In this document: positions 1 to 64,000 of the stretch, piece after piece | Numbering within the stretch: the stretch's first letter is position 1 | Layout: each line of letters opens with the position of its first letter | Origin: Myxococcota bacterium | Lineage (GTDB): Bacteria > Myxococcota_A > UBA9160 > UBA4427 | Length of the DNA stretch: 64,000 bases | Direction of reading: 5' to 3' | Assembly: GCA_028278345.1 (NCBI GenBank) | Contig: JANQEL010000159.1 | Location: forward strand, 1-64,000 | Translations under genes and position numbers: made by a program | Notes under the pieces: model-generated | Told to the model about the DNA's origin: nothing | Database searches by the model: none | Seen by the model: the letters and a program-made list of their open reading frames with translations, nothing else

Positions 1-1143
1 TACTGCGACGGGCGCCCCTCCGACGCGGAAGGTGTCGGCATCAGCTACGAGACCCTCGCCGAGGAGATCGAGCCGGGGGCGCGCATCCTGGTCGACGACG
101 GGGTGATCGAGCTGCGCGCCCGCGAGACGGGGGACGGTGTCGTGCACTGCGACATCACCCGGGGTGGGCTGCTGGGGGATCGCAAGGGTGTGAACATCCC
201 CGACATCGAGCTGCCCTACACCGACATCTCGAATCAGGATCGCGAGGACATCCTCTTCGCGATCGAGCACGACATCACCTACATCGCCGCGTCCTTCGTG
301 CGCGGCGCGCGCGACGTACTCGCCATCCGGCGCATCCTCGAAGAGCGCAACGCCCAGATCCCCATCATCGCCAAGATCGAGAGCAAGGAGGGGGTCGAGC
401 GCCTCGACGAGATCATCAAGATCGCGGACGGCACGATGGTGGCCCGCGGCGATCTCGGCGTGGAGATCGACGTGCAGGAAGTGCCGATCATCCAGAAGCG
501 CATCATCCACTCGACGGTCAGCGCGGGCAAGCCCGTGATCACCGCGACCCACATGCTCGATTCGATGGAGCGCAACCCGGTGCCCACGCGTGCCGAGGTG
601 AGTGACGTCGCGAACGCGATCTTCGACGGCACGTCGGCGGTGATGCTCTCGGGCGAGACCGCGAACGGCGCCTACCCCGTCGAGGCCGTGCGAACGATGT
701 CGGCCCTCGCGCTACGCGCCGAGGCTTCGCTCCCCGAGTACGGCCATCTGCAGCAGCACTCAGCGGACTCTACGGCGCACAAGATCACGGACGCCGTGAG
801 CCAGGCGGCCATCACCACGGCACATCACCTCAAGGCCGCGGCCATCGTGACGCTCACCGAGTCGGGCTTCACGACGCGCTCGATCTCGAAGTTCCGCCCG
901 CAGTGCCCGATCCTGGCCATCACGCCCTTGTCGGATGTCGTGCGCATGCTCTCGATGAACTGGGGCGTGACCGGCATCCAATTCGACGGCGATCCCACGA
1001 TCGACGAGATGCTCGAGTTCGGCGCCAAGCGCGGCACCGAACTCGGTTACATCGAGCCGGGGGACATCATCGTGGCGACCCACGGCGTCGACCGCGAGTC
1101 GGGGGCCACGAGCATGATCCGGGTGCTGCAGATCCCCGAATAG
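1..1143 (+). CDS. pyk: Pyruvate kinase, C-terminal part (5' end outside window)
   Basis: Pyruvate kinase makes ATP and pyruvate from phosphoenolpyruvate and ADP in glycolysis. The frame is open from base 1 to the TAG at 1141-1143, so about 380 codons are visible and the N-terminus lies upstream of the window. Seen motifs are the end of the B domain (ILVDDGVIEL), KGVNIPD, the active-site segment IIAKIESKEGVERLDEI with the catalytic lysine, ARGDLGVEI, and TATHMLDSM. The C-terminal regulatory domain is present and ends in RVLQIPE. An apparent GTG start at 103 is internal, because codons 1-34 already match the family. The next gene converges on it 7 bases away. Confidence 0.95.
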   Translation, partial: YCDGRPSDAEGVGISYETLAEEIEPGARILVDDGVIELRARETGDGVVHCDITRGGLLGDRKGVNIPDIELPYTDISNQDREDILFAIEHDITYIAASFVRGARDVLAIRRILEERNAQIPIIAKIESKEGVERLDEIIKIADGTMVARGDLGVEIDVQEVPIIQKRIIHSTVSAGKPVITATHMLDSMERNPVPTRAEVSDVANAIFDGTSAVMLSGETANGAYPVEAVRTMSALALRAEASLPEYGHLQQHSADSTAHKITDAVSQAAITTAHHLKAAAIVTLTESGFTTRSISKFRPQCPILAITPLSDVVRMLSMNWGVTGIQFDGDPTIDEMLEFGAKRGTELGYIEPGDIIVATHGVDRESGATSMIRVLQIPE

Positions 1144-1150
1144 TCGGCCT

Positions 1151-2380
1151 TCAGGCTTCGGGCGTGAACTTCACGTACATGTGCTGACACGCCCGCACCA
1201 GCGACGAAGGCGCGAATTGCGGGCCGATGTCGTCGGCGAACTCCATGTCGGGCAGCCGCCGCAGCAGCTCCTCGAAGGCGACGCGCATCTCCATGCGGGC
1301 CAGGTTCGCGCCGAGGCAGAAGTGGTTGCCGATGCCGAAGCCGAGGTGGTGCGGGTTGCGGTCGATGTCGAAGGCCTCGGCGTTCTCGAATTCGGCTTCG
1401 TCGCGATTCGCCGCGCCGTAGCACATCAGGATCTTCTGCCCTTCCTTGATTCGCTTGCCGCCGAGCTCGGTGTCGCGGGTGGCGGTGCGCACGAAGTTCC
1501 GCACCGGGGACACCCAGCGCACCATCTCTTCGACCGCCTGGGGGATCAGGCTCGGATCGTCGATCAGCCGCTGGCGCGCCTCGGGGTTCTGGATCAGGGC
1601 CTGCATGCCGCCCGTGATCGAGTTGCGCGTGGTCTCGTTGCCGGCGACGAGGAGCAGCACCATGAACATCACGAGTTCTTCGCGCGCCTTCTCCTCGCGT
1701 TCGTCCTCTTTCACCCCCTTCAAGACGACGTTGTCCTTCAGGATGCCGTCCTTGGCCGCGTGAACCAGGATGCTCGCGAGATCGTCGCGGGGATTCTCCG
1801 CGCGATCGTCGAGGATCTCGCGCACGTAGGCGGTGTATTCCGCGAAGGCCTGGCCCGCGGCCGCGACCATGTCGGGCTTGTCGAGGTTGCCTTCGGCGAG
1901 AATCATCGCATCGGACCAGTGGTGGAAGCGCTCGCGATCCTCCCGACGGATCCCGATCATCTCGGCGATCAGCAACAGCGGCATCGGCACCGCGATGTCG
2001 TCGACGAAGTCGCAATGCCCCTTCTTTGCGATCGCGTCGATCGTCTCGCTCGCGATCTCGCGAAAGGTGCCTTCGAGCTTCTTCACCATGCGCGGGGTGA
2101 AGCCCCGGTTGATCAGGCTTCGCAGCTTGCCGTGCCGCGGTTCGTCCTCGTCGATCAGGCTGATCTTGTTCGAAAGCGAAGGACGTACGCCGAAGCCCGA
2201 GCAGAAGATGTCGGCGTTCTTCGAAACGTGGCTCACGAGTTCGAAACTCGTCGCCACCCACAAGCCCGTCGTCTCGGACCAGAAGAGAGGCTCGTTCTCG
2301 CGAAGCCAATCGAGACGCTTGTCCATCTCGGGGGTCCAGTTCGCGGAATCGGCAAAATCGGTGTCGACGCTCAGGTTCAT
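1151..2380 (-). CDS. Cytochrome P450 (CYP124/125/142-like)
   Basis: This is a 409-residue soluble bacterial P450. Seen motifs are the I-helix oxygen-activation motif AGNETT at residues 246-251, the ExxR pair E285/R288, and the haem loop FGIGNHFCLG with the haem-ligand cysteine at 355. The extended I-helix block (AGNETTRNSITGGMQ) and the heme region resemble the mycobacterial CYP124/125/142 group that oxidises branched lipids and sterol side chains; the substrate here is inferred only by that resemblance. The ATG at 2378-2380 (MNLSVDTDF) gives the usual length; a longer frame adds 44 residues overlapping the TetR gene and is unlikely. It lies 44 bases downstream of the TetR gene on the same strand, so it is probably co-transcribed. 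A partner ferredoxin is not adjacent. Confidence 0.9.
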   Translation of the reverse strand: MNLSVDTDFADSANWTPEMDKRLDWLRENEPLFWSETTGLWVATSFELVSHVSKNADIFCSGFGVRPSLSNKISLIDEDEPRHGKLRSLINRGFTPRMVKKLEGTFREIASETIDAIAKKGHCDFVDDIAVPMPLLLIAEMIGIRREDRERFHHWSDAMILAEGNLDKPDMVAAAGQAFAEYTAYVREILDDRAENPRDDLASILVHAAKDGILKDNVVLKGVKEDEREEKAREELVMFMVLLLVAGNETTRNSITGGMQALIQNPEARQRLIDDPSLIPQAVEEMVRWVSPVRNFVRTATRDTELGGKRIKEGQKILMCYGAANRDEAEFENAEAFDIDRNPHHLGFGIGNHFCLGANLARMEMRVAFEELLRRLPDMEFADDIGPQFAPSSLVRACQHMYVKFTPEA

Positions 2381-2424
2381 GGGGAGTGGCTCCGTGGAGG
2401 CTTGGGGTTGAACAAAGAGAGAAA

Positions 2425-3039
2425 TCAGGGGCGCGACTTGACGGCGTCCCAGGCGAACTCGGCGCTCTGGCAGATCGCCTTTTCGATCGGGTAGTCGGGA
2501 CGCGCGAGCCAACCGGTGATGGTGGAATTCATCATCCCGACGACCATCTCGGCGAGGAATGCGGCGTCGAGGTCGTCGCGCACTTCGCCCCGCTCCTGGC
2601 CTTCGAGGAGCAGGTCGGCGAAGGGCTGCTGCACGTAGACGAGGTACGGCGCTTCGGTGCCCTCGCTGTCGGCGCGCACCATCGTGAGCACGACGTCGCG
2701 AGCGATGCTGCTGGCCTCGCCGATGTCGGCGGCGGCAGCCTCGGCGAAGCCGACAAGGCGCGTGCGCACGTCGGCATCGCGGTCGAAGGCGCGCTCGAGC
2801 AGGTCGTGCACGTGGTTGACCACCATGCTGGTCATCTCGACCAGCACCGCCTGCTTGTTCCGGAAGTGATTGAAGAAGGTGGCGGGAGCGATGTCCGCGG
2901 CCTCGGCGATCTGCTCCACCGTCGTCTCGCGGAAGCCCTGGCGGGTGAAGAGGGAGACCGCGGTATCGAAAATGTGCTGCCGCAACGCCTGCTTACGGCG
3001 TTCTCGGCGGCCCGGGGTCGCGCTCGAGGCATCTGACAT
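2425..3039 (-). CDS. TetR/AcrR-family transcriptional regulator
   Basis: A 204-residue one-component repressor. The N-terminal helix-turn-helix is clear (TTVEQIAEAADIAPATFFNHF, roughly residues 35-55), followed by an all-helical ligand-binding domain. ATG at 3037-3039 (MSDASS) has a GTGAGG-type ribosome site upstream; a longer frame to 3093 has none. It precedes the P450 at 1151-2380 on the same strand, so autoregulation together with control of that P450 is the simplest model. An imperfect palindrome at 3078-3093, just upstream of the start, is a possible binding site. The ligand is unknown. Confidence 0.88.
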   Translation of the reverse strand: MSDASSATPGRRERRKQALRQHIFDTAVSLFTRQGFRETTVEQIAEAADIAPATFFNHFRNKQAVLVEMTSMVVNHVHDLLERAFDRDADVRTRLVGFAEAAAADIGEASSIARDVVLTMVRADSEGTEAPYLVYVQQPFADLLLEGQERGEVRDDLDAAFLAEMVVGMMNSTITGWLARPDYPIEKAICQSAEFAWDAVKSRP

Positions 3040-3343
3040 CGCTGGAGACCTCACCATTCTTGGAGGACGCGCCAACATTAGAGTCCACTCCAAGGTTCGT
3101 CAATCCGAAAGCGAGGCTGAAGCCCTTTTTGTGGGGCGGGTCGCGGGGCGGATGCAGGGCGGCGGCGGCAAAGCGGCGAGCTACATGCGCGGCCAGCGCG
3201 GGCGACCGGATGCGACGGTCACTGCGCTCGGGTCGTCACTTCGCCCCGCGCGCAGGCCACCCACCCTCGCGCGCCGTCCCCCCTCGCCCTTCCAACAGGG
3301 GCTAGGATGCGCGGCGACGACGCTTCCGTTCGGAGAATCCGCA
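3040..3343. other. Intergenic region between divergent TetR and OmpA-lipoprotein genes
   Basis: This 304-base gap separates the leftward TetR gene from the rightward lipoprotein gene. It holds the palindrome at 3078-3093 and, near its right end, a CGGAGAA ribosome-binding sequence ahead of the ATG at 3344. I see no convincing small gene; short open frames here lack family character and a ribosome site. Confidence 0.5.
3078..3093. promoter_or_regulatory. Possible TetR operator palindrome
   Basis: The 16-base sequence fits TTnGAGTnnACTCnAA, two matching half-sites around a 2-base centre. It sits about 40 bases upstream of the TetR start codon in the divergent intergenic region, where an autoregulatory operator is expected. 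A second, weaker relation exists between CTTGGAG at 3059-3065 and CTCCAAG at 3088-3094. Binding is inferred from position and symmetry only. Confidence 0.35.
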
Positions 3344-4522
3344 ATGCATCGCCTCCCCTTCCGCTCCCTTCGCCGCTCCTTCACACCCCTGGCCTGCGCC
3401 TTCGCGCTGACGGGCGGCGTCGCCTGCGTATCCCCACCGCCGCCCATCGAAATGGTCGACGCCGAAGAGATCACCCTCCAAGAGAACGAAGCGATCCGCA
3501 TCGACCAGGCCGTGATCCTCTTCGATGCCTCGGGCTCGATGGAGCAGCGCTCGTACCGCTTCGAGTCGACCCAGAACATGGCCTCGTCCTTCGTGACGGG
3601 CATGCCCGAGGGCGAGTATGAAACGGCCGTCGTCACCTTCGGCGGCGACGAGTCGGAGATCGTCGAGTTCGAACCCTTCGATCGCGACACCGTCGACAGC
3701 GCGGTAATCGACGGCGAACTCCTCGGCGGCAGCAGCGACATCGCAGCGGCCCTCGGTGAAGCCGAAGCACTGCTCTCGGATCGCGAAGGGGCGACGGCGA
3801 TCGTCGTCTTCAGCGATGGCGTGGCCCAGCGCTACGGCCGCAACCTCGGCCCCGCCGGTTCGATCGCCGCGGCGCGGCAATTGATGGGCCGGGTGGATGG
3901 GCAGGTCTGCTTCTACGCCATCCAGTCGGGCAGCAACCCCGAAGGCACGGCGCTGATGGAAGGGCTCGCGGGCCTCACGCCCTGCGGCGAGCACCGCTAC
4001 CTCACGGACCTCGCCGACGCCGAAGCTCTGAGACAACTCCAGCAGGTCGTCTTCGTCGAACAGAGCCTGCCCGCCGTGAGCGCTCCGCCGCCCCCCGTCT
4101 TCGTCGACGATGACAATGACGGCGTCGAAGACGGCAGCGACGATTGCCCGGGCACACCCGCGATGGCCAACGTGAACGAAAGAGGCTGTTGGGTGCTCGA
4201 CCACTACACCTTCGACACGAAGCAGTACGAGATCCGCCCGAGCCAGTACCCGGCCCTCGACAAGGTCGCAGAAGTCCTGAAGATGAACCCCGAACTGCGC
4301 GTCCGCATCGACGGTCACACCGACGCGATGGGCACGGCGGAGTTCAACCAGACGCTCTCCGAGCAACGCGCTGACGCCGTGCGCGACTACCTCGAGGACG
4401 TCGGCATCGCCGCGGACCGTCTCGAGACGCGCGGCTTCGGGAAGAGCGACCCGGTCGCCGACAACGAAACGGAAGAAGGCAAGGCGATCAACCGCCGCTG
4501 CCAGCTGACGGTGCTGCGCTGA
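3344..4522 (+). CDS. Exported lipoprotein with VWA, calcium-binding and OmpA domains
   Basis: This 392-residue protein is built from four parts. Residues 1-28 form a basic then hydrophobic signal ending in GVAC, an imperfect lipobox with Cys28. A von Willebrand A domain follows, with the metal-site motif DASGS at 61-65. A thrombospondin type 3 like segment rich in Asp (DDDNDGVEDGSDDC, about 254-268) comes next. An OmpA C-terminal peptidoglycan-binding domain covers about 289-392 (RIDGHTD, NQTLSEQRADAVRDYL, final NRR). The likely role is anchoring the outer membrane to peptidoglycan while presenting an adhesion-type VWA domain in the periplasm or at the surface. The ATG at 3344 has CGGAGAA upstream. 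The gene converges on the chemotaxis receptor 19 bases away. Confidence 0.88.
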   Translation: MHRLPFRSLRRSFTPLACAFALTGGVACVSPPPPIEMVDAEEITLQENEAIRIDQAVILFDASGSMEQRSYRFESTQNMASSFVTGMPEGEYETAVVTFGGDESEIVEFEPFDRDTVDSAVIDGELLGGSSDIAAALGEAEALLSDREGATAIVVFSDGVAQRYGRNLGPAGSIAAARQLMGRVDGQVCFYAIQSGSNPEGTALMEGLAGLTPCGEHRYLTDLADAEALRQLQQVVFVEQSLPAVSAPPPPVFVDDDNDGVEDGSDDCPGTPAMANVNERGCWVLDHYTFDTKQYEIRPSQYPALDKVAEVLKMNPELRVRIDGHTDAMGTAEFNQTLSEQRADAVRDYLEDVGIAADRLETRGFGKSDPVADNETEEGKAINRRCQLTVLR

Positions 4523-4541
4523 TCCGCTTTCGCGTTTCCGA

Positions 4542-7073
4542 TCAGACGGTGTAGTCGGCGACGAGTTCGTCGAGGCGCTTGGCCAGGGCCGAGAGCTCGT
4601 TCGCCGCTTCGTCGACGCGCAGGGCCGATTGGGCGGTCTGCTGCAGGCCGGACGTCACCTCCTGGATGCGACTCGTGTTCTCGTTGGTCTGGGTGGCCGC
4701 TTCCGCGGTCGACCGTGCCGCTTCGTTCGCGCCGACCGAGAGTTCCTCGGTGTTGCGCGCCACCTCGTTGGCGCCGGTGCTGGCCTGCTCGACGTTCTGC
4801 TCGATCACGCGTGCACTCTCCGCCACCGTGCTGGTGGAGTCTGCGATGCCCTTGGAGGCGCTCTCCTGGGTCGCCACCGCGGCCGAGGTCGAACGCGCAG
4901 ACTTGTCGATCTCGACGATCGTGTTGGTGATATCGGCGATTGCGTCGACGGCCTCGCGCGTGTAGCCCTGCATGCCCTCGATCTGATGCCGGATCTCTCC
5001 GGTCGCGACCGACGTCTGCTTGGCGAGATCCTTCACCTCGTTCGCGACCACCGCGAAACCGCGACCGGCCTCTCCGGCCGATGCGGCCTCGATGGTCGCG
5101 TTGAGGGCGAGCAGGTTCGTCTGCTCGGCGATGTCGTTGATGACGGTGACGACCTTGCCGATCTCGTCGGCGCTCTTGCCGAGCGCCTCCATCACCGAGT
5201 TGGTCTGCTGGGCCATCTCGGCCGCCCGACCCGCGCCATCCGCCGTCTGCTGGGATTGCGCGCTCACCTCGGCGAACGAATTGCGCATCTCGTTCATCGA
5301 GTCGGCCATCGAATCGGCTTCCTGGGTCATCGAACGGGTGCTCTCGGACATGTCGGCGAGGTTTGTCGAAATCTCTTCGACGGCCGCTGCCACGCTCTGG
5401 ATGTTCGTGGTCGATTCCTCGACGGCACTCGCGGCCGTGGCGATGTTGGCCGAGAGTTCCTGGGTGGTCGCTGCGACGGAGGTCGACTGGTCGTTCATCT
5501 GTTGGGAGTCGTTGGCGAGGCTGCCCGCGACGTCGGTCAAGCTTCCCGCTGAGGCCGACAACTCCTGCCCCTGTTGCTTGATCTGACCCACGCGGTTGCG
5601 CAGCTGGTTGATGAAGTCGGCGATCCCGCGCGCCATCTGGCCGACCTCGTCCTCCGTGTCGACCGAGGGGACCACTGTGAGGTCACCGCGCGCCGCTGCC
5701 TCGATCGAGGCGAGTACATCCGAGATGGGATCGACCATCGATGAAGTCGTCCGCCGCGCGACCAACACGATCAGACAGACCGCGATACCGACGGATACCG
5801 CGGACCACAGGAATACGTCCATCCGCGCCGAGGACGAGAGTTCGGCGATCTCGTTGACGGCGGCGAAGGCCTCGTCAACGGACATCTCGCCGAGGATCGC
5901 CCAGGAGTGGCCACCGATGTTCACCGGTGCATACGCCGAGATCACCTCGGTCCCCGAGTGATTCTGCGTGTAGGTCACACCGGTCTCACCCTCCAGCGCA
6001 AGGTCGACCGCCACGGTGTCGACCCGGCCGGCGTCCTGGTTGCGGAACGAAGAGACCACCGAGTGATTCTCCGGATCGATGAAGGAGTCGCTGCGCATGC
6101 GGTGGTCGGCACCGACCAGGAAGGTCTCACCGGTCTCGCCGAGGCCCGCGCGTGCCGCCATCACCTCGGTGATGCGATCGAGGGGCATCTGGAAGACCGC
6201 GACACCGACCTTTTCGTCCCCATCGAAGATCGGCGAAGCGATGAAGCTCGCCGGGGCCTCGTAGGACGGCGTGTACTGCTCGAAGTCGACGAGGACTACG
6301 GTTTCCCTGTCGGTGAACTGGTTGGCCTCGCGAAACGCGCGACCGAAGTTCGTCTGGGCATAGGGGCCTTCGATCAGCGAAGTCGAGTAGTCGAGTTCCT
6401 TGAAGACGGAGTAGACGATGTCACCGGTCTTGGGATCGACCAGGAAGATGTCGTAGTAGCCGAACTTCTGGAGATAGAGGCGAACGGCGGGGTGGATCTC
6501 TTCGTGGAGGGCGCTGTAGGCCGAGCCGTCCTTGACCCCGTCGAGCACGTCCTTGCTACCGAGGGGGTTCGGGTTGTCGGAGATGTACTGGTACTGCAGG
6601 GCGATCGAATCGTCGTCGAGCATCGACAGGAAACGATCGATCTCCGGCATGCTGCCGCCATTCTGGTTCGCGTACTCACCGGCGAAGTCCTGGGTGTAGT
6701 AGCTGCGCACCGACTGGCGCATCTTCACGAGATCCCGGCTCGTCACCCCCGTCGCGGCGCGGTAGTCCGCGAAGTGCTTGCGGAAGTCGCGCATCGACTC
6801 GATCACCATCGGGTCTTCGGTGAAGGTGATGATCTGGTCCTCGATCGACTGGAAGTAACGTTCGATTCCACCCTTCTTCACCGCGGTGATCGCAGCCAGG
6901 CGATCGCCAACCGATTCGCGCAACGCCTTCTCGGATAGTTCGGCGCCGCTGCTCATGGCGGAGTTCGTCCGCGTCATGATCAGGGCCGACACCGCGATCA
7001 GTGGAAGCACACCGGTTCCCAGGAATAGAAGCAGGAACTTCTGCCCGAGCATCAGCTGTCGGAAGGACTTCAT
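4542..7073 (-). CDS. Methyl-accepting chemotaxis protein with large extracellular sensor
   Basis: An 843-residue transmembrane receptor. TM1 is at about residues 12-33, a long periplasmic Cache-type sensor at about 40-415, TM2 at about 420-440, HAMP at 441-494, and a cytoplasmic signalling coiled coil with the conserved tip ([17 protein letters not shown], then [11 protein letters not shown]). The tip contacts CheA/CheW. No C-terminal CheR/CheB-binding pentapeptide is present; the protein ends in VADYTV. ATG at 7071-7073 has AGAGGGG eight bases upstream and places TM1 at the N-terminus; a longer frame to 7151 adds 26 residues without a signal and is rejected. No che genes are adjacent, so it is a stand-alone receptor. 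The ligand is unknown. Confidence 0.95.
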
Positions 7074-7211
7074 TTCACATACCCCTCTTGCGTTCACACG
7101 CTCCGCACGCGCGCCGCGCGGATAGGAAGAATCGATTCGACGCGCTGACATAGCGACCCGACATCCAAATCCCTTGAGCGGATGCGGGGCGCCGCGCGTT
7201 CGAATGAAGAG

Positions 7212-7236
7212 AAGCCCATACCGGTGTCGGGCTTTT
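7212..7236. terminator. Hairpin between pdxH end and receptor start, possible terminator
   Basis: AAGCCC at 7212-7217 and GGGCTT at 7229-7234 form a 6-bp stem around an 11-base near-symmetric loop, followed on the plus strand by TTTTC. Both neighbours are leftward genes, so a terminator for pdxH would have to work on the minus strand, where the downstream tract (CTCTTC) is poor in T. It may be a weak or bidirectional terminator. Confidence 0.3.
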
Positions 7237-7286
7237 CATTGAGCAGCGCCGGTTGGATTCACCCGTGCAGAATCAGCACACTACGC

Positions 7287-7958
7287 TCAAGGCTGTAGGC
7301 GCCGCACACTCCACGAAGACCAGCCGCCATCGGCCACCGGTGAGCGGGACCACTGCGCGCGATCGTGGATGCGAGCCGGACGACTCGCCCAGAGTTCGAC
7401 CACGTCGGCGGTCAAGGTGAAGCCCCCCCAATGCGGAGGGCGTGGGATGTCGGCATCCGAAGACCCGTCGAGGGTCACGCCGAAGCGCTCCGCTTCTGCA
7501 TGCACCTTCTCGACGAGCGCGGCACGCGATTCGATCGGTTCGCTCTGGGCACTCGCCCACGCACCCACCCGCGCATCCAGGGGACGCGTGGCGAAGTAGG
7601 CGTCGCACTCGTCGTCGGGCGTGAAGGCGACGCGCCCCTCGACACGCACCGAACGATTCTGCGGCGCGAAGTGGAAGACGATCGCCGCGCGCGGGTTCGC
7701 CCGGATCGCGCGCCCCTTGCGACTCTCCCGATTGGTGAAGATCACGAAGTCGCCGCGCTCGGCATCGACGCGATTGCAGAGCACCGTGCGAGCCGAGGGC
7801 CTTCCGTCGGGGTCGACGGTGGCGAGGGCGACCGCGTGCGGATTCGCCTGCAGACCCGCCTCGAAGGCCTCGCCGAGCCACCTCTCGACGATGGCGCAGG
7901 GTTCTTCGGGAAGCGGATCGCGGGCCAGCCAGGCATCGGGAAGTTCGGCATCGGACAT
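7287..7958 (-). CDS. pdxH: Pyridoxamine 5'-phosphate oxidase
   Basis: An FMN enzyme that oxidises pyridoxine or pyridoxamine 5'-phosphate to pyridoxal 5'-phosphate in vitamin B6 metabolism. At 223 residues it has normal family length. Seen features are the FMN-binding stretch ARTVLCNRVDAERGDFVIFTN (about 55-75), SRKGRAIRANPRAAIVFHF, and the C-terminal dimerisation block starting RPPHWGGFTL and ending RRLQP, close to the RLxP ending of the family. ATG at 7956-7958 (MSDAELPDAW) is chosen; the longer frame adds only 12 residues. It is divergent from the LLM gene at 8047. Confidence 0.9.
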   Translation of the reverse strand: MSDAELPDAWLARDPLPEEPCAIVERWLGEAFEAGLQANPHAVALATVDPDGRPSARTVLCNRVDAERGDFVIFTNRESRKGRAIRANPRAAIVFHFAPQNRSVRVEGRVAFTPDDECDAYFATRPLDARVGAWASAQSEPIESRAALVEKVHAEAERFGVTLDGSSDADIPRPPHWGGFTLTADVVELWASRPARIHDRAQWSRSPVADGGWSSWSVRRLQP

Positions 7959-8046
7959 GGGGAGCACGCTGGCAACGCGTGATCGCCGATGCAACCCTCT
8001 TTCGTCTGCCCACCCCGGACGCGCCCGTCTGCCCAGGAGCCCCCGA

Positions 8047-8991
8047 ATGAACCCCTTCCGCTTCGGCGTGCAGTGCGCGCACCTTCCGGTCGATCGCTGG
8101 CAGAAAGCCGCGCAACAGATCGAAGCCCTCGGCTACTCGACGCTGTTCATTCCGGATCACTTCAGTCCACAGTGGGATCCGATGACGGCCCTGCCCGCCT
8201 TCAGCGCCGTGACGCAGACGTTGAACGTGGGCTCTCTCGTCTACGACGTCGACTATCGCCACCCCGTCATCTACGCCAAGGCGGCGGCGACCCTGCACCT
8301 GCTTTCGGGCGGACGCTTCGAGTTCGGCATCGGCGCCGGGTGGATGGAGACCGACTACGTCGAGGCCGGCATGACCTATGACCGACCGGGGGTCCGCATC
8401 GCCCGTCTCGAGGAGGCCCTCGAGATCATCGTGTCGATGTGGCGCAACGAACGCACGAGCTTCAGCGGCGAGCACTACGAAATCAACGAGATCGCCCAGG
8501 CGGCCGCATTGCCGGAAGGCGAAGAACCGAAGATCCTGATCGGGGGTGGCGGCAAGCGATTGCTTTCGCTGGCCGGACGCTACGCCGACATCGTGGGCAT
8601 CAACCCGGCGATCCCCGAAGGCCGTGTCACCGCCGACACCCCGGCCGACTCGTCCCCGGAACGGACGCGCGAAAAGATCTCCTGGGTGCGCGAAGCCGCC
8701 AGCGCGGCGGGGCGCGACCCCGATGCCATCGAGTTCAACTCCCTCACCTTCGTCACCGCGATCACCGACGATCCGAAACCCCTGCGCGAGAACCTCGCGA
8801 AGTCGTCGGGGATGACGGTCGAGCAGGTCGCCGATTGCCCCCTCTTCCTCACCGGCTCGGCGTCGGAGATCCGCGACCACCTCGAGGGCAGACGCGAAGA
8901 GACCGGCATCAGCTACACGGTGATCCAGGCCGGCGACGAAGCTCTGCTCGAACGGTTCGCGCAGGAAATCGTGGAACCGCTCGCGGGTTGA
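8047..8991 (+). CDS. LLM-class F420-dependent oxidoreductase (MSMEG_2516-type)
   Basis: A 314-residue TIM-barrel enzyme of the luciferase-like family. The N-terminus MNPFRFGVQ and the segments LGYSTLFIPDHFSPQWDP and FEFGIGAGWMETDY match the subfamily I recall as TIGR03621 (probable F420-dependent, MSMEG_2516). Such enzymes usually transfer hydride with the deazaflavin F420; FMN use cannot be excluded from sequence. ATG at 8047 matches the start of the fold; the upstream open frame is antisense to pdxH. A second LLM enzyme follows 34 bases later, so the two are probably co-transcribed. Substrate unknown. Confidence 0.88.
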   Translation: MNPFRFGVQCAHLPVDRWQKAAQQIEALGYSTLFIPDHFSPQWDPMTALPAFSAVTQTLNVGSLVYDVDYRHPVIYAKAAATLHLLSGGRFEFGIGAGWMETDYVEAGMTYDRPGVRIARLEEALEIIVSMWRNERTSFSGEHYEINEIAQAAALPEGEEPKILIGGGGKRLLSLAGRYADIVGINPAIPEGRVTADTPADSSPERTREKISWVREAASAAGRDPDAIEFNSLTFVTAITDDPKPLRENLAKSSGMTVEQVADCPLFLTGSASEIRDHLEGRREETGISYTVIQAGDEALLERFAQEIVEPLAG

Positions 8992-9025
8992 ACCCGCACG
9001 AACGCGCCGCAAGGAAAGGTGGGTC

Positions 9026-9937
9026 ATGCGGATTGGAATCAACGCTTCGGGCATGCTCGGCAACCCCGATCTCGCTCGCCTCGAGGCCCTCGCGCGGGAG
9101 GCCGCCGAGCAGGGCTTCCACTCGTTCTGGCTCGCGCAAGCGACGACGATCGATGCGCTCACGGTGATCGGCGCCCTCGGCCGCGGCATCCCCGACATCG
9201 AGTTCGGCACCGCGGTCGTCCCCACCTATCCGCGGCATCCCTCGATGCTGGCCGCCCAGGCGATGACCACCCAGGCCCTCGTCGATGGACGCCTCACCCT
9301 CGGCATCGGGCTCTCCCACAAGGTGATGATCGAGGGCTACTACGGTCTCTCCTTCGACCGCCCCATCCGGCACATGCGCGAGTACCTCTCGATCCTGATG
9401 CCGCTGATCGACGCGGGCTCGGTCGACTTCGAGGGCGAGACCCTCACCGGGCACGGCGCGATCACGATGCCGGCGGAAACGAAGCCCTGTGACGTGCTCG
9501 TCGCAGCACTCGGTCCGCAGATGCTGCGTCTCGCCGGACATCGCACCGGGGGAACCGTGCTCTGGATGGTCGGCGAAAAGACGATCGCCTCGCACATCGC
9601 GCCGCGAATTCGCGAAGCCGCCGCCAGGGCGGGACGCAGGGAGCCGCGCATCGTGGCCAGCCTGCCGGTCTGCGTGACCGACGACGAGGCCACGAAGCGA
9701 AGCCGCGCCGACCGCGCCTTCGCGATGTACGGCCAGCTGCCGAGTTATCGCGCGATGCTCGATCGAGAGGGTGCGGCGACGCCAACGGATGTCAGCATCC
9801 TCGGCAGCGAGTCCTACGTGCGCGATCGCCTGAGCGCGATCGCCGAAGCCGGAGCGACGGAATTCTCCGCGGTGGAGTTCTGCCGCACCGACGACGAGCG
9901 CGAGCAGACCCGCGAAGTGCTGCGCTCGTTCCTCTAG
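9026..9937 (+). CDS. LLM-class F420-dependent oxidoreductase (MSMEG_4879-type)
   Basis: A 303-residue luciferase-like barrel. MRIGINASGM, EFGTAVVPTYPRHP and GRLTLGIGLSHK match the subfamily I recall as TIGR03564. AAGGAAAGGTGGGTC precedes the ATG, a good ribosome site. It sits 34 bases after another LLM gene and 49 bases before an MFS permease, which suggests one transcript in which the permease imports or exports a substrate of these reductases. The cofactor is inferred from family membership. No F420 biosynthesis gene is in the window. Confidence 0.87.
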   Translation: MRIGINASGMLGNPDLARLEALAREAAEQGFHSFWLAQATTIDALTVIGALGRGIPDIEFGTAVVPTYPRHPSMLAAQAMTTQALVDGRLTLGIGLSHKVMIEGYYGLSFDRPIRHMREYLSILMPLIDAGSVDFEGETLTGHGAITMPAETKPCDVLVAALGPQMLRLAGHRTGGTVLWMVGEKTIASHIAPRIREAAARAGRREPRIVASLPVCVTDDEATKRSRADRAFAMYGQLPSYRAMLDREGAATPTDVSILGSESYVRDRLSAIAEAGATEFSAVEFCRTDDEREQTREVLRSFL

Positions 9938-9986
9938 ACTGCCCCCCTCCCCTCACCCCCCACGCCCGACCCCCACCGGAGTAACC

Positions 9987-11234
9987 GTGTCCTACGCCTG
10001 GCTGATGGTGGCCATCACGTTCCTCACCCACTTCCTCGTGATGGGCTTCGTCTTCTATTCGGCCGGGGTGTTCCTGGTGCCGCTGCAGGAGGAGTTCGCA
10101 GCGGGACGCGCCGAGGTCTCGGCGATCGGGGCGGTCATGAGTGCCGGGGCTGCGGTCTCGGCGCCGTTCATCGGACGTTGGGTGGCGACCCATTCGATCC
10201 GCAACTTCATGACCCTGGGCTGCATCGCCCTGGGCCTCGCCTTCCTCGCCGGTTCCCGGGCCACGGCGATCTGGCAGCTCTTCGTGATCTTCGCGCCGCT
10301 GGCGACGATCGGCATGACCACGATGGGCGGGGTCACCACACAGACCCTGGTGGTCAACTGGTTCAAGGACGACCGCGCGATGCCATTGGGCATCTCGATG
10401 GTGGGCATCTCGGCGTCCGGTTTCGTGATTCCCCCGCTGGCGAGTGCCATCACGGAAGCCCAGAGCTGGCGCGAAGCGTACGAGGTGATGGGCCTGGCCA
10501 GTCTCGCCCTCACTCCGATCGTATTCTTCACCGTCGTGAGCCGCCCGGAAGAACGCAACCCGGAAGCCGAGCTCGAGCCCGTGGAGACGGCGGCCGACGC
10601 CGAAGCCGAGGCGCCCCCGTTCGCCACCCGCGAAGCACTCAAGGAGCGCAACCTCTGGACGATCGCCAGTGCGAGTGGGCTGTCCTTCATGGCGACGAGT
10701 GCCGTCATGCTCCACATCGCTGCGCACGGCCTGGGCGAAGGGCTGGGGAGTACCGACGCGGCCTTCCTGATCTCCGCAGCCGCCGCCGGCGCAGCCGCTG
10801 CCAAGATCATCTTCGGTTGGCTCGGCACGAAGATCGGAGAGCTGCGCGCGATCCAGTTGGCCTTCGCGGCGCAAGGCCTCGGTACGCTCGCCCTCAACTA
10901 CGGAACCGACGTCGAGTTCTTCATCGCGGCCGCCGCCGTGTGCGGACTCGGCTTCGGTGGCGTGGCTCCGCTCGGTGCTGCGCTTCTCGCGCGCGCCTTC
11001 GGCCCCGCTCTCTTCGGCCCCATGATGGGCTTGATGACGCCCATCATGATCTTGTTCCAGGTGATCGGCGCCCCGGCGGCCGGCGCCGTATTCGACTTCA
11101 CCCAGAGCTACGAGTTGGCGTGGTATGGACTCTCCACCGCGATGCTCGGCGCGATCGTCGCCGTCTCACTCACGCGGCTCCCGGCCGAAGACATCGCGGA
11201 ATCCGCCGCCGAAGCAGCGCCCCTCGAAGCCTGA
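9987..11234 (+). CDS. MFS transporter (monocarboxylate/oxalate-formate type)
   Basis: A 415-residue integral membrane protein with about twelve hydrophobic helices in two halves, joined by an acidic cytoplasmic loop near residues 190-212 (EERNPEAELEPVETAADAEAE). The N-terminal helix with FYSAGVFLVPLQEEF and the following RAEVSAIGAVMSAGAAVSAP segment resemble MFS carriers of organic acids. The GTG start at 9987 has CCGGAGTAACC upstream and begins the first helix directly. It follows two LLM genes and may share their transcript, though a TAGACT element at 9935-9940 could be a separate promoter. Substrate unknown. Confidence 0.88.
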   Translation: MSYAWLMVAITFLTHFLVMGFVFYSAGVFLVPLQEEFAAGRAEVSAIGAVMSAGAAVSAPFIGRWVATHSIRNFMTLGCIALGLAFLAGSRATAIWQLFVIFAPLATIGMTTMGGVTTQTLVVNWFKDDRAMPLGISMVGISASGFVIPPLASAITEAQSWREAYEVMGLASLALTPIVFFTVVSRPEERNPEAELEPVETAADAEAEAPPFATREALKERNLWTIASASGLSFMATSAVMLHIAAHGLGEGLGSTDAAFLISAAAAGAAAAKIIFGWLGTKIGELRAIQLAFAAQGLGTLALNYGTDVEFFIAAAAVCGLGFGGVAPLGAALLARAFGPALFGPMMGLMTPIMILFQVIGAPAAGAVFDFTQSYELAWYGLSTAMLGAIVAVSLTRLPAEDIAESAAEAAPLEA

Positions 11235-11249
11235 CGCGACGCCGCTGGA

Positions 11250-12209
11250 TCAAGCGCCGAGCCTTCTCCGCAATACGTCGATGACTTCCTGTGCGTTGCG
11301 TCGCGACGCGTCGGCGTGCGGGACCAGCGACGAACCGTGGAAGGTGCCGGCGAAGCTGTGCAGCTCCACCGAAACCCCCGCGTGCATCAGCGCCATCGCA
11401 TAGAGGATCCCCTCATCGCGCAGGGGGTCGAATTCCATCGTCGAGATGTACGCCGGCGGTAGACCCGAGAGGTCGGTGGCGCGCGACGGCGCGGCGTAGG
11501 GTGACACCTCTCCCGAGTGATCGGGGCCGAGGTAGTGCTTCCAACTCCAGCGGGCGTTCGGGAGGTTCCAGAGCGGCGTGTCCGTGAAGGCCTTCATCGA
11601 CTCGGTTTCGAGGCGGTCGTCGAGTTCGGGGATCTCGAGCAGCTGGAAGCAGAGCTTCGGCCCACCGCGATCGCGCGCCATCAAGACGCAGCCGGCCGCA
11701 AGCCCTCCCCCCGCGCTCTGCCCCGCGATCGCGAGGCGGTAGAGATCGATGCCAAGGTCCTCGGCGTTGTTCGCCGTCCAACTCAGCGCCGCGTAGCAAT
11801 CCTCGATGCCGGCGGGAAACGGGTCTTCCGGCGCCAAGCGGTAGTTCGTCGAGACCACGACCGCGCCGAGATCACCGCAGACCCGCTCGCACCACGGATC
11901 CATCAATTCGAGATCGCCGACCATGAAGCCACCGCCGTGGATCTCGAAGACACAGGGCCGCGCTTCGCTCGTCTCCTCGCGCGGGCGGTAGATGCGCACT
12001 TCCACCTCGGGCGCGCCCTGGGGGCCGGGCACCGTGCGGTCTTCGCTCAGCACATCGTCGCGCTTCTTGGGCGGCCCCCCATCGTCGAAGACCGCGAAGC
12101 GATCCATGCTGCGCAGCTTCTGCACGTTCTCGACGGTCGAGAAGTCGTTCACCGTCGGAAGCAGGGGGAGGATCTTCTCGAAGTCGGGGTCGTACTGTCT
12201 CTTCGTCAT
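11250..12209 (-). CDS. Alpha/beta hydrolase, hormone-sensitive-lipase type esterase
   Basis: A 319-residue carboxylesterase of the HSL family. The oxyanion-hole motif HGGG is seen in EIHGGGFMVGDLE, the nucleophile elbow is GQSAGGG (Ser of GxSxG), the acid is likely the Asp in STMEFDPLRDE, and the histidine lies in FAGTFHGS. All catalytic elements are present and the length is normal. It probably cleaves short acyl esters in the cytoplasm, as there is no signal peptide. ATG is at 12207-12209. It converges on the MFS gene (15-base gap) and diverges from the small exported protein at 12339. Confidence 0.92.
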   Translation of the reverse strand: MTKRQYDPDFEKILPLLPTVNDFSTVENVQKLRSMDRFAVFDDGGPPKKRDDVLSEDRTVPGPQGAPEVEVRIYRPREETSEARPCVFEIHGGGFMVGDLELMDPWCERVCGDLGAVVVSTNYRLAPEDPFPAGIEDCYAALSWTANNAEDLGIDLYRLAIAGQSAGGGLAAGCVLMARDRGGPKLCFQLLEIPELDDRLETESMKAFTDTPLWNLPNARWSWKHYLGPDHSGEVSPYAAPSRATDLSGLPPAYISTMEFDPLRDEGILYAMALMHAGVSVELHSFAGTFHGSSLVPHADASRRNAQEVIDVLRRRLGA

Positions 12210-12276
12210 GACGATGCAAGCTAAGCCATCCGCCCCGTGCTTTCACGCGCGTTCATGTGTGCGCGCCGGGCGGTGG

Positions 12277-12282
12277 TAGACT
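12277..12282 (+). promoter_or_regulatory. Candidate -10 element (TAGACT)
   Basis: TAGACT, preceded by GTGG, lies 56 bases ahead of the ATG at 12339. The same hexamer occurs ahead of several other genes in the window (9935, 16069, and on the minus strand 19834-19839 and 21354-21359), which supports reading it as a main sigma factor -10 box. No clear -35 is visible. Confidence 0.4.
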
Positions 12283-12338
12283 TCCCCTCACGACCCAGGC
12301 CGTCGAGCCCACACCCCGCCACTCCAGGAGATTCCTTC

Positions 12339-12797
12339 ATGCTGTCTCGCTCCCGATTCGTTTCCCTCGCGATTGCGATCACCCTTGCCATGACATTCGG
12401 CCTCGCGGCGGCAGTGCCCGCACTCGCCGACAGTCACGGCAAACAGGAGGCCATCAAGCTCGGCGGTGACGATCTCGGCAAGAGCCGCGAAGAACTCGGC
12501 GATCGCAGCCTCCCCAGGGAAGAAGCCAGCGAGCAGGAGGAGCGGAGCGAGAAGGGCCGGAAGCATCGCAAGCACGGCAAGAAGGAGAAGTGCGAGGACT
12601 GCGATCACAAGGGCAAGTGCAAGGACGGCCAGTGCCATCACGGGAAGCACAAGGGCAAGCACCGGGTGCACGGCTACAAGCAGTGCCTCGAGAAGTCGAT
12701 CCGCGCGGGCAACGACTTCGATGAATCGTCGCGCGTATGCCGTGCCGTGTTCCCGGGCAAGGGCGGCAAGGGCATGAAGAAGGACCAGCAGGAATAG
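12339..12797 (+). CDS. Small exported Lys/His/Cys-rich protein
   Basis: 152 residues with a clean signal peptide (about 1-30, cleavage after PALA). The mature part is first acidic (about 40-70), then strongly basic and rich in His and Cys: a block at about 75-116 has His-Lys pairs and Cys at 85, 88, 94, 99 and 116, with a further Cys at 134. The CxxC spacing and many histidines suggest metal binding or a disulfide-stabilised basic periplasmic protein. Family unknown to me. AGGAG lies eight bases upstream of the ATG. The flavin monooxygenase begins at the base after its stop codon. Confidence 0.75.
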   Translation: MLSRSRFVSLAIAITLAMTFGLAAAVPALADSHGKQEAIKLGGDDLGKSREELGDRSLPREEASEQEERSEKGRKHRKHGKKEKCEDCDHKGKCKDGQCHHGKHKGKHRVHGYKQCLEKSIRAGNDFDESSRVCRAVFPGKGGKGMKKDQQE

Positions 12798-14120
12798 GTG
12801 AGCGACATCACCACCGATCATCCGATCGCGCTCATCGGCGCCGGGCCCAGCGGTCTTGCGGCCTGCAAGGCGCTCCACGAAGCCGGCCTCGCCTTCGCCT
12901 GTTTCGAAGCGGGGCCGACCGTGGGCGGCATCTGGAACGTCGAGGCGGAGCGCAGCGGGGGCTATCGCTCCCTCGAGACGAATACGTCGAAGCCCAAGAT
13001 GGCGTATTCCGACTTCCCCTTTCCCGACGACGCCCCGGACTTCCCCGATCACCGCGCCATGCTGCGCTACTTCGAGGCCTATGCGGAGCATTTCGGCTTC
13101 CGGGACCGGATCCAGCTCGACACGCCGGTCGAAGCCGCCGAGCCCATCGAGGGCGGCGCCTGGCGGCTGCGCTCTGCCGATGGGCATGAGCGCAACTTCT
13201 CGGCTTGTGTCGTAGCCACCGGGCAATACGGCACGCCGCGCTGGCCCGATCCGATGCCGCCGGGTTCCTTCGCCGGTCGCCAACTCCACGCCTTCGACTA
13301 CCTCGACCCCACCACCCCGATCGACCTGCGCGGGCAACGCGTCGTCGTCGTCGGCCTGGGTTCGACCGCTGCCGAACTCGCAACGGAGCTGGGCGGCGGC
13401 AAGGCGGGGCCATCGATCGCGAAGGAGGTCACGATCTCGGCGCGCTCGGGTCGCTGGATCCTGCCGAAACGACTGAACGGCCTGCCCCTCGACAACAACA
13501 CGCCCCATCCCGGCACGCCCCTGCCAAAGGCCGCGCGCTGGATCCCCGAAGCCGCGAAGAAGAAGTTGATGCAGACCTTCATCAGCAAGGCCTTCGGAGG
13601 CATGGCGGAGCAGGTCGGGAAGCCCGAGACCTGGAACCTGCCCAACCCCGCCTTTCCTCCCTACGAAGAGCGCCCCACCCTTTCGGATGGCTTCATCGAT
13701 GCCCTCGAGGCGGGTCGCGTACGCGGGCGCCCGGGCATCTCGCGCTTCGACGGCAAGCAGGTGATCTTCAGCGACGACTCGTCGGTCGAAGCCGATGTCG
13801 TGATGTGGGCCACCGGCTACCGGCTGGCCTTTCCGTTCTTTTCGCAGCAGGTACTCGGCTGCGAAGCTCCCGACCTCGCCCTCTACCGACGCATCGTGCA
13901 CCCGCAGCAGAAGAACCTCTACTTCATCGGCTACACGCGCGTGCTGTGTTCGCTCTGGCCGATCTCCGAAGTCCAGTCCGTCTGGCTCGCGAAGCTCTTG
14001 AGCGGGGCGTTCGAGCTTCCACCTCGAGAGCGCATGCAGGCCGAAGCCATCGAGGTTGCCAGGGCCCTACCCGTCTTCTGTAACCTGCACGCTTCGATGC
14101 TTCGGGAAGATTTCGAATGA
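12798..14120 (+). CDS. Flavin-containing monooxygenase
   Basis: A 440-residue FAD/NADPH oxygenase. Seen motifs are the FAD Rossmann motif GAGPSGL near residue 14, the FMO signature FxGxxxHxxxY as FAGRQLHAFDY near 155, the NADPH motif VVVVGLGSTAAEL near 175, and the ATGY motif (VMWATGYRLAFPF) near 345. Enzymes of this type oxygenate soft nucleophiles (N or S), and relatives act as Baeyer-Villiger oxygenases; the substrate cannot be told. The GTG start abuts the TAG of the preceding gene (TAGGTG), so translation is likely coupled. Its last 4 bases overlap the next start. Confidence 0.9.
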   Translation: MSDITTDHPIALIGAGPSGLAACKALHEAGLAFACFEAGPTVGGIWNVEAERSGGYRSLETNTSKPKMAYSDFPFPDDAPDFPDHRAMLRYFEAYAEHFGFRDRIQLDTPVEAAEPIEGGAWRLRSADGHERNFSACVVATGQYGTPRWPDPMPPGSFAGRQLHAFDYLDPTTPIDLRGQRVVVVGLGSTAAELATELGGGKAGPSIAKEVTISARSGRWILPKRLNGLPLDNNTPHPGTPLPKAARWIPEAAKKKLMQTFISKAFGGMAEQVGKPETWNLPNPAFPPYEERPTLSDGFIDALEAGRVRGRPGISRFDGKQVIFSDDSSVEADVVMWATGYRLAFPFFSQQVLGCEAPDLALYRRIVHPQQKNLYFIGYTRVLCSLWPISEVQSVWLAKLLSGAFELPPRERMQAEAIEVARALPVFCNLHASMLREDFE

Positions 14121-15289
14121 ACCCGCGAATGCAGCGCATCTTTCTGCTCGCCCTCACCCTCACCGCCGCGAGCGAGTGGTTGATCCTCTTCTGGGCACGG
14201 GGGCTCGGTACGGCGGGGACGCCTTCGATCCCGGTCGAACTGGGGATCTTCGTGGGGCTCTGGATCGTGAACGCCATCGGGCTGCCCGCGGCGCGTCGAC
14301 GCATCCACGACACGGGACCCTCCCTCTGGTTCAGCCGGGGCTTCACCCTCGGCAGCGTGACGCTGTTGATGACGGGGCACGTGCTGGCCGCGGCCCTGGT
14401 CGTGGCCACCGGCCTGGCCTTCGCCCTGGACATCCCGAGCCACGAACAACACGCCTGGCTGAACGCCTTCGGCAGCGTGGCGGTCGCCTTCGGGCTCGGA
14501 GCCGGGCTATGGGGCTCCACCGTGGGAAATCAGCGGGTTCGCGTCGATTCCCTGAGTGTTTCCTTGAAGGATCTGGGCGAGCGGCACCCGGGCCTCGAGA
14601 TCGCCCACATCAGCGACCTCCACATCGGCCCGCTGTTGCGCGGACGACGCCTCGAGCGCTTCGTCGCCCATATCAACCGCCTCGAAGCCGACCTCGTCGT
14701 GATCACCGGCGACATCTTCGACTTCGACCCGCGTTACATCGAAGAGGGCTGCAAGGCCCTGGCCGAGTTGCGCGCACGCCACGGCGTCTTCGCCGTCCTC
14801 GGCAACCACGATCACTACACGGGCACAGAACGCGTCGTCGCCGGCTTGCAGGAGCTCACTTCGATCACCCTGCTGCGCGATAGCTGGGAGCACCTCGTCC
14901 TGCCCGGGGGCGACCTTGCGATCGCGGGGCTCGACGATCCCGTCGATGGTTGGATGGACAAGCACGCCGAACACGACGAACTCGAGCGGCTGGCGCGCGA
15001 GATCCCGGCGGAGCTACCGCGCCTGCTCCTCGTACATCGACCGAGCTACTTCCATCACGCCGAAGAACTGGGCTTTCCCCTCGTGCTCGCGGGGCACACC
15101 CACGGCGGACAGATCGCACTGCCCTTCGCGACCAACGCGAACGTCTCGCGCATGATCAGTGATCGCACGCGCGGCCTGTTCGCCCACGGTGAATCGAAGA
15201 TGTACGTGAACCGGGGCCTCGGCATGGCGGGCCTGCCCCTGCGCATCAACTGTCCGCGCGAGATTGCGCTGATTCAGTTGTGCCCGTAG
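14117..15289 (+). CDS. Membrane-anchored calcineurin-like metallophosphoesterase
   Basis: 390 residues. About 140 N-terminal residues contain four hydrophobic segments; the rest is a metallophosphoesterase of the YkuE type. All metal ligands are visible: DLHIG (Asp-x-His), GDIFDFD, GNHDHY, LLVHRPSYF and GHTHGGQ. A dinuclear metal site and phosphomonoester or diester hydrolysis are expected; relatives act on membrane lipids or UDP sugars, but the substrate here is open. It overlaps the monooxygenase stop by 4 bases (ATGA) and overlaps the convergent DedA-like gene by 44 bases at its 3' end. Confidence 0.88.
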   Translation: MNPRMQRIFLLALTLTAASEWLILFWARGLGTAGTPSIPVELGIFVGLWIVNAIGLPAARRRIHDTGPSLWFSRGFTLGSVTLLMTGHVLAAALVVATGLAFALDIPSHEQHAWLNAFGSVAVAFGLGAGLWGSTVGNQRVRVDSLSVSLKDLGERHPGLEIAHISDLHIGPLLRGRRLERFVAHINRLEADLVVITGDIFDFDPRYIEEGCKALAELRARHGVFAVLGNHDHYTGTERVVAGLQELTSITLLRDSWEHLVLPGGDLAIAGLDDPVDGWMDKHAEHDELERLAREIPAELPRLLLVHRPSYFHHAEELGFPLVLAGHTHGGQIALPFATNANVSRMISDRTRGLFAHGESKMYVNRGLGMAGLPLRINCPREIALIQLCP

Positions 15290-15941
15290 CCGTGCTCGGG
15301 GAATAGAGCACCGGCTCTTCGCGCGGCTCCGCCTGGCGCTTGCGCCACTTCAAGAACTGCCAGCCGCCCACGACCGCAATGCAGGCCAGCGTCGCGGGGC
15401 CCTGCCACTCCCGAATGATCTCGAGCAGCCAGAGGATCGGCTCCCGCAAACTCGTGGCCACCAGCGAGAGCAGGGCCAGTCGCGCCACGATGCCCACGAT
15501 CGCCACGGCGAAAAAACCCGTGGGACTCATCTGCGCCATGCCCGCGATGGCCGCCATCACGCCCAGGGGAAAGACGAAGACGGCGAAGTAGCCCCAGCGG
15601 TTGAAGAAGCGTTGCAGCCAACGCACGAAGCGCCCGGTCTTCTCGGCGCGCGCTTCGAGCCAGCCGATGCCCGGCTCACCGATGGTTCTTCCGAGCCAGA
15701 ACGAAAAGCCCGTGAAGAGCAGATGGCGAACGCTCGCGATGGCGATCATCACGAGCCCCCCGACGATGGGCACCACGAGCACGATGTGGCGGCTCACGGG
15801 CGCAAGCGCGATCAAGAGCAGCGGGTGATTGTTTACCAGGTATGGCGCCGTCGCGATCCCCGTCCACATGCAGATCGTGAGGGCCCCGAGCACGCTGAAG
15901 CAAAGGCGAACGATGCGGCGGTCGTCGGAGTCGAGCAGCAT
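15246..15941 (-). CDS. DedA/VTT-domain-like membrane protein
   Basis: About 231 residues with five or six hydrophobic helices. The segment LVNNHPLLLIALAPVSRHIVL and the glycine/proline pattern VFPLGVMAAIAGMAQMSP resemble the VTT core of DedA-type membrane proteins, which include lipid scramblases. The match is weaker than for classical DedA because the RF(V)PG motif is changed. The start is uncertain: ATG at 15941 or GTG at 15959; neither has a clear ribosome site. The 3' end overlaps the convergent phosphoesterase by 44 bases. The C-terminal tail is hydrophilic. Confidence 0.65.
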   Translation of the reverse strand: MLLDSDDRRIVRLCFSVLGALTICMWTGIATAPYLVNNHPLLLIALAPVSRHIVLVVPIVGGLVMIAIASVRHLLFTGFSFWLGRTIGEPGIGWLEARAEKTGRFVRWLQRFFNRWGYFAVFVFPLGVMAAIAGMAQMSPTGFFAVAIVGIVARLALLSLVATSLREPILWLLEIIREWQGPATLACIAVVGGWQFLKWRKRQAEPREEPVLYSPSTATGTTESAQSRADS

Positions 15942-16068
15942 CGGTTCGGGTGAGGTCACGGCAGACTCGTCGCGGGCGCGTGTCGGGTGAGGAAGGCGAG
16001 GATCGCCCAGCGGCCAAATGCGAGCAAGCAGAGCGAGCGCTCTGCACCGGCCCACCCCGGGCCGGCGT

Positions 16069-16074
16069 TAGACT
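16069..16074 (+). promoter_or_regulatory. Candidate -10 element (TAGACT)
   Basis: GTTAGACT lies 35 bases upstream of the proposed CTG start at 16110. An identical GTTAGACT occurs on the minus strand upstream of the selenoprotein gene (19834-19839 plus flanks), supporting a shared -10 motif. Confidence 0.4.
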
Positions 16075-16109
16075 GCACGGCGATTCGCATGCACTGACTG
16101 GAGTCTTCC

Positions 16110-17174
16110 CTGAACGAAATCCCCCGACGCGCGAAGGACATCGACGCAGCGTGGCTCGAAGCCGTGCTGCGGCCGCACTTCGACGACGTGCGCGTGGCCG
16201 CGGTCGAACTCGTCGATCGCACGGAGATGACGAACAGCCACGCACGTCTTCGCGCGCACTACGACGAGCCGGCGGGGGCGCCCGAGACCTTCTTCTGCAA
16301 GCTGCTTCCCCCGGATGGCGTGCGACGCGAACAGATCGCCCAGACCGGCATGGGCCCGCGTGAAGCGCGCTTCTACGACACCCTCGCCCCGCACCTCTCG
16401 ATGCGGATCCCGACGCCCTACCACGCTGCCCACGACGCCGACGACTTCGCCTTCGTGCTCGTGCTCGAAGACCTCGTCGAAACCGGATGCACCATCTCGG
16501 ATGGCACCGTCGGACTCACCCCCGACGCCGCCGCCAGGGCCCTCGAAGACCTCGCGGATCTCCATACCCGGTGCATGCCCGGCGGCCCCCTCGACCAGGC
16601 GACGCGCTGGGTCGCGGGCCCCCTCGACAGCGACTACGGCGCGTTGATGCTGCAGACTGGCCTCGATCATCACCGCAACAGACTCACCGATGTCTACGCA
16701 GAGCACGCCGCCCTCTATATCGAAAAGCGCCGTGCTCTCCACGCCCTCTGGCACGAAGGCCCACACACGGTGATCCACGGCGACACGCACATCGGCAACC
16801 TCTTCGACGACGGCGAGCGAACGGGCTTCCTCGACTGGGGGATCATCAACCGCTCCACGCCCCTGCGCGACGTGAGCTATCTGCTCGTGATGGCGCTCTC
16901 GATCGAAGATCGCCGCAGCCACGAACGCGCTCTTCTGAAGCACTACCTCGAAGCACAGCGGGCACTCGGTGGTTTCGATCTCGACTTCGACGAGGCCTTT
17001 CGCAGCCACCGTATCCAGGCCGCCTACGCGGTCCCCGCGAGTTGCCAGATCGTGACCTTCCCCGAGAAGACGACGCCGGCGCGCGAGACCTTCGCGCGTG
17101 CATTCCTCGCGCGCGCCGAGGCGGTGCTCGAAGATCTCGACGTCCGCGAAGCGCTGCGCGACGCGGGCCTCTAG
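16110..17174 (+). CDS. APH-fold phosphotransferase, apparently with a CTG start
   Basis: 354 residues if read from CTG at 16110. The kinase-like motifs are HGDTHIGN (residues 223-230, catalytic Asp and metal-binding Asn) and DWG (242-244), typical of aminoglycoside phosphotransferase or choline-kinase folds, including the ACAD10-like group linked to acyl-CoA metabolism. The conserved N-terminal segment IPRRAKDIDAAWL, usual in this family, lies upstream of the first ATG/GTG/TTG in frame (GTG 16164). Upstream of it the frame offers only CTG at 16110 or 16098 before the TGA at 16095. CTG 16110 has GGAG seven bases ahead. A CoA-transferase follows, favouring a metabolic rather than a drug-resistance role. 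Confidence 0.8.
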   Translation: MNEIPRRAKDIDAAWLEAVLRPHFDDVRVAAVELVDRTEMTNSHARLRAHYDEPAGAPETFFCKLLPPDGVRREQIAQTGMGPREARFYDTLAPHLSMRIPTPYHAAHDADDFAFVLVLEDLVETGCTISDGTVGLTPDAAARALEDLADLHTRCMPGGPLDQATRWVAGPLDSDYGALMLQTGLDHHRNRLTDVYAEHAALYIEKRRALHALWHEGPHTVIHGDTHIGNLFDDGERTGFLDWGIINRSTPLRDVSYLLVMALSIEDRRSHERALLKHYLEAQRALGGFDLDFDEAFRSHRIQAAYAVPASCQIVTFPEKTTPARETFARAFLARAEAVLEDLDVREALRDAGL

Positions 17175-17241
17175 CCCGCCGCGCTTCGAGGGACGCACGA
17201 GCGTGATACGCTCGCGGGCCAACCACTCGGAGTCATCGCTC

Positions 17242-18423
17242 ATGGCAGGCGCGCTTTCCGGCTATCGCATCATCGACGTCACCCAGGTGATCTCGGGCCC
17301 CCTCGCAACACGCGTCCTGGCGGACCAGGGAGCCGACGTCATCAAGATCGAACCGCCGACCGGCGACATCCTGCGTCACATGGGTGGTATCGAGGGTCTC
17401 GCCCCCACCTTCACCACGATCAACCGCAGCAAGCGTTCGGTGGTGCTCGACCTCAAGAAGGCCGAAGCCATCGAAGCGTTGAAGCGCCTGGTGAAGGACG
17501 CCGACGTCTTCATCCAGAACAGCCGCCCGGGGGCCGCCGATGCGATGGGCATCGGCGAGAAGGTGATCCGGGAGATCCGCCCGGACATCGTCTACGTCTC
17601 GATCTCGGGGTTCGGTGAAGAAGGCCCCTACTCGCACAAGCGCGTCTACGATCCGCTGATCCAGGGCATGTCGACGCTGACCGAGATCCAGGGCGGGCCG
17701 GGCGGTCGGCCCAGCCTGATGCGCGTGATCATTCCCGACAAGGTGACGGCGCTGACCGCTTCCCAGGCGATCACCGCGGCCCTGCTCGCACGCGAACGCA
17801 CGGGAGCGGGGCAGCACGTCCGCCTCTCGATGCTCGACGCCGTGCTCGCCTTCACCTGGCCGGAGGGCATGGCCTACCACACGTTCGTCGCGGACCACCT
17901 GCCCAAGCCCAAGCCGGTGGCGCGACGCGACCTCGTCTACGAAACCAGCGATGGCTACGTGATCGTATCGACGGTGGCCCACCGCGAGTGGGAGGGTTTC
18001 TGTCGCGCCGCCGAAAAGCACGAGTGGCTCGAAGATCCGCGCTTCCAGGACACGGCGGGTCTGGTGAAGAACGCGAAGGAACGCCTCGAGATGATGGCGG
18101 AGGCCCTGCTCGAAAAGCCCACCGAGCACTGGCTCGAGGCCCTCGATCGCGAAGACGTGCCCTGTGCCCCCGTGCTCTTCCGCGACAACGTGCACCTGCA
18201 CCCGCAGGTCGTCGCGAACGGCATCATCGTCGAGGACGAGCACCCGGTGGTGGGCAAGGTCCGCCAGACGCGCCCCGCGGAACGCATGGACGGCACCCCT
18301 TCCGAGATCTCCCGCCCCGCCCCGACCCTCGGCCAGGACACCGACGAAGTGCTCGCGGAGTTCGGCTTCGCCGAGGGTGAGATCGCGGCGCTACGTGAGA
18401 TCGGCGCCCTGGGAAAGGCGTGA
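17242..18423 (+). CDS. Family III CoA-transferase (CaiB/BaiF)
   Basis: A 393-residue enzyme that moves CoA between carboxylic acids or acts as an alpha-methylacyl-CoA racemase; the class is clear but the reaction is not. The N-terminal block IIDVTQVISGPLATRVLADQ, GADVIKIEPP, NRSKRSVVLDLK and YVSISGFGEEGPYSHKRVYD are typical. The catalytic Asp is in SMLDAVLAF. ATG at 17242 starts the domain precisely. Its stop overlaps the following glutathione transferase by 4 bases (GTGA), so these two form an operon; the APH-fold gene 67 bases upstream may belong to it. Confidence 0.92.
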   Translation: MAGALSGYRIIDVTQVISGPLATRVLADQGADVIKIEPPTGDILRHMGGIEGLAPTFTTINRSKRSVVLDLKKAEAIEALKRLVKDADVFIQNSRPGAADAMGIGEKVIREIRPDIVYVSISGFGEEGPYSHKRVYDPLIQGMSTLTEIQGGPGGRPSLMRVIIPDKVTALTASQAITAALLARERTGAGQHVRLSMLDAVLAFTWPEGMAYHTFVADHLPKPKPVARRDLVYETSDGYVIVSTVAHREWEGFCRAAEKHEWLEDPRFQDTAGLVKNAKERLEMMAEALLEKPTEHWLEALDREDVPCAPVLFRDNVHLHPQVVANGIIVEDEHPVVGKVRQTRPAERMDGTPSEISRPAPTLGQDTDEVLAEFGFAEGEIAALREIGALGKA

Positions 18424-19136
18424 GCCGGGCGATGGCCGAAGCGGTTTCCGACGCCAGCGAAACGCCCTGCATCTGGGGGGTCGGCACCTCCCGCACGATC
18501 CGCGCCCACTGGACGCTTTGCGAACTCGGTGTCGACTACACCTGGCACGACATCATCCCGCGCACCGAGACGATGGAAGACCCCGCGTTTCGCGCGGTGA
18601 GCACGCGGGGGAAGGTTCCGATCCTCGTGCATCGGGGACGGGTGATCGGGGAGTCCGGCGCGATCGCGCTGCACCTCGCCGATCACTACCGCGACCACAT
18701 GGCGCTCGCCCCCGAGCCTGCGGGTCTCGACCGGGCGGTCTTCATGGATCGCTACTGCTTCATGCTGATGGAACTCGACGCCCCCCTCTACATCATCAGG
18801 CGACACGAAGGCCTGGCCGACGTCTACGGGGAATCGAAGGTCGCGGCCGCTTCCGCGCGCGAGTACTACCAGCGTCAAGCGGGTGTCGCGAGCGAGTGGC
18901 TCGAGAAGACGGGCTTCGTCTTCGGCGAGAGCTTCAGCGTGGCCGACATCCTGCTCGCCAGTTGCAGCGCCTGGGCCGAGCTGGTCGGCGTGCAGCCTCG
19001 CGAAGCGATCGCGCGGCACCTCGAACGCGCGAAGACGCGCGAAGCCTTTGCCCTCGCGGCGCAGCGCAACTTCCCGCCCGCCGCCCTCGCGATGCTCGCC
19101 GCCCAGGGCAAGCCGCCGAGCGACGCGAACGCGTAG
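18420..19136 (+). CDS. Glutathione S-transferase family protein
   Basis: 238 residues with a thioredoxin-like N-terminal domain (CIWGVGTSRTIRAHWTLCEL; RGKVPILVHRGRVIGESGAI carries the cis-Pro and the glutamate/serine glutathione-binding motif) and an all-helical C-terminal domain ending near residue 220 (FSVADILLASCSAWAEL). It probably conjugates or isomerises with glutathione in the cytoplasm. GTG at 18420 overlaps the CoA-transferase stop; ATG at 18432 is an alternative. It ends one base before the stop of the convergent selenoprotein candidate, also a glutathione/thiol-fold enzyme, which may be functionally related. Confidence 0.88.
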   Translation: MSRAMAEAVSDASETPCIWGVGTSRTIRAHWTLCELGVDYTWHDIIPRTETMEDPAFRAVSTRGKVPILVHRGRVIGESGAIALHLADHYRDHMALAPEPAGLDRAVFMDRYCFMLMELDAPLYIIRRHEGLADVYGESKVAAASAREYYQRQAGVASEWLEKTGFVFGESFSVADILLASCSAWAELVGVQPREAIARHLERAKTREAFALAAQRNFPPAALAMLAAQGKPPSDANA

Positions 19137-19137
19137 C

Positions 19138-19764
19138 TCAGGTTTCGCCCGCGAGCTCCGGGTGCGTCAGGTAGTGGCGCACCAACTCGAAGCGATCGTT
19201 TCCCCAGAACATCTCGTCTCCGACGAAGATCGTGGGCACCCCGAAGACGCCGCGCGCGATTGCCTCGTCGGTATCGCGTTCGAGGCGATCCTCGAGTTCC
19301 GAAGAGTCGGCCCGTTCGAGGGCCGCGTCGGCATCGAGCCCCGCCTCGACGAGCAGGCGATGCAGCAGCGCGCGATCCGAGGGATCCGCCGGTTCGGCCC
19401 AGCGCGCCCGGTACATCGGATCGTGGAACTCGCGAAAGCGCCCCTCGTCCTTCGCCACCAGCGCCGCGCGCAGGGCGAGGGACGTATCCGTCTTCATGAA
19501 CTGCCGCGCGTCCGGCGAGATGGGGGCCCCACAGAGCTGCGACCAGTGGCGGACGCTGTTCTGGTAATCGTGGCTCTTTCGCTTCGACATCGTCGGCCGC
19601 GGACCGGCGGGCTCTTCACCGGGCGCCGGTTGCACGAGCTTGCGCAGCTTGACCGGCCGGAAGTCGAACTCGACGTCGAGATCGGCGAAGTAGGCATCTA
19701 ATCGGCAACTGCCGAAGTAGGCCCAGGGTCAGGCGTAGTCGTAGTAGAAGGGAAGCGTACGCAT
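19138..19764 (-). CDS. Putative selenoprotein: DsbA-family / 2-hydroxychromene-2-carboxylate isomerase-like, Sec12
   Basis: Read with UGA at codon 12 (19729-19731) as selenocysteine, this is a 208-residue thioredoxin-fold protein. The N-terminus MRTLPFYYDYA-Sec-PWAYFGS matches the DsbA/HCCA-isomerase pattern in which Cys or Ser precedes Pro at the active site. The C-terminal hallmark GVFGVPTIFVGDEMFWGNDR is intact, and no other disruption exists in the frame. ATG at 19762-19764 has CCGGGAGAA upstream. A hairpin directly after the UGA fits a bacterial SECIS. The same frame also ends in TGA (19138-19140). Usual family roles are glutathione-dependent isomerisation or thiol redox chemistry. If UGA were a plain stop, only a 164-residue product from GTG 19635, lacking the active site, could be made. 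A recent nonsense mutation is the alternative. Confidence 0.82.
19691..19725 (-). promoter_or_regulatory. Candidate bacterial SECIS hairpin (selenocysteine insertion element)
   Basis: Numbering the UGA as bases 1-3 of the mRNA, bases 18-21 (CGGC) pair with 26-29 (GCCG) around the tetraloop AGUU at 22-25, so G23 and U24 fall at the loop positions important in the E. coli fdhF element. U17 can be bulged with U16 pairing A30, as in fdhF. Below a C15/U31 mismatch, bases 12-14 pair with 32-34; after a 2-base bulge, bases 7-11 pair with 37-41 (one G-U). The hairpin runs through codons unusual here (TTA, AGT, CGA), consistent with selection on RNA structure. SelB recognition is inferred. Confidence 0.8.
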
Positions 19765-19811
19765 GGCGGTTCTCCCGGGTTTCGCTCTGGACCGATGGGT
19801 TCACCGCGAAC

Positions 19812-19823
19812 CGAATCGATTCG
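19812..19823. promoter_or_regulatory. 12-bp perfect palindrome upstream of the selenoprotein candidate
   Basis: CGAATCGATTCG is a perfect palindrome between the candidate -10 (19834-19839, minus strand) and the start codon at 19764. Its place just downstream of the promoter suits a repressor site, but a 12-base palindrome can arise by chance. Confidence 0.25.
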
Positions 19824-19833
19824 CACCCCCGCG

Positions 19834-19839
19834 AGTCTA
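19834..19839 (-). promoter_or_regulatory. Candidate -10 element for the selenoprotein gene
   Basis: On the minus strand GTTAGACT lies about 70 bases upstream of the ATG at 19764. It repeats the GTTAGACT found before the APH-fold gene. A TTGGCG lies upstream at 19-base spacing, long for a -35. Confidence 0.4.
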
Positions 19840-19975
19840 ACGAGCGGCGCGATCACTCCGCCAACCCTCGAGTCGGGCGGCGAACGCGCCGAAACGCTGG
19901 ACGCGGCGCCCGTCGCATGGAAGGATTCCCGCCGCGCGACCGTCGGCGTGTCGCGCAGCAAGGAGTCGAGTCACA

Positions 19976-20551
19976 GTGAACGAAAGCCAGACCCAACGGA
20001 ATCATCCCGAAGCGAGTGGCCCGGCTGGTAGAACGGCCTCGGCCTTCGCCCTCTTCGCGCTCCTCGTCGTCCTCATCGGCGTCGCCGGTGTGGCCCCTGC
20101 ATCCGAGCCCCTGACCCCGAGCCTGGAACAGCGACGTACCTCGGCAGAGTTCCAGTACTCGTACAAGCAGCGCCCGACCGTCGACAGCCTCGTGATCGCC
20201 TGGACGAGCAACAAGATCGTTGCGAAGGGGAACAAGGGTGGCCCGTTGAATCTCGAAAAGCTTCCCCAGGGCGTGCGCTTCCGCCTCGAACGCCAACTGC
20301 GATTCTTCGCGCGCGGCATCATGCCGGTCGAACGCCTGCCCACCCGAAGCATCATCCAGGAGTTGGTGGCCGATCCCGAACTCGCCAAGACCGCCGACTT
20401 CGACTTCGATCCCCAGTCGGGCGAGATCGAGCTGCGCATGAAGGAAGAGCTCTGGAGGGCGACGCTCCGCTTCAACGCCTACCAGCTGGGACACGCGATC
20501 CGTACGACCGGTCGCTACGGGCTGGGGCGTGCCGAAGCGCTCGAGCCCTAG
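19976..20551 (+). CDS. Exported protein of unknown function
   Basis: 191 residues. A hydrophilic N-terminus of about 20 residues is followed by one hydrophobic segment (about 21-42, ending VAPASE), so it is a signal peptide or an anchor. The mature part is polar and mixed alpha/beta (QYSYKQRPTVDSLVIAW, QLRFFARGIMPVERLPTR), with no cysteines and no family I recognise. GTG at 19976 has AAGGAG upstream. Its stop codon shares the palindromic CTAG at 20548-20551 with the stop of the convergent glutathione transferase. Codon use resembles its neighbours, so it is probably a real gene. Confidence 0.65.
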   Translation: MNESQTQRNHPEASGPAGRTASAFALFALLVVLIGVAGVAPASEPLTPSLEQRRTSAEFQYSYKQRPTVDSLVIAWTSNKIVAKGNKGGPLNLEKLPQGVRFRLERQLRFFARGIMPVERLPTRSIIQELVADPELAKTADFDFDPQSGEIELRMKEELWRATLRFNAYQLGHAIRTTGRYGLGRAEALEP

Positions 20552-21255
20552 CCCTCTTCTTCCAGATGTCCCGTGCCCTGTCGGGTGAGCTTCGACAGGC
20601 GCTGGATGTGGCCGGAGAGGCTCGGCCGTGCGTCGAGCATGTCGGCGGTGCGGGGCATCGGCCCGTCGCGCATCACGAGCATCATCCCGAACACGGCGAG
20701 GTCGGCGACGCTCATCTCGTCGGCGTAGAAGAACTCGCGGGTGCCGAGGAAACCGACGAGATCGTCCATGCGGTTCTCGAGTTCGGAGAGGATCGAACGC
20801 ACACCGGGGATGTCCTCGACCGGAACCTCGTGTTCGATGCCCAGCCGCTGGTCGACGTGCTGGTGGATGCGTGAGAGCAGCCCGGGGGTCGCGTCGCGTT
20901 GCTGCCGCTCGTGCTCTTCGATCACGGCGAGCCAGCGATTCCAGTAGAAGGCAAAGCTCGAGTCGGACCATTCGGCGAGGCTCTGCTGCCGCCGCTTCAC
21001 GTTGGGATCACTCGAGTACAGCGACGGCTCGGGATAGAGTTCGTCGAGCCAGCCGATGATCTCGTTCGAGCCGGAGACACGCTTCCCATCCACTTCGAGA
21101 ACCGGAAGGATCTGCTTGTCCGGACTCAGCCGCTTGATCTCTTCCGAATCGCTGACCTCGCAGCGCAGGTACGCGACCTGTTTCAGCGCGAGCGCACAGG
21201 CGACCTTCTCCGTGAACGGATTCATCAGCTGCGAGTAGAGCTTGACGCTGGTCAT
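20548..21255 (-). CDS. Glutathione S-transferase family protein
   Basis: 235 residues. The N-terminal thioredoxin fold starts MTSVKLYSQLMNPFTEKVACAL, with ILPVLEVDGKRVSGSNEIIGWL carrying the cis-Pro and the acidic/Ser glutathione-binding site (here SN-E). The C-terminal helical domain includes FFYADEMSVADLAVFGM. There is no Cys at the classical N-terminal active site, so Ser or Tyr chemistry is more likely. ATG at 21253-21255. A TAGACT element (21354-21359) and an inverted repeat (21399-21427) lie upstream. It is convergent with the unknown exported gene. Confidence 0.88.
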   Translation of the reverse strand: MTSVKLYSQLMNPFTEKVACALALKQVAYLRCEVSDSEEIKRLSPDKQILPVLEVDGKRVSGSNEIIGWLDELYPEPSLYSSDPNVKRRQQSLAEWSDSSFAFYWNRWLAVIEEHERQQRDATPGLLSRIHQHVDQRLGIEHEVPVEDIPGVRSILSELENRMDDLVGFLGTREFFYADEMSVADLAVFGMMLVMRDGPMPRTADMLDARPSLSGHIQRLSKLTRQGTGHLEEEG

Positions 21256-21353
21256 GGGACCCTGGGCATAGGGGGCGAACTGGCGCGGTTCGCCGATCCC
21301 CCTGAGGCCGATCCACCTGGCATCGACCGGGTGGATTGGAAGGCGGGGGACGC

Positions 21354-21359
21354 AGTCTA
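21354..21359 (-). promoter_or_regulatory. Candidate -10 element for glutathione transferase gene
   Basis: TAGACT on the minus strand, 98 bases upstream of the ATG at 21255, the same hexamer found before four other genes in this window. Confidence 0.35.
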
Positions 21360-21398
21360 CCGCTCGCGCCGCCCGAGCGCGAATGCCAACCCATGAGA

Positions 21399-21427
21399 GA
21401 TTCGTTTCTCATTTACGGAAACGAATC
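21399..21427. promoter_or_regulatory. 10-bp inverted repeat between CoA-transferase and glutathione transferase
   Basis: GATTCGTTTC at 21399-21408 is repeated inverted as GAAACGAATC at 21418-21427, perfect over 10 bases with a 9-base spacer. It lies just past the stop of the leftward CoA-transferase operon and about 40 bases upstream of the TAGACT box before the next leftward gene. It could be a terminator hairpin (no T tract follows) or an operator. Confidence 0.4.
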
Positions 21428-21439
21428 CCACAATGCGAC

Positions 21440-22642
21440 TCAGCGTATTGCCCCGCTCGCCTTCAACTGCGCGACACGGTCAGCGTCGAGGCCGAGTTCG
21501 TCGAGTACTTCGTCCGTGTGCTCACCGAGGCGGGGTGCGTGGCGCGCGATGTCGGCGGGGGTGCGGTCGAAGCGCATCGGGGGAGCGAGGTACTTCACGG
21601 CACCGAAGCGGGGGTCTTCGAGATCGACCACGCAACCGCGCTGCTTCACGTGGGGATCGGCGAGGAAGTCATCGATGTCGTTCACCGGCGCGAAGGGCGC
21701 CCCCTCGCGCCGCGCCGCTTCGAGGAACTCCTCGGTGGGGATCTTGCGGATCTCCTCGGCGACGATCGGGACGAGTTCGAGCCAGTTGTTGAAGCGATCC
21801 GCCATCGGAGCGAAGCGCGGGTCTTCGGCCAGGTCGGGGCGATCGAGCACCCGACACAGCCCCTGGTATTGCGCGTCCTGGATGATCAGGCCGACCACGA
21901 AGCCATCCGCCGTCTCCCAGCTGCGAAAGAAGTCGCGGCCCACGCTCACGTCGTTGCGCAGCGGCGGGAAGCTGCGCTCCATCATCGGCTCGGTGAGGGA
22001 GAAGGCGCTGAAGGCGTCGATCATCGCCACCTCGACGCGCTGACCGCGCCGTTCGGGATCGCGCTCACGCGCCAGCAAAGCCGCGAGCGCCGCGCCGAGG
22101 GCCGTCATCGAAGTCGACTTGTCGGCCACCGCCCCCTGCACGAGTTGGGGCGGGCCATCGCCCCCCTGCTCGGGCATGCGCCCCACGATCCCCTGCAACA
22201 CCTGATCGTAGGCGGGCCGGTCGGCGTAGGGCCCCTCGCTCCCGAAGCCGTTGATCTGGAGATAGACGAGCGAAGGGTTGCGCTCGGCCAGGGCCTCGTA
22301 GCCGAGCCCGAGCCGGTTCATCACCTCGGGCCGGAAGTTCTCCGCGACGATGTCGAACTCGCCCACGATGTCGAGAATGAGGTCGCGCCCCTCCTCGCTC
22401 TTGAGGTCGACCACGATGCTGCGCTTGTTGCGATTGAACTGGGCGAGGAAGCCCGAGAAACCCGGTTCTCGAAAGGGAGCGCCGCTGTAGCGACACGAAT
22501 CGCCGAAGGGAGATTCGACCTTCACCACGTCGGCCCCGAGGTCGCCCAGGGCCTGGGTGGCCATCGGCCCGGAGATCACGGTGGTGAAGTCGAGCACCTT
22601 GATGCCCGCGCAGGGCCCGGTTCGCGCCGTCTCGTCACCCAT
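21440..22642 (-). CDS. Family III CoA-transferase (CaiB/BaiF)
   Basis: 400 residues. Typical blocks are KVLDFTTVISGPMATQALGDLG, GADVVKVESPFGD, NRNKRSIVVDLK, VAENFRPEVMNRLGLGY and INGFGSEGPYADRPAYDQ. The catalytic Asp is in AMIDAFSAFS. The start ATG at 22642 overlaps the TetR stop by 8 bases, so this is the last gene of a dehydrogenase-TetR-CoA-transferase operon. Likely role: activating or racemising a branched or terpenoid acid produced by the divergent P450/aldehyde dehydrogenase operon; this is inferred from context. Confidence 0.92.
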   Translation of the reverse strand: MGDETARTGPCAGIKVLDFTTVISGPMATQALGDLGADVVKVESPFGDSCRYSGAPFREPGFSGFLAQFNRNKRSIVVDLKSEEGRDLILDIVGEFDIVAENFRPEVMNRLGLGYEALAERNPSLVYLQINGFGSEGPYADRPAYDQVLQGIVGRMPEQGGDGPPQLVQGAVADKSTSMTALGAALAALLARERDPERRGQRVEVAMIDAFSAFSLTEPMMERSFPPLRNDVSVGRDFFRSWETADGFVVGLIIQDAQYQGLCRVLDRPDLAEDPRFAPMADRFNNWLELVPIVAEEIRKIPTEEFLEAARREGAPFAPVNDIDDFLADPHVKQRGCVVDLEDPRFGAVKYLAPPMRFDRTPADIARHAPRLGEHTDEVLDELGLDADRVAQLKASGAIR

Positions 22643-23249
22643 CGGTCGCTCCCTGTCGTTCGAGTTCCGTCGTCAATGTCTCGGCCAGCATGCGCAGGGG
22701 CCGCGACCAGCCGCGATCGGAACCGGCGCGGTCGAGATTGCGTGTCGACGCGAGCCCCGAGAGCACGGCGACAGTGTAGAGCTGGAGATCGATGGTCTGC
22801 GGACCCTGCGGATCGCTCTGGGGAAACCAGCGCGCCCAGATTCGACCCCAATGCCCCAGCATCTGGCGCTGCCACGGCACCTCGATCTCGTCGGGAAGGT
22901 TCTGGAGGATCTCGAAGGTCGTGCGGTACTCGGCGCTGCTGAAGTGTCCCCAGGCGCGCTCGACGAAGAGGCCCACCCGCTTCTCGAGTTCGGGTTCGTC
23001 GGGAACATCGCCGAGGCGTTCGGCGAACCGATCGAAGGAGGCCTCGAGCACCGCGGCCAGGATGCCGTTCTTGTCGCCGAAGTGATGTTGCACCGCACCC
23101 CAGGTGACGCCCGCGCGCTTCGCGATCTCGTTGGCGGTGGTGCGGCCGAAGCCCACTTCGTTGATCGCCTCGACGACCGCGGTCATCACCCGGTCGCGGG
23201 TCTCGGCGGTGCGTTCGGCGTGGGTGCGTCGCGCCCGGGCCGGGGTCAT
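22635..23249 (-). CDS. TetR-family transcriptional regulator of the CYP51-type locus
   Basis: 204 residues. The helix-turn-helix is GRTTANEIAKRAGVTWGAVQHHF (about residues 30-52), with a C-terminal ligand domain. Start ATG at 23247-23249 overlaps the upstream dehydrogenase stop (ATGA), and its own stop overlaps the CoA-transferase start, so all three are translationally coupled. The strong palindrome at 24206-24231 between this operon and the divergent P450 operon is the obvious candidate operator. A ligand such as an acyl-CoA or steroid/terpenoid intermediate is a guess from neighbours. Confidence 0.9.
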   Translation of the reverse strand: MTPARARRTHAERTAETRDRVMTAVVEAINEVGFGRTTANEIAKRAGVTWGAVQHHFGDKNGILAAVLEASFDRFAERLGDVPDEPELEKRVGLFVERAWGHFSSAEYRTTFEILQNLPDEIEVPWQRQMLGHWGRIWARWFPQSDPQGPQTIDLQLYTVAVLSGLASTRNLDRAGSDRGWSRPLRMLAETLTTELERQGATDG

Positions 23250-24118
23250 GCCCCTTCCTCTTCTTCGATCACACCGTAGAAGCGCGCCATCGACTGCGAG
23301 ACCAGGCCGGCGACGGGCAATCTCAACCCGTTCGTTCTCGCGAGCTGCAGCACCCAGGTGAGATCCTTCTCCGCGATCGCCGTGTGATTGCGCATCAGGG
23401 CCTGGAAGTCTTCGTTGGAACGCACCTCGGGCGGCAGCTTCAGGCCCGTCATGTACTGCTGCATCATCGGCGTGATCTGCCCGTTCGACTTTCCCGCCGC
23501 TTCGAGGACTTCGACCGGGAGGCCCGCGGCCTTCGCGAGGTGCAGCGATTCGTACGCCGCCGCCCACTGGATGTAGGTGATCAGGTTGATGCAGAGCTTG
23601 AGCTTCGCGCCGTTGCCGAGTTCGCCCGCGTGGATGATGGGGACTTCGGAGGTCGCCTCGAAGTATGGGCGCGCCTTGTCGACGGCGGCTTCGTCGCCAC
23701 CGATCAGGTAGGTGATCTGCTTCACCTTGGCGCGTGCCTCCCCGCCCGTGACGCAGGCATCGACCACCGCGATGCCCTGCTCCTTCGCCGCACTCTCCAC
23801 CTGGCTCGCGGTATCGGGAAGCACGGTGCTGTGGATCAGGATCACGCCACCCGGCGACATCCCCGCCAACAGGCCGTCTTCGCCGAGCACCACCGCGAGC
23901 ACGTGCTTGTCCTCGGGAACACAGATCCCGACGACATCCGCGTTGGCCCCCACTTCGCGGGGCGACTTCGCGGCCTTCGCACCGTCGGCCGCAAGCTCGG
24001 CCATCGGTGCCTCGACGACATCGTAGACGGTGGTCTCGAATCCGGCGGGGGCGAGGTGGGCCGCGATCGGCTTGCCCTGGTTGCCGAGGCCGATGAAGCC
24101 GACGCGAAGTGAAGGCAT
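23246..24118 (-). CDS. 3-hydroxyisobutyrate dehydrogenase-family NAD(P) oxidoreductase
   Basis: 290 residues of the beta-hydroxyacid dehydrogenase family. The cofactor motif is GFIGLGNQG at 7-15; DACVTGGEARAK corresponds to the substrate-binding SGG motif, and the catalytic lysine is in GNGAKLKLCINL. ATG at 24116-24118; a longer frame runs into the operator region and is rejected. First gene of a coupled operon with a TetR regulator and a CoA-transferase, divergent from the P450 operon. I recall a related dehydrogenase (Rv0770) near the mycobacterial cyp51 locus, which supports a joint pathway. Confidence 0.88.
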   Translation of the reverse strand: MPSLRVGFIGLGNQGKPIAAHLAPAGFETTVYDVVEAPMAELAADGAKAAKSPREVGANADVVGICVPEDKHVLAVVLGEDGLLAGMSPGGVILIHSTVLPDTASQVESAAKEQGIAVVDACVTGGEARAKVKQITYLIGGDEAAVDKARPYFEATSEVPIIHAGELGNGAKLKLCINLITYIQWAAAYESLHLAKAAGLPVEVLEAAGKSNGQITPMMQQYMTGLKLPPEVRSNEDFQALMRNHTAIAEKDLTWVLQLARTNGLRLPVAGLVSQSMARFYGVIEEEEGA

Positions 24119-24205
24119 GAGCGGGGGTCTCCTGGCTGAAGCGACCGGAGCCCGTACGAGCACCCGCGCCACGGTCCCTGTGAATCGATGCCGCACATTA
24201 TCTCA

Positions 24206-24231
24206 ATTTACCTTGCACATGCAAGGTAAAT
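24206..24231. promoter_or_regulatory. 26-bp operator-like palindrome in divergent intergenic region
   Basis: ATTTACCTTGCA at 24206-24217 and its exact inverse TGCAAGGTAAAT at 24220-24231 flank a 2-base centre. The palindrome lies 19 bases before the P450 start (24250) and 88 bases from the leftward dehydrogenase start (24118). It is AT-richer than its surroundings, and perfect over 12-base arms, which is very unlikely by chance. A TetR dimer encoded in the leftward operon is the expected binder, controlling both operons. Confidence 0.8.
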
Positions 24232-24249
24232 GTCGTAGGGTGCGCCGCC

Positions 24250-25428
24250 ATGGTCGAGTTCTCCCCCTATGCGTACGAGTTCCACGAAGACCCCTTCCCC
24301 ATCTACGCACGCCTGCGCGAAGAGGCACCCGTCTACCACAATCCAGAATTCGCTTTCTGGGCGCTATCGCATCACGACGACGTGCTCGCCGCATTCAAGG
24401 ACGTGGCGACCTTCTCGAACATCCACGGCGTCTCGATCGATCCAACGGCCCGCGGGCCCCATGCGCGAACGGGAACCTCCTTTCTCGCGATGGATCCGCC
24501 CGAGCACACCCGCTTCCGCAGTCACGTGGCGCGCAGCTTCACGCCCAGGCGGGTCGCGGCCCTCGAACCGCGCATTCGCGAAATCGCAGCGATGCGCCTC
24601 GACGAGTTGAAAGGGCGTGAATCATTCGACTTCATTGCCGACTTCGCGGGCAAGCTCCCGATGGACGTGATCAGTGAGATGATGGGCGTGCCGGAACCCG
24701 ACCGCGCCGAACTCCGCAGCTGGGCCGACCTGATGGTCCACCGCGAAGAAGGCATGTTCGACGTTCCGCCGGAAGGCGCGGCCGCATTCGCGAAGATCCG
24801 CGCCTACTTCGAGGAACACCTCGCGGAGTTGCGCCGCGAGCCCGGTGACGACCTGCTGTCTTCCCTTCTCGCACTCGAAAGCGAGGACGGCGAGGCGGTG
24901 CTCGATCAGGACGCCATGCTCTCCTTCTGCAACCTGATGATCACCGCGGGCAACGAGACCACCACCAAGCTCCTGGGCAACATGCTCTACTGGCTGTGGC
25001 GCAACCCGGAGACGAAAGCGCGGGTGGCGGGAGATCCCAGCCTGATCCCGGCGTGGGTCGAGGAAACGCTTCGCTACGACAATTCGACCCAGGCGCTGAT
25101 GCGGCTCACGCTCCGGGACGTGACGATCCGCGGTGTGACGATCCCCGCGAATCAGTACGTCCTGTTGCTGGTGGGGAGTGCGAATCGCGATCCGGCCGCC
25201 TTCCCCGACCCCGATGTCTACGACATCGATCGCGACACGAGCGACCTGCTCTCCTTCGGCCGCGGCAACCACTTCTGCATGGGGGCGGCCCTGGCCCGCC
25301 TCGAAGGCCGCGTCGCCTTCGAGGAGTGGTGGAAGCGCTTCTCCGACTACGAGATCCAACCGGACGGCATCGCCCGCGTCCATTCCGTCAACGTACGCGG
25401 CTTCGCCGCCCTCCCCGTCAAGGTCTGA
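24250..25428 (+). CDS. Cytochrome P450, first gene of CYP51-type operon
   Basis: A 392-residue soluble P450. I-helix AGNETT at 233-238, ExxR at E272/R275, haem loop FGRGNHFCMG with Cys343. It resembles actinobacterial P450s such as the CYP123 group by neighbourhood, but I cannot assign the family by eye. It begins 19 bases past the palindromic operator and is followed after 32 bases by an aldehyde dehydrogenase, then by a CYP51-ferredoxin fusion whose ferredoxin may serve both P450s. Probable role: sequential hydroxylation of a methyl group whose aldehyde is then oxidised by the dehydrogenase; substrate unknown. Confidence 0.92.
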   Translation: MVEFSPYAYEFHEDPFPIYARLREEAPVYHNPEFAFWALSHHDDVLAAFKDVATFSNIHGVSIDPTARGPHARTGTSFLAMDPPEHTRFRSHVARSFTPRRVAALEPRIREIAAMRLDELKGRESFDFIADFAGKLPMDVISEMMGVPEPDRAELRSWADLMVHREEGMFDVPPEGAAAFAKIRAYFEEHLAELRREPGDDLLSSLLALESEDGEAVLDQDAMLSFCNLMITAGNETTTKLLGNMLYWLWRNPETKARVAGDPSLIPAWVEETLRYDNSTQALMRLTLRDVTIRGVTIPANQYVLLLVGSANRDPAAFPDPDVYDIDRDTSDLLSFGRGNHFCMGAALARLEGRVAFEEWWKRFSDYEIQPDGIARVHSVNVRGFAALPVKV

Positions 25429-25460
25429 AGTTCAGCACGCTTCGAGACCCGAGGTACGAA

Positions 25461-26951
25461 ATGGCCCTGCCCCCGCTCGCTCCCGAAACCCGCAACCTGA
25501 TCGACGGTGTGCTCTGCGACGCCAGCAACGGCAACACCTTCGACAACCTGAACCCGACCACGGGTGAACTGCTGGGCCAGGCGGCCGACGGCACGAAGGA
25601 CGACATGCTGCGCGCCGTCGAGGTGGCCCGCCGCGCCTTCGACGAGACCGACTGGAGCCTCGATCACGACTTCCGCAGCAAGTGCCTGCAGCAACTCTAC
25701 GAAGGGATCCTCGAACAGAAGGAACAACTGCGCTCGATCGTGGTGCACGAAGCCGGCGCCCCGGTTTCGCTCACGGGGTACATGCACGTCGACGATCCGG
25801 TCGAGCACATGAAGTACTGGGCCGATCTGGCGGCGTCGTACGAGTACGAGACCCGCATGAGCAACATCCCCTTCCTGGGCCGCGAGAACGGACGCCTGCT
25901 CCGCCGTGAGGCCGCGGGAGTGGTCGGTGCCATCACACCGTGGAACGTGCCCCTCTATCTCAACATCGCGAAGATCGGGCCTTCGCTGGCCGCCGGCTGC
26001 ACGACCGTGTTGAAGCCCGCGCCGGACACCCCCTGGTGCGCAACGCACCTGGGCAAGATCATCGCCGAGAAGACCGACATCCCCGCCGGCGTCGTCAACA
26101 TCGTGGCGAGTTCGGATCATCTCACCGGCGAAATCCTGAGCAGCGATCCCCGCATCGATGTCGTCACTTTCACGGGTTCGACGGCGACGGGTCGGCGCAT
26201 CATGGAGTGCGCGGCGCCCACGGTGAAGAACGTCTTCCTCGAACTCGGGGGCAAGTCGGCCAACATCGTGCTCGACGACGTCGACCTCGCCGCGACGCTG
26301 CCGATGGCGGCCATGACGTGTGTGCACGGCGGGCAGGGTTGCGCGATCACGACGCGGCTGCTGGTGCCGCGGTCGCGCTACGACGAAGCGAAGGAGATCC
26401 TGAAGGCTTCCTTCGAGGGTTGGAGCTACGGCGATCCCCAGGACCCGGCCAACCTGCAGGGGCCCCAGGTGAGCACGCGCCAACAGGAGCGCGTGCTCGA
26501 CTACATCGAGAAGGGCAAGGAGGAAGGCGCCACCTGTCTCGTCGGCGGAGGGATCGCCGACGGCGACCTGGGCGAGAAGGGATGCTTCGTGAAGCCCACC
26601 CTCTTCGTCGACGTCGACCCCGAAATGACGATCGCCCAGGAGGAGATCTTCGGCCCCGTGCTCTGCGTGATCCCCTACGAGGATGACGACGACGCCGTGC
26701 GCATCGCGAACAACTCCGTGTACGGGCTTTCGGGCTCGATCCAGACGAATGACGTCCAGCGCGGTCTCGACGTGGCGCGCCGCATCCGCACCGGCACGAT
26801 CTCGGTGGCGGGCGCGCAGTGGTTCAACGTCGACACCCCCTTCGGCGGTTACAAGCAGAGCGGCGTTGGCCGCGAGAATGGCGTGATGGGTTTCGAGGAG
26901 TTCCTCGAGACCAAGATCATCGCGATCCCCGCCGACGCCGAAGTGAAGTAG
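25461..26951 (+). CDS. NAD(P)-dependent aldehyde dehydrogenase
   Basis: A 496-residue class 1/2 type aldehyde dehydrogenase. The catalytic base is Glu261 in ELGGKSANIV and the nucleophile is Cys294 in GGQGCAI; the cofactor segment FTGSTATGRRI and GAITPWNVPLYLNI are also clear. ATG at 25461 begins the family N-terminus; an open frame further upstream is antisense-like shadow of the P450. Followed with no gap by the CYP51 fusion (TAGGTG), so translation is coupled. An aldehyde dehydrogenase (aldA, Rv0768) also lies beside mycobacterial cyp51, as I recall. It would oxidise an aldehyde made by one of the P450s. Confidence 0.93.
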   Translation: MALPPLAPETRNLIDGVLCDASNGNTFDNLNPTTGELLGQAADGTKDDMLRAVEVARRAFDETDWSLDHDFRSKCLQQLYEGILEQKEQLRSIVVHEAGAPVSLTGYMHVDDPVEHMKYWADLAASYEYETRMSNIPFLGRENGRLLRREAAGVVGAITPWNVPLYLNIAKIGPSLAAGCTTVLKPAPDTPWCATHLGKIIAEKTDIPAGVVNIVASSDHLTGEILSSDPRIDVVTFTGSTATGRRIMECAAPTVKNVFLELGGKSANIVLDDVDLAATLPMAAMTCVHGGQGCAITTRLLVPRSRYDEAKEILKASFEGWSYGDPQDPANLQGPQVSTRQQERVLDYIEKGKEEGATCLVGGGIADGDLGEKGCFVKPTLFVDVDPEMTIAQEEIFGPVLCVIPYEDDDDAVRIANNSVYGLSGSIQTNDVQRGLDVARRIRTGTISVAGAQWFNVDTPFGGYKQSGVGRENGVMGFEEFLETKIIAIPADAEVK

Positions 26952-28613
26952 GTGGCGGCGCCCGAGCTGGAGATTCCGCGCGGCGTTCACGCCGAGCCGA
27001 CGCCCGAACATCCGGGCGGCGAGGCGCCCCCCGTGCTATCGCGGCACTGGCCCCTGGTCGGTCACCTCCAGGAGTTGCGCAAGGACCCGATCGGCCTGTT
27101 CCAACGCGTGCGCGACGAACTCGGGGAGATCGGCGAGATCAATTTCGCCGGCAATCGCGTGGTCATGCTGATGGGCGAAGAAGCCCAGGAGGCCTTCTTC
27201 CGCGGTAGCGACGAACAGCTCGACCAGGCCGCGGCCTACCCCTTCATGACACCGGTGTTCGGCAAGGGGGTGGTCTTCGACGGCACCCCCGAACAGCGCA
27301 AGCAGGCGCTTCGCAATCAATCGCTCACGGCGAAGTTCATGAAGGGGCACGCCGAGACGATCTCGCGCGAGACCCAACGCATGATGTCGGGCCTCGGGGA
27401 CGAAGGGGAGATCGACGTCCTCGACTTCTTCGCCGAGCTCACGAGTTACACGTCGAGCGCTTGCCTGATCGGGCCGGAGTTCCGGGAAGAACTCACGCCC
27501 GAGTACTTCCGGGCGTTCTACGAGCTGGAGAAGGGGACGGACGCCCTCGCCTACGTGAACCCCTACCTGCCCCTCCCGGTCTTTCGCACCCGCGACCGCG
27601 CCCGCGCCCGGCTCGTCGAGTTGCTCACCGGCGTGTTCGAGCGCCGCCAGGCGAACCCCGACGCGAAGCCCGAACTGTTCGACATCCTGCTGCGACTGCG
27701 AGACGAGAACGGAAAGCCCCGCTACACGATCGATCAGATCACGGGCATGTTCATTTCGCTGATGTTCGCCGGCCACCACACCACCTCGGGCACCGCGGCC
27801 TGGACGCTCATCGAGATGCTCAGACACCCCCACGCCATGCGCGAGGTGGTGAACGAACTCGACGAGATCTACGCCGACGGCCGCGACGTCTCCTACCAGG
27901 CGCTACGCGAGATCCCGCAGCTCGAGAACAACCTGAAGGAAGCGCTGCGGCTGCATCCACCGCTCATCATCCTGATGCGCAAGGTGATGTACGACTTCCA
28001 CTACAAGGGGTACACGGTGCCCGCGGGCAAGCTGGTGGGGGTTTCGCCGGCCGTCAGCAATCGAATGCCCGAGAACTTCCCCTCGCCCGAAGCCTACGAC
28101 CCGCATCGCTACGACCCCGATCGCCGGGAAGACCAGCAGCTCTTCGCCTGGATCCCGTTCGGCGCCGGACGCCACCGCTGCGTGGGCAACGCCTTCGCGA
28201 TGATGCAGCTCAAGGCGATCTTCAGCGATCTGTTGCGCGCCTACGAGTTCGAACTGGCGCAACCACCGGAGAGCTACCGCAACGATCACACGAAGATGGT
28301 CGTGCAGCTCGAGCAGCCGTGTCGAGTGCGCTACCGCCGTCGCAAGTCGATGGTGGCGGCGACGTCGCCCGCGAAAGCCTCGACGGCCACACCGGGCGAA
28401 GGCCCGGAGGGGGACGTGCGCATCGTCGTCGATCTCGACCTGTGCCAGGGGCACGCGGTCTGCGCCGCCGAAGCGCCGGAGGTGTTCCGCGTCGACGAAG
28501 ACTCTCGCAAGGTGGTGCTGCTCGACGAAACGCCCCATGCGAACCTGCGCGACAAGGTGGACCTCGCCGTACGACACTGCCCCACCCGCGCCCTGACACT
28601 CGAGCCGCGCTGA
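26952..28613 (+). CDS. cyp51: CYP51 sterol 14-alpha-demethylase fused to a [3Fe-4S] ferredoxin
   Basis: 553 residues in two domains. Residues 30-465 are a CYP51: the B'-C signature YPFMTPVFGKGVVFD, the I-helix FAGHHTTSGTA (273-283), E330/R333, and the haem loop FGAGRHRCVG with Cys410, plus QPPESYRNDH, closely recall mycobacterial CYP51. After an Ala/Thr/Pro linker (about 468-487), residues 488-553 form a ferredoxin with DLDLCQGHAVC and a final CPTRAL: Cys498, Cys504, Cys543, the CxxHxxC...CP pattern of P450-partner [3Fe-4S] ferredoxins. CYP51 removes the 14-alpha-methyl of sterols in three oxidations. The fusion supplies electrons in cis, as in the Methylococcus CYP51 fusion. GTG start abuts the previous stop. 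Confidence 0.93.
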   Translation: MAAPELEIPRGVHAEPTPEHPGGEAPPVLSRHWPLVGHLQELRKDPIGLFQRVRDELGEIGEINFAGNRVVMLMGEEAQEAFFRGSDEQLDQAAAYPFMTPVFGKGVVFDGTPEQRKQALRNQSLTAKFMKGHAETISRETQRMMSGLGDEGEIDVLDFFAELTSYTSSACLIGPEFREELTPEYFRAFYELEKGTDALAYVNPYLPLPVFRTRDRARARLVELLTGVFERRQANPDAKPELFDILLRLRDENGKPRYTIDQITGMFISLMFAGHHTTSGTAAWTLIEMLRHPHAMREVVNELDEIYADGRDVSYQALREIPQLENNLKEALRLHPPLIILMRKVMYDFHYKGYTVPAGKLVGVSPAVSNRMPENFPSPEAYDPHRYDPDRREDQQLFAWIPFGAGRHRCVGNAFAMMQLKAIFSDLLRAYEFELAQPPESYRNDHTKMVVQLEQPCRVRYRRRKSMVAATSPAKASTATPGEGPEGDVRIVVDLDLCQGHAVCAAEAPEVFRVDEDSRKVVLLDETPHANLRDKVDLAVRHCPTRALTLEPR

Positions 28614-28659
28614 CGAGAGCGCGATCCCCGTTCCAACCCATCATCCGAAAGGAATCGAA

Positions 28660-29220
28660 ATGCCCGCCTTCCCCCGAGAAGAGATCCAGGAGATGGTCGA
28701 CCGCTGGGTCGCCGCCAACGACGAAGCCGGTCGCACGGGCGACTGGTCGCACATGAGCGCGTTCTTCCAGGAAGACGCGATCTACAGCTGGTGCACGGGC
28801 CCGAAGTGGGAGTTCGTCGCACGCGGTCGCCAGCAGATCCACGACTGGGCGTTCGGCAGCGAAATGGCCGGCCTCGAGAAGTGGACCTACCCCTACGTGC
28901 GCACCCTGATCGACGACCAGAAGGGGGAATTCATCGGCATCTGGCGTCAGGTCGCCCCGATCAAGGATCCCGATGGCGTGCCCTATGAGATCCACGGCAC
29001 CGGCGGTTCCTGGTTCCGCTACGGTGGCGACTTCAAGTGGGCCTGGCAGCGCGACTTCTTCGATCACGGCTGTGCCGGCGCCACGTTCGGCGCGATGATG
29101 CAGAACGGTGACCTCAACGAAACCATGCTCGAGCGCATGAAGAAGGGCAGCAAGATGCCGGGTTGGACGAAGCGCAGCGAGTTCAACTGGTTCGACACGC
29201 TGCTCGATCCCGAAGCCTGA
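28660..29220 (+). CDS. NTF2-like / SnoaL-type protein
   Basis: 186 residues. A cone-shaped NTF2-like fold is suggested by the N-terminal helix EEIQEMVDRWVAANDEAG, the early block WSHMSAFFQEDAIYSW, and later strands (GTGGSWFRYGGDFKWAWQRDFF). SnoaL-like proteins isomerise, cyclise or hydrate polyketide and steroid rings; some are only binding proteins. It has many Trp and Phe residues, suiting a hydrophobic pocket. GGAATCG-type spacing with AAAGGAA ahead of the ATG provides the ribosome site. It lies in the CYP51 operon, and the next gene begins at the base after its TGA. Confidence 0.75.
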   Translation: MPAFPREEIQEMVDRWVAANDEAGRTGDWSHMSAFFQEDAIYSWCTGPKWEFVARGRQQIHDWAFGSEMAGLEKWTYPYVRTLIDDQKGEFIGIWRQVAPIKDPDGVPYEIHGTGGSWFRYGGDFKWAWQRDFFDHGCAGATFGAMMQNGDLNETMLERMKKGSKMPGWTKRSEFNWFDTLLDPEA

Positions 29221-30234
29221 GTGAAACCTTTCGACCCCGTCCTCGTCACCGGCGCGACCGGCTTCATCGGTTTCCACACCGCAAAGGTGTTGCGCCAGCG
29301 CGGACATCCGGTGCGGGCACTCGTGCGTGATCGCGAGAAGGCCGAGCGCGTTCTCGGGCCGCTCGGGATCCAGGGCGATGACGTCGTCGTGGGCGACATG
29401 ACCGACGTGGATGCCGTGCGCCGTGCGCTCCAGGGTTGCGCCGGCGTCGTCCACGCCGCCGCCAGCGTCACCGTCACCTCGGGCACGGTCGACACCTCGG
29501 CGAACCTGCGCGGCACCGAAGCCGTGATCGGCACCGCGTGCGAGGCCGGCCAATACGCGATCTTCGTTTCGAGTCTCACCGCCATCTTCGATCCGAAGCG
29601 CGAGATCACCGACGACGCCCCACTGGCGAAGAGCCGAACCGTCTACGGCCGCTCGAAGGCCGAGTGCGACGCCTGGGTACGCAAGCACCAGGCCGCGGGA
29701 GCGCCCGTGGCCATCGTGTACCCACCCGGCGTGGTCGGCCCTGACGATCCGGGCTTCAGCGAATCGGTGAAGGCCTACCGCGCCTTCTTGCGGGGGACGC
29801 TGCAGAGCGAAGGCGGCAATCAACTCCTCGACGTGCGCGACCTGGCGGAACTCTTCGCGCGCATGCTCGAAGACGAAACCACGGGACGCATCGTCGCGGC
29901 CGGGCACTACTTCGACTGGGATGGCTTCAACGCCCTGCTCGAAGGCGTGACCGGCGCGAAGATCCCGCGCATTCGCGCGCCGGGTTGGGTGTTGCGCGGT
30001 GCAGCGCGCGTACTCGACGTCGTGGGCGCGGTGCTGCGTCGCCCGATGCCCATGACCTTCGAGGGGATCGAGATCGCGACGCGCTTCCCCCGCATGATCG
30101 ACTCACCGGTGATCGAACGTCTCGGACTCCACTGGCGCCCCGCCGAAGAGACCACCGAGGATCTCTTCCGTTGGTTCGTCGAGGCGGGGAAGCTCCCAGC
30201 GAAGGTCGTACCCAGGCTGGGCCCCTCCACCTGA
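29221..30234 (+). CDS. NAD-dependent epimerase/dehydratase (3-beta-HSD / DFR-like)
   Basis: 337 residues of the extended short-chain dehydrogenase class. The Rossmann motif is TGATGFIG (10-17), and the catalytic pair is YxxxK in TVYGRSKAECD (about 141-151). The family includes dihydroflavonol reductases, 3-beta-hydroxysteroid dehydrogenases and sterol C-4 decarboxylases. In a CYP51 operon a 3-beta-hydroxysteroid role is attractive, but the sequence does not prove it. The GTG start abuts the preceding stop (TGAGTG), indicating coupled translation. Confidence 0.85.
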   Translation: MKPFDPVLVTGATGFIGFHTAKVLRQRGHPVRALVRDREKAERVLGPLGIQGDDVVVGDMTDVDAVRRALQGCAGVVHAAASVTVTSGTVDTSANLRGTEAVIGTACEAGQYAIFVSSLTAIFDPKREITDDAPLAKSRTVYGRSKAECDAWVRKHQAAGAPVAIVYPPGVVGPDDPGFSESVKAYRAFLRGTLQSEGGNQLLDVRDLAELFARMLEDETTGRIVAAGHYFDWDGFNALLEGVTGAKIPRIRAPGWVLRGAARVLDVVGAVLRRPMPMTFEGIEIATRFPRMIDSPVIERLGLHWRPAEETTEDLFRWFVEAGKLPAKVVPRLGPST

Positions 30235-30268
30235 CCCGGCCTCGCCACGTTTCACGAGGGATTTCGCA

Positions 30269-31135
30269 TTGCAGTTCTACATCGCCGTGGCCTACGCCGA
30301 TCCCACGCATCTCTGCGAAATCGCCCGCACCGCCGAAGAGGCCGGCTTCGGGGGCCTGATCGTCTCGGACCACATGATCTATCCAGGCGAGTTGAAGACG
30401 CCCTACCCCTACACGAGCCATGGCAAGCCGCGCTGGGAACCCGAGACCCCCTGGGCCGAACCGATGGTGGCGATCGGCGCGATGTCGGCGGTGACGACGA
30501 CCCTGCGCTTCGTAACGAGCGTCTACCTGCTCGTGTTGCGCCACCCGGTGCTGGCCGCCAAGGCGATCTCGACCGCGGCGGTGATGTCGAACGACCGCCT
30601 CACCCTCGGCGTCGGCGCCGGTTGGATGCGCGAAGAATTCGACCTGCTCGGCATCCGCTTCGAACGACGCGGAGCGCGCCTCGGCGAATCGATCGAGGTG
30701 CTCCGCAAGGTGCTCGCGGGGGGCTATGTCGAACACCACGGCGAGTTCTTCGACTTCGAACCCATCTCGATCAGCCCCGTCCCGACGAAGCCCGTCCCGA
30801 TCTATGGCGGTGGGCTCTCGCAACCCGCGCTGCGCCGCGCCGCACGCCTGTGCGACGGCTGGGCTTCCGATCAGAACACGCGCGCCGATCTCGAAGTCGC
30901 CCTCGGCGACCTGAAGCGCTTTCGCAGGGAGGCCGGACGCGAGGACGAACCCTTCGGCATCTGCACCGCGATGCTCGACGTGATCACCCTCGACGGTTAT
31001 CGCGAAATGGGTGACCTCGGCGTGACGGAGCTCATTACCGTCCCCTGGCTCTTCTACGGCGGCAAGGAGCAGAGCGCGCAGCAGAAGTGCGACGGCATCC
31101 GCCGTTTCGGCGAAGAGGTGATCGCGAAGTTGTAG
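30269..31135 (+). CDS. LLM-class F420-dependent oxidoreductase (Rv2161c-type)
   Basis: 288 residues of luciferase-like barrel. MQFYIAVAYADPTHL, GLIVSDHMIYPGEL, RLTLGVGAGWMREEF and RGARLGESIEVLRK match the subfamily I recall as TIGR03619. The start is TTG at 30269, with CGAGGG nine bases upstream; no ATG or GTG is available near the conserved beginning. Part of the rightward CYP51 operon, 34 bases after the epimerase. Probably reduces a double bond or carbonyl with F420H2; substrate unknown. Confidence 0.87.
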   Translation: MQFYIAVAYADPTHLCEIARTAEEAGFGGLIVSDHMIYPGELKTPYPYTSHGKPRWEPETPWAEPMVAIGAMSAVTTTLRFVTSVYLLVLRHPVLAAKAISTAAVMSNDRLTLGVGAGWMREEFDLLGIRFERRGARLGESIEVLRKVLAGGYVEHHGEFFDFEPISISPVPTKPVPIYGGGLSQPALRRAARLCDGWASDQNTRADLEVALGDLKRFRREAGREDEPFGICTAMLDVITLDGYREMGDLGVTELITVPWLFYGGKEQSAQQKCDGIRRFGEEVIAKL

Positions 31136-31181
31136 GGGCTACCGTCGAGGGCGGCGCGCCCGGCGCGCATCGGAGGATCCC

Positions 31182-32174
31182 ATGAGCCACGACACGCTGA
31201 CCACCGTCACAGGAGAGATCGCCCCCGCCGCCCTGGGCAAGACGCTGATGCACGAGCATCTCGTAATCGGCTACCCGGGCTTCGAGAGCGACACGCTGCA
31301 CCCCGGTCCGGATCGCGAAGAACGCGTGGCGCGTTGCATCGATCGCATCAGCGAACTCCAGGATCTCGGTTTCACTTCCCTGCTCGATCCCTGTCCGAGC
31401 GACCTCGGACGCGACGTCGAACTCACGGCCAGGGTCGCGCAACAGACGGGCTTCCAGATCATCTGTGCGACGGGTCTCTACAAACAGAGCGAAGGCGGTC
31501 ATCCGTACTGGCACATGCGGGGCCTCTACGGCGATTCCGTCGACGCGATGGCCGAACTCTTCATCCGCGAGATCACCGAGGGGATCGGTTCGACCGGAGT
31601 GCGGGCCGGCATCATCAAGGTCGCGACGGGGCTCGGGCAGATGACCGACTACGAGCGCGCGGTCTTCGAGGCGGCCGCCCGGGCCTCGGCGGAAACCGGT
31701 GCGCCGATCACGACCCACACCGACCAGGGCACGGTCGGCGATCTCCAGCAACAGGTGCTCACCGAACACGGCGCCGAAGCAAATCGCATCGTGATCGGGC
31801 ATTCGTGCGGCACCTCGGACACCGACTACCACCTGAAGATCGCGCGCGCAGGTTCCTACCTCGGCTTCGATCGCTTCGGTCTCGAGGTCCTCCACCCCGA
31901 CGAAGAGCGCATTGCCTCCCTCAAGCGCCTGATCGACCACGGCGCCGGCGATCGCATCGTGGTGGCCCACGACTCCGTCTGGTGCTGGCGCGGCCAGCCG
32001 ATCCCGGCTGTCATGCTGCAGAAGATGGAAGAGACCTGGAACCCCTCCCACTTCAGCCTGCGCGTCGTGCCGAGGCTGAAGGAGGTCGGCGTGAGCGACG
32101 AGCAGATCGACGCATTGCTCGTCGACAATCCGCGGCGCTTCTTTGCAGGTGAGAAGCTGCCAGCACTCTCCTGA
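31182..32174 (+). CDS. Phosphotriesterase-family metal hydrolase
   Basis: 330 residues of amidohydrolase-type barrel. Visible metal ligands are HEH near residues 24-26, the carboxylated-lysine site in GIIKVATG, a His in ITTHTDQGT, a His in IVIGHSCGT and the Asp in VVAHDSVW. Members hydrolyse phosphotriesters or, more often in nature, lactones. A lactonase opening an oxidised ring or acyl lactone would fit the last step of the oxygenase operon, but this is inference. GGAGGATCCC precedes the ATG. It converges on the sulfotransferase 14 bases away; a GAGCG/CGCTC hairpin at 32173-32185 may act as terminator. Confidence 0.9.
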   Translation: MSHDTLTTVTGEIAPAALGKTLMHEHLVIGYPGFESDTLHPGPDREERVARCIDRISELQDLGFTSLLDPCPSDLGRDVELTARVAQQTGFQIICATGLYKQSEGGHPYWHMRGLYGDSVDAMAELFIREITEGIGSTGVRAGIIKVATGLGQMTDYERAVFEAAARASAETGAPITTHTDQGTVGDLQQQVLTEHGAEANRIVIGHSCGTSDTDYHLKIARAGSYLGFDRFGLEVLHPDEERIASLKRLIDHGAGDRIVVAHDSVWCWRGQPIPAVMLQKMEETWNPSHFSLRVVPRLKEVGVSDEQIDALLVDNPRRFFAGEKLPALS

Positions 32175-32188
32175 GCGAAGCGCTCCGC

Positions 32189-33331
32189 CTAGAAGTCGTC
32201 GAAGCGCGCGCGATAGCGCGCGAAGCCCTCGTCGACCTGCCCGGCTTCGAGTCCCCACTGTTCGAGGGTATATCGATGCAGCGCGGGGCCACTCTCCTCG
32301 CGGTACGCCTGCATACGGGAACGCACTTCGTCGGTGAGATCGAGATCGAAGCGCCGGTAGATCCCTTCGATCACAGCGATGGGATCGGCCTTGAAGCGCG
32401 AGAACGCGACGTCGTGAAAGCGTTCGTCGCCGACGCGTTCGCGCACGTCGAGAGCCCGCTCGACGGCGCCACGCCATAGATCGAAGGTCTCGCGTCCGTA
32501 GACCTCGCGGGACTCCCCGGTGTTCAGCGTGTGCCGCGCTGCCCAACAGAGGCTGCACACCGAGGGAATCGCGCTCAGCGGATCGCGATGGGTGTAGATC
32601 ACACAAGCGTCGGGATAGACATTCAGCAGCGCGTCCAACGCGAATAGATGCGTCGAGTCCTTCAGCAACCAGCGCTTGCCCGGGGTGCGCGAACCGATCA
32701 GCTGGAGGTTGCGCCGATGCCGCGCATACACCGGCCCCATGTCGTAGTCGGCCCACCAATCGCGGTAGCCGGGAAGCGGCGTCTGCGCGAGCCAGCTCGA
32801 GTGCGCGAAGCTCTGGGCCGTGAGGTTCCAGCACTCGTCCACCTTCCACGCCTCCATCTTGTGGATGGCGTGCAGCTCGCTCTGGTGCTCACGGATCACG
32901 TCGATCGAAGTCGCGCAGGCCCGATAGTCGGCGTCGTCTTCCCAATCTGCGCGGTCGGGGCGCGGCTTCGGCGCACGCGCGAGCCAGAGTTCGACGCCCT
33001 GGAACTGCGGATCGAGGGCGAGCATCTCCTGCAACGCTGTGGTTCCCGTACGCGGAAGCCCCACGATGACCAGCGGCTGCTCGATCGGATGCTGCTCCGA
33101 TTCGGGGTGATCGCGAAAACCGCGCTGCGCGATCAGGCGGGCCGAGAGGTCGCGCAGGATCATCTGCCGGATCGCAAAGGCCCCGATCTCGTTGAGCAGG
33201 GTGTTCTCGGCGAGAGCGTCGAGCAACGCGCGCAACCCCGGGCGAAACTCACCCGCGCCGAAGTCGTCGAAGCCCGTCTGCGCGGCGGCCGCGTCCAGGA
33301 GCTCTTCTTCGCTGGCCGAGAACTTCCCCAT
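32189..33331 (-). CDS. Sulfotransferase-family protein (actinobacterial long type)
   Basis: 380 residues. The PAPS-binding P-loop is VIVGLPRTGTTALQ (about 88-101), and the 3'-phosphate motif region includes CVIYTHRDPLSAIPSVCSLC. This long type is common in mycobacteria, where the acceptors are mostly unknown lipids or alcohols. It lies 12 bases downstream of the DUF1214 gene on the same strand; these two families are often paired. Control probably comes from the palindrome upstream of that partner. Confidence 0.87.
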   Translation of the reverse strand: MGKFSASEEELLDAAAAQTGFDDFGAGEFRPGLRALLDALAENTLLNEIGAFAIRQMILRDLSARLIAQRGFRDHPESEQHPIEQPLVIVGLPRTGTTALQEMLALDPQFQGVELWLARAPKPRPDRADWEDDADYRACATSIDVIREHQSELHAIHKMEAWKVDECWNLTAQSFAHSSWLAQTPLPGYRDWWADYDMGPVYARHRRNLQLIGSRTPGKRWLLKDSTHLFALDALLNVYPDACVIYTHRDPLSAIPSVCSLCWAARHTLNTGESREVYGRETFDLWRGAVERALDVRERVGDERFHDVAFSRFKADPIAVIEGIYRRFDLDLTDEVRSRMQAYREESGPALHRYTLEQWGLEAGQVDEGFARYRARFDDF

Positions 33332-33343
33332 CGCCGCGTCGTA

Positions 33344-34426
33344 TTACCCGAGTTCACCCAGCTTCACGACTCGCGTCGCGGCCTCGGGGATCTCCTTCGC
33401 ACCGACGAAGCGAAGCGCGAGCCCGCCGCGTTCGTGTCCCGCGGTATCGAGCCAGTTCGCCACGCCGGGATCGCGGCGCGCGATCACGATCCGCACCGAT
33501 CCATCGTCTTCGGACTGCACGGTCGCGTGATTCACGTGGGTGTCGTAGTGGAGATGGTCGAGGGATTCGAGCCAGTGATTGCCGATCTGCAGGTTCCAGT
33601 AGTCGCAGACCGGCGGCGTGAACTCGATCACCATCACTTCGTCTTCGGCGAGATCCCAGTAGCTGTAGAAGTAGCGGGTGTTGGGATCTCCCTGGGCGAA
33701 GGTGAGGAACTTCGGGTCGAGTTCCCGGATCTCGTGGGCGTGCTCGCGAAACGCCTCGGTCCAGGCGAGGAACTGCCCCACCACCGCGCGCACCATGCCA
33801 CCCGCGCGGGCGAGGCCACCGAGAAAACGCTCGGGGTCGAGGGGCGCCGGTGGCGCACCGCCGTCGACGCGTACGAGCACGAGTTCGGCCGGCGTGTCGC
33901 TGCGGCGTCGGAGTACGGTCTGCCGGACCTGGAGTTGGTTCGTGCCCTCCTCCATCGGCAGCCAGTTCTTCTCGCGGCGCTCGCGCGAGATCGCGATCAC
34001 GAACGAGCCGTCTTCCTCATAGACGAAATCGTTGCTGCTGAGATAGCCGTCGTTGATCAGCCCTTTCGGCGTGCCCAGGCCACCCGAGTAGGTACCCACG
34101 CCGAAGAGCGCGGCGTCGTTCGCGCGCCCGCGCAGGCGGTACTCGAACGCGCTCGACAACCGCGCGCTGCCGTAGACGTAGTCGGGGTTGTCGAGGCCGA
34201 TCTTCGGCGACTCGAGGTTGAGTCGCGCAAGCGCCGGATCGGCGTCTTCGAGGGTCGACCGCATGAAGGCGCGCGCGAGTCGCGTGACGTAGCGCAGGCC
34301 TTCGGCCCGATCGAAGGCGTTGTCGGGTGCCGCTTCGAGAGCCTGGTGTCCCGCCGCCCTGAGTTGGTCGCAGAAGGCATCCCATGCCTCGGTATCGGCG
34401 GCTTGCGTTGCTTCGTGTTTCGCCAT
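33344..34426 (-). CDS. DUF1214-domain protein paired with sulfotransferase
   Basis: 360 residues. The C-terminal third has the DUF1214-like block [18 protein letters not shown] with VMVIEFTPP ahead of it, and the N-terminal part carries [21 protein letters not shown]. It has no signal peptide. The biochemical role is unknown. ATG at 34424-34426 has AGGAG six bases upstream; a longer frame to 34513 is not needed. First gene of a two-gene operon with the sulfotransferase, with a 27-bp palindrome about 100 bases upstream. Confidence 0.8.
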
Positions 34427-34742
34427 GGCGATCTCCTGCTGCGACGGTGGCGCAGTCGGCGGTCGCGCGCCGTCACGGGGCAGTGTCGCCACCTGCTCAC
34501 GACGAACCTCCACCTTGGCGACCGCGAAACATCAAACCGTGTTTGATGTTTCAGTTCTCGCGCGTTTTCCTGATGATTCGCTTATGGGCGCGTGCGAAGG
34601 CCTTTCCATCCGGCCTGATGCACACAGTGCTGTTGAATCACAACGATGGCGCGGACATAATCGCCGGCATCGCCCCTGTGTCGCGCACCGCCACATCCTT
34701 GGCAAAGCGTTGCGACCGAGTCGGAACAGGACCTGCCGCGAA
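34427..34742. other. Intergenic region between divergent DUF1214 and LVIVD-repeat genes
   Basis: 316 bases between divergent genes. It contains the 27-bp palindrome at 34526-34552. The remainder is less GC-rich than coding DNA, as expected for promoters. Open frames crossing it have no family character and I call none. Confidence 0.5.
34526..34552. promoter_or_regulatory. 27-bp palindromic operator candidate
   Basis: GAAACATCAAAC at 34526-34537 and its exact inverse GTTTGATGTTTC at 34541-34552 flank the 3-base centre CGT. It lies 100 bases upstream of the DUF1214/sulfotransferase operon and 190 bases upstream of the LVIVD-repeat gene. Symmetry and length suit a TetR-type dimer site. No regulator gene adjoins it, so the binder is encoded elsewhere. 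Confidence 0.75.
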
Positions 34743-36776
34743 ATGTCTCGCTCTGCGCTTGCCATCATCGCGATCGCACTGGTCGGAATGGCAACGCCCC
34801 CCGGCGCGCACGCGGGATGTCTGGTGAGCGAAGTGGGATCGCGACTCTTCGGCGAGCGCATTCGCGATGTCGAGGTCGTGGGCAACCACGCCTACGTGGC
34901 CGCCGGCTACCAGGGGCTGGTGATCCTCGACATATCGAACCCGGCCGCGCCCACGATCGACGGCGCGCTGGGCTTGTCGGGCTACGCGCAGGACGTCGAA
35001 GTGGTGGGCGACACCGTCTACGTCGCCGCGAGTGACTACGCGGGGAGTGCCGGGCTCTACGTCGTCGATATTCTCGACCGCACCGCGCCGGCGCAGCTGG
35101 GCGTCTACACGGGTTCGTTCAATGCGGTGGTGATCGACGGAACCACGGCCCATGCGATCGACGCCGAGACGGGCCTCCACATCATCGACGTGACCACCCC
35201 GACGGCCCCCGCTTCGATCGCGAGCCTCGACCTCGCCGGAAGCGAACTCGCCCTCGACATCGACGGCCAGCACCTCTTCATCGCCGCCGCGGGCAACGAC
35301 CAGAACTCGGCACTTCGCATCGTGGACGTCACGGTTGCGACGGCGCCCGGTGAGGTCCACGCAATCGACCTCGGGGAACGCCTGCCGGTCTCGGTCGAGA
35401 TCTCGGGGGCCACGGCCTTCGTCTCGGTCAACGGCGAGATCTCGCGCGGGCTCGCGACCTTCGACATCACCACGCTGACGGCTCCGATCGAGCTCTCCTT
35501 CCTCTCGCAACCGAACGCGCGAGCGGTCGAGGTGATGGGTGGGCGGGCGTACTTCGGCTTCGGAACCGACACCAACTTCGGCGGTGGTCTCGGGGGTCTT
35601 CGCATCCTCGAACTCTCGGACCTCACGACCCCGGTTCCGATCGGGAGCGCCGACACGACGATCGACGAGTCGGCCGCACTCGCGATCGAGGCGGCCGGGG
35701 CGATCGATCGCGTCTATCTCGCGGTCAGTGGCGCACAGGCGGGGCTGCGGATCTTCGAGGTATCCGATTGTCCGGACGTCCAGCCCATGGACATCATGCC
35801 CGCGGTCGCCGACAACCCGGTACCCCTTTCCCTCGATGTCGAGATCGAGGTCGTGCTACCCGGTTCGGCTACATTCGACGTTACGACCGTCGATACGATG
35901 AGCCTCGCCTTCGGTGACCTCGGGGCGGCCGCGCTCACCGGCGGCGGTTTCGCTCCCACGATCTCCGAGCGCACCGGCGATTCCGAGGACGACCTGACGC
36001 TCTGGTTCCAGCAGAGCCTGGTGGGCATCGACGAGTCGACCGAACTGCCATGCCTGAGCGGATTCGCGGGCGGGAATGCCTTCGTGGCGTGCGACTGGGT
36101 CGCGCCCAACCTTCCCCCGGTTGCGCTTCCGGCCGTGAACCTCAACGGCTCGATTGCCCCGGTTACCGTCGAACACTTCGGATCGGCGAGCTACGACCCC
36201 GAAGGAGCCACCCTCAGCTATCTCTGGATCTTCAGCGCCGGTCCTCCTGACACCGGCGACTACGTCACGCGCTACTACACCACCTACCAGACCCACGTCG
36301 TCACCCTGATCGTCACCGACGACCTGGCCCAGACCAATGCCCAGGTGGTCGAGTACACGATCTTCCAGGACTCCGATGGCGATGGCATCCCCGACAACAT
36401 CGAGCAGGGGCCGGATCCCCTGAACCCCGTCGACACCGACGGCGATGGAACACCCGACTACCTCGACATCGACAGCGACAACGACGGCCTGCTCGACAGT
36501 GAGGAAGACCTCAACGGCAATGGCCTGCTCGACCCGCCCAAGTACGGGCAGATCGAAACCAACGCCCTCGATCCCGACACCGACGGCGACACCTTCTCGG
36601 ACTTCTTCGAGGTGACGATGGGCTCGGATCCGAACGATCCGCTCTCGATGCCGTCGATCCCCGCAGCACCCGGCCCGTCGAGCGCAACGCTCCTGCTGAT
36701 CGTGGCGACCCTCGCGGGGCTCGGTCTTCGGCTCACGCCGCGTCCACGCCGCGAGGCGGCCGCGCGCGGATCATGA
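34743..36776 (+). CDS. Exported LVIVD-repeat beta-propeller protein with PKD-like and calcium-binding repeats and C-terminal sorting-like tail
   Basis: 677 residues. Signal peptide about 1-24 ([20 protein letters not shown], ending AHA). Then repeats of the LVIVD type ([34 protein letters not shown] and later copies) form a propeller to about residue 340. A Pro-rich, PKD-like domain ([17 protein letters not shown]) lies at about 475-540, then Asp-rich thrombospondin-3 repeats ([31 protein letters not shown]). The end has a Pro/Ala/Ser stretch, a hydrophobic helix ([19 protein letters not shown]) and a basic RPRR tail, the layout of PEP-CTERM-type sorting signals though without a clear PEP motif. 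Likely surface or secreted. The 3' end overlaps the convergent MaoC-like gene by 44 bases. Confidence 0.85.
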
Positions 36777-37560
36777 TCGCTGCGGTCCCTTCGACGAGGG
36801 GGCCCGCCTCGGTCGAGACCTCGATGGCGAATTCGACGATCGCCATGCCGAGTTGGCTTCGCGAGTGGGTGAGCGACGAAGCCTCGAAGTGCACCTGGAG
36901 AGGTTCGCCGAAAGCCGCTCGCCGATGGGCGCGCCAGCGGTCGCCCAGATGACCCGCGGAACCCGCCGAGGGAAGCGGGCAGTCGAGCAACGCGGCGAGG
37001 AAGGCGGCAAAGCCGCGCGCGAAGAGCAGTGAGGCGGGGATCTCGGCGTCCCCGGTCGTGACAGCGCCGAACAGCCCGCGAAATCGTGCGGCTTCTTCGC
37101 TGGTCACGCCCGGCAATGCGCGCTCGCCCGACTCGAAGTGGAGCATCACGTCCTCGGCGTACCAGACATCACCGGGAGGCGAGTCGGCGATGCGCGGCGG
37201 GATTCGTTCGTCTGGCTGTGACGCATCGAGGGAATGTTCCGCTGCACGCCCGCGAGCGACCACACTTCCGTTCTGGTTGCGGACCTCGAACCCGGTCACC
37301 CCTCCCGTCTCCGCCGTTGCGGTGCACTGCAACTCGTCGTCCGTCACGACGGGTTCGCGAAACCGCACTTCGAAGTGCCTGGGCGCGTCGACCGATGAAC
37401 GCCCGGCCAACGTGCGCTCCGCAAGGGATGCGATGAACAACCCCTGGGCGATCGGCGCCGCAAAGCCCGCCTCCCTCGCGAAGGCCGGGTCGGCGTGGAT
37501 CGGCGCATCGTCCCCGGTGAGCTCCGCGAAGGCTCGAATCGCCTCGCGTGAAACGATCAC
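36733..37560 (-). CDS. MaoC-like hot-dog dehydratase/hydratase
   Basis: About 275 residues. The N-terminal hot-dog domain carries the hydratase motif in [26 protein letters not shown], with Asp and His at the positions used by (R)-enoyl-CoA hydratases. The second half is a less conserved hot-dog-like domain. The start is unresolved: GTG at 37560 is the first start before the conserved region; an ATG at 37686 would overlap the upstream gene by 86 bases. Leftward, directly behind the NAD-binding protein gene, so probably co-transcribed. Likely acts on an enoyl- or hydroxyacyl-CoA. Confidence 0.68.
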
Positions 37561-37600
37561 GCGACCGGGCCCCGCTTCGAGGCGGTCGAGCGCGCGACCA

Positions 37601-38710
37601 TCACTTGCTCCGATACGGATGGTGCCAGACGACTTCCTTGCGCGGGATCTCGGCGATCTCGCCCGAGAAGGCGGCTTCGTGGGCACGCCACGCCTTCACC
37701 ACGGCGTCTTCGTGTTCGTAGTCGAAGGGATCGCCGAGATTCAGTTCGGCCTCGTCGCCCTCGGGCAGCGGGTTGTCGGCGTACCAGCGCACGGTGCGCT
37801 CGACCGCATCTTCGAAGGAGACCACGTCGCGATATCCGAGTTGGGTCTTGAGCTTGTCGATGCTCGGGAACCAGTGGTGGCGGTAGAGCAGCTGCGGAGG
37901 CGACGCCCGGAAGCCCTCCGGAAGCAGGTGGAAGGGGATGTGGATGCGCTCGAACTCGTGCCCCATCACCTCGCACACGCGATCGACCCACTCGAAGTTG
38001 TACTGGATGCGATCGTCGCGAACGTTGTAGACCTGCCCTGCCGCCGCGTCGGGGTTCTCGACCGCGAGCATGATCGCGTGCCCCACGTTCTCCGCATAGC
38101 CGCGCGCCACGATGGTGAGCCCACCGCCGGGCACGATCAGCGTGCGGCGACCGTCGAGCACCCGCCGCACGAGCCCCCATTCGGCGGGACAGATGTTCTG
38201 CGGCCCATAGACCAACGGGTAGCGGAAATGAGAGGCGTTGAAGTCGCCGCGCTGGTGGGCGGCGAGCACGATCCCCTCCATGGCGCGCACGGCATCTGTG
38301 AACTGCAGCCCGGTGTCCGCACTCGCGAGATCGTGGTCCTCGGGCAGGTCGAGGGGGGTGTGCTCGGTGGTCTCCCACGGGTTGCGGGCGATCATGTCCC
38401 CCCAGCCCTTGTAGATCGGTGCGAGCCCTCCGACGGAGATGAAGCGATCGGTCTTGCCGGCCACCGCCTTCACGACGTGCTTCAGCATTCCGTAGGTGGC
38501 GATGACGAGCTCGAAGCGGCGCCCTTCGAGGGCCGCTTCCAACTGGTCGAGCTTGTAGGGACTCGTATGGATGTGCTCGACATCTTCGGGAAGATCCGGC
38601 TCGTGACTTCCGGTGTGGAGGATCGACACCTTGAAGTCGCGCTTGCGCAGCGCATCGACGATCACGATGCCGGTGGCCCCCGCGCCACCGATCACCAGGG
38701 CTTCACTCAT
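37601..38710 (-). CDS. NAD-dependent epimerase/dehydratase-like protein (extended SDR)
   Basis: 369 residues. The nucleotide-binding motif is VIGGAGATGIVIV (about 5-17). The usual catalytic YxxxK is not obvious at the expected place, where the sequence reads LQFTDAVRAMEG, so this may be an atypical SDR that binds NAD(P) without the classical mechanism. SHFRYPLVYGPQNICP and AGQVYNVRDD fit the family C-terminal half. ATG at 38708-38710; the longer frame to 38842 is rejected because it crosses the divergent promoter. An 18-bp near-palindrome (38726-38743) lies just upstream. Confidence 0.78.
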   Translation of the reverse strand: MSEALVIGGAGATGIVIVDALRKRDFKVSILHTGSHEPDLPEDVEHIHTSPYKLDQLEAALEGRRFELVIATYGMLKHVVKAVAGKTDRFISVGGLAPIYKGWGDMIARNPWETTEHTPLDLPEDHDLASADTGLQFTDAVRAMEGIVLAAHQRGDFNASHFRYPLVYGPQNICPAEWGLVRRVLDGRRTLIVPGGGLTIVARGYAENVGHAIMLAVENPDAAAGQVYNVRDDRIQYNFEWVDRVCEVMGHEFERIHIPFHLLPEGFRASPPQLLYRHHWFPSIDKLKTQLGYRDVVSFEDAVERTVRWYADNPLPEGDEAELNLGDPFDYEHEDAVVKAWRAHEAAFSGEIAEIPRKEVVWHHPYRSK

Positions 38711-38725
38711 GGATGGTCCTCGCTG

Positions 38726-38743
38726 CTCGCATTCGAACGCGAG
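38726..38743. promoter_or_regulatory. 18-bp near-palindrome upstream of SDR gene
   Basis: The sequence fits CTCGCnTTCGAAnGCGAG, with only positions 6 and 13 unmatched, 15 bases before the SDR start and 85 bases before the divergent tandem CoA-transferase. Operator function is inferred from place and symmetry. Confidence 0.35.
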
Positions 38744-38828
38744 AGATTCGACGATCCGATGCCTCGTGTAAAGTTGCCGGGCGCCGCTCGAGAACGTTCG
38801 GTACGAGGCGGCGGGGAGACATCGCGCG

Positions 38829-41204
38829 ATGCACGGACTCACCGGCGTACGCGTCGTCGATCTGACGACCCAGATTGCGGGGCCCTACTGCACGAAGCTG
38901 CTCGCCGATGCGGGCGCCGACGTGATCAAGGTCGAGCCCCAAGGCGGCGATCCACTTCGCTCGTGGTCGGCCACGCGCGGGCACCTCGAAGGAGAGACCG
39001 GTGCCCTCTTCCGCTTCCTGAACGCGTCGAAGCGCAGCGTGGTCGGCGAAGCGACGGATCCCCACGTCGAAGCCCTGCTCGCCGAAGCAGATCTGCTCGT
39101 CGAGGACGGGGGCGTGGGCAGCGACCTCGACCGTGAAGCCCTGCGCGCCCGATACCCTCGTCTGGTCATTCTGTCGCTCTCGCCGTACGGACTCACGGGT
39201 CCCTATGCCGAGCGGCCGTCTTCGGAGTTCACCCTGCAGGCGGAATCCGGCTCGACCGGCGGACGCGGCGTACCCGGCCGCGAACCCTACAGCGCCGGTG
39301 GGCGCCTCACCGAATGGGTCGCGGGCACCTTCTCGTCGGCAGCCGCACTCGCGGCAGTGCGCAGCGCGCAGCGCAACGGCCGCGGCGAGCACATCGACTT
39401 CTCCCTCCACGAGGGGATGACCCACGCCGCGACGATCTATCTCGATCTCATCTACTCGCTGCTCGGCCGTCCCGACTTCGGCGGTGCCGCGGCCCAGAGC
39501 ATCGAGACGCCTTCGATCGAATCCACGAAGGATGGCTACGTCGGGTTCAACACGAATACCGCGCAGCAGATCTCCGACTTCCTGCTGATGATCGAACGCC
39601 CGGAGTTCCGCGAGACCGAGGAGTTCAACCTCGCGATGCAGCGCATGGGGCGGCTCGACGAGTGGCAGGCCATCGTCCGCGAGTGGACAGAGCAACACAC
39701 CACGGCCGAGATCATCGACCACGCCCGGCTCCTGCGCATACCGGTGGCGCCGATCGGCAACGGCGAGACCGTGCAACAGCACGAACAACTCGTGGCCCGC
39801 GGCATCTATCGCAATTCGCCGGAAGGCGACTTCAAGGCCCCCTGCCCTCCCTACCGCATCGACGGCGAGCGCCCGGGCCCACCGCGCGCGGCCCCCGCCC
39901 TCGGCGCGGACGACGGCGCGCGCTTCGAAGGCGAGCGCATTCCCGAACGCGGCGAAGCGAATGCCCTTCCCCTCGAAGGCGTTCGCATCGTCGACGCCAC
40001 GACCTGGTGGGCCGGCCCCTCCGCCACCCATGCACTCGCCTGCCTCGGCGCCGACGTGATCCACATCGAGTCGATCCAACGACTCGACGGTGCCCGCACG
40101 GTGGGCGGCATGTTCTCGGGCATGCACGAAGATTGGTGGGAGGCCGGCAACATCTTCCTCTCGGCCAACACCAACAAACGCGACCTCACCATCGATCTCT
40201 CGAGTGAAGCGGGCCGCGCGATCCTCGACGAGCTGATCGCGGGCGCCGATCTGTTCGTCGAGAACTTCAGCCCGCGCGTGATGGATGGCTTCGGCATCGA
40301 TTGGGATCACGTTCGATCTCTCAACCCGAATTGCATCATGGTGCGCATGCCCGCCTTCGGGCTCGACGGCCCCTGGCGTGAGAGCGTGGGTTTCGCCCAG
40401 ACGATGGAGCAGCTCTCGGGGCTGGCGTGGGTGACGGGGCACCCCGACGATCAACCGCGCATTCCCCGGGGCCCGTGCGATCCGCTCGCGGGGATGCACG
40501 CCACCTTCGCGATGCTCGTCGCCCTGGCCGAGCGCGATCGCAGCGGACACGGACACTTCGTCGAGTGCGCGATGATCGAAGGTGCGCTCAACGTCGCGGC
40601 CGAGCAGGTGATCGAGTTCACCGCCTACGGCCGCCGCCTCGACCGCATGGGCAACCGCGCACCCCACGCGGCGCCCCAGGGCCTCTACCCCTGTGCCGAG
40701 CACGATGCGCTCAGCAAACCGCGCTGGCTCGCCCTTTCGATCGAGACCGACGCCCAGTGGAGCGCGCTGCTCGACTGGTTGGGGAATCCCGCCTGGAGCG
40801 AACCCCTGCGCGACGCCGATCTCGCCGAACGCACCCGCGCCCACGACAAGATCGATGAATCCCTGCGCGCGGTCTTCGCCGAGCGCGAACTCGATGGCTG
40901 CATCGAAGAGCTACTGGCCCGGGGCGTGCCGGCCTCTTCCCTCCCCGATCCGCGGGAGATCCACAGCCATCCCCAACTCGTCGCGCGGCGCTACTTCGAG
41001 GAACTCGAGCATCCGGTGGTCGGGCGGCATCCGATCGGAACCCTGCCGTACCGCTTCGCCTCCCTTTCGCGTTGGCTCCGCTCGAACGCCCCCACTCTCG
41101 GCGAGCACAACCACGAAGTGCTCCGCGAGCTGGGGAAGAGCGACGAAGAGATTGCCGCCCTCGAAGAAGCCGAGGTGATCGGCCAGCGACCGGCCGGCCT
41201 CTAG
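38829..41204 (+). CDS. Tandem (two-domain) family III CoA-transferase
   Basis: 791 residues formed by two CaiB/BaiF domains. The first starts VRVVDLTTQIAGPYCTKLLA, the second VRIVDATTWWAGPSATHALA (about 385), joined by a Pro/Ala/Glu-rich linker at about 345-385. In both, the motif that normally holds the catalytic Asp has Glu: LHEGM (Glu195) and MIEGA (Glu584). The three single-domain members in this window all keep Asp. Family III enzymes form interlocked dimers, so a tandem chain could make an intramolecular pseudo-dimer. Whether Glu can form the anhydride/thioester intermediates is unknown. ATG at 38829 starts the first domain. Confidence 0.88.
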   Translation: MHGLTGVRVVDLTTQIAGPYCTKLLADAGADVIKVEPQGGDPLRSWSATRGHLEGETGALFRFLNASKRSVVGEATDPHVEALLAEADLLVEDGGVGSDLDREALRARYPRLVILSLSPYGLTGPYAERPSSEFTLQAESGSTGGRGVPGREPYSAGGRLTEWVAGTFSSAAALAAVRSAQRNGRGEHIDFSLHEGMTHAATIYLDLIYSLLGRPDFGGAAAQSIETPSIESTKDGYVGFNTNTAQQISDFLLMIERPEFRETEEFNLAMQRMGRLDEWQAIVREWTEQHTTAEIIDHARLLRIPVAPIGNGETVQQHEQLVARGIYRNSPEGDFKAPCPPYRIDGERPGPPRAAPALGADDGARFEGERIPERGEANALPLEGVRIVDATTWWAGPSATHALACLGADVIHIESIQRLDGARTVGGMFSGMHEDWWEAGNIFLSANTNKRDLTIDLSSEAGRAILDELIAGADLFVENFSPRVMDGFGIDWDHVRSLNPNCIMVRMPAFGLDGPWRESVGFAQTMEQLSGLAWVTGHPDDQPRIPRGPCDPLAGMHATFAMLVALAERDRSGHGHFVECAMIEGALNVAAEQVIEFTAYGRRLDRMGNRAPHAAPQGLYPCAEHDALSKPRWLALSIETDAQWSALLDWLGNPAWSEPLRDADLAERTRAHDKIDESLRAVFAERELDGCIEELLARGVPASSLPDPREIHSHPQLVARRYFEELEHPVVGRHPIGTLPYRFASLSRWLRSNAPTLGEHNHEVLRELGKSDEEIAALEEAEVIGQRPAGL

Positions 41205-41217
41205 GCGGCCGATCGCC

Positions 41218-42081
41218 CTATCGCTCGATGAACGCCTTCGGGATCACGCCCTCGCCGTACTTCAAGGGGCCGCGGGTATTCGCCCTGGGCCAGCCGCGGC
41301 CGTTCGGCGCACGCCCTCCCTTCTCGTAGCCGAACTCGGGCGGACGGTAGAGCACCATGGGCGAGTTGTCGGTGATGCCGAAGCGCTCGAAGTACTCCTC
41401 GGCCACGAAGAAGAGATTCACCGCGTTCTTCTCGCAGTAGACGAGTTCGTAACCCTTGCGCTTGCCGAGTTCGTACAGCGACTGGATGCTCGCCCCATAG
41501 AAATCCGTCGAGTCGGGGTAGTTCATCGGGTGGTAACGCACGACGGCCCGCTGGGGTGGAGCGAAGGCCGCGTTGTACTCGATCTGCACGACCTTCGGTC
41601 GATACTCGTGGATCACCTTCCAGACCCAGTAGTCGTTGCTGTCGATGTCGATCACGAGCAGGTCGAGATCCTTCGGCACTCCCGTGATGTCGAAGAGGTG
41701 CTCGATGTTCCCCGGCCAGATCCACGCCTGCATGTTCTTCACCTGGGGAAACGGCTTCATGTTCTCGACCAGCTGCGCGAACTGGCTGGGGTCGCCTTCG
41801 ATCTGCAGCCCCGCCCACCCCTGTTCGTAGAGCCGGCGCACGTTGCTGCCCTTCAGGCCATCGGCGGCGCCGAACTCGACGGCGTACTTCGCGGTGGGCT
41901 CGATCAACTCGAAGAGCTTCGCGATCACGCCATCTTCACCGCCCTGGGAATACACCCGGGCTTCGGCGGCCTCGAAATCCACGGGTTCCACCGCACTCGC
42001 GGTGCAAGCCATCGTCAAGGCGATGGACGCCATCGCAACGGCGAGGGCCGCGATTCTTGCAGACTCAGTATTCGTCGTCAT
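41218..42081 (-). CDS. Exported FkbM-like methyltransferase-fold protein
   Basis: 287 residues. An N-terminal signal (about 1-30, ALAVAMASIALTMACTASA) is followed by a domain with YSQGGEDGVIAKLFELI and AVEFGAADGLKGSN, the SAM-binding style motifs of FkbM-type enzymes, and VIDIDSNDYWVW. A methyltransferase outside the cytoplasm would lack SAM, so either the start lies downstream and the signal is not real, or the fold has another role. ATG at 42079-42081 overlaps the preceding outer-membrane protein gene by 17 bases, suggesting coupling. Confidence in the fold is moderate. Confidence 0.7.
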   Translation of the reverse strand: MTTNTESARIAALAVAMASIALTMACTASAVEPVDFEAAEARVYSQGGEDGVIAKLFELIEPTAKYAVEFGAADGLKGSNVRRLYEQGWAGLQIEGDPSQFAQLVENMKPFPQVKNMQAWIWPGNIEHLFDITGVPKDLDLLVIDIDSNDYWVWKVIHEYRPKVVQIEYNAAFAPPQRAVVRYHPMNYPDSTDFYGASIQSLYELGKRKGYELVYCEKNAVNLFFVAEEYFERFGITDNSPMVLYRPPEFGYEKGGRAPNGRGWPRANTRGPLKYGEGVIPKAFIER

Positions 42082-42748
42082 AGTCGTCGTAATCGTCGTA
42101 GCCGTCGTCGTCACCACCGCCTCCACTGTCGGCGTCGAACTGATCGTCATCCGCTCGGAAGAAGAAGCTGAAGTTGAGACTCGGGCGACCGTGCCAACCG
42201 CGATCGAAGATCGTGTCGACCGGCTCGTACACCTTCTGCGCGGTCGACTCGAAGGTGTATCGCGCGGTCACGCTCAAGGTGAGCCGCTCGTCGAGGTGAT
42301 AGTTGAGACCGAACTCGGGGCCGAGCCCGATGCTCGCCTGATGGGCGTCGGCGTTGTCTCCCGGCCCCGCGCAATCCCCGCAGATGAGATAGCTGGCGCC
42401 GATACTCGGCCCCAGCCACACGCGCATGCGCTCGTCGCGCACGAGCCCGAAGCCCAGGGTGAACTGCCCCGAGATACCGGTCAGGTGAAGCTCGTCGTCT
42501 CCTTCGGAGGGGATGAGCTGACGCAAGCCGATGTTGACCCGGTAGTTCAGCAGCTTGTCCATGGCCAGGTTGTCGTCCCAGGCCACGCCGAGACCGATCG
42601 CGTGGGCCTGGTCTCCATCCTGAACGAAGCCGTCGTCCATCCAGTTTGCCGCGTATTGGACGAGACCGTATTCCACGTAGCCACCGAGGCCGGCGGATGC
42701 GGGCGTTGCCACCGCAAGCGTGATCGCGAGGGTCAGGGCTCGTGCCAT
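42065..42748 (-). CDS. Outer-membrane beta-barrel protein with Asp/Tyr-rich tail
   Basis: 227 residues. Signal peptide about 1-21 (MARALTLAITLAVATPASA). The body has alternating amphipathic strands typical of an eight-strand OmpX/OprF-like barrel (FTLGFGLVRDERMRVWLG, SVTARYTFES, PSLNFSFFFRAD). After the last aromatic strand it carries a C-terminal tail of about 20 residues made almost only of Gly, Asp and Tyr (GGGGDDDGYDDYDDYDDEY), encoded by GTC/GTA-type trinucleotide runs on the plus strand. The tail breaks the usual C-terminal Phe signal for barrel assembly. It overlaps the next gene's start by 17 bases. Confidence 0.75.
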   Translation of the reverse strand: MARALTLAITLAVATPASAGLGGYVEYGLVQYAANWMDDGFVQDGDQAHAIGLGVAWDDNLAMDKLLNYRVNIGLRQLIPSEGDDELHLTGISGQFTLGFGLVRDERMRVWLGPSIGASYLICGDCAGPGDNADAHQASIGLGPEFGLNYHLDERLTLSVTARYTFESTAQKVYEPVDTIFDRGWHGRPSLNFSFFFRADDDQFDADSGGGGDDDGYDDYDDYDDEY

Positions 42749-42903
42749 CGCGACCCCGCCCGCTCTCTCGTTCCGCACTCCGTTCCCCGACTTCGAGCCC
42801 ATCCGCATTCCTTCCCCCAAGCGCACCGGATCCGCCGCGGAAATTAGGTCAGGCCCCAGGAGCGAGCCAGCGGAGGTGACTCCGAGCCATCTATCCGAAT
42901 GGA

Positions 42904-43980
42904 TCAAGGCGAACGGATCAAGCGCCTGCGAATCCAATCCTGCATCGGCCGTTCGAACATGTGCAGACTCGCCACAGAGATCGCGACCACGCACGAGGTA
43001 TAGAGCACGAAGAAATCGACGGAGAAGCGCCGGAACCCCAACCCCACCGATTCGTCGAGGGTCACCAACACGAGCTGCACGGGGAAGTGGAGCATGTAGA
43101 CCGAGTACGAGATCTCACCGAGGTAGGCGAGTGGTGAGATGCTGATGGCGCGATTCAACGCCGGGAAGTTGAGCACGAGAAGCACGAGGGCGGGAAAGAT
43201 CACGAGGGAATGGACGACCAACGTGCTGGTCGACCGGGGATAGCCGGCCACCGCGTAGTAGCCGATCACCGCTGCCGCGACGATGGCCGACACGATCGCG
43301 ACCGCCCTCGACGCACCCTTCTCCTGGCCCTTGCGGTGCAGCTGGAACGCCAGCGCGCCCCCGAAGAATCCGACCAACCCGCGCGACACGTCGAGATTCA
43401 ACACGTGGGTATCGAAGCCACCGAGATTGATCACCACCCCGAACACCACGAGCGCCGCGAAGGCCAGGCGGAACGATCGGGCGAAGTAGTACATGCACAC
43501 GAAGAAGGCGAAGTACGAAACCTCTTCGATCGTGAGCGACCACGCCGGCCCGTTGTACGAGTAGACCGTGCGCACGACGCCCTGCTGCAGGAACGCGAGG
43601 TTCAACAGGAAGTGGAAGGCGTCGTTCGCCTGATAGACGAAGGTCTCGAACCCCGCGCGCGAGCGCCACATCTGCAGCCCCGCGACGAAGAGCAGCGACA
43701 CGAAGTGCAGCGGGTAGAGCCGCGAGAACCGCAGCACGAAGAAGTTGAAGGGGCGCACTGCGCGTCGAGCCAGGGCTTCGAGATAGACGTGACTCAGCAC
43801 GAAGCCCGAGAGCACGAAGAAGAAGTCGACGAGCATGAGCCCGTAGCGGTAGAGCCAATCCGCTGCGAAGCCCTCGAACACGCGCCCCGGCCCGAAGTGG
43901 GAGTAGTGCCAGAAGAGCGTCACGCCAAACGCCGCCAGCCCGCGCATGGAATCGAGTGCAGAGATGCGTTCGCGATTCAT
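42904..43980 (-). CDS. Membrane acyltransferase 3 family protein
   Basis: 358 residues with about ten hydrophobic helices. ALDSMRGLAAFGVTLFWHYSHF has the conserved Arg and His of acyltransferase 3 proteins, which O-acylate sugars or lipids on the cell envelope; FFFVLSGFVLSHVY and SLTIEEVSYF are also typical. ATG at 43978-43980 overlaps the stop of the YfhO-like gene (ATGA). Last gene of an SDR-YfhO-acyltransferase operon, pointing to modification of a surface glycan or lipid. Confidence 0.88.
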   Translation of the reverse strand: MNRERISALDSMRGLAAFGVTLFWHYSHFGPGRVFEGFAADWLYRYGLMLVDFFFVLSGFVLSHVYLEALARRAVRPFNFFVLRFSRLYPLHFVSLLFVAGLQMWRSRAGFETFVYQANDAFHFLLNLAFLQQGVVRTVYSYNGPAWSLTIEEVSYFAFFVCMYYFARSFRLAFAALVVFGVVINLGGFDTHVLNLDVSRGLVGFFGGALAFQLHRKGQEKGASRAVAIVSAIVAAAVIGYYAVAGYPRSTSTLVVHSLVIFPALVLLVLNFPALNRAISISPLAYLGEISYSVYMLHFPVQLVLVTLDESVGLGFRRFSVDFFVLYTSCVVAISVASLHMFERPMQDWIRRRLIRSP

Positions 43981-46289
43981 CGCGGCGTCGGCGCCTTCCC
44001 GCGCTTGCGGGCCAGAGAGATTGCGAGGGCGATCGTGATCACGAGTGCGAAGATCGAAATCCCTGCCCCCAGGCGAAACGAGCCGGGCGAGAAGCGAAGC
44101 TCGACCTCGACCGGGCCAGCCGGAACCTCGACGCCCAGGAACACGCCGTTCACGCGATGCACCTCGGCCGGTGCGCCGTTCACCACTGCGCGCCAACCGG
44201 GGTAGAAGGCGTCGACCGAAACGAGCACACCCTGTGCCCGGCTCTCGAATGCGAAGCGGCGCACTTCGGGGCGGGGGCTCTCCCGCGGGATCACCTCGAT
44301 TCCCTCGATGCCCTCGAGTCGGGGCCCGGGGGCTTCGACGACGGTCGCGCGCTTCGGCTGGAAGCCGGGGCCGAGGGCGCGATCGACTTCTCCGAGACCC
44401 TCGACCTTCACCGTTCGATACGCCACGTATGCGCGTGGAAGCGCGCCGGGGTTCTGGTAGTGGGCGACCCCGTGCTCGCGCAGGCTTCCCACCCGCGAAG
44501 CATCGCCGCCCGCGAGGCCCCGGGTTCGATCGGGGCGATTCGAGAGCACGTGCTCGATGGCGGCCGCATCCACCAGCGGTGAGCCGAAGCGTTGGGGTTT
44601 GAGTCCACTCACGAAGTTGGTGATCGGTTCACGGGGAAGATGGCGGCCGGAATTCACCCGATACACGTAGTCGAGATAGGAGATCGGCACGAGCGGATTG
44701 TATCCCCCGACACCGTCGACGCCGTTTCGCAGTGGCAGATTCACGGGACCGAAGCCGTGGATGAGCAGACGCGATTCGCCGGCGATCTCGCGCAGCTCCG
44801 GAACGTGGTCTCGCGACGGGTCGGCTTCCTCGGCCAGCGGATTCTCGCGCAGGACGTCGCGCAACGGGCCGAAGGCGACGAGGTCGATGGCGATCAGCGC
44901 GACCCACACCGCGGCCAGCTTCGGCACTTTGCGCAGCGTCGATACCATGATGACGGCCAACCCTGCGAACCCCACGAAGAGCGAGAGCCGGATCGAGTCG
45001 CGCACTTCGTTCGTCGAAGCCACTAGCGCGCACAGCGCGACGAACCAACTCACCCACGCCCCGAGCCAGAACAGCGAGCCGCCGGGCGAACGCCGCACGA
45101 TCCGATCGACGCCGAGGCCCGCCGCCATCGCGAGCACGATCGACACCGGCCCGAGCCCGCGACTCATGCCACGAAAGCCGCCAAACACGGAAGGCCACGC
45201 CTCGAACAACCACGGGTGGAGCGCCCCGTGCCTTCCCATGCCGAGCCACACGAGGAGCACCATCGCGACCCCGAGACAGACCGCAAGCCGTCGCTCGATC
45301 GAGAGCAGACCCACCAACGCGAGGGGCAGCGTCAGGACCCCTACGTAGAAGGACAGCGTCTGAAAATCCAACTCGGCCGACTCCGCTGCGTCAAGCGCAG
45401 TCGCAGCCGGCGCAAAGCCGTGAAGTGCCAGACCCGCGAGATCGTTTCCATGCAGCGAGCCCATCGCGGCGAACTCGTAGGTCATGCCGAGAGCTCGCGC
45501 GGTCAGCGGAAGGTGCGCGATCGCGGGGAGCACGACGACCGCCGCCAACGCGAGACCGAGCAGGTTGCCACTCCCCACCGCGAGACAACCCAGCCACGTC
45601 TCTCGCGGCTTCCCTTCCTTCAACCCCCGTGCCGCGAGCCCCGCTATGAGCAGCGCATAGAGGAACAACCCGCCGAGCAACACCTGCAGTGTGCCCGCGA
45701 ACAACATGGCTGCGACCACGAGCGCAATTGCGAGCACGGGACCACGCGAAGGCGCCGCCATGGTCTTCACCGTCGCCCACCACCACCACGGCATCCACGC
45801 GAGGATCCCCAGCAAACCGGGGTGCTGCACTTCGTTCGCGAAGAAGCCGCAATGACTCACCACCAGGCCACCCACGACGCCGGCGACTCGCGACCCGCCA
45901 AGCGTTCGCGTGAGCAGGTACGCACCTCCAGCGGCGAGCCACAGATGCAGGAGCGTCAGCACCAGATAGCCCGCGCGGGGCCCGAGCCAGGCCACGAGCG
46001 GCGTACCGGGATAGAAGATCGCAAGCTGCGGATCAGCGATCAGCGGAAAGCCGAAGTAGGTGTGATCACTCCACAGCGGGAGCCGCCCGTGGGATACGGC
46101 GTCCTGCCACGCTTGCAACATGGGCACGTGGTAGTGGCGGATGTCGCTCGTGTAGAGCGAATGCCCCTCGAAGAGCAGCGGCGCGAAGCTCCAAGCGCTG
46201 ATCCCGATGGCGACCAGGACCAGCGCAGCTGTGAACGGGACGCCTGCGGCCGGGGCCGCGATCGAAGTGCGACCCAAGGGCGCGATCAA
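43977..46289 (-). CDS. YfhO-family polytopic membrane protein (GT-C-like)
   Basis: 770 residues with a dozen or more hydrophobic helices and a C-terminal soluble domain (from about 700: FAFESRAQGVLVSVDAFYPG). SDIRHYHVPMLQAWQDAV, FGFPLIADPQLAIFYPGTPL and VEVPAGPVEVELRFSPGSFR match YfhO-type proteins, which in Gram-positives glycosylate envelope polymers. ATG overlaps the SDR stop (ATGA). Probably transfers sugars from a lipid carrier at the membrane; donor and acceptor unknown. Confidence 0.85.
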   Translation of the reverse strand: MIAPLGRTSIAAPAAGVPFTAALVLVAIGISAWSFAPLLFEGHSLYTSDIRHYHVPMLQAWQDAVSHGRLPLWSDHTYFGFPLIADPQLAIFYPGTPLVAWLGPRAGYLVLTLLHLWLAAGGAYLLTRTLGGSRVAGVVGGLVVSHCGFFANEVQHPGLLGILAWMPWWWWATVKTMAAPSRGPVLAIALVVAAMLFAGTLQVLLGGLFLYALLIAGLAARGLKEGKPRETWLGCLAVGSGNLLGLALAAVVVLPAIAHLPLTARALGMTYEFAAMGSLHGNDLAGLALHGFAPAATALDAAESAELDFQTLSFYVGVLTLPLALVGLLSIERRLAVCLGVAMVLLVWLGMGRHGALHPWLFEAWPSVFGGFRGMSRGLGPVSIVLAMAAGLGVDRIVRRSPGGSLFWLGAWVSWFVALCALVASTNEVRDSIRLSLFVGFAGLAVIMVSTLRKVPKLAAVWVALIAIDLVAFGPLRDVLRENPLAEEADPSRDHVPELREIAGESRLLIHGFGPVNLPLRNGVDGVGGYNPLVPISYLDYVYRVNSGRHLPREPITNFVSGLKPQRFGSPLVDAAAIEHVLSNRPDRTRGLAGGDASRVGSLREHGVAHYQNPGALPRAYVAYRTVKVEGLGEVDRALGPGFQPKRATVVEAPGPRLEGIEGIEVIPRESPRPEVRRFAFESRAQGVLVSVDAFYPGWRAVVNGAPAEVHRVNGVFLGVEVPAGPVEVELRFSPGSFRLGAGISIFALVITIALAISLARKRGKAPTPR

Positions 46290-47062
46290 CCCGGCGTCAT
46301 CGCGCCGTCGATGGTGTAGACGCCACCGTTGATGAAGGCCGCATCATCGCTGCACAGGAACGCGACGAGGGCCGCAACCTCTTCCGGCGTGCCGTAGCGA
46401 CCGGCCGGGATCGAAGCCTTCATGAGCTCCTGCGCCGCCTCGGGATCGTCGGCAGACACGCCCTCTTCGAGGGATCGCATCATGCGCGTATCGATCGGCG
46501 ACGGGCAGATGGCGTTCACGCGAATGCCCTCGGCGGCGTAGGTCTGTGCGCCCGAGCGCGAAAGCCCCACCACCGCGTGCTTGCTCGCCACGTAGGCCGG
46601 GATCAGCGCATTGCCGGTGATGCCGGCCACCGAGGCCGTGTTCACGATCGAGCCACCGCCACGCTTGCGCAGCTCCGGCACCACCGCCTTCATGCCGAGG
46701 AAGACACCGGTGACGTTCACCGCCATCACCTTCTCGAACACCTCGAGGGGGTACTCGTCGAGGGGACAGACGAGCCCCTCGATGCCGGCATTGTTGAACA
46801 GGATGTCGACACCACCGAGCCCCTCGACGGTCTTCGCCACGTAGGCCTCGACGTCGGCGGCATGGGTCACGTCGGCAGCGATCGCGATCGCTTCTCCGCC
46901 GGCGGCCTTGGCGGTATCGACGGCGCGACCGAGGGCCGAATCCGCGAGATCGACCGCGGCCACGCGAGCGCCCTCGCGCGCGAAACGTTCGACGGCGGCG
47001 AGGCCGATGCCTCCCGCTGCACCGGTCACGATGGCGACCTTCCCTTCGAAGCGATTGGACAT
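46286..47062 (-). CDS. Short-chain dehydrogenase/reductase
   Basis: 258 residues of classical SDR. Cofactor motif TGAAGGIG (14-21), NNAG, catalytic Ser in NTASVAGI, YVASK as the YxxxK pair, and the C-terminal GGVYTIDGAMTPG. The Asp after strand 2 (AAVDLADS) suggests NAD(H). GAAGGAA precedes the ATG, and upstream of this ribosome site is a (TAGA)4 repeat on the coding strand. Coupled by ATGA to the YfhO-like gene, an unusual partner for a metabolic SDR; a sugar-modifying role is possible. Confidence 0.92.
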   Translation of the reverse strand: MSNRFEGKVAIVTGAAGGIGLAAVERFAREGARVAAVDLADSALGRAVDTAKAAGGEAIAIAADVTHAADVEAYVAKTVEGLGGVDILFNNAGIEGLVCPLDEYPLEVFEKVMAVNVTGVFLGMKAVVPELRKRGGGSIVNTASVAGITGNALIPAYVASKHAVVGLSRSGAQTYAAEGIRVNAICPSPIDTRMMRSLEEGVSADDPEAAQELMKASIPAGRYGTPEEVAALVAFLCSDDAAFINGGVYTIDGAMTPG

Positions 47063-47074
47063 CGGAGTCTTCCT

Positions 47075-47090
47075 TCTATCTATCTATCTA
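47075..47090 (-). repeat. (TAGA)4 tetranucleotide repeat upstream of SDR ribosome site
   Basis: Four exact TCTA units on the plus strand (TAGA on the coding strand) end 12 bases before the SDR start codon, directly next to GAAGGAA. Slippage would change the leader length, not the reading frame. Four units is short for a contingency locus. Confidence 0.8.
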
Positions 47091-47223
47091 CGGGTTCGAT
47101 TTGACGATCGCCCTGGCGATCGGGTTCGACGCGAATGCCGGGGTGGGCCGCTGCGCGGCGGATCCCACCGTAGCCGATTCGACGGGCGAAGGTGTTCCGC
47201 CGTGACTCGCGCTCGAACTGCCG

Positions 47224-48012
47224 CTATCGCGCCTGATAGTCGCGCACGACCTGCCATGCGATTCGCCGAGCGAAGGCGGCGTCCTCGGCATCGAGCCCGG
47301 CCGTGTACTTCGCAGCTTCCGGCGTGCGCCCGTACAGCGTGGCGTAGAAGACGTTGGCCGCGAGATAGGTTCCGAGCAGGGTCGGATGAATCGTGTCTTC
47401 GGTATGCAGGATCAGGTCGGGACGCTCACCGCGCGCCCGAGCGAAGGCGAGCCCGACCGGAGCCACGAGTGTGGCGAGACGGTTGCCCACCCGGGTGTAG
47501 ACCCCGTCGACGACCTGCGTCATCTCCGGTCGATCCGAGTAGGCCCAGGTCATGAAGAGCACCGATCGCGCACCGGCCTCGCGCACCCAGCCGTCGAGGG
47601 TGGCGGCCGAGTTCGCGAAGGTCGCCGCCGTGGCTTCGGTAAGTGCCGCCCGACTGTGGCCCTGCAGGACGACGATGTCCCAGGCGCGCTTCGGCTCTTC
47701 GACCCCGGCCGAGATCAGACCGCGGGACCCTAGGACGTGTTCGTCGAGACGCCCCCCGGAGATCGTCATCGCGCGAAAGGTGCGCTTCTTCGCGTCATCA
47801 GGTTCGAGGTCGGCTGCCAGGTTTCGCACGTGCGCGTGCAGGCTGTTGTTGTAGTAGGTGAAGCTGTTGCCGATGAACAGCACGCGCTCGGGCCGCGGCG
47901 CATCGACGATCAGGGGCGCATCGGCCGCCCAGGCGATTCCGGTCGCGGCCGAGATCGCGAGGCCGACCACGAGCGCGAACCACGCACGCGTGTTGGGGTT
48001 CGTTCGGATCAC
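47224..48012 (-). CDS. Exported SGNH/GDSL-like hydrolase
   Basis: 262 residues. Signal peptide about 1-30 (WFALVVGLAISAATGIAWAA). Block I is VLFIGNSFTYYNNS, with Ser of GNS in place of GDS; block V is DTIHPTLLGTYLAAN with the Asp-x-x-His pair; VVLQGHSRAAL is the mid block. Such enzymes remove acyl groups from sugars or polymers outside the cytoplasm. The GTG start overlaps the stop of the TMTC-like gene (GTGA) and has GGGAGGAGAGG upstream. It may trim a glycan built by its coupled neighbour. Confidence 0.82.
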   Translation of the reverse strand: MIRTNPNTRAWFALVVGLAISAATGIAWAADAPLIVDAPRPERVLFIGNSFTYYNNSLHAHVRNLAADLEPDDAKKRTFRAMTISGGRLDEHVLGSRGLISAGVEEPKRAWDIVVLQGHSRAALTEATAATFANSAATLDGWVREAGARSVLFMTWAYSDRPEMTQVVDGVYTRVGNRLATLVAPVGLAFARARGERPDLILHTEDTIHPTLLGTYLAANVFYATLYGRTPEAAKYTAGLDAEDAAFARRIAWQVVRDYQAR

Positions 48013-50096
48013 CTCGCCTCTCCTCCCGGGTTCGCACGATCGAGCGCGCGCTTGCGGCGCAGCAGTTGACGTTGCAGTGCGCGATCGCCGCCGGACCTCG
48101 CCAGCTCGATCGCTTCGTCGAGGGTATCGCGGGCCATGCCGCGCTGGCCCTGGGCCAGCTGGACCACCGCGAGGGTCTCCAGCACCGCGGGCTCCTGGCG
48201 ATTCGACAACGCGGCGGCGCGCTCGGCGTGACGGCGCACTTCCTCGAGCGTGCGGACCGATACCCGCGACGCCGTCGCGAGATGCCACGCGAGGTCGTTG
48301 TGCGCGACGAGCGATTCCTCCTCCGCGCGGGTCGCCGCGCGCAGGGCCGCGATGGCTTCGGCTTCATTTCCTCCGGCGAGGGCGAGCTTCGAAAGCGCGA
48401 GATGGGGCGCCGCCAGGTCGCTTCGTAGGGCTGCGGCCTTGCGGTAGCGGTCGGCGGCCAATGCCACGTCGCCCTTCTGCTCCGCCAACGCGCCGAGCAG
48501 GACGAGGGCATCCGCGGCGGCGACCGCATCACCGTTCGCGGCGACGAACTCGAGATGGGGCGCAGCCGATTCGAACGCCCGCTCCTCGATCAGCCGCTCG
48601 GCCAACGTGGCACGCAGGCCGAGGTCGTGCGGCGCGCGCTCCGCCGCGCGTGCGTACCAGGGTGTGGCTTCGTCCTCGCGCCCCGCGGCATCGAGGGCCC
48701 GTGCGAGCCCCACCATCGGGGCCACCCACTCCGGTGCAAGCTCGTGAGCGCGACGGTCCGCCTTCGCGGCGGCCGCGAAGCGCCGATCGCGCTGATACGC
48801 CTGGGCGAGGCCGTGTCGTACGAAGGCACTGTTCGGCGATCGGTCCACCATGTGCTCGTAGAGCGTGACCCCGTTCTCCCAGATCTCGAGTTGCCCTCGA
48901 GTCGCCCACGCCATCGCAACGACAGTGAACAAAGCAACGACGCGCAAACCCAGCAGCGTACGCGGCGTGTCGAAGACGCGTGTCGGAATCGACCAGACGA
49001 GCGCCACGACGAAGCCGATCTGCGCGAGGTGCACGAAACGATCGGCGCGCGCCTGGGGCCCCGCTTGAACCAGGCCGATCATCGGAACCAACACACCCAG
49101 GAACCAGAGCCACCCGACGAGGAAGTGCGGGGCGGTGCGTCGTCGCCACCACGCGATCGCCGTCACGAGCGCAAGTGCGCCTCCGCAGAGCACTCCCAGC
49201 CCCACCGAAACACCGCGACCCGGATGCGGGTAAAAGGGCGAGAGGTCCGCGGGCCAGAACGTGTCGCGCAGATAGCTCGCGTAGGCGATGGCCGCGTTCG
49301 CCAGGCGGTGACCGAAAGCCAGGCCGGCTTCGCTCTCGAGCGCATCCCCCGAAGCCCCCGCGACATAGGTGAGCCCCACCGCACACCCGGCGAGAACGAA
49401 GAGCGGGAGCTTTTCGACGATCCGCTTCGACCATGCGACCTGCGTTCGCGCGAGCGGCCATTCGTCGAGCAACAACAACACGAACGGAAGCGTGACCCCA
49501 CTCGACTTCGACATCAGCCCCAGGGCGAGGGCGACGAAGACACACACGTATCGGCCGGCGCTCGGCCGCGCGACGTAGTGCGACCACGCGAGGAGCGTGG
49601 CTGCGAAGAAGAAGGCCGAGAGCACGTCCTTGCGTTCGGCCACCCACGCCACCGATTCGACGTGGATGGGATGCAGCGCGAACACCAGAGCCACGAAGGC
49701 GCTGCGCCCGCGCGCACCCGTGAGTGATGCCAGCGCGAGATAGAGCAACGCAGCGCCCGCGGCGTGCCAGAACAGGTTGGTCCGGTGGTAGACCGAGGGA
49801 TCCAGGCCCCCGATCGCGTGATCGACGGCGAAGGAGAGCCAGGTCAGGGGGAACCAACTCGAGCCGTGGAAGGTCGTGAAGGCCCAGGCCACGGTATCGA
49901 GGCCCAGCCCCTGCTGGATGGCTTCGTTCTCGACGACGTAGGGGTAGTCGTCGAGCGTGACGAAGTCGTGGCCGAGGCTCGGGACGTAGACGGTCAGGGT
50001 CGCGAAGGCGATCGCGAGACACAGCGCCGCGTCGCGGCGCGTTCGCCCACCCCCCTGCCCGCCCGCTTCCGATCCGCCGCCGTTGACTACGGTCAA
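48009..50096 (-). CDS. TMTC-like membrane glycosyltransferase with C-terminal TPR repeats
   Basis: About 695 residues. The N-terminal half has ten or more hydrophobic helices: LGHDFVTLDDYPYVVEN holds the acidic pair of the first loop of GT-C enzymes, and ALHPIHVESVAWVAERKDVL is a hallmark shared with eukaryotic TMTC O-mannosyltransferases. From about residue 430 there are several TPR units (AFVRHGLAQAYQRDRRFAAA and later). Start uncertain: TTG at 50096 has GAGGTGG eight bases upstream; GTG 50108 and ATG 50156 are alternatives, the last overlapping the divergent LLM gene. Probably glycosylates envelope proteins or lipids. Confidence 0.85.
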   Translation of the reverse strand: MTVVNGGGSEAGGQGGGRTRRDAALCLAIAFATLTVYVPSLGHDFVTLDDYPYVVENEAIQQGLGLDTVAWAFTTFHGSSWFPLTWLSFAVDHAIGGLDPSVYHRTNLFWHAAGAALLYLALASLTGARGRSAFVALVFALHPIHVESVAWVAERKDVLSAFFFAATLLAWSHYVARPSAGRYVCVFVALALGLMSKSSGVTLPFVLLLLDEWPLARTQVAWSKRIVEKLPLFVLAGCAVGLTYVAGASGDALESEAGLAFGHRLANAAIAYASYLRDTFWPADLSPFYPHPGRGVSVGLGVLCGGALALVTAIAWWRRRTAPHFLVGWLWFLGVLVPMIGLVQAGPQARADRFVHLAQIGFVVALVWSIPTRVFDTPRTLLGLRVVALFTVVAMAWATRGQLEIWENGVTLYEHMVDRSPNSAFVRHGLAQAYQRDRRFAAAAKADRRAHELAPEWVAPMVGLARALDAAGREDEATPWYARAAERAPHDLGLRATLAERLIEERAFESAAPHLEFVAANGDAVAAADALVLLGALAEQKGDVALAADRYRKAAALRSDLAAPHLALSKLALAGGNEAEAIAALRAATRAEEESLVAHNDLAWHLATASRVSVRTLEEVRRHAERAAALSNRQEPAVLETLAVVQLAQGQRGMARDTLDEAIELARSGGDRALQRQLLRRKRALDRANPGGEAR

Positions 50097-50154
50097 GAAC
50101 GCATCCACCTCGTGTATCGTTGCGCGCCCAGCATACAGCGCATGAAGGAAAGCC

Positions 50155-51102
50155 ATGAGTCCAGAGAAAGCGTCGAGCCCGAACGAATCGTCTTCGGAGC
50201 TCCTGATCGGCACCCTCGCCTCCCCCGAGATCCTGCGCAGCCCGCACGCGCAGCGTCTCGCCTTCGCGCGCGCGATCCTCGACTCGGGCATCGATCACGT
50301 CTTCGTCGCCGACCACGTGAGCTTCCATGTGGGCGCGGGAATGGACGGCCTGGTGAACGCAGCCAGCCTCACGGCCCTCGATCCGGGGATCAAGGTCTGC
50401 GTCGGTGTCTACCTCCTCGCCCTGCGTCATCCGATTCCGGTTGCCCGCCAGCTCGCAACGATCAGCGAGACCTCCCCCGGCCAGCTCATCTTCGGGGTCG
50501 GGATCGGTGGCGAAGATCGAAACGAGATCGCCATGTGCGGAATCGACCCGCGCACTCGCGGCCGCCGCACCGACGAATGCCTGGACATCGTGACGAAGCT
50601 CCTCGAAGGCAAGCCGATCGATCACAGGGGTGAATTCTACGAGTTCGAGCGCGGTTGGATCGAACCGAAGCCCGACCCGCGCATCCCGATCGTCGTCGGT
50701 GGCCGCTCGGCCAAGGCCGTCGAACGCGCCGGACGCTACGGCGATGGATGGCTCGGCACCTGGATCTCACCGAGCCGCTTCGCCAGCGTGGTCGAAGAAC
50801 TCGCACCGAACTACTCGGCGGAGAAGCCCTCCCTCCACGGCCTGCAGGTCTGGGTCGGCATCGACGACGACAAGGAGCGCGCCCGCACCCGCCTCGCGCG
50901 CGGCATGGAGGACTTCTACAAGACGCCCTTCGCCGCCTTCGAGAAGTACAGCCCGTACGGCACACCCGAGGACATCGCGAACTTCCTGCGGCCGTACGTC
51001 GACGCGGGTTGTCGCCTGTTCAACGTCATGCCCCTGGCGCTGGATGAAAGCGCCGGTATCGAAGGCGTGGCCGAAGTGCGGCGGCTGTTGCGCGAGGGCT
51101 AG
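50155..51102 (+). CDS. LLM-class F420-dependent oxidoreductase (MSMEG_2249-type)
   Basis: 315 residues of luciferase-like barrel. SGIDHVFVADHVSFHVGAGMDG, VGVYLLALRHPIPVARQLA and IFGVGIGGEDRNEIAMCGID match the subfamily I recall as TIGR03857. GAAGGAAAGCC precedes the ATG. Divergent from the TMTC-like gene. Its stop shares a CTAG palindrome (51099-51102) with the stop of the convergent spermidine-synthase-like gene. No partner gene on its strand, so the substrate is open. Confidence 0.87.
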   Translation: MSPEKASSPNESSSELLIGTLASPEILRSPHAQRLAFARAILDSGIDHVFVADHVSFHVGAGMDGLVNAASLTALDPGIKVCVGVYLLALRHPIPVARQLATISETSPGQLIFGVGIGGEDRNEIAMCGIDPRTRGRRTDECLDIVTKLLEGKPIDHRGEFYEFERGWIEPKPDPRIPIVVGGRSAKAVERAGRYGDGWLGTWISPSRFASVVEELAPNYSAEKPSLHGLQVWVGIDDDKERARTRLARGMEDFYKTPFAAFEKYSPYGTPEDIANFLRPYVDAGCRLFNVMPLALDESAGIEGVAEVRRLLREG

Positions 51103-53915
51103 TCGCTCTTCCCCGTCAGCAACGTCCGCGCCTCGTCCATTCCGCGCCTGCAAGCGCCGGGATCGTTCGCCGGGGCCTGACAGCGGCGCCAGATCGACAT
51201 CAGCGCCTGGGGCCGGAACGGCGCGAGGTGCTCGTACTCGGAGCGGTACTTCTCGAGAGCCCGGTTCGCGAAGGCGACGTTCACGGGACCACTGGCCGTC
51301 GTGTCGAACAGGGGAACCAACTCGTCGACCTGACGCAGGTAGTCGTCGCGCGTCGCCGGCAGGAAAGCCCCCTTCAGGCGATTGAGCGGCACCGAATCCG
51401 ACGCGAGCGCCTGCCATTCCGCGAGCATCACGACGCAGAGCTTCGGCCGCGCAGCACAGGCTCGCTGCGTCGCGCGGGCGCGATCGACTTCGCCGAGCGC
51501 TCCGCCGCTACGCGCCGCCAATCGATGCAGGAGCGCGTTGCTTCGCCCCGCACTCGCCGGCTCCCCGAAGCCGGTGAAGGGCAGCGAGCCTTTCGCGCCG
51601 CGATAGAAAGCACGGCCCGAGAGATGAGCGAGACGCGGATGGGAGAGCGTGTGGAGTGGACCCTCGAGCCCGGCTCGCGACAAGACTCCGGCGGGCACCA
51701 CCTCGTGGGCGAACAGCGCCGGGAGAGAGGTGACCCCGGTCCGCGCCACCGAGGTTCCGATGTCGCGCTGGCGGATGCGACGATCGACGCGCGCGAACAG
51801 ATCGGCGGGGAAGGCTCGGTTCGACCCCAGCAGGATCATGTCCGCATCGACCTGCCAGATGCTGACGTCTTCGAACACAGCCAGGAAGGTCCGCAGCACC
51901 ATCTCGATCGAAGCCTGATCGATCTCGTAGTTCTGCAACCACTGGGCGAAAACACCGCCATCGCTCAAGTGGTTCGAAATCGCCTGCAGATACTCACGTG
52001 AGTAGAGCATCTCGACCCCGGTCACCCACGGATTGCTGGGTTCGGAGACGATGACGTCGAAGTTCCGGTCGCTGCGCATCAGCGCCCGATGCGCGTCGCT
52101 TCGCACGATCTCGATCTTCGGATGCTTCGATGCGGCGTGGTTCACATCGTCGAAGAAAGGTGCGGCGTTCATCACGCCGGGAGAGATCTCCGCGACGACG
52201 ACCGACTCCATCGATTCGTACGAAGCGAGTTCACCCGCCGTGATACCGGTGCCGTAGCCGATCACGAAGGCGCTCTCGACTCGCTCGGCGTAGAGGGAGG
52301 GCAGCGCCGCCGCGAGCACCATCGTCGAGAGGTCGCGTACCGAATTTCCATCCGACTTGCCGTTGTTCACGATTGAACGCGCGGCGCGTCCACCGATGCG
52401 CTGCTCCATCACCGTGACCGTCATCGTGGGGTCGTCTTCGTGGAAGAGCAGCTCGTAGTTCTCGGCCTCCCAGGCCAGCTCGATGACGGCGTCGGGCCCG
52501 GCGCCGGTCAGGGGCATCGGTTCGCGTGCGCGGAACAGGCCGGTCGTGAGTTGGCGCGGATCCCAATCGGACGCCAGTGATCCGATCGCGACCACGAGAA
52601 TCAACGCGCCCGCGACGGCCGCACGCGCGGATCCGTACAGCGCCCCGGCGAGCCACACGGCGGAGACGAAGATCGCCACGATCGCGAGGCGGAGGATCGT
52701 GTCGAGATCGAAGAAGAAGAACAGCACGTAGCCACCGAACAGGGCCCCGAGCAGCGACCCCACGGTGTTCCATGAATAGAGCTTGCCCGCCACCGATCCG
52801 AGGTCGTCCACCTGATGACGCAGGTGATCGAAGATCAGGGGCAACACCGCGCCCGAAACCAGCACCGAGGGTGCGATCGCGACCCCCACGGCGAGGAAGC
52901 CGAATGCGTGGAATGGATAGAAGCTCGCAGCGTCATCGCGGAACCAGGTGCGCACCACGTGGATCCAGTACGGCGCCTCGGGGAGCAGCGTGTAGAGCGC
53001 GCAGAGCAACACCACGAGGACGAAGAGCGCCGCGGGCAGCACCCAGCGCGGAATCCTCGAGACCGCCGAGACCGCGAAGCTTCCGATCGCGATACAGAGC
53101 ACGAAGACGGCGACCACCATCGCGAAGGTGTGTTCCGACGAACCGAAGGAGAGCCCGCCGACGCGGATCACGGCCGTCTGCACCGTCATCATGGCAAAGC
53201 CCGTGAGCAGGGCGACCGCGGCATAGGTGGTGAACACCGCCGGCGGCAACATCTCGTCCTTCACCTCGGGCAGTACGCCCGCGCGACGATCGCGACCGAG
53301 CCAGAGGAAGACCGCGCCCGCAGCCAGGTTCACGACCCCCATCGCAACCATCACCTTGAACAACCCGAGCATGGGGATCAGCACGAACCCCGCGGCCAGC
53401 GCCCCCACGAACGCTCCGATCGTGTTGAAGCCATAGACGTAGGCGTGAAAGCGTGTCGCGTCTTCGAGGTCGTGGGCGAGCGCCTGGGTGAGGATCGGGA
53501 TCGTCGCCCCCATCAATACCGTGGGCGGCCCGATCAGGACGGCGGCCAGCAGCACGTCGAACGCAAAGCCCAGCCCGCCGGCGCCGTGGGGCACGGCATA
53601 CGAGAACGCATACACGAGTTGGAAGAGGAGTGGGAAGACGAAGGCGTAGAGCCCGATCCCCCCTTCGAGCACACCGTAGATGAAGAGCAGGCGCGGAGGC
53701 TCACCACTCTGCTCGGCCCGCTCGACCCAGCGTCGGGTGAGTGCCCCGAAGAGCGCGTAGCCCACCGCGAGCCCACCGAGGAAGATCGCCAGGACGGCGG
53801 AGGTCGCCTCGCTGTGGGAGCCGAGCAGCGTGGCGAGATACTTCTGCCACGTCACCTCGTAGACGAGACCACTGAAGCCGGTGAGGGTCGTGAGGAGGAG
53901 AGCGAGCAGTCTCAT
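51099..53915 (-). CDS. Membrane-fused spermidine-synthase-like protein
   Basis: 938 residues. The first half has about a dozen hydrophobic helices in an MFS-like layout (FSGLVYEVTWQKYLATLLGS, GPPTVLMGATIPILTQAL). The second half is a spermidine-synthase fold: FVIGYGTGITAGELAS is the SAM-type nucleotide loop, VVVAEISPGVMNAA the acidic strand end, and FDVIVSEPSNPWVTG the catalytic-region motif. Such fusions are widespread, but their reaction is mostly untested; a polyamine role is only inferred. The C-terminal about 150 residues are helical. ATG at 53913-53915. Confidence 0.87.
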   Translation of the reverse strand: MRLLALLLTTLTGFSGLVYEVTWQKYLATLLGSHSEATSAVLAIFLGGLAVGYALFGALTRRWVERAEQSGEPPRLLFIYGVLEGGIGLYAFVFPLLFQLVYAFSYAVPHGAGGLGFAFDVLLAAVLIGPPTVLMGATIPILTQALAHDLEDATRFHAYVYGFNTIGAFVGALAAGFVLIPMLGLFKVMVAMGVVNLAAGAVFLWLGRDRRAGVLPEVKDEMLPPAVFTTYAAVALLTGFAMMTVQTAVIRVGGLSFGSSEHTFAMVVAVFVLCIAIGSFAVSAVSRIPRWVLPAALFVLVVLLCALYTLLPEAPYWIHVVRTWFRDDAASFYPFHAFGFLAVGVAIAPSVLVSGAVLPLIFDHLRHQVDDLGSVAGKLYSWNTVGSLLGALFGGYVLFFFFDLDTILRLAIVAIFVSAVWLAGALYGSARAAVAGALILVVAIGSLASDWDPRQLTTGLFRAREPMPLTGAGPDAVIELAWEAENYELLFHEDDPTMTVTVMEQRIGGRAARSIVNNGKSDGNSVRDLSTMVLAAALPSLYAERVESAFVIGYGTGITAGELASYESMESVVVAEISPGVMNAAPFFDDVNHAASKHPKIEIVRSDAHRALMRSDRNFDVIVSEPSNPWVTGVEMLYSREYLQAISNHLSDGGVFAQWLQNYEIDQASIEMVLRTFLAVFEDVSIWQVDADMILLGSNRAFPADLFARVDRRIRQRDIGTSVARTGVTSLPALFAHEVVPAGVLSRAGLEGPLHTLSHPRLAHLSGRAFYRGAKGSLPFTGFGEPASAGRSNALLHRLAARSGGALGEVDRARATQRACAARPKLCVVMLAEWQALASDSVPLNRLKGAFLPATRDDYLRQVDELVPLFDTTASGPVNVAFANRALEKYRSEYEHLAPFRPQALMSIWRRCQAPANDPGACRRGMDEARTLLTGKSD

Positions 53916-53988
53916 GATGGGCGGCGAATCGTACAGCGCAGGGGTCGCCGGCGAAACGGCGCGTCGATGGACGGACCGTTTCTCGCCG

Positions 53989-54756
53989 CTACACGCTGCG
54001 ACGTCGGATCGAGTGGTCGATACCGATCACGACAGCAACGAGCAAGAGGCCGGCAAGCACGGCCAGCCCGGAGCCCTCGATCAGAGCGAAGCTCTGCGCT
54101 TCGGAAAGCGGCCTTCCGGTCGAAACGTCGCGGTAGTTCGCAGCGAAGCGCTGAAGGTTCCAGGCCGCGTGCATCGCGAACGACAGCCCGATGTGCCCGC
54201 TTCGCAGGAACACCCAATTGGTCGCGAAGCCGAACAGAAAGAGGGAGATGGAGGTCTCGAGCGGAAGTACGATGCCCGCCTGCCACCATGCGTTCAGGGG
54301 ATGGAGGGCCGCGAAGGCCATCGCGACGCCGATCGCGAGGCCCAGTCTCGAGCCCATGCGTCTCGACAGCGCGCCGAGCAGGAGACCGCGAAGCACGAGT
54401 TCCTGGTGGAAGACCTGGGTCGCGCTGAAGAACGGGCGGTGACCGGAGAGCTCGAGACCCGCATCGTTCGCGATCGCATCCACCAGGAACCCGGTCGCGA
54501 CCAGTCCGACCCCGAGCAATGCGATGCTGGCCAACCCATCGCGCAGTCCGACAGCGAGCCCCAGGCGCTCCAGCGCATTCCCCCGCCACCGCGCGATCAC
54601 GATCCCGACGATCAACAGATCGGGGAGCGGATATCGCGACCACAGCACGGGGGTGAACGGCGCGACATAGGGCAGCGCGAAGAGCACCGCGATCAGCGCG
54701 ATCGCGACTCCATCGATCAGTCGATCACTTCGGTTCTTCGCGCCGGGATCGGACAT
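53989..54756 (-). CDS. CPBP-family intramembrane protein with altered first Glu
   Basis: 255 residues with about seven hydrophobic helices. The CPBP/CAAX protease motifs are FHQELVLRG (residues 116-124; the usual EExxxR is QELVLR, so the first Glu is Gln118), FAALHPLN with His152, and SFAMHAAWN with His196 and Asn200. The second Glu119 and both His are kept, so activity may be retained or changed. ATG at 54754-54756; a frame extending to 54939 runs into the next gene. Between two leftward genes, 43 bases after the DJ-1 gene. Confidence 0.8.
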   Translation of the reverse strand: MSDPGAKNRSDRLIDGVAIALIAVLFALPYVAPFTPVLWSRYPLPDLLIVGIVIARWRGNALERLGLAVGLRDGLASIALLGVGLVATGFLVDAIANDAGLELSGHRPFFSATQVFHQELVLRGLLLGALSRRMGSRLGLAIGVAMAFAALHPLNAWWQAGIVLPLETSISLFLFGFATNWVFLRSGHIGLSFAMHAAWNLQRFAANYRDVSTGRPLSEAQSFALIEGSGLAVLAGLLLVAVVIGIDHSIRRRSV

Positions 54757-54799
54757 CGAACGGATCCTACGCCACTCGAACGCCCAACCCGCGGCCGAT

Positions 54800-55441
54800 T
54801 CAAGAGGCCTGGGCGGCTCCGAACAACGACTGCACCTGCGCGACCATCTCGGGCGCCGCCTTCGCGGGGCTTCCCGAATCGAAGGGCGGGCTCGGATCGT
54901 ATTCGAGCCCCAGCTGGACGGCGCGCGCGAGATCTTCACCTGCGATCTCGGCCATCAACGCCAGGCCAAAGTCGATCCCGGCCGTCACGCCGCCACCCGT
55001 CGCGCGGTTGCGATCGATCACCCAACGTTCCTTCACGATCTCGGCCCCGAAACCCGCGAGTGCGTCGAGAGCCATCCAGTGGGTGGTCGCCTTGTAGCCG
55101 TCGAGCAGCTTCGACGCCCCGAGCAGCAAGGCGCCCGTGCAGACGCTGGTCACCCACTCGGCCGATGCGCCGCGCGCCGACATGAAACTCGTCACCTCCG
55201 GATCGGCCATCGCACGCGCCGTCCCTTCGAGGCCACCGCCGGTGAACAGGATCGCCGGAGACTGCGAGGCATTCTCGAAGGCATGGGTCGGCACGACGGG
55301 CAGCCCCGTGTCCGTCGGGACGGGCGACGTGTCCTTCCAGACGTACTCGATCTGCGCGCCGGGCCAGAGCGACCACACCTGGGCCGGCCCCACGAGGTCG
55401 AGGAGGGTCATGTCGGGATAGACGAGCATTTGGATGAGCAT
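54800..55441 (-). CDS. DJ-1/PfpI-family protein, isonitrile-hydratase-like
   Basis: 213 residues. The nucleophile elbow is SVCTGALLLGASKLLDGYKATTHW with Cys101, very like isocyanide hydratase and the N-terminal half of some AraC-type regulators; MTLLDLVGPAQVW is the typical start. No DNA-binding domain follows, so an enzyme is more likely. ATG at 55439-55441; an extended frame across the divergent promoter is rejected. Divergent from the CoA-transferase at 55561. Confidence 0.88.
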   Translation of the reverse strand: MLIQMLVYPDMTLLDLVGPAQVWSLWPGAQIEYVWKDTSPVPTDTGLPVVPTHAFENASQSPAILFTGGGLEGTARAMADPEVTSFMSARGASAEWVTSVCTGALLLGASKLLDGYKATTHWMALDALAGFGAEIVKERWVIDRNRATGGGVTAGIDFGLALMAEIAGEDLARAVQLGLEYDPSPPFDSGSPAKAAPEMVAQVQSLFGAAQAS

Positions 55442-55560
55442 GGATTCTCCAACGGTGGCAGGGGCGCGGACGCTGCGCCGAAGTCTGGCATCATCCATCG
55501 ACGCCGTCCATCGGACGACCGAAGCGCCGCATCTCCGTCTGGCAAGCAAAGGAGCACCCC

Positions 55561-56805
55561 ATGCCCGGGCCCCTCGATGGCTATCGCGTTCTCGAATTGA
55601 CCACGACCGTCTCCGGCCCCATGGCGGCCATGCTGCTCGCCGACCAGGGTGCGCAAGTCATCAAGATCGAGCCGCCCTTGATCGGCGACTCGGCGCGCTA
55701 CCTCGGAAGCCGGCGCAACGGGGTCGCGGCTGTCTTCGCCGTGTTGAATCGCAACAAGAACTCGGTCTGTCTCGACCTCAAGGACGAACGACAGAAGGAG
55801 ATCTTCCTCGAGTTGGTCGACTCCGCCGACGCCCTGGTCGAGAACTATCGACCGGGGAAGATGGATAGCCTCGGACTCGGCTGGGAAGTGCTTGCCAAGC
55901 GCAACCCAATGCTCGTGTACGCAGCGATCACGGGCTATGGCCCGGACGGCCCCTATCAGAATCGTCGCGTCTTCGACCCGCTCATCCAGGCGACGACCGG
56001 CGCCGCGGATCTACAGAACAAGAACGCACCCGAGCTGATCCAGATGATCATCTATGACAAGGTGACCGCCCTCACCACGGCCCAGGCCGTGACGGCCGCC
56101 CTGCTCCAGCGCGAGAAGACCGGCCGCGGGCAATACCTCCCCGTGCCGATGGTCGACGCCGCCCTCCAGTTCAACTGGCCGGACGCGATGTGGTGTCGAA
56201 CCCTGCTCGGCGACGACATCGAACACCACGGCGAACTCGCCGAGTACTTCCAGATCTTCGACTGCAAGGACGGCCAGGTCCAGATCATCCTGCTACGCGA
56301 CGAGTTGATGGAGCTCTTCTTCGTCTGGCGCGGCAGCGATCTCCACAAGGACCCCCGGTTCGCGACGTTGCCCGCTCGCATCGAACGAGCCGAGGAGTTC
56401 CGCGCCGAAGTGAGCAAGCTCCTCGCCGACGTAACCTGCGACGAAGTCTGCGAAGCCCTCGACGCCTTCGGTGTCCCCGTCGCCCGCGTGAACACCCTCG
56501 ACAACCTCCACGAAGACGAACAGATCCGCCACCGCGGCTCCCTCGTCGAAACCGAACACCCCCTCGGCGGCCGCATGCGCATGGCACGCCCTGCGGTGGA
56601 GTTCGACGGGCAGGACGTCCGAACTGGCGAGTTTCCGAAGAAGCACTCCCCGATCATCGGCGGGGATACGCGCCGGGTGCTCGAGGAGTTGGGCGTCCCG
56701 GGTGCCGAGATCGATGAACTGGAGAAGCGCGATCAGGCGAACGCCGAGGCGTTGAAGGCTGCGTTCGCGCAGCAGGCGGAGGGGACGGCGGGACCGCCGG
56801 AGTAG
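55561..56805 (+). CDS. Family III CoA-transferase (CaiB/BaiF)
   Basis: 414 residues. YRVLELTTTVSGPMAAMLLADQ, GAQVIKIEPP, NRNKNSVCLDLK, VENYRPGKMDSLGLGW and ITGYGPDGPYQNRRVFDP are typical; the catalytic Asp is in PMVDAALQFNW. AAAGGAG six bases ahead of the ATG gives a strong ribosome site. The C-terminus has a charged extension of about 30 residues. Closest in length and layout to the enzyme at 17242. Monocistronic; tRNA-Gly lies just downstream on the other strand. Confidence 0.92.
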   Translation: MPGPLDGYRVLELTTTVSGPMAAMLLADQGAQVIKIEPPLIGDSARYLGSRRNGVAAVFAVLNRNKNSVCLDLKDERQKEIFLELVDSADALVENYRPGKMDSLGLGWEVLAKRNPMLVYAAITGYGPDGPYQNRRVFDPLIQATTGAADLQNKNAPELIQMIIYDKVTALTTAQAVTAALLQREKTGRGQYLPVPMVDAALQFNWPDAMWCRTLLGDDIEHHGELAEYFQIFDCKDGQVQIILLRDELMELFFVWRGSDLHKDPRFATLPARIERAEEFRAEVSKLLADVTCDEVCEALDAFGVPVARVNTLDNLHEDEQIRHRGSLVETEHPLGGRMRMARPAVEFDGQDVRTGEFPKKHSPIIGGDTRRVLEELGVPGAEIDELEKRDQANAEALKAAFAQQAEGTAGPPE

Positions 56806-56832
56806 ATCGACTGGATTTGAATCCAGTTGAGA

Positions 56833-56908
56833 TGGAGCGCGAGACCGGGATCGAACCGGCGACCCTCAGCTTGGGAAGCTGATGCTCTACCAACTGAGCT
56901 ACTCGCGC
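56833..56908 (-). tRNA. tRNA-Gly (anticodon CCC)
   Basis: A complete cloverleaf of 73 bases plus encoded CCA. Acceptor stem GCGCGAG (56908-56902) pairs CTCGCGC (56843-56837). D-arm GCTC/GAGC, anticodon stem TCAGC/GCTGA with loop TTCCCAA (anticodon CCC at 56875-56873), variable loop GGGTC, and T-arm with TTCGATC. Discriminator is T and CCA is at 56835-56833. It reads GGG codons. Confidence 0.96.
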
Positions 56909-56972
56909 GCCGAGACGGAAACTAGGGCACGGGGCGCGCGGGTGCTAACGGAGCAACGCGGGTCGCCCCGCC

Positions 56973-58361
56973 CTACTCCTCGATCAGCTCGACGAAGAGG
57001 TCGTCGAGTTCGCCGTCTTCGCTCGGGGCGGCTTCGCCTTCGAGGGTGAGGGGGGCCGTCAGGTTGTCGACGCCGCCCGTCATGTCGAAGGGGGAAGGCG
57101 GTTCCTCTTCCATGCCTTCGACGCCCGAGCTGGCGTTCATCATCTCTTCGACGGCGCTGTCGAGGTCGTCGAGATCCGAGCCGAGTTCGGGGGCCGCGGT
57201 CGTCGCCGGGTCGAGGGTCGGGGCGTCGGCCACCACCGGCTCGGGTTCGGAGAGTGCGTCGGTGGTTACCGCATCGACATCCAGTGAGGCGACGGCTTCC
57301 GGTTGGGATTCCGCGACGAGCAGATCGTCCACGCCATCGTCTTCGACGGCACCCTCGCCGGGCATCTCCATCGGCTGGACGGGTTCGGCCGGCTGCTCGA
57401 GCGGCGCGGCGGCACCGGTATCGAAGGACGACACCTCGAATTCGGGAGGGGCGACTTCGTTGAGTTCGAAGGTGCTTCCCGGTGCGCCCGGCAACGATGA
57501 ACCGCTGTGACCTCCCACCTGCGGCATCTCGCTGTAGGTACTGCCCGGTTCGGCGCCGATGCCGAGTTCGCTCGCGGCGCGCTCGACGTCGTGGGCGTTC
57601 ATCGCGGGGCGATTGGCGAGGTAGGCCTCGAAGAGCGCGTTGTCGGCCACGGTGTTGAGCAGGCGCGGGCGGCCGCGGCCGAACTTGAAGAGGGCCGCAA
57701 CGGCCTCGTCGGGCAGGATCGAGGGATCGCCCTCCGCGATCTGCAGGCGATGGCGCAGATACTCTGCTGTGTTCTGGAAGTCGAAGGGCTCGAGGCGCGT
57801 GCGCACGTCGATGCGCTGGCCCAGCGAGGCTTCGTGGCTGAGGGTCACGTCGAGCTGCGGAAGGCCGACCAGGAGGAGCGAGATGAGTCGGCGGTCTTCG
57901 TACTCGAGGTTGAGCAGGCCGCCGATCTCGGCGAGATCGTCCTTGCTCAGCAGATGGGCGTCATCGAGCATGAGCACGCTGTGGCGGCCGTCTTCGCGCA
58001 CGATCGCGAGCTGCTCGTAGATCTGTGAAAGCAGCGCCGGGCGATCGTTGTCCATCTCTTCCACACCGACCATGCGCGCGTAGCGGCCGAGCACACTTGT
58101 GGCGTCGGTCGCGCCCGGCATCATCAACATGAGCTGGGCGTCGAAGACCTCTTCCTCGAGGCTGTCGAGCAGGCGACGCGTGAGCAACGACTTCCCGGTC
58201 CCCGCCTCGCCGGTCAACACGCACAAGCCCTTCTGTTGACGCAGGCCGCGCTCGATGCGGCGACGCGCGGCGATGTGCGAGACCCCTTCGAAGTAGAAGC
58301 GCAGATCAGGCTCGTTCTGGTAGGGGTCCTGGCGGAGCGAGAAGTGTTGCAGGTGTTCCAC
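56973..58361 (-). CDS. ExeA/GspA-type AAA ATPase with acidic C-terminal tail
   Basis: 462 residues. MEHLQHFSLRQDPYQNEPDL is the usual ExeA-like start. Walker A is GEAGTGKS (51-58) and Walker B is VLMLDDAH (129-136); DIRTRLEPF-like segment and GRPRLLN motif (about 240) complete the AAA part. From about residue 280 it becomes low complexity, acidic and Pro-rich without transmembrane helix or peptidoglycan-binding domain. ExeA-type ATPases help assemble secretion or pilus machines. It follows the large acidic TPR gene by 24 bases, so they form an operon. Confidence 0.87.
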   Translation of the reverse strand: MEHLQHFSLRQDPYQNEPDLRFYFEGVSHIAARRRIERGLRQQKGLCVLTGEAGTGKSLLTRRLLDSLEEEVFDAQLMLMMPGATDATSVLGRYARMVGVEEMDNDRPALLSQIYEQLAIVREDGRHSVLMLDDAHLLSKDDLAEIGGLLNLEYEDRRLISLLLVGLPQLDVTLSHEASLGQRIDVRTRLEPFDFQNTAEYLRHRLQIAEGDPSILPDEAVAALFKFGRGRPRLLNTVADNALFEAYLANRPAMNAHDVERAASELGIGAEPGSTYSEMPQVGGHSGSSLPGAPGSTFELNEVAPPEFEVSSFDTGAAAPLEQPAEPVQPMEMPGEGAVEDDGVDDLLVAESQPEAVASLDVDAVTTDALSEPEPVVADAPTLDPATTAAPELGSDLDDLDSAVEEMMNASSGVEGMEEEPPSPFDMTGGVDNLTAPLTLEGEAAPSEDGELDDLFVELIEE

Positions 58362-58385
58362 AGCTTGTTCCTCTAGAGCAGCCGA

Positions 58386-61300
58386 TCAGACGAAGGAGAT
58401 CCGCTTCTTCTTTCTCTTCTTCGGGGGGTCGGCGGGGCCATCCTCTTCGACGACTTCGGCGGTCTCGGCGACGACTTCCTCGGCCTCGACTTCGGCCACG
58501 ACATCGTCGAAGGACTCGAAGGTCTCGGCCTCGGGCTCTTCCTCTTCGGCCTCCACCTCGGCGACGAGATCGTCGAAGCTCTCGAAGCCCCCTTCGCCCT
58601 GGGTCTGCGAATCCTCGGCGAGTTCGACCGGCTCTTCGCCGTTGGCGCGTGCGGCGACGCGTTCGATGCACTCGTCGATCGTGGGGATCGAATCGTCGAT
58701 CGCCTTTGCGGCTTCGAAGGCTTCCTTAGCGCGTTCGAAGTCTTCGGCGCCCTCGAAGGCGCGGCCGAGGTCGAAGCGCAGCCCGGCCTGCTTGGGCTCG
58801 GGAACGTCCTCGCTGGCGAGGGCCTGTTCGAGGTGGTTGGTCGCGTCGCTGAAGCGGCCGAGGTCGATCGCGCAGAGCCCCATCATGTGCAGGCTCTCGA
58901 GGCGATGGTTCGGGCTGTCGAGGCAGATGCGGAACTCGCCGAGGGCATCGTCGTAGAGTTCCATGCCGCGGTAGGCGATGCCGAGATCGAAGCGCGTCTC
59001 GAAGTCGTCTTCGCCGAGGGTCTTCTCCACCCCCGACTTGAAGTCCTTGAAGATCGAGGCAAAGCCCTCTTCCTCGGAGGTCGGCTCGCCCGAGGCGGTG
59101 GTTTCGCCTTCGGCCTCTTCCTCTTCGTCTTCGAGGCTCTCGCGCAGCTCGGCTGCGAGATCGAAGGAATCGTCGTCGTCTTCCTGGGCTGCGGCGACCT
59201 CTTCCTCGGCCTCTTCGTCTTCATCGACCGCGACCTCGTCGTCGACCTCGAAGGCGACTTCGTCTTCGGTCTCGTCTTCGATCGCGCTCTCGGCCTGCAC
59301 CAGCGGCATCGTGTTGTCAGCCGCGGAGAGATCGACGCTCGCTTCCTCATCATCCGACTCGGTCACGTCGAGGGCGTCGTCGTCGAGTTCGACGCTGACC
59401 TCGACCTCGGAAGCGTCGTCGTCTTCTTCGTCGTCGCCGAGGCTCTCCTCGCTGAGTTCGATGCCTTCGCCTTCGACGCCGGTGGTGACGTCGCTCTCGT
59501 CGACCGCGGCGTCGCCTTCCACCTCGATCTCGAATTCCGAGGCGTCGTCCTCGGCGTCGAATTCGACTGCGATCTCGAGTTCGCTGTTCTCGCCGAGGGC
59601 GTCTTCTTCGTCGTCGGCGTCGGAGTCGACATCGGCGTCGCTGTCTTCGAACGGCAGTTCCGAGGGATCGAGAGTGACGTCCGCGTCGACGGTGGCGACT
59701 TCATCCGCCGCGGCGACACTCGCCGAAGCACCCGGATCCTCGCCGCGCGCCTCCTGCAACTCCCCGAGTCGCACCATGGCGCTCGGGTGATTCGGGCACA
59801 TCTCGAGGATGCGCTTGTAGATCGCCTCGGCTTCGTCGAAGAGCTCCTGCGCCATGTAGAACTCGGCTTCTTCGAGATCTTCGGCGACCTTCTCGGTGTC
59901 GACGCTCTCCGCGGCGGTGGCCGATTGCTCGGTCAGCGACTGGCTCGCGGTCGCGTCTTCGGCGTCGAGATCGAGGTCGTCGGTATCGAAATCGTCGAGG
60001 GAGATTTCTTCGTCATCCCCGACATCGTCCGCAGCGACTTCGGCCTCTTCGGAAACATCTTCATCGAGATCGTCGAGATCGACGTCGACCTCGATCTCCG
60101 AGATGTCGTCTTCGCCCATGGCCTCGAGCGAGCCGTCGAGGGATTCATCGAGGGAGATCTCGCTCTCGTCGTCCTCGAGGTCGCCCTGCCCGGTGGCGTC
60201 GCCCGCGTCGTCGAAGTCCACGTCGAGATCGAGTTCGATCTCGTCTTCCATGTCAGAGACCTGCGATTCGTCCGCGCTCGGTGCGGCCGGGGCCTTGGAC
60301 GGAGCGAACTCCGCCGCCGCGTCGGGGTCGAGCACCGAGATGCGCTCGCGCAAGACATCGAGGGCCGCATCGTCGTGGGCGTTCTGGGCGAGTTCTGCGG
60401 CCTGCTTCCAGTAGTTGACGGCGCGCGGTGCATCGCCGGCGTCGGCGTAGCACTCGCCGAGCTTCTCGAGGGCGTCGCGATGCCGCGGCTCCTGGCCGAG
60501 GATCGCTTCGAGGCTCGCGATCGCCTGGTCGCGCTTGCCGTAGCGCAGGTAGACACTGGCCTCGGCGAAGAGCTGATCGGGATCGCCTTCGGGAAGCGAC
60601 GCATCCGAATCCTCCGCGGGATCGTCGAGGTCGCTGTCCATCAACTCGGGGCCATCCGCCAGCTCAGGGCTGTCCGCCAGCTCAGGGCTGTCCGTCAGCT
60701 CCGGGCCGTCCGTCAGCTCGGGACCGTCCGTCAGCTCGGGACCGTCCAGGAGCTCGGGGCTGTCATCGGCGGGATCGTCGAGCTCGAGGGCGTCGTCGTC
60801 GTCGCTGATGTCGATGAACGAATCGTCGTCGCTGTCGGCGCTCGCCCCGTCGTCGGCGAGGAAGTCATCGTCGAGAAAGTCGTCGTCGAGCAGTCCGTCG
60901 TCGCCAGCCTCGTCGTCCAGCGCGAGCGCGTCGTCGCCGGGCAGCCGTTGCATCAACTCGCGCGCGCGGTCGTCGTCGCCCTGGCTGCGGTAGAGCTGGG
61001 CCATCTGCTTGGTGACTTCGGTGAGTTCGTCGGTCTTGCCGAGCTCGCCGTAGATTGTGTTCAGCAGATCGAAGTAGCCCTCGGTGTCGGGGGCCTTGTC
61101 GAAGGCGCGGCGGGCGTACGGCTCGGCGCGGTCGGTCTGCGAGAGTTGAACGAGGGCGCGGGCCAGCGCGAACTCGACGTCGTCGCGCTCGGGTTGGATC
61201 TCGAGAACGCGCTCATAGACGGGCACCAGTTGATCCGTCGCACCCTGGCGCACCAGCTCCTCGGCGACGGCTTCGTACTCCGAGACCGCGTCGTCGATCA

Positions 61301-61784
61301 ACTCTTCCTGCCGCAACAGGTCGGCCACCTTCATGCGGCTCACCGTGTTGCTGGGATCGAGGGTGGCCATCTTGCGAAGCAGTTCGAGGGCTTCGGTCTT
61401 CTGGCCTTCCTTGTGATAGCCGTCGGCGGCGGTCTGCAGCGCGTTGGCGGCCTCGGAGTCGAGGCCCATGCGCTGGTAGAGATCGGCGAGGGAGACGAAG
61501 GCCGTGTAGCGCTTGGCGTCCAGGTTGATGATCTGCTTGAAGACCGCGACCGCGCGCGCGTCGAAGCCGCCCTGCTTGTACTGCTCGGCGACCTTGGTGT
61601 AGTGGGAGATCGCTTCTTCGTTCTGGCCCCAGCGACGGTGGGCGTCGCCGATCTCGAGTAGAAGCTTCGCGTCGCGCGAATCTTCCTTCAGGAGCTTCCC
61701 ATACTCCTTCAGCGCCTTTTCCTTGGCGCCCTTCTGCGCATACTTCCGCGCAGCGTCCAGAACCTTGCGCTTGTTCAACGCCAA
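58386..61784 (-). CDS. Very acidic TPR-repeat protein
   Basis: 1132 residues. Residues 1-290 hold TPR units (ALKEYGKLLKEDSRDAKLLL and following), a second block at about 390-475 and a third at about 940-1060. Between these lie long Asp/Glu/Ser-rich linkers, including a 7-copy hexapeptide repeat at 342-383. The end is KKRKKKRISFV, a basic tail opposite in charge to the rest. It has no signal peptide. I do not recognise the exact protein; it resembles large scaffold TPR proteins of myxobacteria and, in composition, the pilus-assembly protein FimV. In an operon with the ExeA-type ATPase, it may be a partner or polar scaffold. Confidence 0.85.
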   Translation of the reverse strand: MALNKRKVLDAARKYAQKGAKEKALKEYGKLLKEDSRDAKLLLEIGDAHRRWGQNEEAISHYTKVAEQYKQGGFDARAVAVFKQIINLDAKRYTAFVSLADLYQRMGLDSEAANALQTAADGYHKEGQKTEALELLRKMATLDPSNTVSRMKVADLLRQEELIDDAVSEYEAVAEELVRQGATDQLVPVYERVLEIQPERDDVEFALARALVQLSQTDRAEPYARRAFDKAPDTEGYFDLLNTIYGELGKTDELTEVTKQMAQLYRSQGDDDRARELMQRLPGDDALALDDEAGDDGLLDDDFLDDDFLADDGASADSDDDSFIDISDDDDALELDDPADDSPELLDGPELTDGPELTDGPELTDSPELADSPELADGPELMDSDLDDPAEDSDASLPEGDPDQLFAEASVYLRYGKRDQAIASLEAILGQEPRHRDALEKLGECYADAGDAPRAVNYWKQAAELAQNAHDDAALDVLRERISVLDPDAAAEFAPSKAPAAPSADESQVSDMEDEIELDLDVDFDDAGDATGQGDLEDDESEISLDESLDGSLEAMGEDDISEIEVDVDLDDLDEDVSEEAEVAADDVGDDEEISLDDFDTDDLDLDAEDATASQSLTEQSATAAESVDTEKVAEDLEEAEFYMAQELFDEAEAIYKRILEMCPNHPSAMVRLGELQEARGEDPGASASVAAADEVATVDADVTLDPSELPFEDSDADVDSDADDEEDALGENSELEIAVEFDAEDDASEFEIEVEGDAAVDESDVTTGVEGEGIELSEESLGDDEEDDDASEVEVSVELDDDALDVTESDDEEASVDLSAADNTMPLVQAESAIEDETEDEVAFEVDDEVAVDEDEEAEEEVAAAQEDDDDSFDLAAELRESLEDEEEEAEGETTASGEPTSEEEGFASIFKDFKSGVEKTLGEDDFETRFDLGIAYRGMELYDDALGEFRICLDSPNHRLESLHMMGLCAIDLGRFSDATNHLEQALASEDVPEPKQAGLRFDLGRAFEGAEDFERAKEAFEAAKAIDDSIPTIDECIERVAARANGEEPVELAEDSQTQGEGGFESFDDLVAEVEAEEEEPEAETFESFDDVVAEVEAEEVVAETAEVVEEDGPADPPKKRKKKRISFV
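60636..60761 (-). repeat. Seven-copy 18-bp coding minisatellite
   Basis: Seven in-frame 18-base units encode (S/G)PELxD, with x being L, T, T, T, A, A, M in order. Neighbouring units are nearly identical, as expected from recent slippage or unequal exchange. The repeat lies in the acidic linker of the TPR protein, so copy number could change without breaking the frame. Confidence 0.92.
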
Positions 61785-61834
61785 CTCGTGCGACCTCGAC
61801 GTCCCGACCAGACCCTCGATCGGACCATGGAAAC

Positions 61835-61855
61835 GGAGGGGGGAAATGCCCCTCC
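61835..61855 (-). terminator. GC-rich hairpin between lipM-like and TPR genes
   Basis: GGAGGGG at 61835-61841 pairs perfectly with CCCCTCC at 61849-61855 around a 7-base loop. On the minus strand it lies 73 bases past the LipM-like stop and is followed by GTTTCC, a short T tract. It is placed correctly for terminating the lipM/aroQ transcript ahead of the TPR gene at 61784. Confidence 0.4.
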
Positions 61856-61928
61856 TCAGAGTCCATATCGGCGACCGAGGGCCGCTCTTGAGGTTGGGAA
61901 TGCGGCTGAAATGCGTTCGAGCGAGGCC

Positions 61929-62705
61929 TCAGACCCGGCGGGTACGTGGTGCAGAAAGTGGATCCAGGCAGTGCGATTCGACCCGTTCTTGCGCCTGCGC
62001 GATTTCTTCCGGGAAAGCCGCCCCGGGCTCGATCGGCGCTCCGAGCACCTCGGTGAAAGCCCGGAGGAGCGCTTTGCGTAACGCGTCGGGCGCCACCTCG
62101 ATCCCGGCGTCTCGCAGGGTCACGGAAACCTCGGGGTCGATCCCCGTCGCTTCGTGGATCCGGGCCTCGTCCGGTGCCACGCGAATCGAACCGTGTTGCA
62201 GCAACGCCCCCCGCATGCGGCGCTGGGCAGAGCCGATGAGCTTCTCCGCGCCGATCACGATCTCGTCACCCGCAGGTGCAGCGAAGCAGTCGAAGGCCTT
62301 CGATTCGCCGGAGTGGCGGCGTTCGGGCACCCGGGTCGCCGCCTGCGCGCCGAGTTCGCGAATCGCGGCCAGCAGGGCCGTCGCCACCTGGTCGTAGGAG
62401 TTGCGCAGGCCCGGACGCAGGGCGCTCTCGGGTGCGGCGAGGCTGTAGGTCAGATCGTTGCCGTGGAGCACGGCGCGGCCACCCGTGGTGCGTCGCACGA
62501 AGCCGACCCCGGCCTCGCGCCAGGCTTCGAGGCGATCCTCGTCGATGCGCCGCTGGGCGTAGCCGAGGGAGAGCCAGGGGCCATCCCAGTCGTAGAAGCG
62601 CAGGGTCGCAATGCCGTCTTTGGCCGCGCTTCGCAACAGCGCCTCGTCGAGCCCCATGTTCCAGGGCCCCGAAGCCGCACCGTCCTCGAGCAACCGCCAG
62701 CCCAC
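61929..62705 (-). CDS. Lipoate/octanoate protein transferase, LipM-like
   Basis: 258 residues of the biotin/lipoate ligase fold. RRTTGGRAVLHGNDLTYSL (71-89) is the family signature; IGAEKLIGSAQ with Lys155 is the acyl-binding lysine; DCFAAP with Cys140 is at the position of the catalytic Cys of LipM octanoyltransferases, which favours LipM over the ATP-using LplA. It would load octanoyl or lipoyl groups on GcvH or dehydrogenase E2 domains. It lies 13 bases downstream of aroQ. Confidence 0.85.
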   Translation of the reverse strand: MGWRLLEDGAASGPWNMGLDEALLRSAAKDGIATLRFYDWDGPWLSLGYAQRRIDEDRLEAWREAGVGFVRRTTGGRAVLHGNDLTYSLAAPESALRPGLRNSYDQVATALLAAIRELGAQAATRVPERRHSGESKAFDCFAAPAGDEIVIGAEKLIGSAQRRMRGALLQHGSIRVAPDEARIHEATGIDPEVSVTLRDAGIEVAPDALRKALLRAFTEVLGAPIEPGAAFPEEIAQAQERVESHCLDPLSAPRTRRV

Positions 62706-62718
62706 GACGCGCGTGGAA

Positions 62719-63186
62719 CTAGGCCTGCGCGTCGCGCAGATGCCCGATCAGCGCGTCGAGGCCGAGCCGATAGCTCCGCGGGCCGAAGCCCGAGACCACC
62801 CCCACGGCGATCCCCGAAACATACGAGTGATGCCGGAAGGCTTCGCGGGCGAAGACGTTCGAGAGGTGCACCTCGACCACGGGCAGCTCGCTCGCGATCA
62901 GCGCATCTCGGAGGCTGACCGAGGAATGGGTGAGCCCGGCCGGGTTGATCAGTACACCGTCGGCGTTGCTGCGCGCCTCCTGGATGCGATCGATCAGCAG
63001 CCCCTCGTGGTTCGACTGGAAGGCGTCGAGTTCGCAGCCCGCCTGTTTGGCGAGGCTCGCGAGTTCGGCGTCGATCTCGGCGAGGGTGGTCGCGCCGTAG
63101 ATCTCGGGCTCCCGCGTCCCCAACAGGTTCAGGTTGGGTCCGTGGATCACGAGGATGCGAAGCGAGTTGTCGAAATCAGAAGCCAC
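62719..63186 (-). CDS. aroQ: Type II 3-dehydroquinate dehydratase
   Basis: 155 residues, normal for the dodecameric type II enzyme of the shikimate pathway, which removes water from 3-dehydroquinate. [18 protein letters not shown] contains the catalytic Arg and Tyr; [24 protein letters not shown] and [18 protein letters not shown] contain substrate-binding and catalytic His residues. ATG at 63184-63186. Leftward between the roadblock gene (84 bases upstream) and the LipM-like gene. Confidence 0.95.
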
Positions 63187-63270
63187 AGCGGCCCCTCCTG
63201 GCGTGCGATCGAGCGCGGCACACCATAGCAGCCGGTCGCCTGGAGGTACGCGGCCGCGGCCGCGAAAGCA

Positions 63271-63645
63271 CTAGAGCTCTTCGCGCAGAGCCCGTTCGTG
63301 GCGGCGAAGCAGGTAGCGCGACTTGCCGATGTTGCCTTCGGGGCCGATCGCCAGCAGCAGCACGACGTCGTCAGCGACTTCGCGGAAGAGGATCGTGAAG
63401 CGCGTCAGGCTGATCACGACTTCGTTGATCAGCCCGCCGCCGAGTTGATCCGACGCCTTGTGGATGTCGCCGAGGATGCGACCGAACTCGGCACCGGCCG
63501 CCGAGAGGTCTTCGCCCAGCGGGCTGCCTTCGGCGTCCTCGCCTTCGAGGTGCACGATCGGAATGCCGTCGTTGCCCATCAACGCGATGCCGATCGCGTC
63601 GGGGCACGCCTCCATGATCTCCTGAAGGATCGATTCGAAACTCAT
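63271..63645 (-). CDS. Roadblock/LC7-domain protein
   Basis: 124 residues covering one roadblock domain: SILQEIMEACPDAIGIALMG, IPIVHLEGED, INEVVISLTRFTILFREV and VVLLLAIGPEGNIGKSRYLL. In bacteria such proteins often act as regulators or GTPase-activating partners of small Ras-like GTPases, as MglB does for MglA in polarity of myxobacteria. No GTPase gene is in the window. ATG overlaps the stop of the upstream gene (ATGA), so these two are coupled. Confidence 0.88.
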   Translation of the reverse strand: MSFESILQEIMEACPDAIGIALMGNDGIPIVHLEGEDAEGSPLGEDLSAAGAEFGRILGDIHKASDQLGGGLINEVVISLTRFTILFREVADDVVLLLAIGPEGNIGKSRYLLRRHERALREEL

Positions 63646-64000
63646 GCGCGGTCTCTCCCAAGATTCTCGAGCCAGCCCTCGAGTCTGGCGATGATGCGTT
63701 GGTGGCGCGCCCGGACCTCGGCGCGGGGATCTTCGGGTTCGGTGGTCACGTCCTGGGCCAGGTCGTCGATCGCGCTGGCGGCGTCGACTTCGATCGGTTC
63801 GGCTTCGGCGGGGTCGCTTTCGGCGTCCGTTTCCAGTTCAGCACCCATGCTCGCGCGCACTTCGTCGGCGCCGGCGAGATCGCCCTGTCCTTCGAGCAGG
63901 TTTGCCATCGTTTCCGTCGCGAAGACCGGGTGTTCGCTCGCGCGGTAGGCGCGGAGATCACCGCTGTCGGTGGTCGTCGCCTCGACGCCGCGCACGGCGG
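63642..64000 (-). CDS. C-terminal part of an acidic hypothetical protein (5' end outside window)
   Basis: The frame is open to the right edge of the window, so only about 119 codons are visible. VFATETMANLLEGQGDLAGADEV resembles a TPR-like helix pair. It is followed by an acidic linker (AELETDAESDPAEAEPIEVD) and a C-terminal helix RHQRIIARLEGWLENLG. Translationally coupled to the roadblock gene by ATGA overlap, suggesting that the two products act together. A GTG near 63995 is probably internal. Confidence 0.7.
   Translation of the reverse strand, partial: AVRGVEATTTDSGDLRAYRASEHPVFATETMANLLEGQGDLAGADEVRASMGAELETDAESDPAEAEPIEVDAASAIDDLAQDVTTEPEDPRAEVRARHQRIIARLEGWLENLGRDRA

Follow-up and report, generated by a model that had tools for sequence, protein, structure and literature searches.

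Selenoproteins with a DSBA domain (PF01323) have been catalogued in several sources. The GOS survey (PMC2398784) lists DsbA 1 to 3, with a UxxC motif in DsbA 1 and 2 and a UxxV motif in DsbA 3. Table 1 of a 2026 review (PMC13188914) gives a 'DsbA-like protein form 2 (crotonase/enoyl-CoA hydratase family protein)', assigned to PF01323 with the motif DxxUP and the record MDP6049977.1, and cites Peng et al. 2016 (its reference 62) for it; DsbA-like form 2 is listed elsewhere as PRK06023, KAA1296466.1 (PMC9312934). The main text of Peng et al. 2016 contains no description of the DxxUP family. Human GSTK1 depends critically on its active-site Ser16, and reports credit the enzyme with GSH conjugation as well as peroxidase and glutaredoxin-like activity (PMC10295636).

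The gene described here lies in the window, that is, the whole 64,000-nucleotide stretch of the Myxococcota contig JANQEL010000159.1 that was analysed. A minus-strand frame of 208 codons (19764-19138) runs from an ATG at 19764-19762 to a terminal TGA at 19140-19138, with a putative Shine-Dalgarno sequence, GGGAGA (19771-19776, minus strand), recognized by eye just upstream of the ATG. Its sole internal stop is a TGA at codon 12 (19731-19729, minus strand), in the context MRTLPFYYDYA-U-PWAYFGSCR. The Pfam DSBA domain (PF01323) spans residues 4-199 of the translated frame (1.6e-39); because this match begins before the TGA and runs on past it, homology extends to both sides of the codon. An earlier note on this DNA, made from the letters alone, had described a frame interrupted only at codon 12, and both the translation and the domain match bear it out. 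We consider it very probable that this UGA is read as selenocysteine, judging from an in-frame TGA inside a conserved domain that is paired with Cys in homologues. Translation, relatives, Pfam and a structure model support the gene (19138-19764, minus strand) well enough for it to be annotated as a putative selenoprotein of 208 aa with Sec12 and a DSBA fold like that of 2-hydroxychromene-2-carboxylate (HCCA) isomerase and kappa-class glutathione S-transferase (GST). The evidence base throughout is the DNA of metagenome-assembled genomes.

The search for relatives started from 60 related genomes and was then widened to the phylum and to GTDB genomes; the site could be read in 26 distinct close family members with 50-87% identity. 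Ten of these have TGA at codon 12 (the window, G002, G003, G028, G029, G015, L055, L057, L060 and L137), and the other 16 have TGT or TGC; no sense codon other than Cys was found at codon 12 within this clade of 26. Identity to the window protein is 87% for G002, 70% for G003 and 65-67% for G028, G029 and G015. The TGA-bearing relatives come from several orders and from independent assemblies, and most of the named records among the relatives are metagenome assemblies from Myxococcota or 'Deltaproteobacteria'. Distant paralogues (at most 37% identity) have Ser at the site, in the motif D-x-x-S-P. No TGA-bearing relative appeared among the matches listed from 385 Alphaproteobacteria genomes, where the readable sites are Ser, and no relative was found in the viral contigs searched. 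Because nine other genomes carry TGA at the identical codon, its presence here is not due to chance. The earlier note had proposed a search for homologues with TGA or TGC at this position, and had held that relatives with sense codons only would speak against its reading; the search returned TGA in nine relatives and TGT or TGC in 16.

Two other records deserve mention. L050 (NZGT01000159.1) is titled 'Spirochaeta sp.'; its Sec gene clusters with the Myxococcota copies, the genome matching it (G015) is placed in the window's own family, and the title is probably a mislabel. Separately, in a different DSBA/FrnE-like gene of genome G014, an in-frame TGA (L143:1385-1387, minus strand) takes the place of the first Cys in the CPWC motif (SDYL-U-PWC), a context from which the product is likely to be a UxxC selenoprotein.

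The structure model of the window protein (pLDDT 90.6, pTM 0.87) predicts a thioredoxin fold with a helical insertion, as in HCCA isomerase and kappa-class GST, and its best PDB matches are the HCCA isomerase 2imd (TM 0.80) and the kappa GST 1r4w/1yzx (TM 0.79). NCBIfam has no dedicated model for the family, its weak match, NF041057, lying far under the cut-off. U12 stands immediately ahead of a helix (residues 13-25), and its aligned counterpart in 2imd is the DxxSP serine; the catalytic Ser of HCCA isomerase and kappa-class GST is absent, its place being taken by Sec12 and, in relatives, by Cys. All 26 members carry U/C-P-W-A and lack the CxxC of dithiol DsbA/FrnE proteins, a motif that rules out a dithiol mechanism of the DsbA/FrnE type.

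We propose that the product is a cytosolic selenoprotein belonging to the HCCA-isomerase/kappa-class-GST branch of the DSBA superfamily. Its Sec12 would sit immediately ahead of helix 1 of the thioredoxin fold and face a conserved GVPT loop (presumably the cis-Pro loop). The enzyme may bind glutathione, and Sec12 would then act as a monothiol (UPWA, no CxxC) in a GSH-dependent reductase, peroxidase or transferase, with a small electrophile, a peroxide or a mixed disulfide as candidate substrate. Glutathione binding is suggested by the fold alone, and we give a GSH-dependent monothiol selenoenzyme about an even chance. The explanation as a whole, recoding together with this chemistry, appears likely, a judgement weighted to the recoding.

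The strongest competing explanation concerns the chemistry. The protein could be a true HCCA isomerase or kappa-type transferase whose Sec does no more than tune the activation of glutathione and performs no selenol redox reaction. These two enzymes are the best matches in both fold and sequence, the WGNDR motif is common to the window protein and 2imd, and among the genes nearby are a P450, a pair of CoA-transferase family III genes and the two GSTs. Against this, the whole clade has Sec or Cys in place of the catalytic Ser, Sec usually sits where nucleophilic or redox chemistry is used, and identity to 2imd is only 25%. We regard a true isomerase or transferase as possible but rather unlikely.

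The earlier note had also pointed to a convergent GST one base away as a sign of thiol chemistry. The adjacency is real: the frame of that gene (18420-19136, plus strand; GST Pfam matches) ends at 19136 and the Sec gene at 19138. This gene and most of the neighbourhood are common only to the closest relative, at 87% identity. Upstream of the Sec gene and on the same strand is another GST gene (20548-21255, minus strand; GST Pfam matches), which three genomes of the genus retain and which in G003 immediately precedes the Sec gene. At the more distant Sec and Cys loci the neighbours are unrelated. Conservation of the nearby GSTs thus stops at the genus, so that they say little about function; the argument from the neighbour is weak, and we set aside the idea that an operon with GST points to the function. 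Elsewhere in the window, a 191-aa ORF at 19976-20551 (plus strand) has no Pfam match and is conserved only in the closest relative (L047). In-frame TGAs also separate two long GC3-rich open frames at 29218 (plus strand) and at 58388 (minus strand); each case looks like two ordinary genes that happen to follow one another in one frame, and not like recoding.

Another line of evidence for recoding is the sequence that follows the UGA. The 39 nt after it fold at -15.0 kcal/mol (z -2.64), and 3 of 200 shuffled sequences folded as well. The predicted structure is a bacterial SECIS-like hairpin at 19692-19725 (minus strand), supported by folding and conservation, with the core UCGGC-AGUU-GCCGA at 19715-19702 and the loop AGUU at 19710-19707, starting 18 nt past the UGA. 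The published bSECIS rule asks for a G in the first two loop positions, a spacing of 16-37 nt and an MFE of -7.5 or lower, with all of which the window hairpin agrees (AGUU loop, 18 nt, -15.0 kcal/mol). The same rule alone is also passed by 297 of 1000 random TGAs of the window (30%), by 381 of 1000 synonymous recodings and by 10 of the 16 Cys genes. Since controls pass too, these generic criteria are weak, and we dropped them as proof; only the conserved core counts.

That core is far more selective. The string GGC-AGT-TGC-CG is identical at the nucleotide level in all 10 Sec genes, and the core is absent from the Cys genes, which use AGC (12 of 16), GGA/GGG and CGC/CGG at the corresponding codons. 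An AGUU loop on a stem of at least 5 bp occurs in 8 of 10 Sec genes, in none of the 16 Cys genes and in 4 of 1000 synonymous recodings. Between Sec lineages, the five core codons show a synonymous codon identity of 0.87 versus 0.49 for the rest of the gene, and the value reaches 0.97 when the stretch compared is shifted one codon earlier, the top value of 188 such stretches; in Cys pairs the corresponding figures are 0.47 for these codons and 0.55 for the rest of the gene. In the window gene, the outer stem includes the Leu codon TTA, which does not occur once among 282 Leu codons of the surrounding genes. An Rfam search with the hairpin gave no match. Cys20 is kept in all Sec members; because its codon falls within the hairpin, this conservation may reflect a constraint on the RNA.

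These results bear on whether the frame is functional at all. Codon 12 is a single base from TGC and TGG, and the window belongs to a draft metagenome-assembled genome with an estimated contamination of 5.9%, so that one might suspect a true stop or a misread TGC in a decaying or mis-assembled frame. However, TGA stands at the same codon in nine other genomes, in which the rest of the protein is intact and conserved, and a decaying gene would not retain a hairpin constrained at synonymous sites. An error in a single assembly cannot account for a TGA shared by independent genomes, and we consider a pseudogene or assembly error very improbable.

Translation might instead begin downstream of the TGA, for example at GTG 19635, yielding a truncated protein of 165 aa. 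An open frame from that codon does exist, and automatic annotation would probably choose it; selenoproteins are routinely mis-annotated as truncated genes. Yet such a start would cost the fold its first strand and helix together with the active-site motif, and conservation at the protein level is present before and just after the TGA in all 26 Sec and Cys members. We consider a downstream start just as improbable as a pseudogene or assembly error.

Reading of codon 12 as selenocysteine is also consistent with the machinery of the host. Its own genome encodes SelA (513 bits), SelB (294 bits), SelD (316 bits) and a tRNA-Sec (73 bits) with the anticodon TCA (UCA), and SelB and tRNA-Sec above curated cut-offs are also present in the TGA-bearing genomes G002, G003, G015, G028 and G029. 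The earlier note had named selA, selB, selC and selD as the genes to look for, and a lack of selB and selC as grounds for abandoning its reading; all four were found, SelB and tRNA-Sec among them. The host SelD gene (L139, G000:C175:33971-34897) itself carries TGA at the canonical GGUARK Sec site and so serves as an internal positive control for UGA recoding. In the mechanism we propose, SelB and Sec-tRNA(UCA) of the host would decode the UGA of codon 12, directed by the hairpin with the AGUU loop. The claim that Sec12 stands in place of a catalytic Cys is strongly supported by the Sec/Cys pairing (TGA in 10 family members, TGT or TGC in 16, Ser in distant paralogues), by the complete Sec machinery and by the conserved hairpin after the UGA. 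The least probable of the alternatives, that a general code change or a suppressor makes this UGA Trp or Cys, is compatible with a UGA that is decoded as something and with the existence of Cys relatives, but UGA is a normal stop in this host (4 of 8 neighbouring genes checked terminate in TGA), and the UCA-anticodon tRNA-Sec, SelB and the TGA of SelD all argue for selenocysteine.

In the family tree, the Sec genes form a six-member clade and three scattered lineages. Forcing a single Sec clade was rejected (p-AU 8.7e-6), and we counted at least four changes of Sec/Cys label, with several inner branches being weak. The rejection of the constraint indicates that Sec and Cys have interchanged in the family, as read from these gene sequences. 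We offer only tentatively the idea that a Ser-type scaffold of HCCA isomerase or kappa GST became a monothiol Cys/Sec enzyme with new GSH-dependent chemistry in a Myxococcota lineage, Sec being gained or lost several times and the hairpin kept or rebuilt. Our literature search found no described selenoproteome for Myxococcota, and the present data reveal repeated Sec/Cys exchange in metagenome-assembled genomes of this phylum. Ser, Cys and Sec all occur at one active-site position within this one fold, which makes testable what Sec adds to a GSH-type site; if the proposal is true, the genes would form a separate selenoprotein family that has yet to be described, and a natural set for comparing the three residues.

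Among known systems, FrnE-type DsbA oxidoreductases (5cnw, 3gl5) belong to the same superfamily as this protein, are cytosolic and have a thioredoxin fold, but they carry CPWC, whereas the U/C-P-W-A found here has no resolving Cys in the motif. HCCA isomerase 2imd and kappa GST 1r4w/1yzx resemble it in fold (TM 0.79-0.80), in size, in the placement of the catalytic residue where helix 1 begins and, for 2imd, in the WGNDR motif; they differ in having a catalytic Ser where this family has Sec or, in relatives, Cys, at 21-25% identity, and the activity here is a prediction. The DsbA 1-3 selenoproteins of the GOS survey are likewise PF01323 proteins; DsbA 1 and 2 are UxxC as opposed to U-P-W-A (UxxA) here, and DsbA 3 also lacks the second Cys. 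Compared by domain and motif alone, the nearest entry is 'DsbA-like form 2', which is alike in PF01323 and in the motif, D9-Y10-A11-U12-P13 being DxxUP. The name of that entry includes crotonase/enoyl-CoA hydratase, whereas no crotonase domain was found fused to the gene or beside it among the neighbours scanned at the loci covered; the entry itself comes without function, structure, SECIS or phylogeny. The earlier note had suggested that the selenoprotein may be new. Our search found no literature joining HCCA isomerase with a selenoprotein, but the fit of DYAUP to a DxxUP/PF01323 motif already present in PMC13188914 weakens that suggestion. The gene is a well-supported, little-studied selenoprotein rather than a wholly new kind.

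Follow-up and report, generated by a model that had tools for sequence, protein, structure and literature searches.

A probable bacterial SECIS hairpin behind an in-frame UGA at codon 12 of a DsbA/kappa-GST-like gene in a Myxococcota bacterium

SECIS-directed selenoproteins are a kind of system that is already known. In the SECIS of E. coli fdhF, the positions singled out are U17, G23 and U24, and the minimal element covers positions 15–31 (PMC8659212). The bSECIS model, as set out in the catalogue of 2026, has an apical loop of 3–9 nt on an upper stem of 4–16 bp, a G at one or both of the first two loop positions, with G/U after it in most cases, a spacing of 16–37 nt from the UGA to the apical loop, and a free energy of −7.5 kcal/mol or lower (PMC13188914). 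Table 1 of the same catalogue contains a 'DsbA-like protein form 2 (crotonase/enoyl-CoA hydratase family protein)' with PF01323, the motif DxxUP and the accession number MDP6049977.1 (PMC13188914), and the family description in the Global Ocean Sampling (GOS) selenoproteome gives a 'DsbA 3' with UxxV and pfam01323 (PMC2398784). The kappa GSTs, which share the fold concerned here, are described as requiring the active-site Ser16 for activity (PMC10295636).

The window analysed here is a stretch of 64,000 nucleotides from a Myxococcota bacterium, and all positions refer to its full length. The features around the putative selenoprotein gene are the following.

18420..19136, (+) strand: cytosolic-type GST gene, convergent with the putative selenoprotein gene (context).
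19138..19764, (−) strand: putative selenoprotein gene of the DsbA family, with ATG at 19764, the presumed Sec UGA as codon 12 and a TGA stop at 19140-19138.
19729..19731, (−) strand: in-frame UGA, candidate Sec residue 12, replaced by Cys in 17 of 26 close homologues and by Ser in distant ones.
19691..19731, (−) strand: putative SECIS hairpin, numbered from the UGA and including the lower stem to base 41, as judged from register and folding.
19703..19714, (−) strand: apical stem-loop CGGC-AGUU-GCCG, positions 18–29, invariant in 9/9 UGA genes.
19976-20551, (+) strand: ORF of 191 residues with no Pfam match, kept beside the gene in L103.
20548..21255, (−) strand: second GST gene, on the strand of the putative selenoprotein gene, which also adjoins the gene in L103 and L104 (same genus).

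When its TGA is read as Sec, the gene encodes 208 residues (MRTLPFYYDYAUPWAYFGSCR...), which match PF01323 (DSBA) of Pfam over residues 4–199 (1.6e-39) and carry the active-site motif D-x-x-U-P as D9-Y-A-U12-P13; the second Cys of the CxxC is replaced by Ala (UxxA). No NCBIfam model scored above its cut-off, the sole weak match being NF041057 (22.8 bits vs the cut-off of 190), and the only PHROGs match was a weak one, to a family of unknown function. The protein shares PF01323 and D-x-x-U-P with the DsbA-like form 2 (MDP6049977.1), to which it is likened by the catalogue description only, and on motif and Pfam family it is probably a member of that catalogued family. A difference is the crotonase/enoyl-CoA hydratase name, since neither a crotonase domain nor a fusion was found in the DsbA-like protein or in the ten flanking ORFs scanned. 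DsbA 3 of the GOS selenoproteome, compared by description only, is of the same Pfam family and has a single Sec without a CxxC partner, but with UxxV instead of the UxxA in the window; it is another candidate family for this protein.

On the minus strand, with the UGA (19731–19729) as positions 1–3, the bases 18–21 (CGGC) pair with 26–29 (GCCG), the loop at 22–25 is AGUU with G23 and U24, and a U is located at 17, exactly as in the preliminary description of this DNA. The lower stem to base 41 proposed there is seen in two predicted helices, 12–14/32–34 and 7–11/37–41. The fold of the 41 nt in the window has an energy of −14.4 kcal/mol and a z of −2.61, and 3 of 200 shuffles fold equally well. 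Shared with the E. coli fdhF SECIS are the distance from the UGA, the 4-bp stem 18–21/26–29, the tetraloop with G23/U24 and the U at 17. The loop of the E. coli element is GGUC, whereas that in the window is AGUU, the stem bases are other ones, and U17 is predicted to pair with A30, so that a match claimed to be base for base holds for the geometry and not for the bases. Likewise, U17 had been called bulge-able: the U is present in all nine genes with UGA at codon 12 (see below), but in the window it is predicted to be paired with A30 (P(unpaired) 0.026), which extends the upper stem to 5 bp, and L115 and L126 are the only two of the nine in which it is predicted to be bulged (about 0.76). Thus, an fdhF-like U17 bulge is not established for the window hairpin by these predictions; moreover, the conservation of U17 is weak proof because this base is the second one of a Phe/Leu codon. 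The comparison with the bSECIS model, which had been proposed as a check, showed agreement with its structural and energy rules in 9/9 UGA genes: the loop has 4 nt and the stem 4 bp (5 bp with U17-A30), the loop is AGUU in all nine, the spacing from the UGA to the apical loop is 18 nt in all nine, and the energies range from −9.7 to −19.4 kcal/mol across them, that of the window being −15.0 kcal/mol. A search of Rfam gave no match to a SECIS family. Among the 1274 TGA trinucleotides on both strands of the window, 13 are followed by a 4-bp stem at the fdhF register and one, namely the UGA of the putative selenoprotein gene, by the stem together with G23 and U24; about 0.8 (13/16) would be expected by chance, so the geometry of the hairpin alone is not significant. 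A chance hairpin is rejected on the link to the UGA across genomes and not on geometry.

Judged from the comparison of sequences, it is this link to an in-frame UGA that gives the hairpin its significance. In a scan of genome contigs, 80 of 114 relatives were kept; among these, the position aligned to codon 12 has TGA five times, a Cys codon seven times and a Ser codon 64 times, and it was not read in the other four. Then 90 genomes of the class to which the window belongs were searched; 68 of them have a match with an E of 1e-20 or below, and a close homologue, defined by 49% identity or more, occurs in 26, the window's own genome included. Codon 12 in these 26 is TGA in nine and Cys in 17, and the five TGA loci of the contig scan are all among these nine genes. 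A wider draw of 377 genomes of the phylum at E 1e-42 returned the same 26 close homologues and none further. The nine UGA genomes span several families, and the frame is open on both sides of the UGA in each. The record L004, titled Spirochaeta sp. MED672, has the same gene as G060 of the window's family, and its assembly is probably mislabelled. The stem at the fdhF register with G23/U24 is present in 9/9 UGA genes, 0/17 Cys genes and 0/68 Ser genes, counts that include related genes, and the stem without these loop bases occurs in 2/17 Cys genes. In addition, TGA-N14-CGGCAGTTGCCG has nine matches across the 90 genomes, all of them at the DsbA-like gene, vs two matches for the reversed control. 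The bare 12-mer CGGCAGTTGCCG is found two times in the window's genome vs three for its reversed control; it is a common word and has no weight outside the UGA register. Among the viral contigs scanned, the pattern of UGA plus hairpin was not found, and a plasmid search gave relatives only below 60% identity.

In a protein tree of 35 sequences (the 26 close homologues and nine of the Ser type), the nine UGA genes are split over three positions: six lie close to the window's gene, L115 groups with L126, and L120 makes up the third. A single UGA clade is rejected (AU p 0.0156), and the supported branches require two or more changes. The independent contrasts between UGA and hairpin amount to 2–3, which are too few for a sign test, and none of them opposes the link. 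Fisher tests of the association take no account of kinship among the genes, and their p values are only a loose guide.

The genome of the window, a draft of 7.26 Mb in 292 contigs with 5.88% contamination, contains selA (513 bits), selB (294 bits), selD (316 bits) with an in-frame TGA, reading MGEVRLTQLVPAGGUARK, and a tRNA-SeC with the anticodon TCA. A second tRNA-Sec candidate, on C159, was rejected as it is a tRNA-Ser. The only tRNA in the window is a tRNA-Gly (CCC) at 56833-56908 on the (−) strand. The selD of this genome (L098 1489–1620, G000 C175) is a selenoprotein gene itself (GGUARK), and a strong hairpin follows its UGA. In a survey of 27 genomes (the 26 with close homologues and G044), selA is above the cut-off in 25 and selB in 22, and both are present in 9/9 UGA genomes. 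At the thresholds used, G009 and G011, both of the Cys type, are without selA and selB, G012 and G036 are without selB only, and G004 has a selB below the cut-off. G071 contains selA twice and a full selB twice, by duplication or contamination.

The codons behind the UGA bear on a reading in which Sec is inserted and the hairpin is conserved merely as the protein is (G-S-C-R), and not as an RNA signal. The G-S-C-R peptide is indeed kept in most Cys genes too, and the invariant apical stem shows no covariation, both of which speak for this reading. Against it, Gly18-Ser19-Cys20 are encoded by GGC-AGT-TGC in 9/9 UGA genes and at all three tree placements, whereas the Cys genes, with the peptide mostly kept, use AGC, GGA and GGG: at the Gly18 site the 17 Cys genes have GGC in 8, GGA in 5, GGG in 3 and GCC in 1, and at the Ser19 site AGC in 13, AAC in 2, TCG in 1 and AGT in 1. 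The UGA set has 59 columns with an invariant residue, ten of which have a single codon; one of the ten is the TGA and four (15, 18, 19 and 20) lie just after it. The Cys set has a single codon in 0/28 such columns. We hold it to be very unlikely that protein conservation explains the hairpin. With 41 window genes picked by GC3 as the reference for codon usage, the earlier remark that codons within the hairpin are rare is true of TTA, codon 22 of the window's gene, which makes up 2 of 1724 Leu codons; AGT accounts for 69 of 1062 Ser codons (6.5%), and CGA, with 131 of 1296 Arg codons (10.1%), is not rare. As for compensatory changes in homologues, which had also been proposed for checking, one double change was found: in the bulged-U17 structure the pair 16–30 is U-A in six sequences, C-G in two and unpaired in one, and the covariation score of this structure is reached by 32 of 500 shuffles. 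With U17 paired, the nine UGA sequences gave no covariation, and the four apical pairs never vary in 9/9. Covariation is thus almost nil because the apical stem is invariant; the support for a SECIS comes from the co-occurrence of UGA and hairpin and from the frozen synonymous codons.

The UGA might instead be a true stop, in a gene that has decayed, that carries a sequencing error, or whose translation begins again at the GTG at 19635, yielding a protein of 165 residues without the active site. A 165-residue ORF with a GTG start does exist downstream, and the genome is a draft (292 contigs, 5.88% contamination); however, the same UGA recurs in nine genomes of several families with the frame open on both sides, the hairpin is confined to genes with the UGA, and the short ORF would miss residue 12 as well as the first strand and the active-site helix of a fold that is complete in the long reading. 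These facts make a true stop highly improbable. An open frame through the UGA would also be expected if it were read as some other amino acid, for example Trp, by an altered code or general readthrough, the hairpin being unrelated. Yet TGA ends the window's gene and six of the eight complete UGA genes, so TGA works as a stop as well; moreover, the aligned residue in relatives is Cys or Ser, never Trp, and the Sec machinery is present. The chance that another amino acid is inserted is close to negligible.

Taken together, the hairpin is very probably a bacterial SECIS for Sec at the UGA codon 12 of this DsbA/kappa-GST-like gene. The proposal of a SECIS behind a Sec UGA, already made in the preliminary description, is supported by the exchange of UGA and Cys, the co-occurrence of the hairpin, the presence of selA and selB in 9/9 UGA genomes and the frozen codons. 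When the ribosome reaches the UGA at codon 12, SelB carrying Sec-tRNA(Sec) would bind the apical stem-loop and deliver selenocysteine, and the chain would not be terminated there. Translated to its end, the gene would give a DsbA-family protein with the fold of HCCA isomerase and kappa GST, in which Sec12, immediately ahead of the first active-site helix, would occupy the nucleophile position where relatives carry Cys or Ser.

The AlphaFold2 model of the protein, built with 49 aligned sequences, has a pLDDT of 94.7 and a pTM of 0.90, and residue 12 lies directly before the helix 13–25. Its best solved relative is the HCCA isomerase 2imd (phmmer 3.3e-17, Foldseek 1.9e-11; Z 22.5 and rmsd 2.3 over 192 residues), with which the kappa GSTs 1yzx and 1r4w are tied in Z (about 22, rmsd 2.3–2.4, identity about 21–24%). 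The fold is shared with HCCA isomerase and kappa GST over nearly the whole chain, but at an identity of about 21–24%, and the catalytic Ser at the start of their first helix is absent here, being Sec in 9/26 and Cys in 17/26 close homologues. Because Sec or Cys replaces this Ser, we do not class the DsbA-like protein as an HCCA isomerase or a kappa GST, only as one that may work alike. The segment FWGNDR and Pro177 are conserved and shared with the Ser-type relatives, and FWGNDR presumably has a glutathione role. Cys78 is present in 9/9 Sec proteins, 4/17 Cys proteins and none of nine sampled Ser proteins, Tyr being there in most (L103–L127 and the window); when the tree is allowed for, this association with Sec amounts to 1–2 independent contrasts. 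Comparison of the sequences points to Cys78 as a possible partner of Sec12. We propose an enzyme with one selenol because the second Cys of the CxxC is replaced by Ala, and the protein is probably a glutathione-dependent redox enzyme or transferase of this kind. The region 17098–25428 of the window contains two GSTs, two type III CoA-transferases, a P450, a 3-hydroxyisobutyrate-dehydrogenase-like gene and a TetR regulator, and its content suggests a neighbourhood devoted to catabolism or detoxification; a glutathione-linked chemistry of the DsbA-like protein is what we infer. Our literature search found no paper describing a Sec-containing protein of the HCCA-isomerase or kappa type. A selenium-dependent relative of kappa-class GST and HCCA isomerase, in which the selenol would replace the glutathione-activating Ser, Cys78 would be a partner tied to Sec, and Sec and Cys would have been switched at least two times within one class, is a tentative idea that we consider possible and rather doubtful.

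For annotation, the active site of this DsbA-like gene would be missed by any gene prediction in which UGA counts as a stop. Beyond the known kind of system, the added interest lies in the Sec/Cys/Ser series and in Cys78, and the surprise is moderate. Among the relatives, a single catalytic position is naturally occupied by Sec, Cys or Ser, and the recoding signal is found only with Sec; this series may help to study what Sec contributes to a one-thiol enzyme of the glutathione type, and also the gain or loss of a SECIS.

Follow-up and report, generated by a model that had tools for sequence, protein, structure and literature searches.

A CYP51–ferredoxin fusion beside an 8,14-sterol reductase homolog in a myxococcotal gene cluster

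Known CYP51–ferredoxin systems and the fusion protein

The wide occurrence of bacterial CYP51–ferredoxin fusions, the possible split of such a fusion in mycobacteria by way of a stop codon, and the association of CYP51 and ferredoxin with a bacterial 8,14-sterol reductase (Bsr), including in uncultured Myxococcota, are already published (PMC9519919, PMC9868604, PMC13277303). According to two of these studies, there are "large numbers of bacterial CYP51-fx fusions" (PMC9519919; PMC9868604), which were stated to occur in Actinobacteria too (PMC9868604). When produced in Escherichia coli, the Methylococcus CYP51-ferredoxin gave a Δ8,14 product, from which Bsr homologs of M. capsulatus, Mycobacterium tuberculosis, and an uncultured myxobacterium then yielded an 8(14)-sterol (PMC13277303). 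In uncultured Myxococcota, CYP51 was found fused or co-localized with ferredoxin and Bsr (Lee, Giner, and Welander 2026, PMC13277303). For M. tuberculosis, Rv0766c, Rv0764c, and Rv0763c are CYP123A1, CYP51B1, and Fdx, respectively (PMC6469627).

Here, we analyzed a Myxococcota locus located in a DNA stretch of 64,000 nucleotides, which we call the window. It is quite likely that this locus encodes a tethered-ferredoxin sterol 14α-demethylase working together with an adjacent 8,14-sterol reductase and that the origin of the fusion is shared with Methylococcus. Taken alone, the fusion mostly confirms the literature of 2021 to 2026. Compared with the Myxococcota loci of Lee et al., the window adds genes for an upstream P450, an aldehyde dehydrogenase (ALDH), a short-chain dehydrogenase (SDR), an LLM oxidoreductase, and a phosphotriesterase-like protein, and the same genome adds a second CYP51–ferredoxin on another contig. 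To our knowledge, what is new here are the counts of fused and unfused states by clade, the extension of the shared cluster to further genes, and the complementary occurrence of Bsr and ERG24.

The fusion is encoded on the plus strand (26952 to 28613, stop codon included) by one uninterrupted frame of 553 residues that has a GTG start, contains no internal stop, and begins right after the ALDH stop codon. As originally predicted, this single frame carries CYP51, a linker, and a C-terminal ferredoxin, and its host is a diderm, a property taken from the phylum Myxococcota. The P450 domain comprises residues 30 to 457 (27039 to 28322; Pfam, 239 bits) and the interdomain linker residues 466 to 488 (about 23 amino acids; 28347 to 28415), the alignment to the M. 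tuberculosis protein stopping at residue 465. The single-cluster ferredoxin domain (28416 to 28604), with the motif CQGHAVC…CP, matches Fer4_15/Fer4_13 over residues 491 to 549 and has the solved relatives 6mcw, 8amp, and 4id8. An assembly artifact or frameshift was ruled out as the cause of the fusion, the identical fused frame being present in dozens of metagenome-assembled genomes (MAGs). The E-values, together with the recurrence of the frame in many independent MAGs, also exclude a chance match.

All three CYP51 blocks that had been quoted beforehand were located in the protein. The SRS1 block YPFMTPVFGKGVVFD (residues 96 to 110; 27237 to 27281) has the Y-x-F/L/I…G…V…D pattern and is conserved across clades, the SRS4 GHHT block FAGHHTTSG of the I-helix occupies residues 272 to 280 (27765 to 27791), and the heme-cysteine block FGAGRHRCVG occupies residues 403 to 412 (28158 to 28187); ExxR is present as EALR. 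The protein is thus a CYP51 with a predicted sterol 14α-demethylase activity, as judged from its M. tuberculosis and M. capsulatus homologs. The genome encodes about 50 P450s and many carriers of the gene lack sterol synthesis, so that a CYP51-like P450 could conceivably have been repurposed for a non-sterol triterpenoid or another lipid; we regard this as very improbable, since the substrate-contact blocks are intact and near-invariant throughout the clade and the Bsr partner is retained. The SRS1 residue F98 is a phenylalanine in every actinobacterial member examined and an isoleucine in Methylococcus. A phenylalanine at this position of CYP51 goes with a preference for C-4-monomethyl substrates, and F98 therefore suggests a C-4-monomethyl sterol as the substrate.

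The solved structures that best match the fusion protein are the CYP51s of Mycobacterium marinum (597 bits) and M. tuberculosis (592 to 595 bits), whereas the M. capsulatus CYP51-ferredoxin 6mcw is the sole solved relative that aligns across both domains (residues 19 to 552). With the latter (PDB 6mcw/7snm), the window protein shares the domain order in one polypeptide, a similar linker length, and a CxGHxxC ferredoxin, but it differs from it in SRS1 and in belonging to a separate clade of the P450 tree. The P450 domain is closer to mycobacterial CYP51 (61% identity to Rv0764c) than to that of Methylococcus (49%), as anticipated, although CYP51 and Fdx are two genes in M. tuberculosis. The ferredoxin had been expected to resemble the mycobacterial partner but is no closer to it, with an identity of 53% to the Methylococcus domain and 48% to Rv0763c. 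On the basis of the CxxHxxC…CP motif, its cluster is probably of the [3Fe-4S] type; the cluster of the Methylococcus fusion was modeled as [2Fe-2S] in one paper (PMC9519919).

Distribution and history of the fusion

Among 329 Myxococcota genomes, 80 had a CYP51 match at an E-value of ≤1e-60. After removal of duplicates, 70 CYP51s remained, of which 47 were fused, 7 had an adjacent separate ferredoxin, and 16 were unfused with no ferredoxin nearby (one of these is cut at a contig edge). Thus, the fusion known from Methylococcus is not confined to it. Both gammaproteobacterial genomes that group with Methylococcus in the tree, and that by this placement are probably Methylococcales, carry fusions as well. 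The CYP51–ferredoxin fusion is a widespread, previously described type and the common form in the Myxococcota order of the source organism. In Nocardioides, Actinomadura, and other members of their class, however, all 93 loci were unfused; a ferredoxin gene was directly next to CYP51 in 90 of them, and the gap was ≤180 bp in 89 of these 90 pairs. Apparent fusions in Nocardioides and Actinomadura, produced by tblastn joining both genes, were dropped after frame analysis showed separate genes at all 93 loci. The actinobacterial fusions mentioned in the literature (PMC9868604) accordingly had no example among these 93 loci.

The source genome encodes a second CYP51–ferredoxin fusion on contig C288 (L134:6735-8375, minus strand), which is 60% identical to the window fusion and forms a clade of its own with eight further Myxococcota fusions. 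It has an SDR neighbor and no Bsr neighbor. Another distinct CYP51 clade (L181, L182, L197, and L212-L218) consists of Myxococcota and one gammaproteobacterial MAG. Most of its members have a separate adjacent ferredoxin, and several of the genomes additionally carry a window-type fusion.

A P450 tree of 55 rows was rooted with the ferredoxin-less CYP51s. A basal clade of fused Myxococcota proteins is followed by an unfused clade, the Methylococcus clade, and a clade that unites the C288-type, actinobacterial, and window-type proteins. The Methylococcus clade, which contains the fusions of Methylococcus, gammaproteobacteria, and Myxococcota of family f20, is well defined (support, 100/99), and the window-type fusions are placed outside it as the sister group of the unfused actinobacterial clade (89/87). 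The node uniting the Methylococcus clade with the C288/actinobacteria/window clade is weak (80/50). Of the separate domain trees proposed for the two parts of the protein, that of the P450 gave a placement, whereas the ferredoxin-only tree, built from 63 columns and with 44 of its 85 internal branches left open, was too short to decide. Branching of the window P450 inside the Methylococcus clade, which the original prediction had named as the sign of a single origin, was not seen; as a sign of a single origin, it had been drawn too narrowly, since fusions are also found outside that clade.

At least four deep P450 clades contain fused members and enclose the unfused actinobacteria in the tree, and the fused and unfused states change three times across 88 rows. 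By clade, three events can be read either as one early fusion followed by two splits or as two fusions and one split, and in both histories the window and Methylococcus proteins inherit one common fusion. A separate fusion in each of the four fused clades takes four events. The number of residues up to the first cluster cysteine is 37 to 45 in the Methylococcus and window clades and 44 to 115 in the basal clade, and the similar linker lengths of the former two agree with a shared fusion. An approximately unbiased (AU) test rejected a single clade of all fused P450s (p of about 1e-7), a result that concerns monophyly and not the number of fusion events.

The fusion had originally been proposed to have arisen independently, and an origin in Myxococcota from an adjacent CYP51/ferredoxin pair of the actinobacterial type would fit the sister position of the window P450 to the unfused actinobacterial proteins, its higher identity to M. 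tuberculosis, the gene cluster common to the window and Actinobacteria, and the gaps of mostly 0 to 180 bp across which adjacent genes are easily fused. We nevertheless consider such an origin unlikely. It calls for at least four fusions (in the basal Myxococcota, Methylococcus, C288-type, and window clades), whereas three events in total are sufficient when the fusion is shared; moreover, the linkers are of similar length in the Methylococcus and window clades, and no close grouping of the ferredoxin with its mycobacterial counterpart was seen. Because the histories with the fewest events share one fusion, the window fusion most likely has the same origin as that of Methylococcus and was later split in Actinobacteria, a history that is weakly decided at three versus four events.

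The adjacent Bsr homolog and the shared gene cluster

The gene directly downstream of the fusion (28660 to 29220, plus strand) encodes a protein of 186 amino acids. It had a weak SnoaL match in Pfam and no match in a sequence search of the PDB, and its AlphaFold model (pLDDT, 94) has an NTF2/SnoaL fold. Residues F36, Y42, Y77, Y79, D132, and D135 correspond, at a constant offset, to Y37, Y43, Y78, Y80, D133, and D136 of M. capsulatus Bsr, so that five of the six tested active-site residues are retained and the sixth is changed as in Y37F. The Y37F variant of Bsr works, and phenylalanine is found there naturally (PMC13277303). Among 138 Bsr homologs from these loci, the active-site set varies only through single gaps and, at its first residue, between tyrosine and phenylalanine. 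Based on these residues and the predicted fold, the protein is an 8,14-Bsr homolog that is predicted to convert Δ8,14 sterols to 8(14) sterols. In most actinobacterial loci and Myxococcota loci of the window type, the bsr gene is close to CYP51, whereas in the M. capsulatus genome the two are apart (PMC13277303).

The distribution of Bsr was compared with that of the ERG24-type C-14 reductase (PF01222) in 14 genomes scanned for both. Bsr only was found in seven (G000, which is the source genome, G046, G336, G090, G123, G187, and G052), ERG24 only in five (G139, G330, G313, G174, and G202), and both in two (Fisher p = 0.02, with relatedness ignored). All five Bsr-less genomes thus have the ERG24-type enzyme, and the PF01222 scan identified none in the source genome or three genus-mates, all of which carry Bsr. 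The two reductases are nearly mutually exclusive.

Upstream of the fusion, on the same strand, are genes for a second P450 (24250 to 25428) and an Rv0768-type ALDH (25482 to 26951; 672 bits versus a cutoff of 775; start codon not fixed). Downstream of bsr, the plus-strand run continues with an extended SDR of the 3β-HSD/epimerase type (29221 to 30234), for which the HpnA (126 bits) and SdmB (77 bits) matches are both far under the cutoff and which is retained in several Myxococcota loci. It is followed by an F420-type LLM oxidoreductase (30269 to 31135; TIGR03619, above the cutoff) and ends with a phosphotriesterase-family hydrolase (31182 to 32174). A 3-hydroxyisobutyrate-dehydrogenase-like gene (23246 to 24196, minus strand) is divergent. 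The actinobacterial loci contain homologs of the upstream P450 (47 to 52% identity), which adjoin CYP51, as well as of CYP51, Bsr (about 42%), ALDH (50 to 53%), and the hydroxyisobutyrate-dehydrogenase-like protein (33 to 38%), all on one strand and within about 6 kb of CYP51. The upstream P450, Rv0768-type ALDH, CYP51, and Bsr cluster is also present in Nocardioides. On account of these shared genes and the identities of Rv0763c, Rv0764c, and Rv0766c, the window cluster looks like a diderm version of the mycobacterial CYP51 cluster.

A CoA-transferase gene is also near the window CYP51. Elsewhere, the window encodes another P450 (1151-2512, minus strand), two luciferase-like oxidoreductases and an MFS transporter (7621-11234, plus strand), and an FMO-like monooxygenase (12798-14120, plus strand), and it is rich in enzymes of oxidative lipid or xenobiotic metabolism.

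Sterol supply and predicted function

The oxidosqualene cyclase (OSC) and squalene monooxygenase proposed as targets for a genome search were both found in the source genome, a MAG of 7.26 Mb, and they form one fused frame. This frame of 1,187 amino acids (C110:1069-4632; L133) has squalene monooxygenase-like and OSC-like domains, matches human lanosterol synthase (402 bits) and human squalene monooxygenase (81 bits), and contains the OSC-type motif VSDCTAE. Similar fusions are found in three further members of the order (L136, L137, and L138, with L133; about 49 to 50% identity), and a fragment is present in a genus-mate. In G313, the corresponding gene adjoins squalene-synthase-family genes. 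The methods section of a previous study (PMC10070321) mentions fused "SMO/OSC" homologs, to which we liken the C110 frame on the strength of that mention, taking "SMO" as squalene monooxygenase. Two squalene-synthase-family (SQS_PSY) genes are located on contig C63; by tetranucleotide profile, C110 fits the genome and C63 fits less well. The MAG, whose contamination of 5.88% is a caveat for gene content, thus encodes squalene synthase, squalene monooxygenase, and OSC, and de novo sterol synthesis by the source organism is possible as far as can be predicted from genes.

The situation is different in most relatives. Of the 49 CYP51-bearing genomes of the order, 5 have a complete or partial OSC; no further OSC was recognized in the order, and the five weaker cyclases checked have the hopene-cyclase motif DxDDTA. 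If CYP51 acts on sterols, the other 44 genomes would need sterols from outside. Squalene-synthase-family genes were not found in three genus-mates, and in the tested genomes of Nocardioides, Pimelobacter, and Actinomadura neither an OSC nor a complete squalene monooxygenase was found beyond chance-level matches, the Actinomadura cyclases carrying the hopene-cyclase motif.

Given these absences, the chances are about even that the operon serves the breakdown or scavenging of eukaryotic 14α-methyl sterols, as proposed for mycobacteria, instead of biosynthesis. The CoA-transferase, ALDH, and P450 genes close by would suit such a role, and lanosterol-fed Mycobacterium, in work cited in PMC13277303, produced a C19 8(14)-steroid. 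The source genome itself, however, has the fused squalene monooxygenase–OSC and two squalene-synthase-family genes, and in Methylococcus the CYP51/Bsr pair serves biosynthesis.

In the tethered demethylase mechanism that we favor, electrons from an NAD(P)H ferredoxin reductase encoded elsewhere would reach the heme by way of the iron–sulfur cluster of the fused ferredoxin. By analogy with the characterized homologs, CYP51 would strip the 14α-methyl group from a sterol of the lanosterol or obtusifoliol type in three oxidations, and Bsr would then turn the resulting Δ8,14 diene into the 8(14)-monoene. The tether would guarantee a redox partner for CYP51. The substrate could be home-made in the source organism, because the squalene monooxygenase–OSC fusion and the two squalene-synthase-family genes are present, and would be acquired from outside in most relatives. 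The upstream P450, ALDH, and SDR may process the sterol further, but this is guesswork. It is a still bolder and rather doubtful proposal that the same-strand run of second P450, ALDH, CYP51–ferredoxin, Bsr, and SDR, largely common to Myxococcota and Actinobacteria, constitutes a dedicated sterol-demethylating pathway that acts mainly on the sterols of other organisms. The upstream P450, ALDH, and SDR would in that case take off a C-4 methyl group, by oxidation to the acid and 3-keto-assisted decarboxylation, without SdmAB or the eukaryotic SMO.

The fusion is no oddity of Methylococcus, and the separate CYP51 and ferredoxin genes of mycobacteria look like a derived split. In bacteria that do not make sterols, CYP51 is tied to a fixed set of partners, namely, Bsr, a second P450, and an Rv0768-type ALDH, and this set makes the role of mycobacterial CYP51 testable in other organisms.
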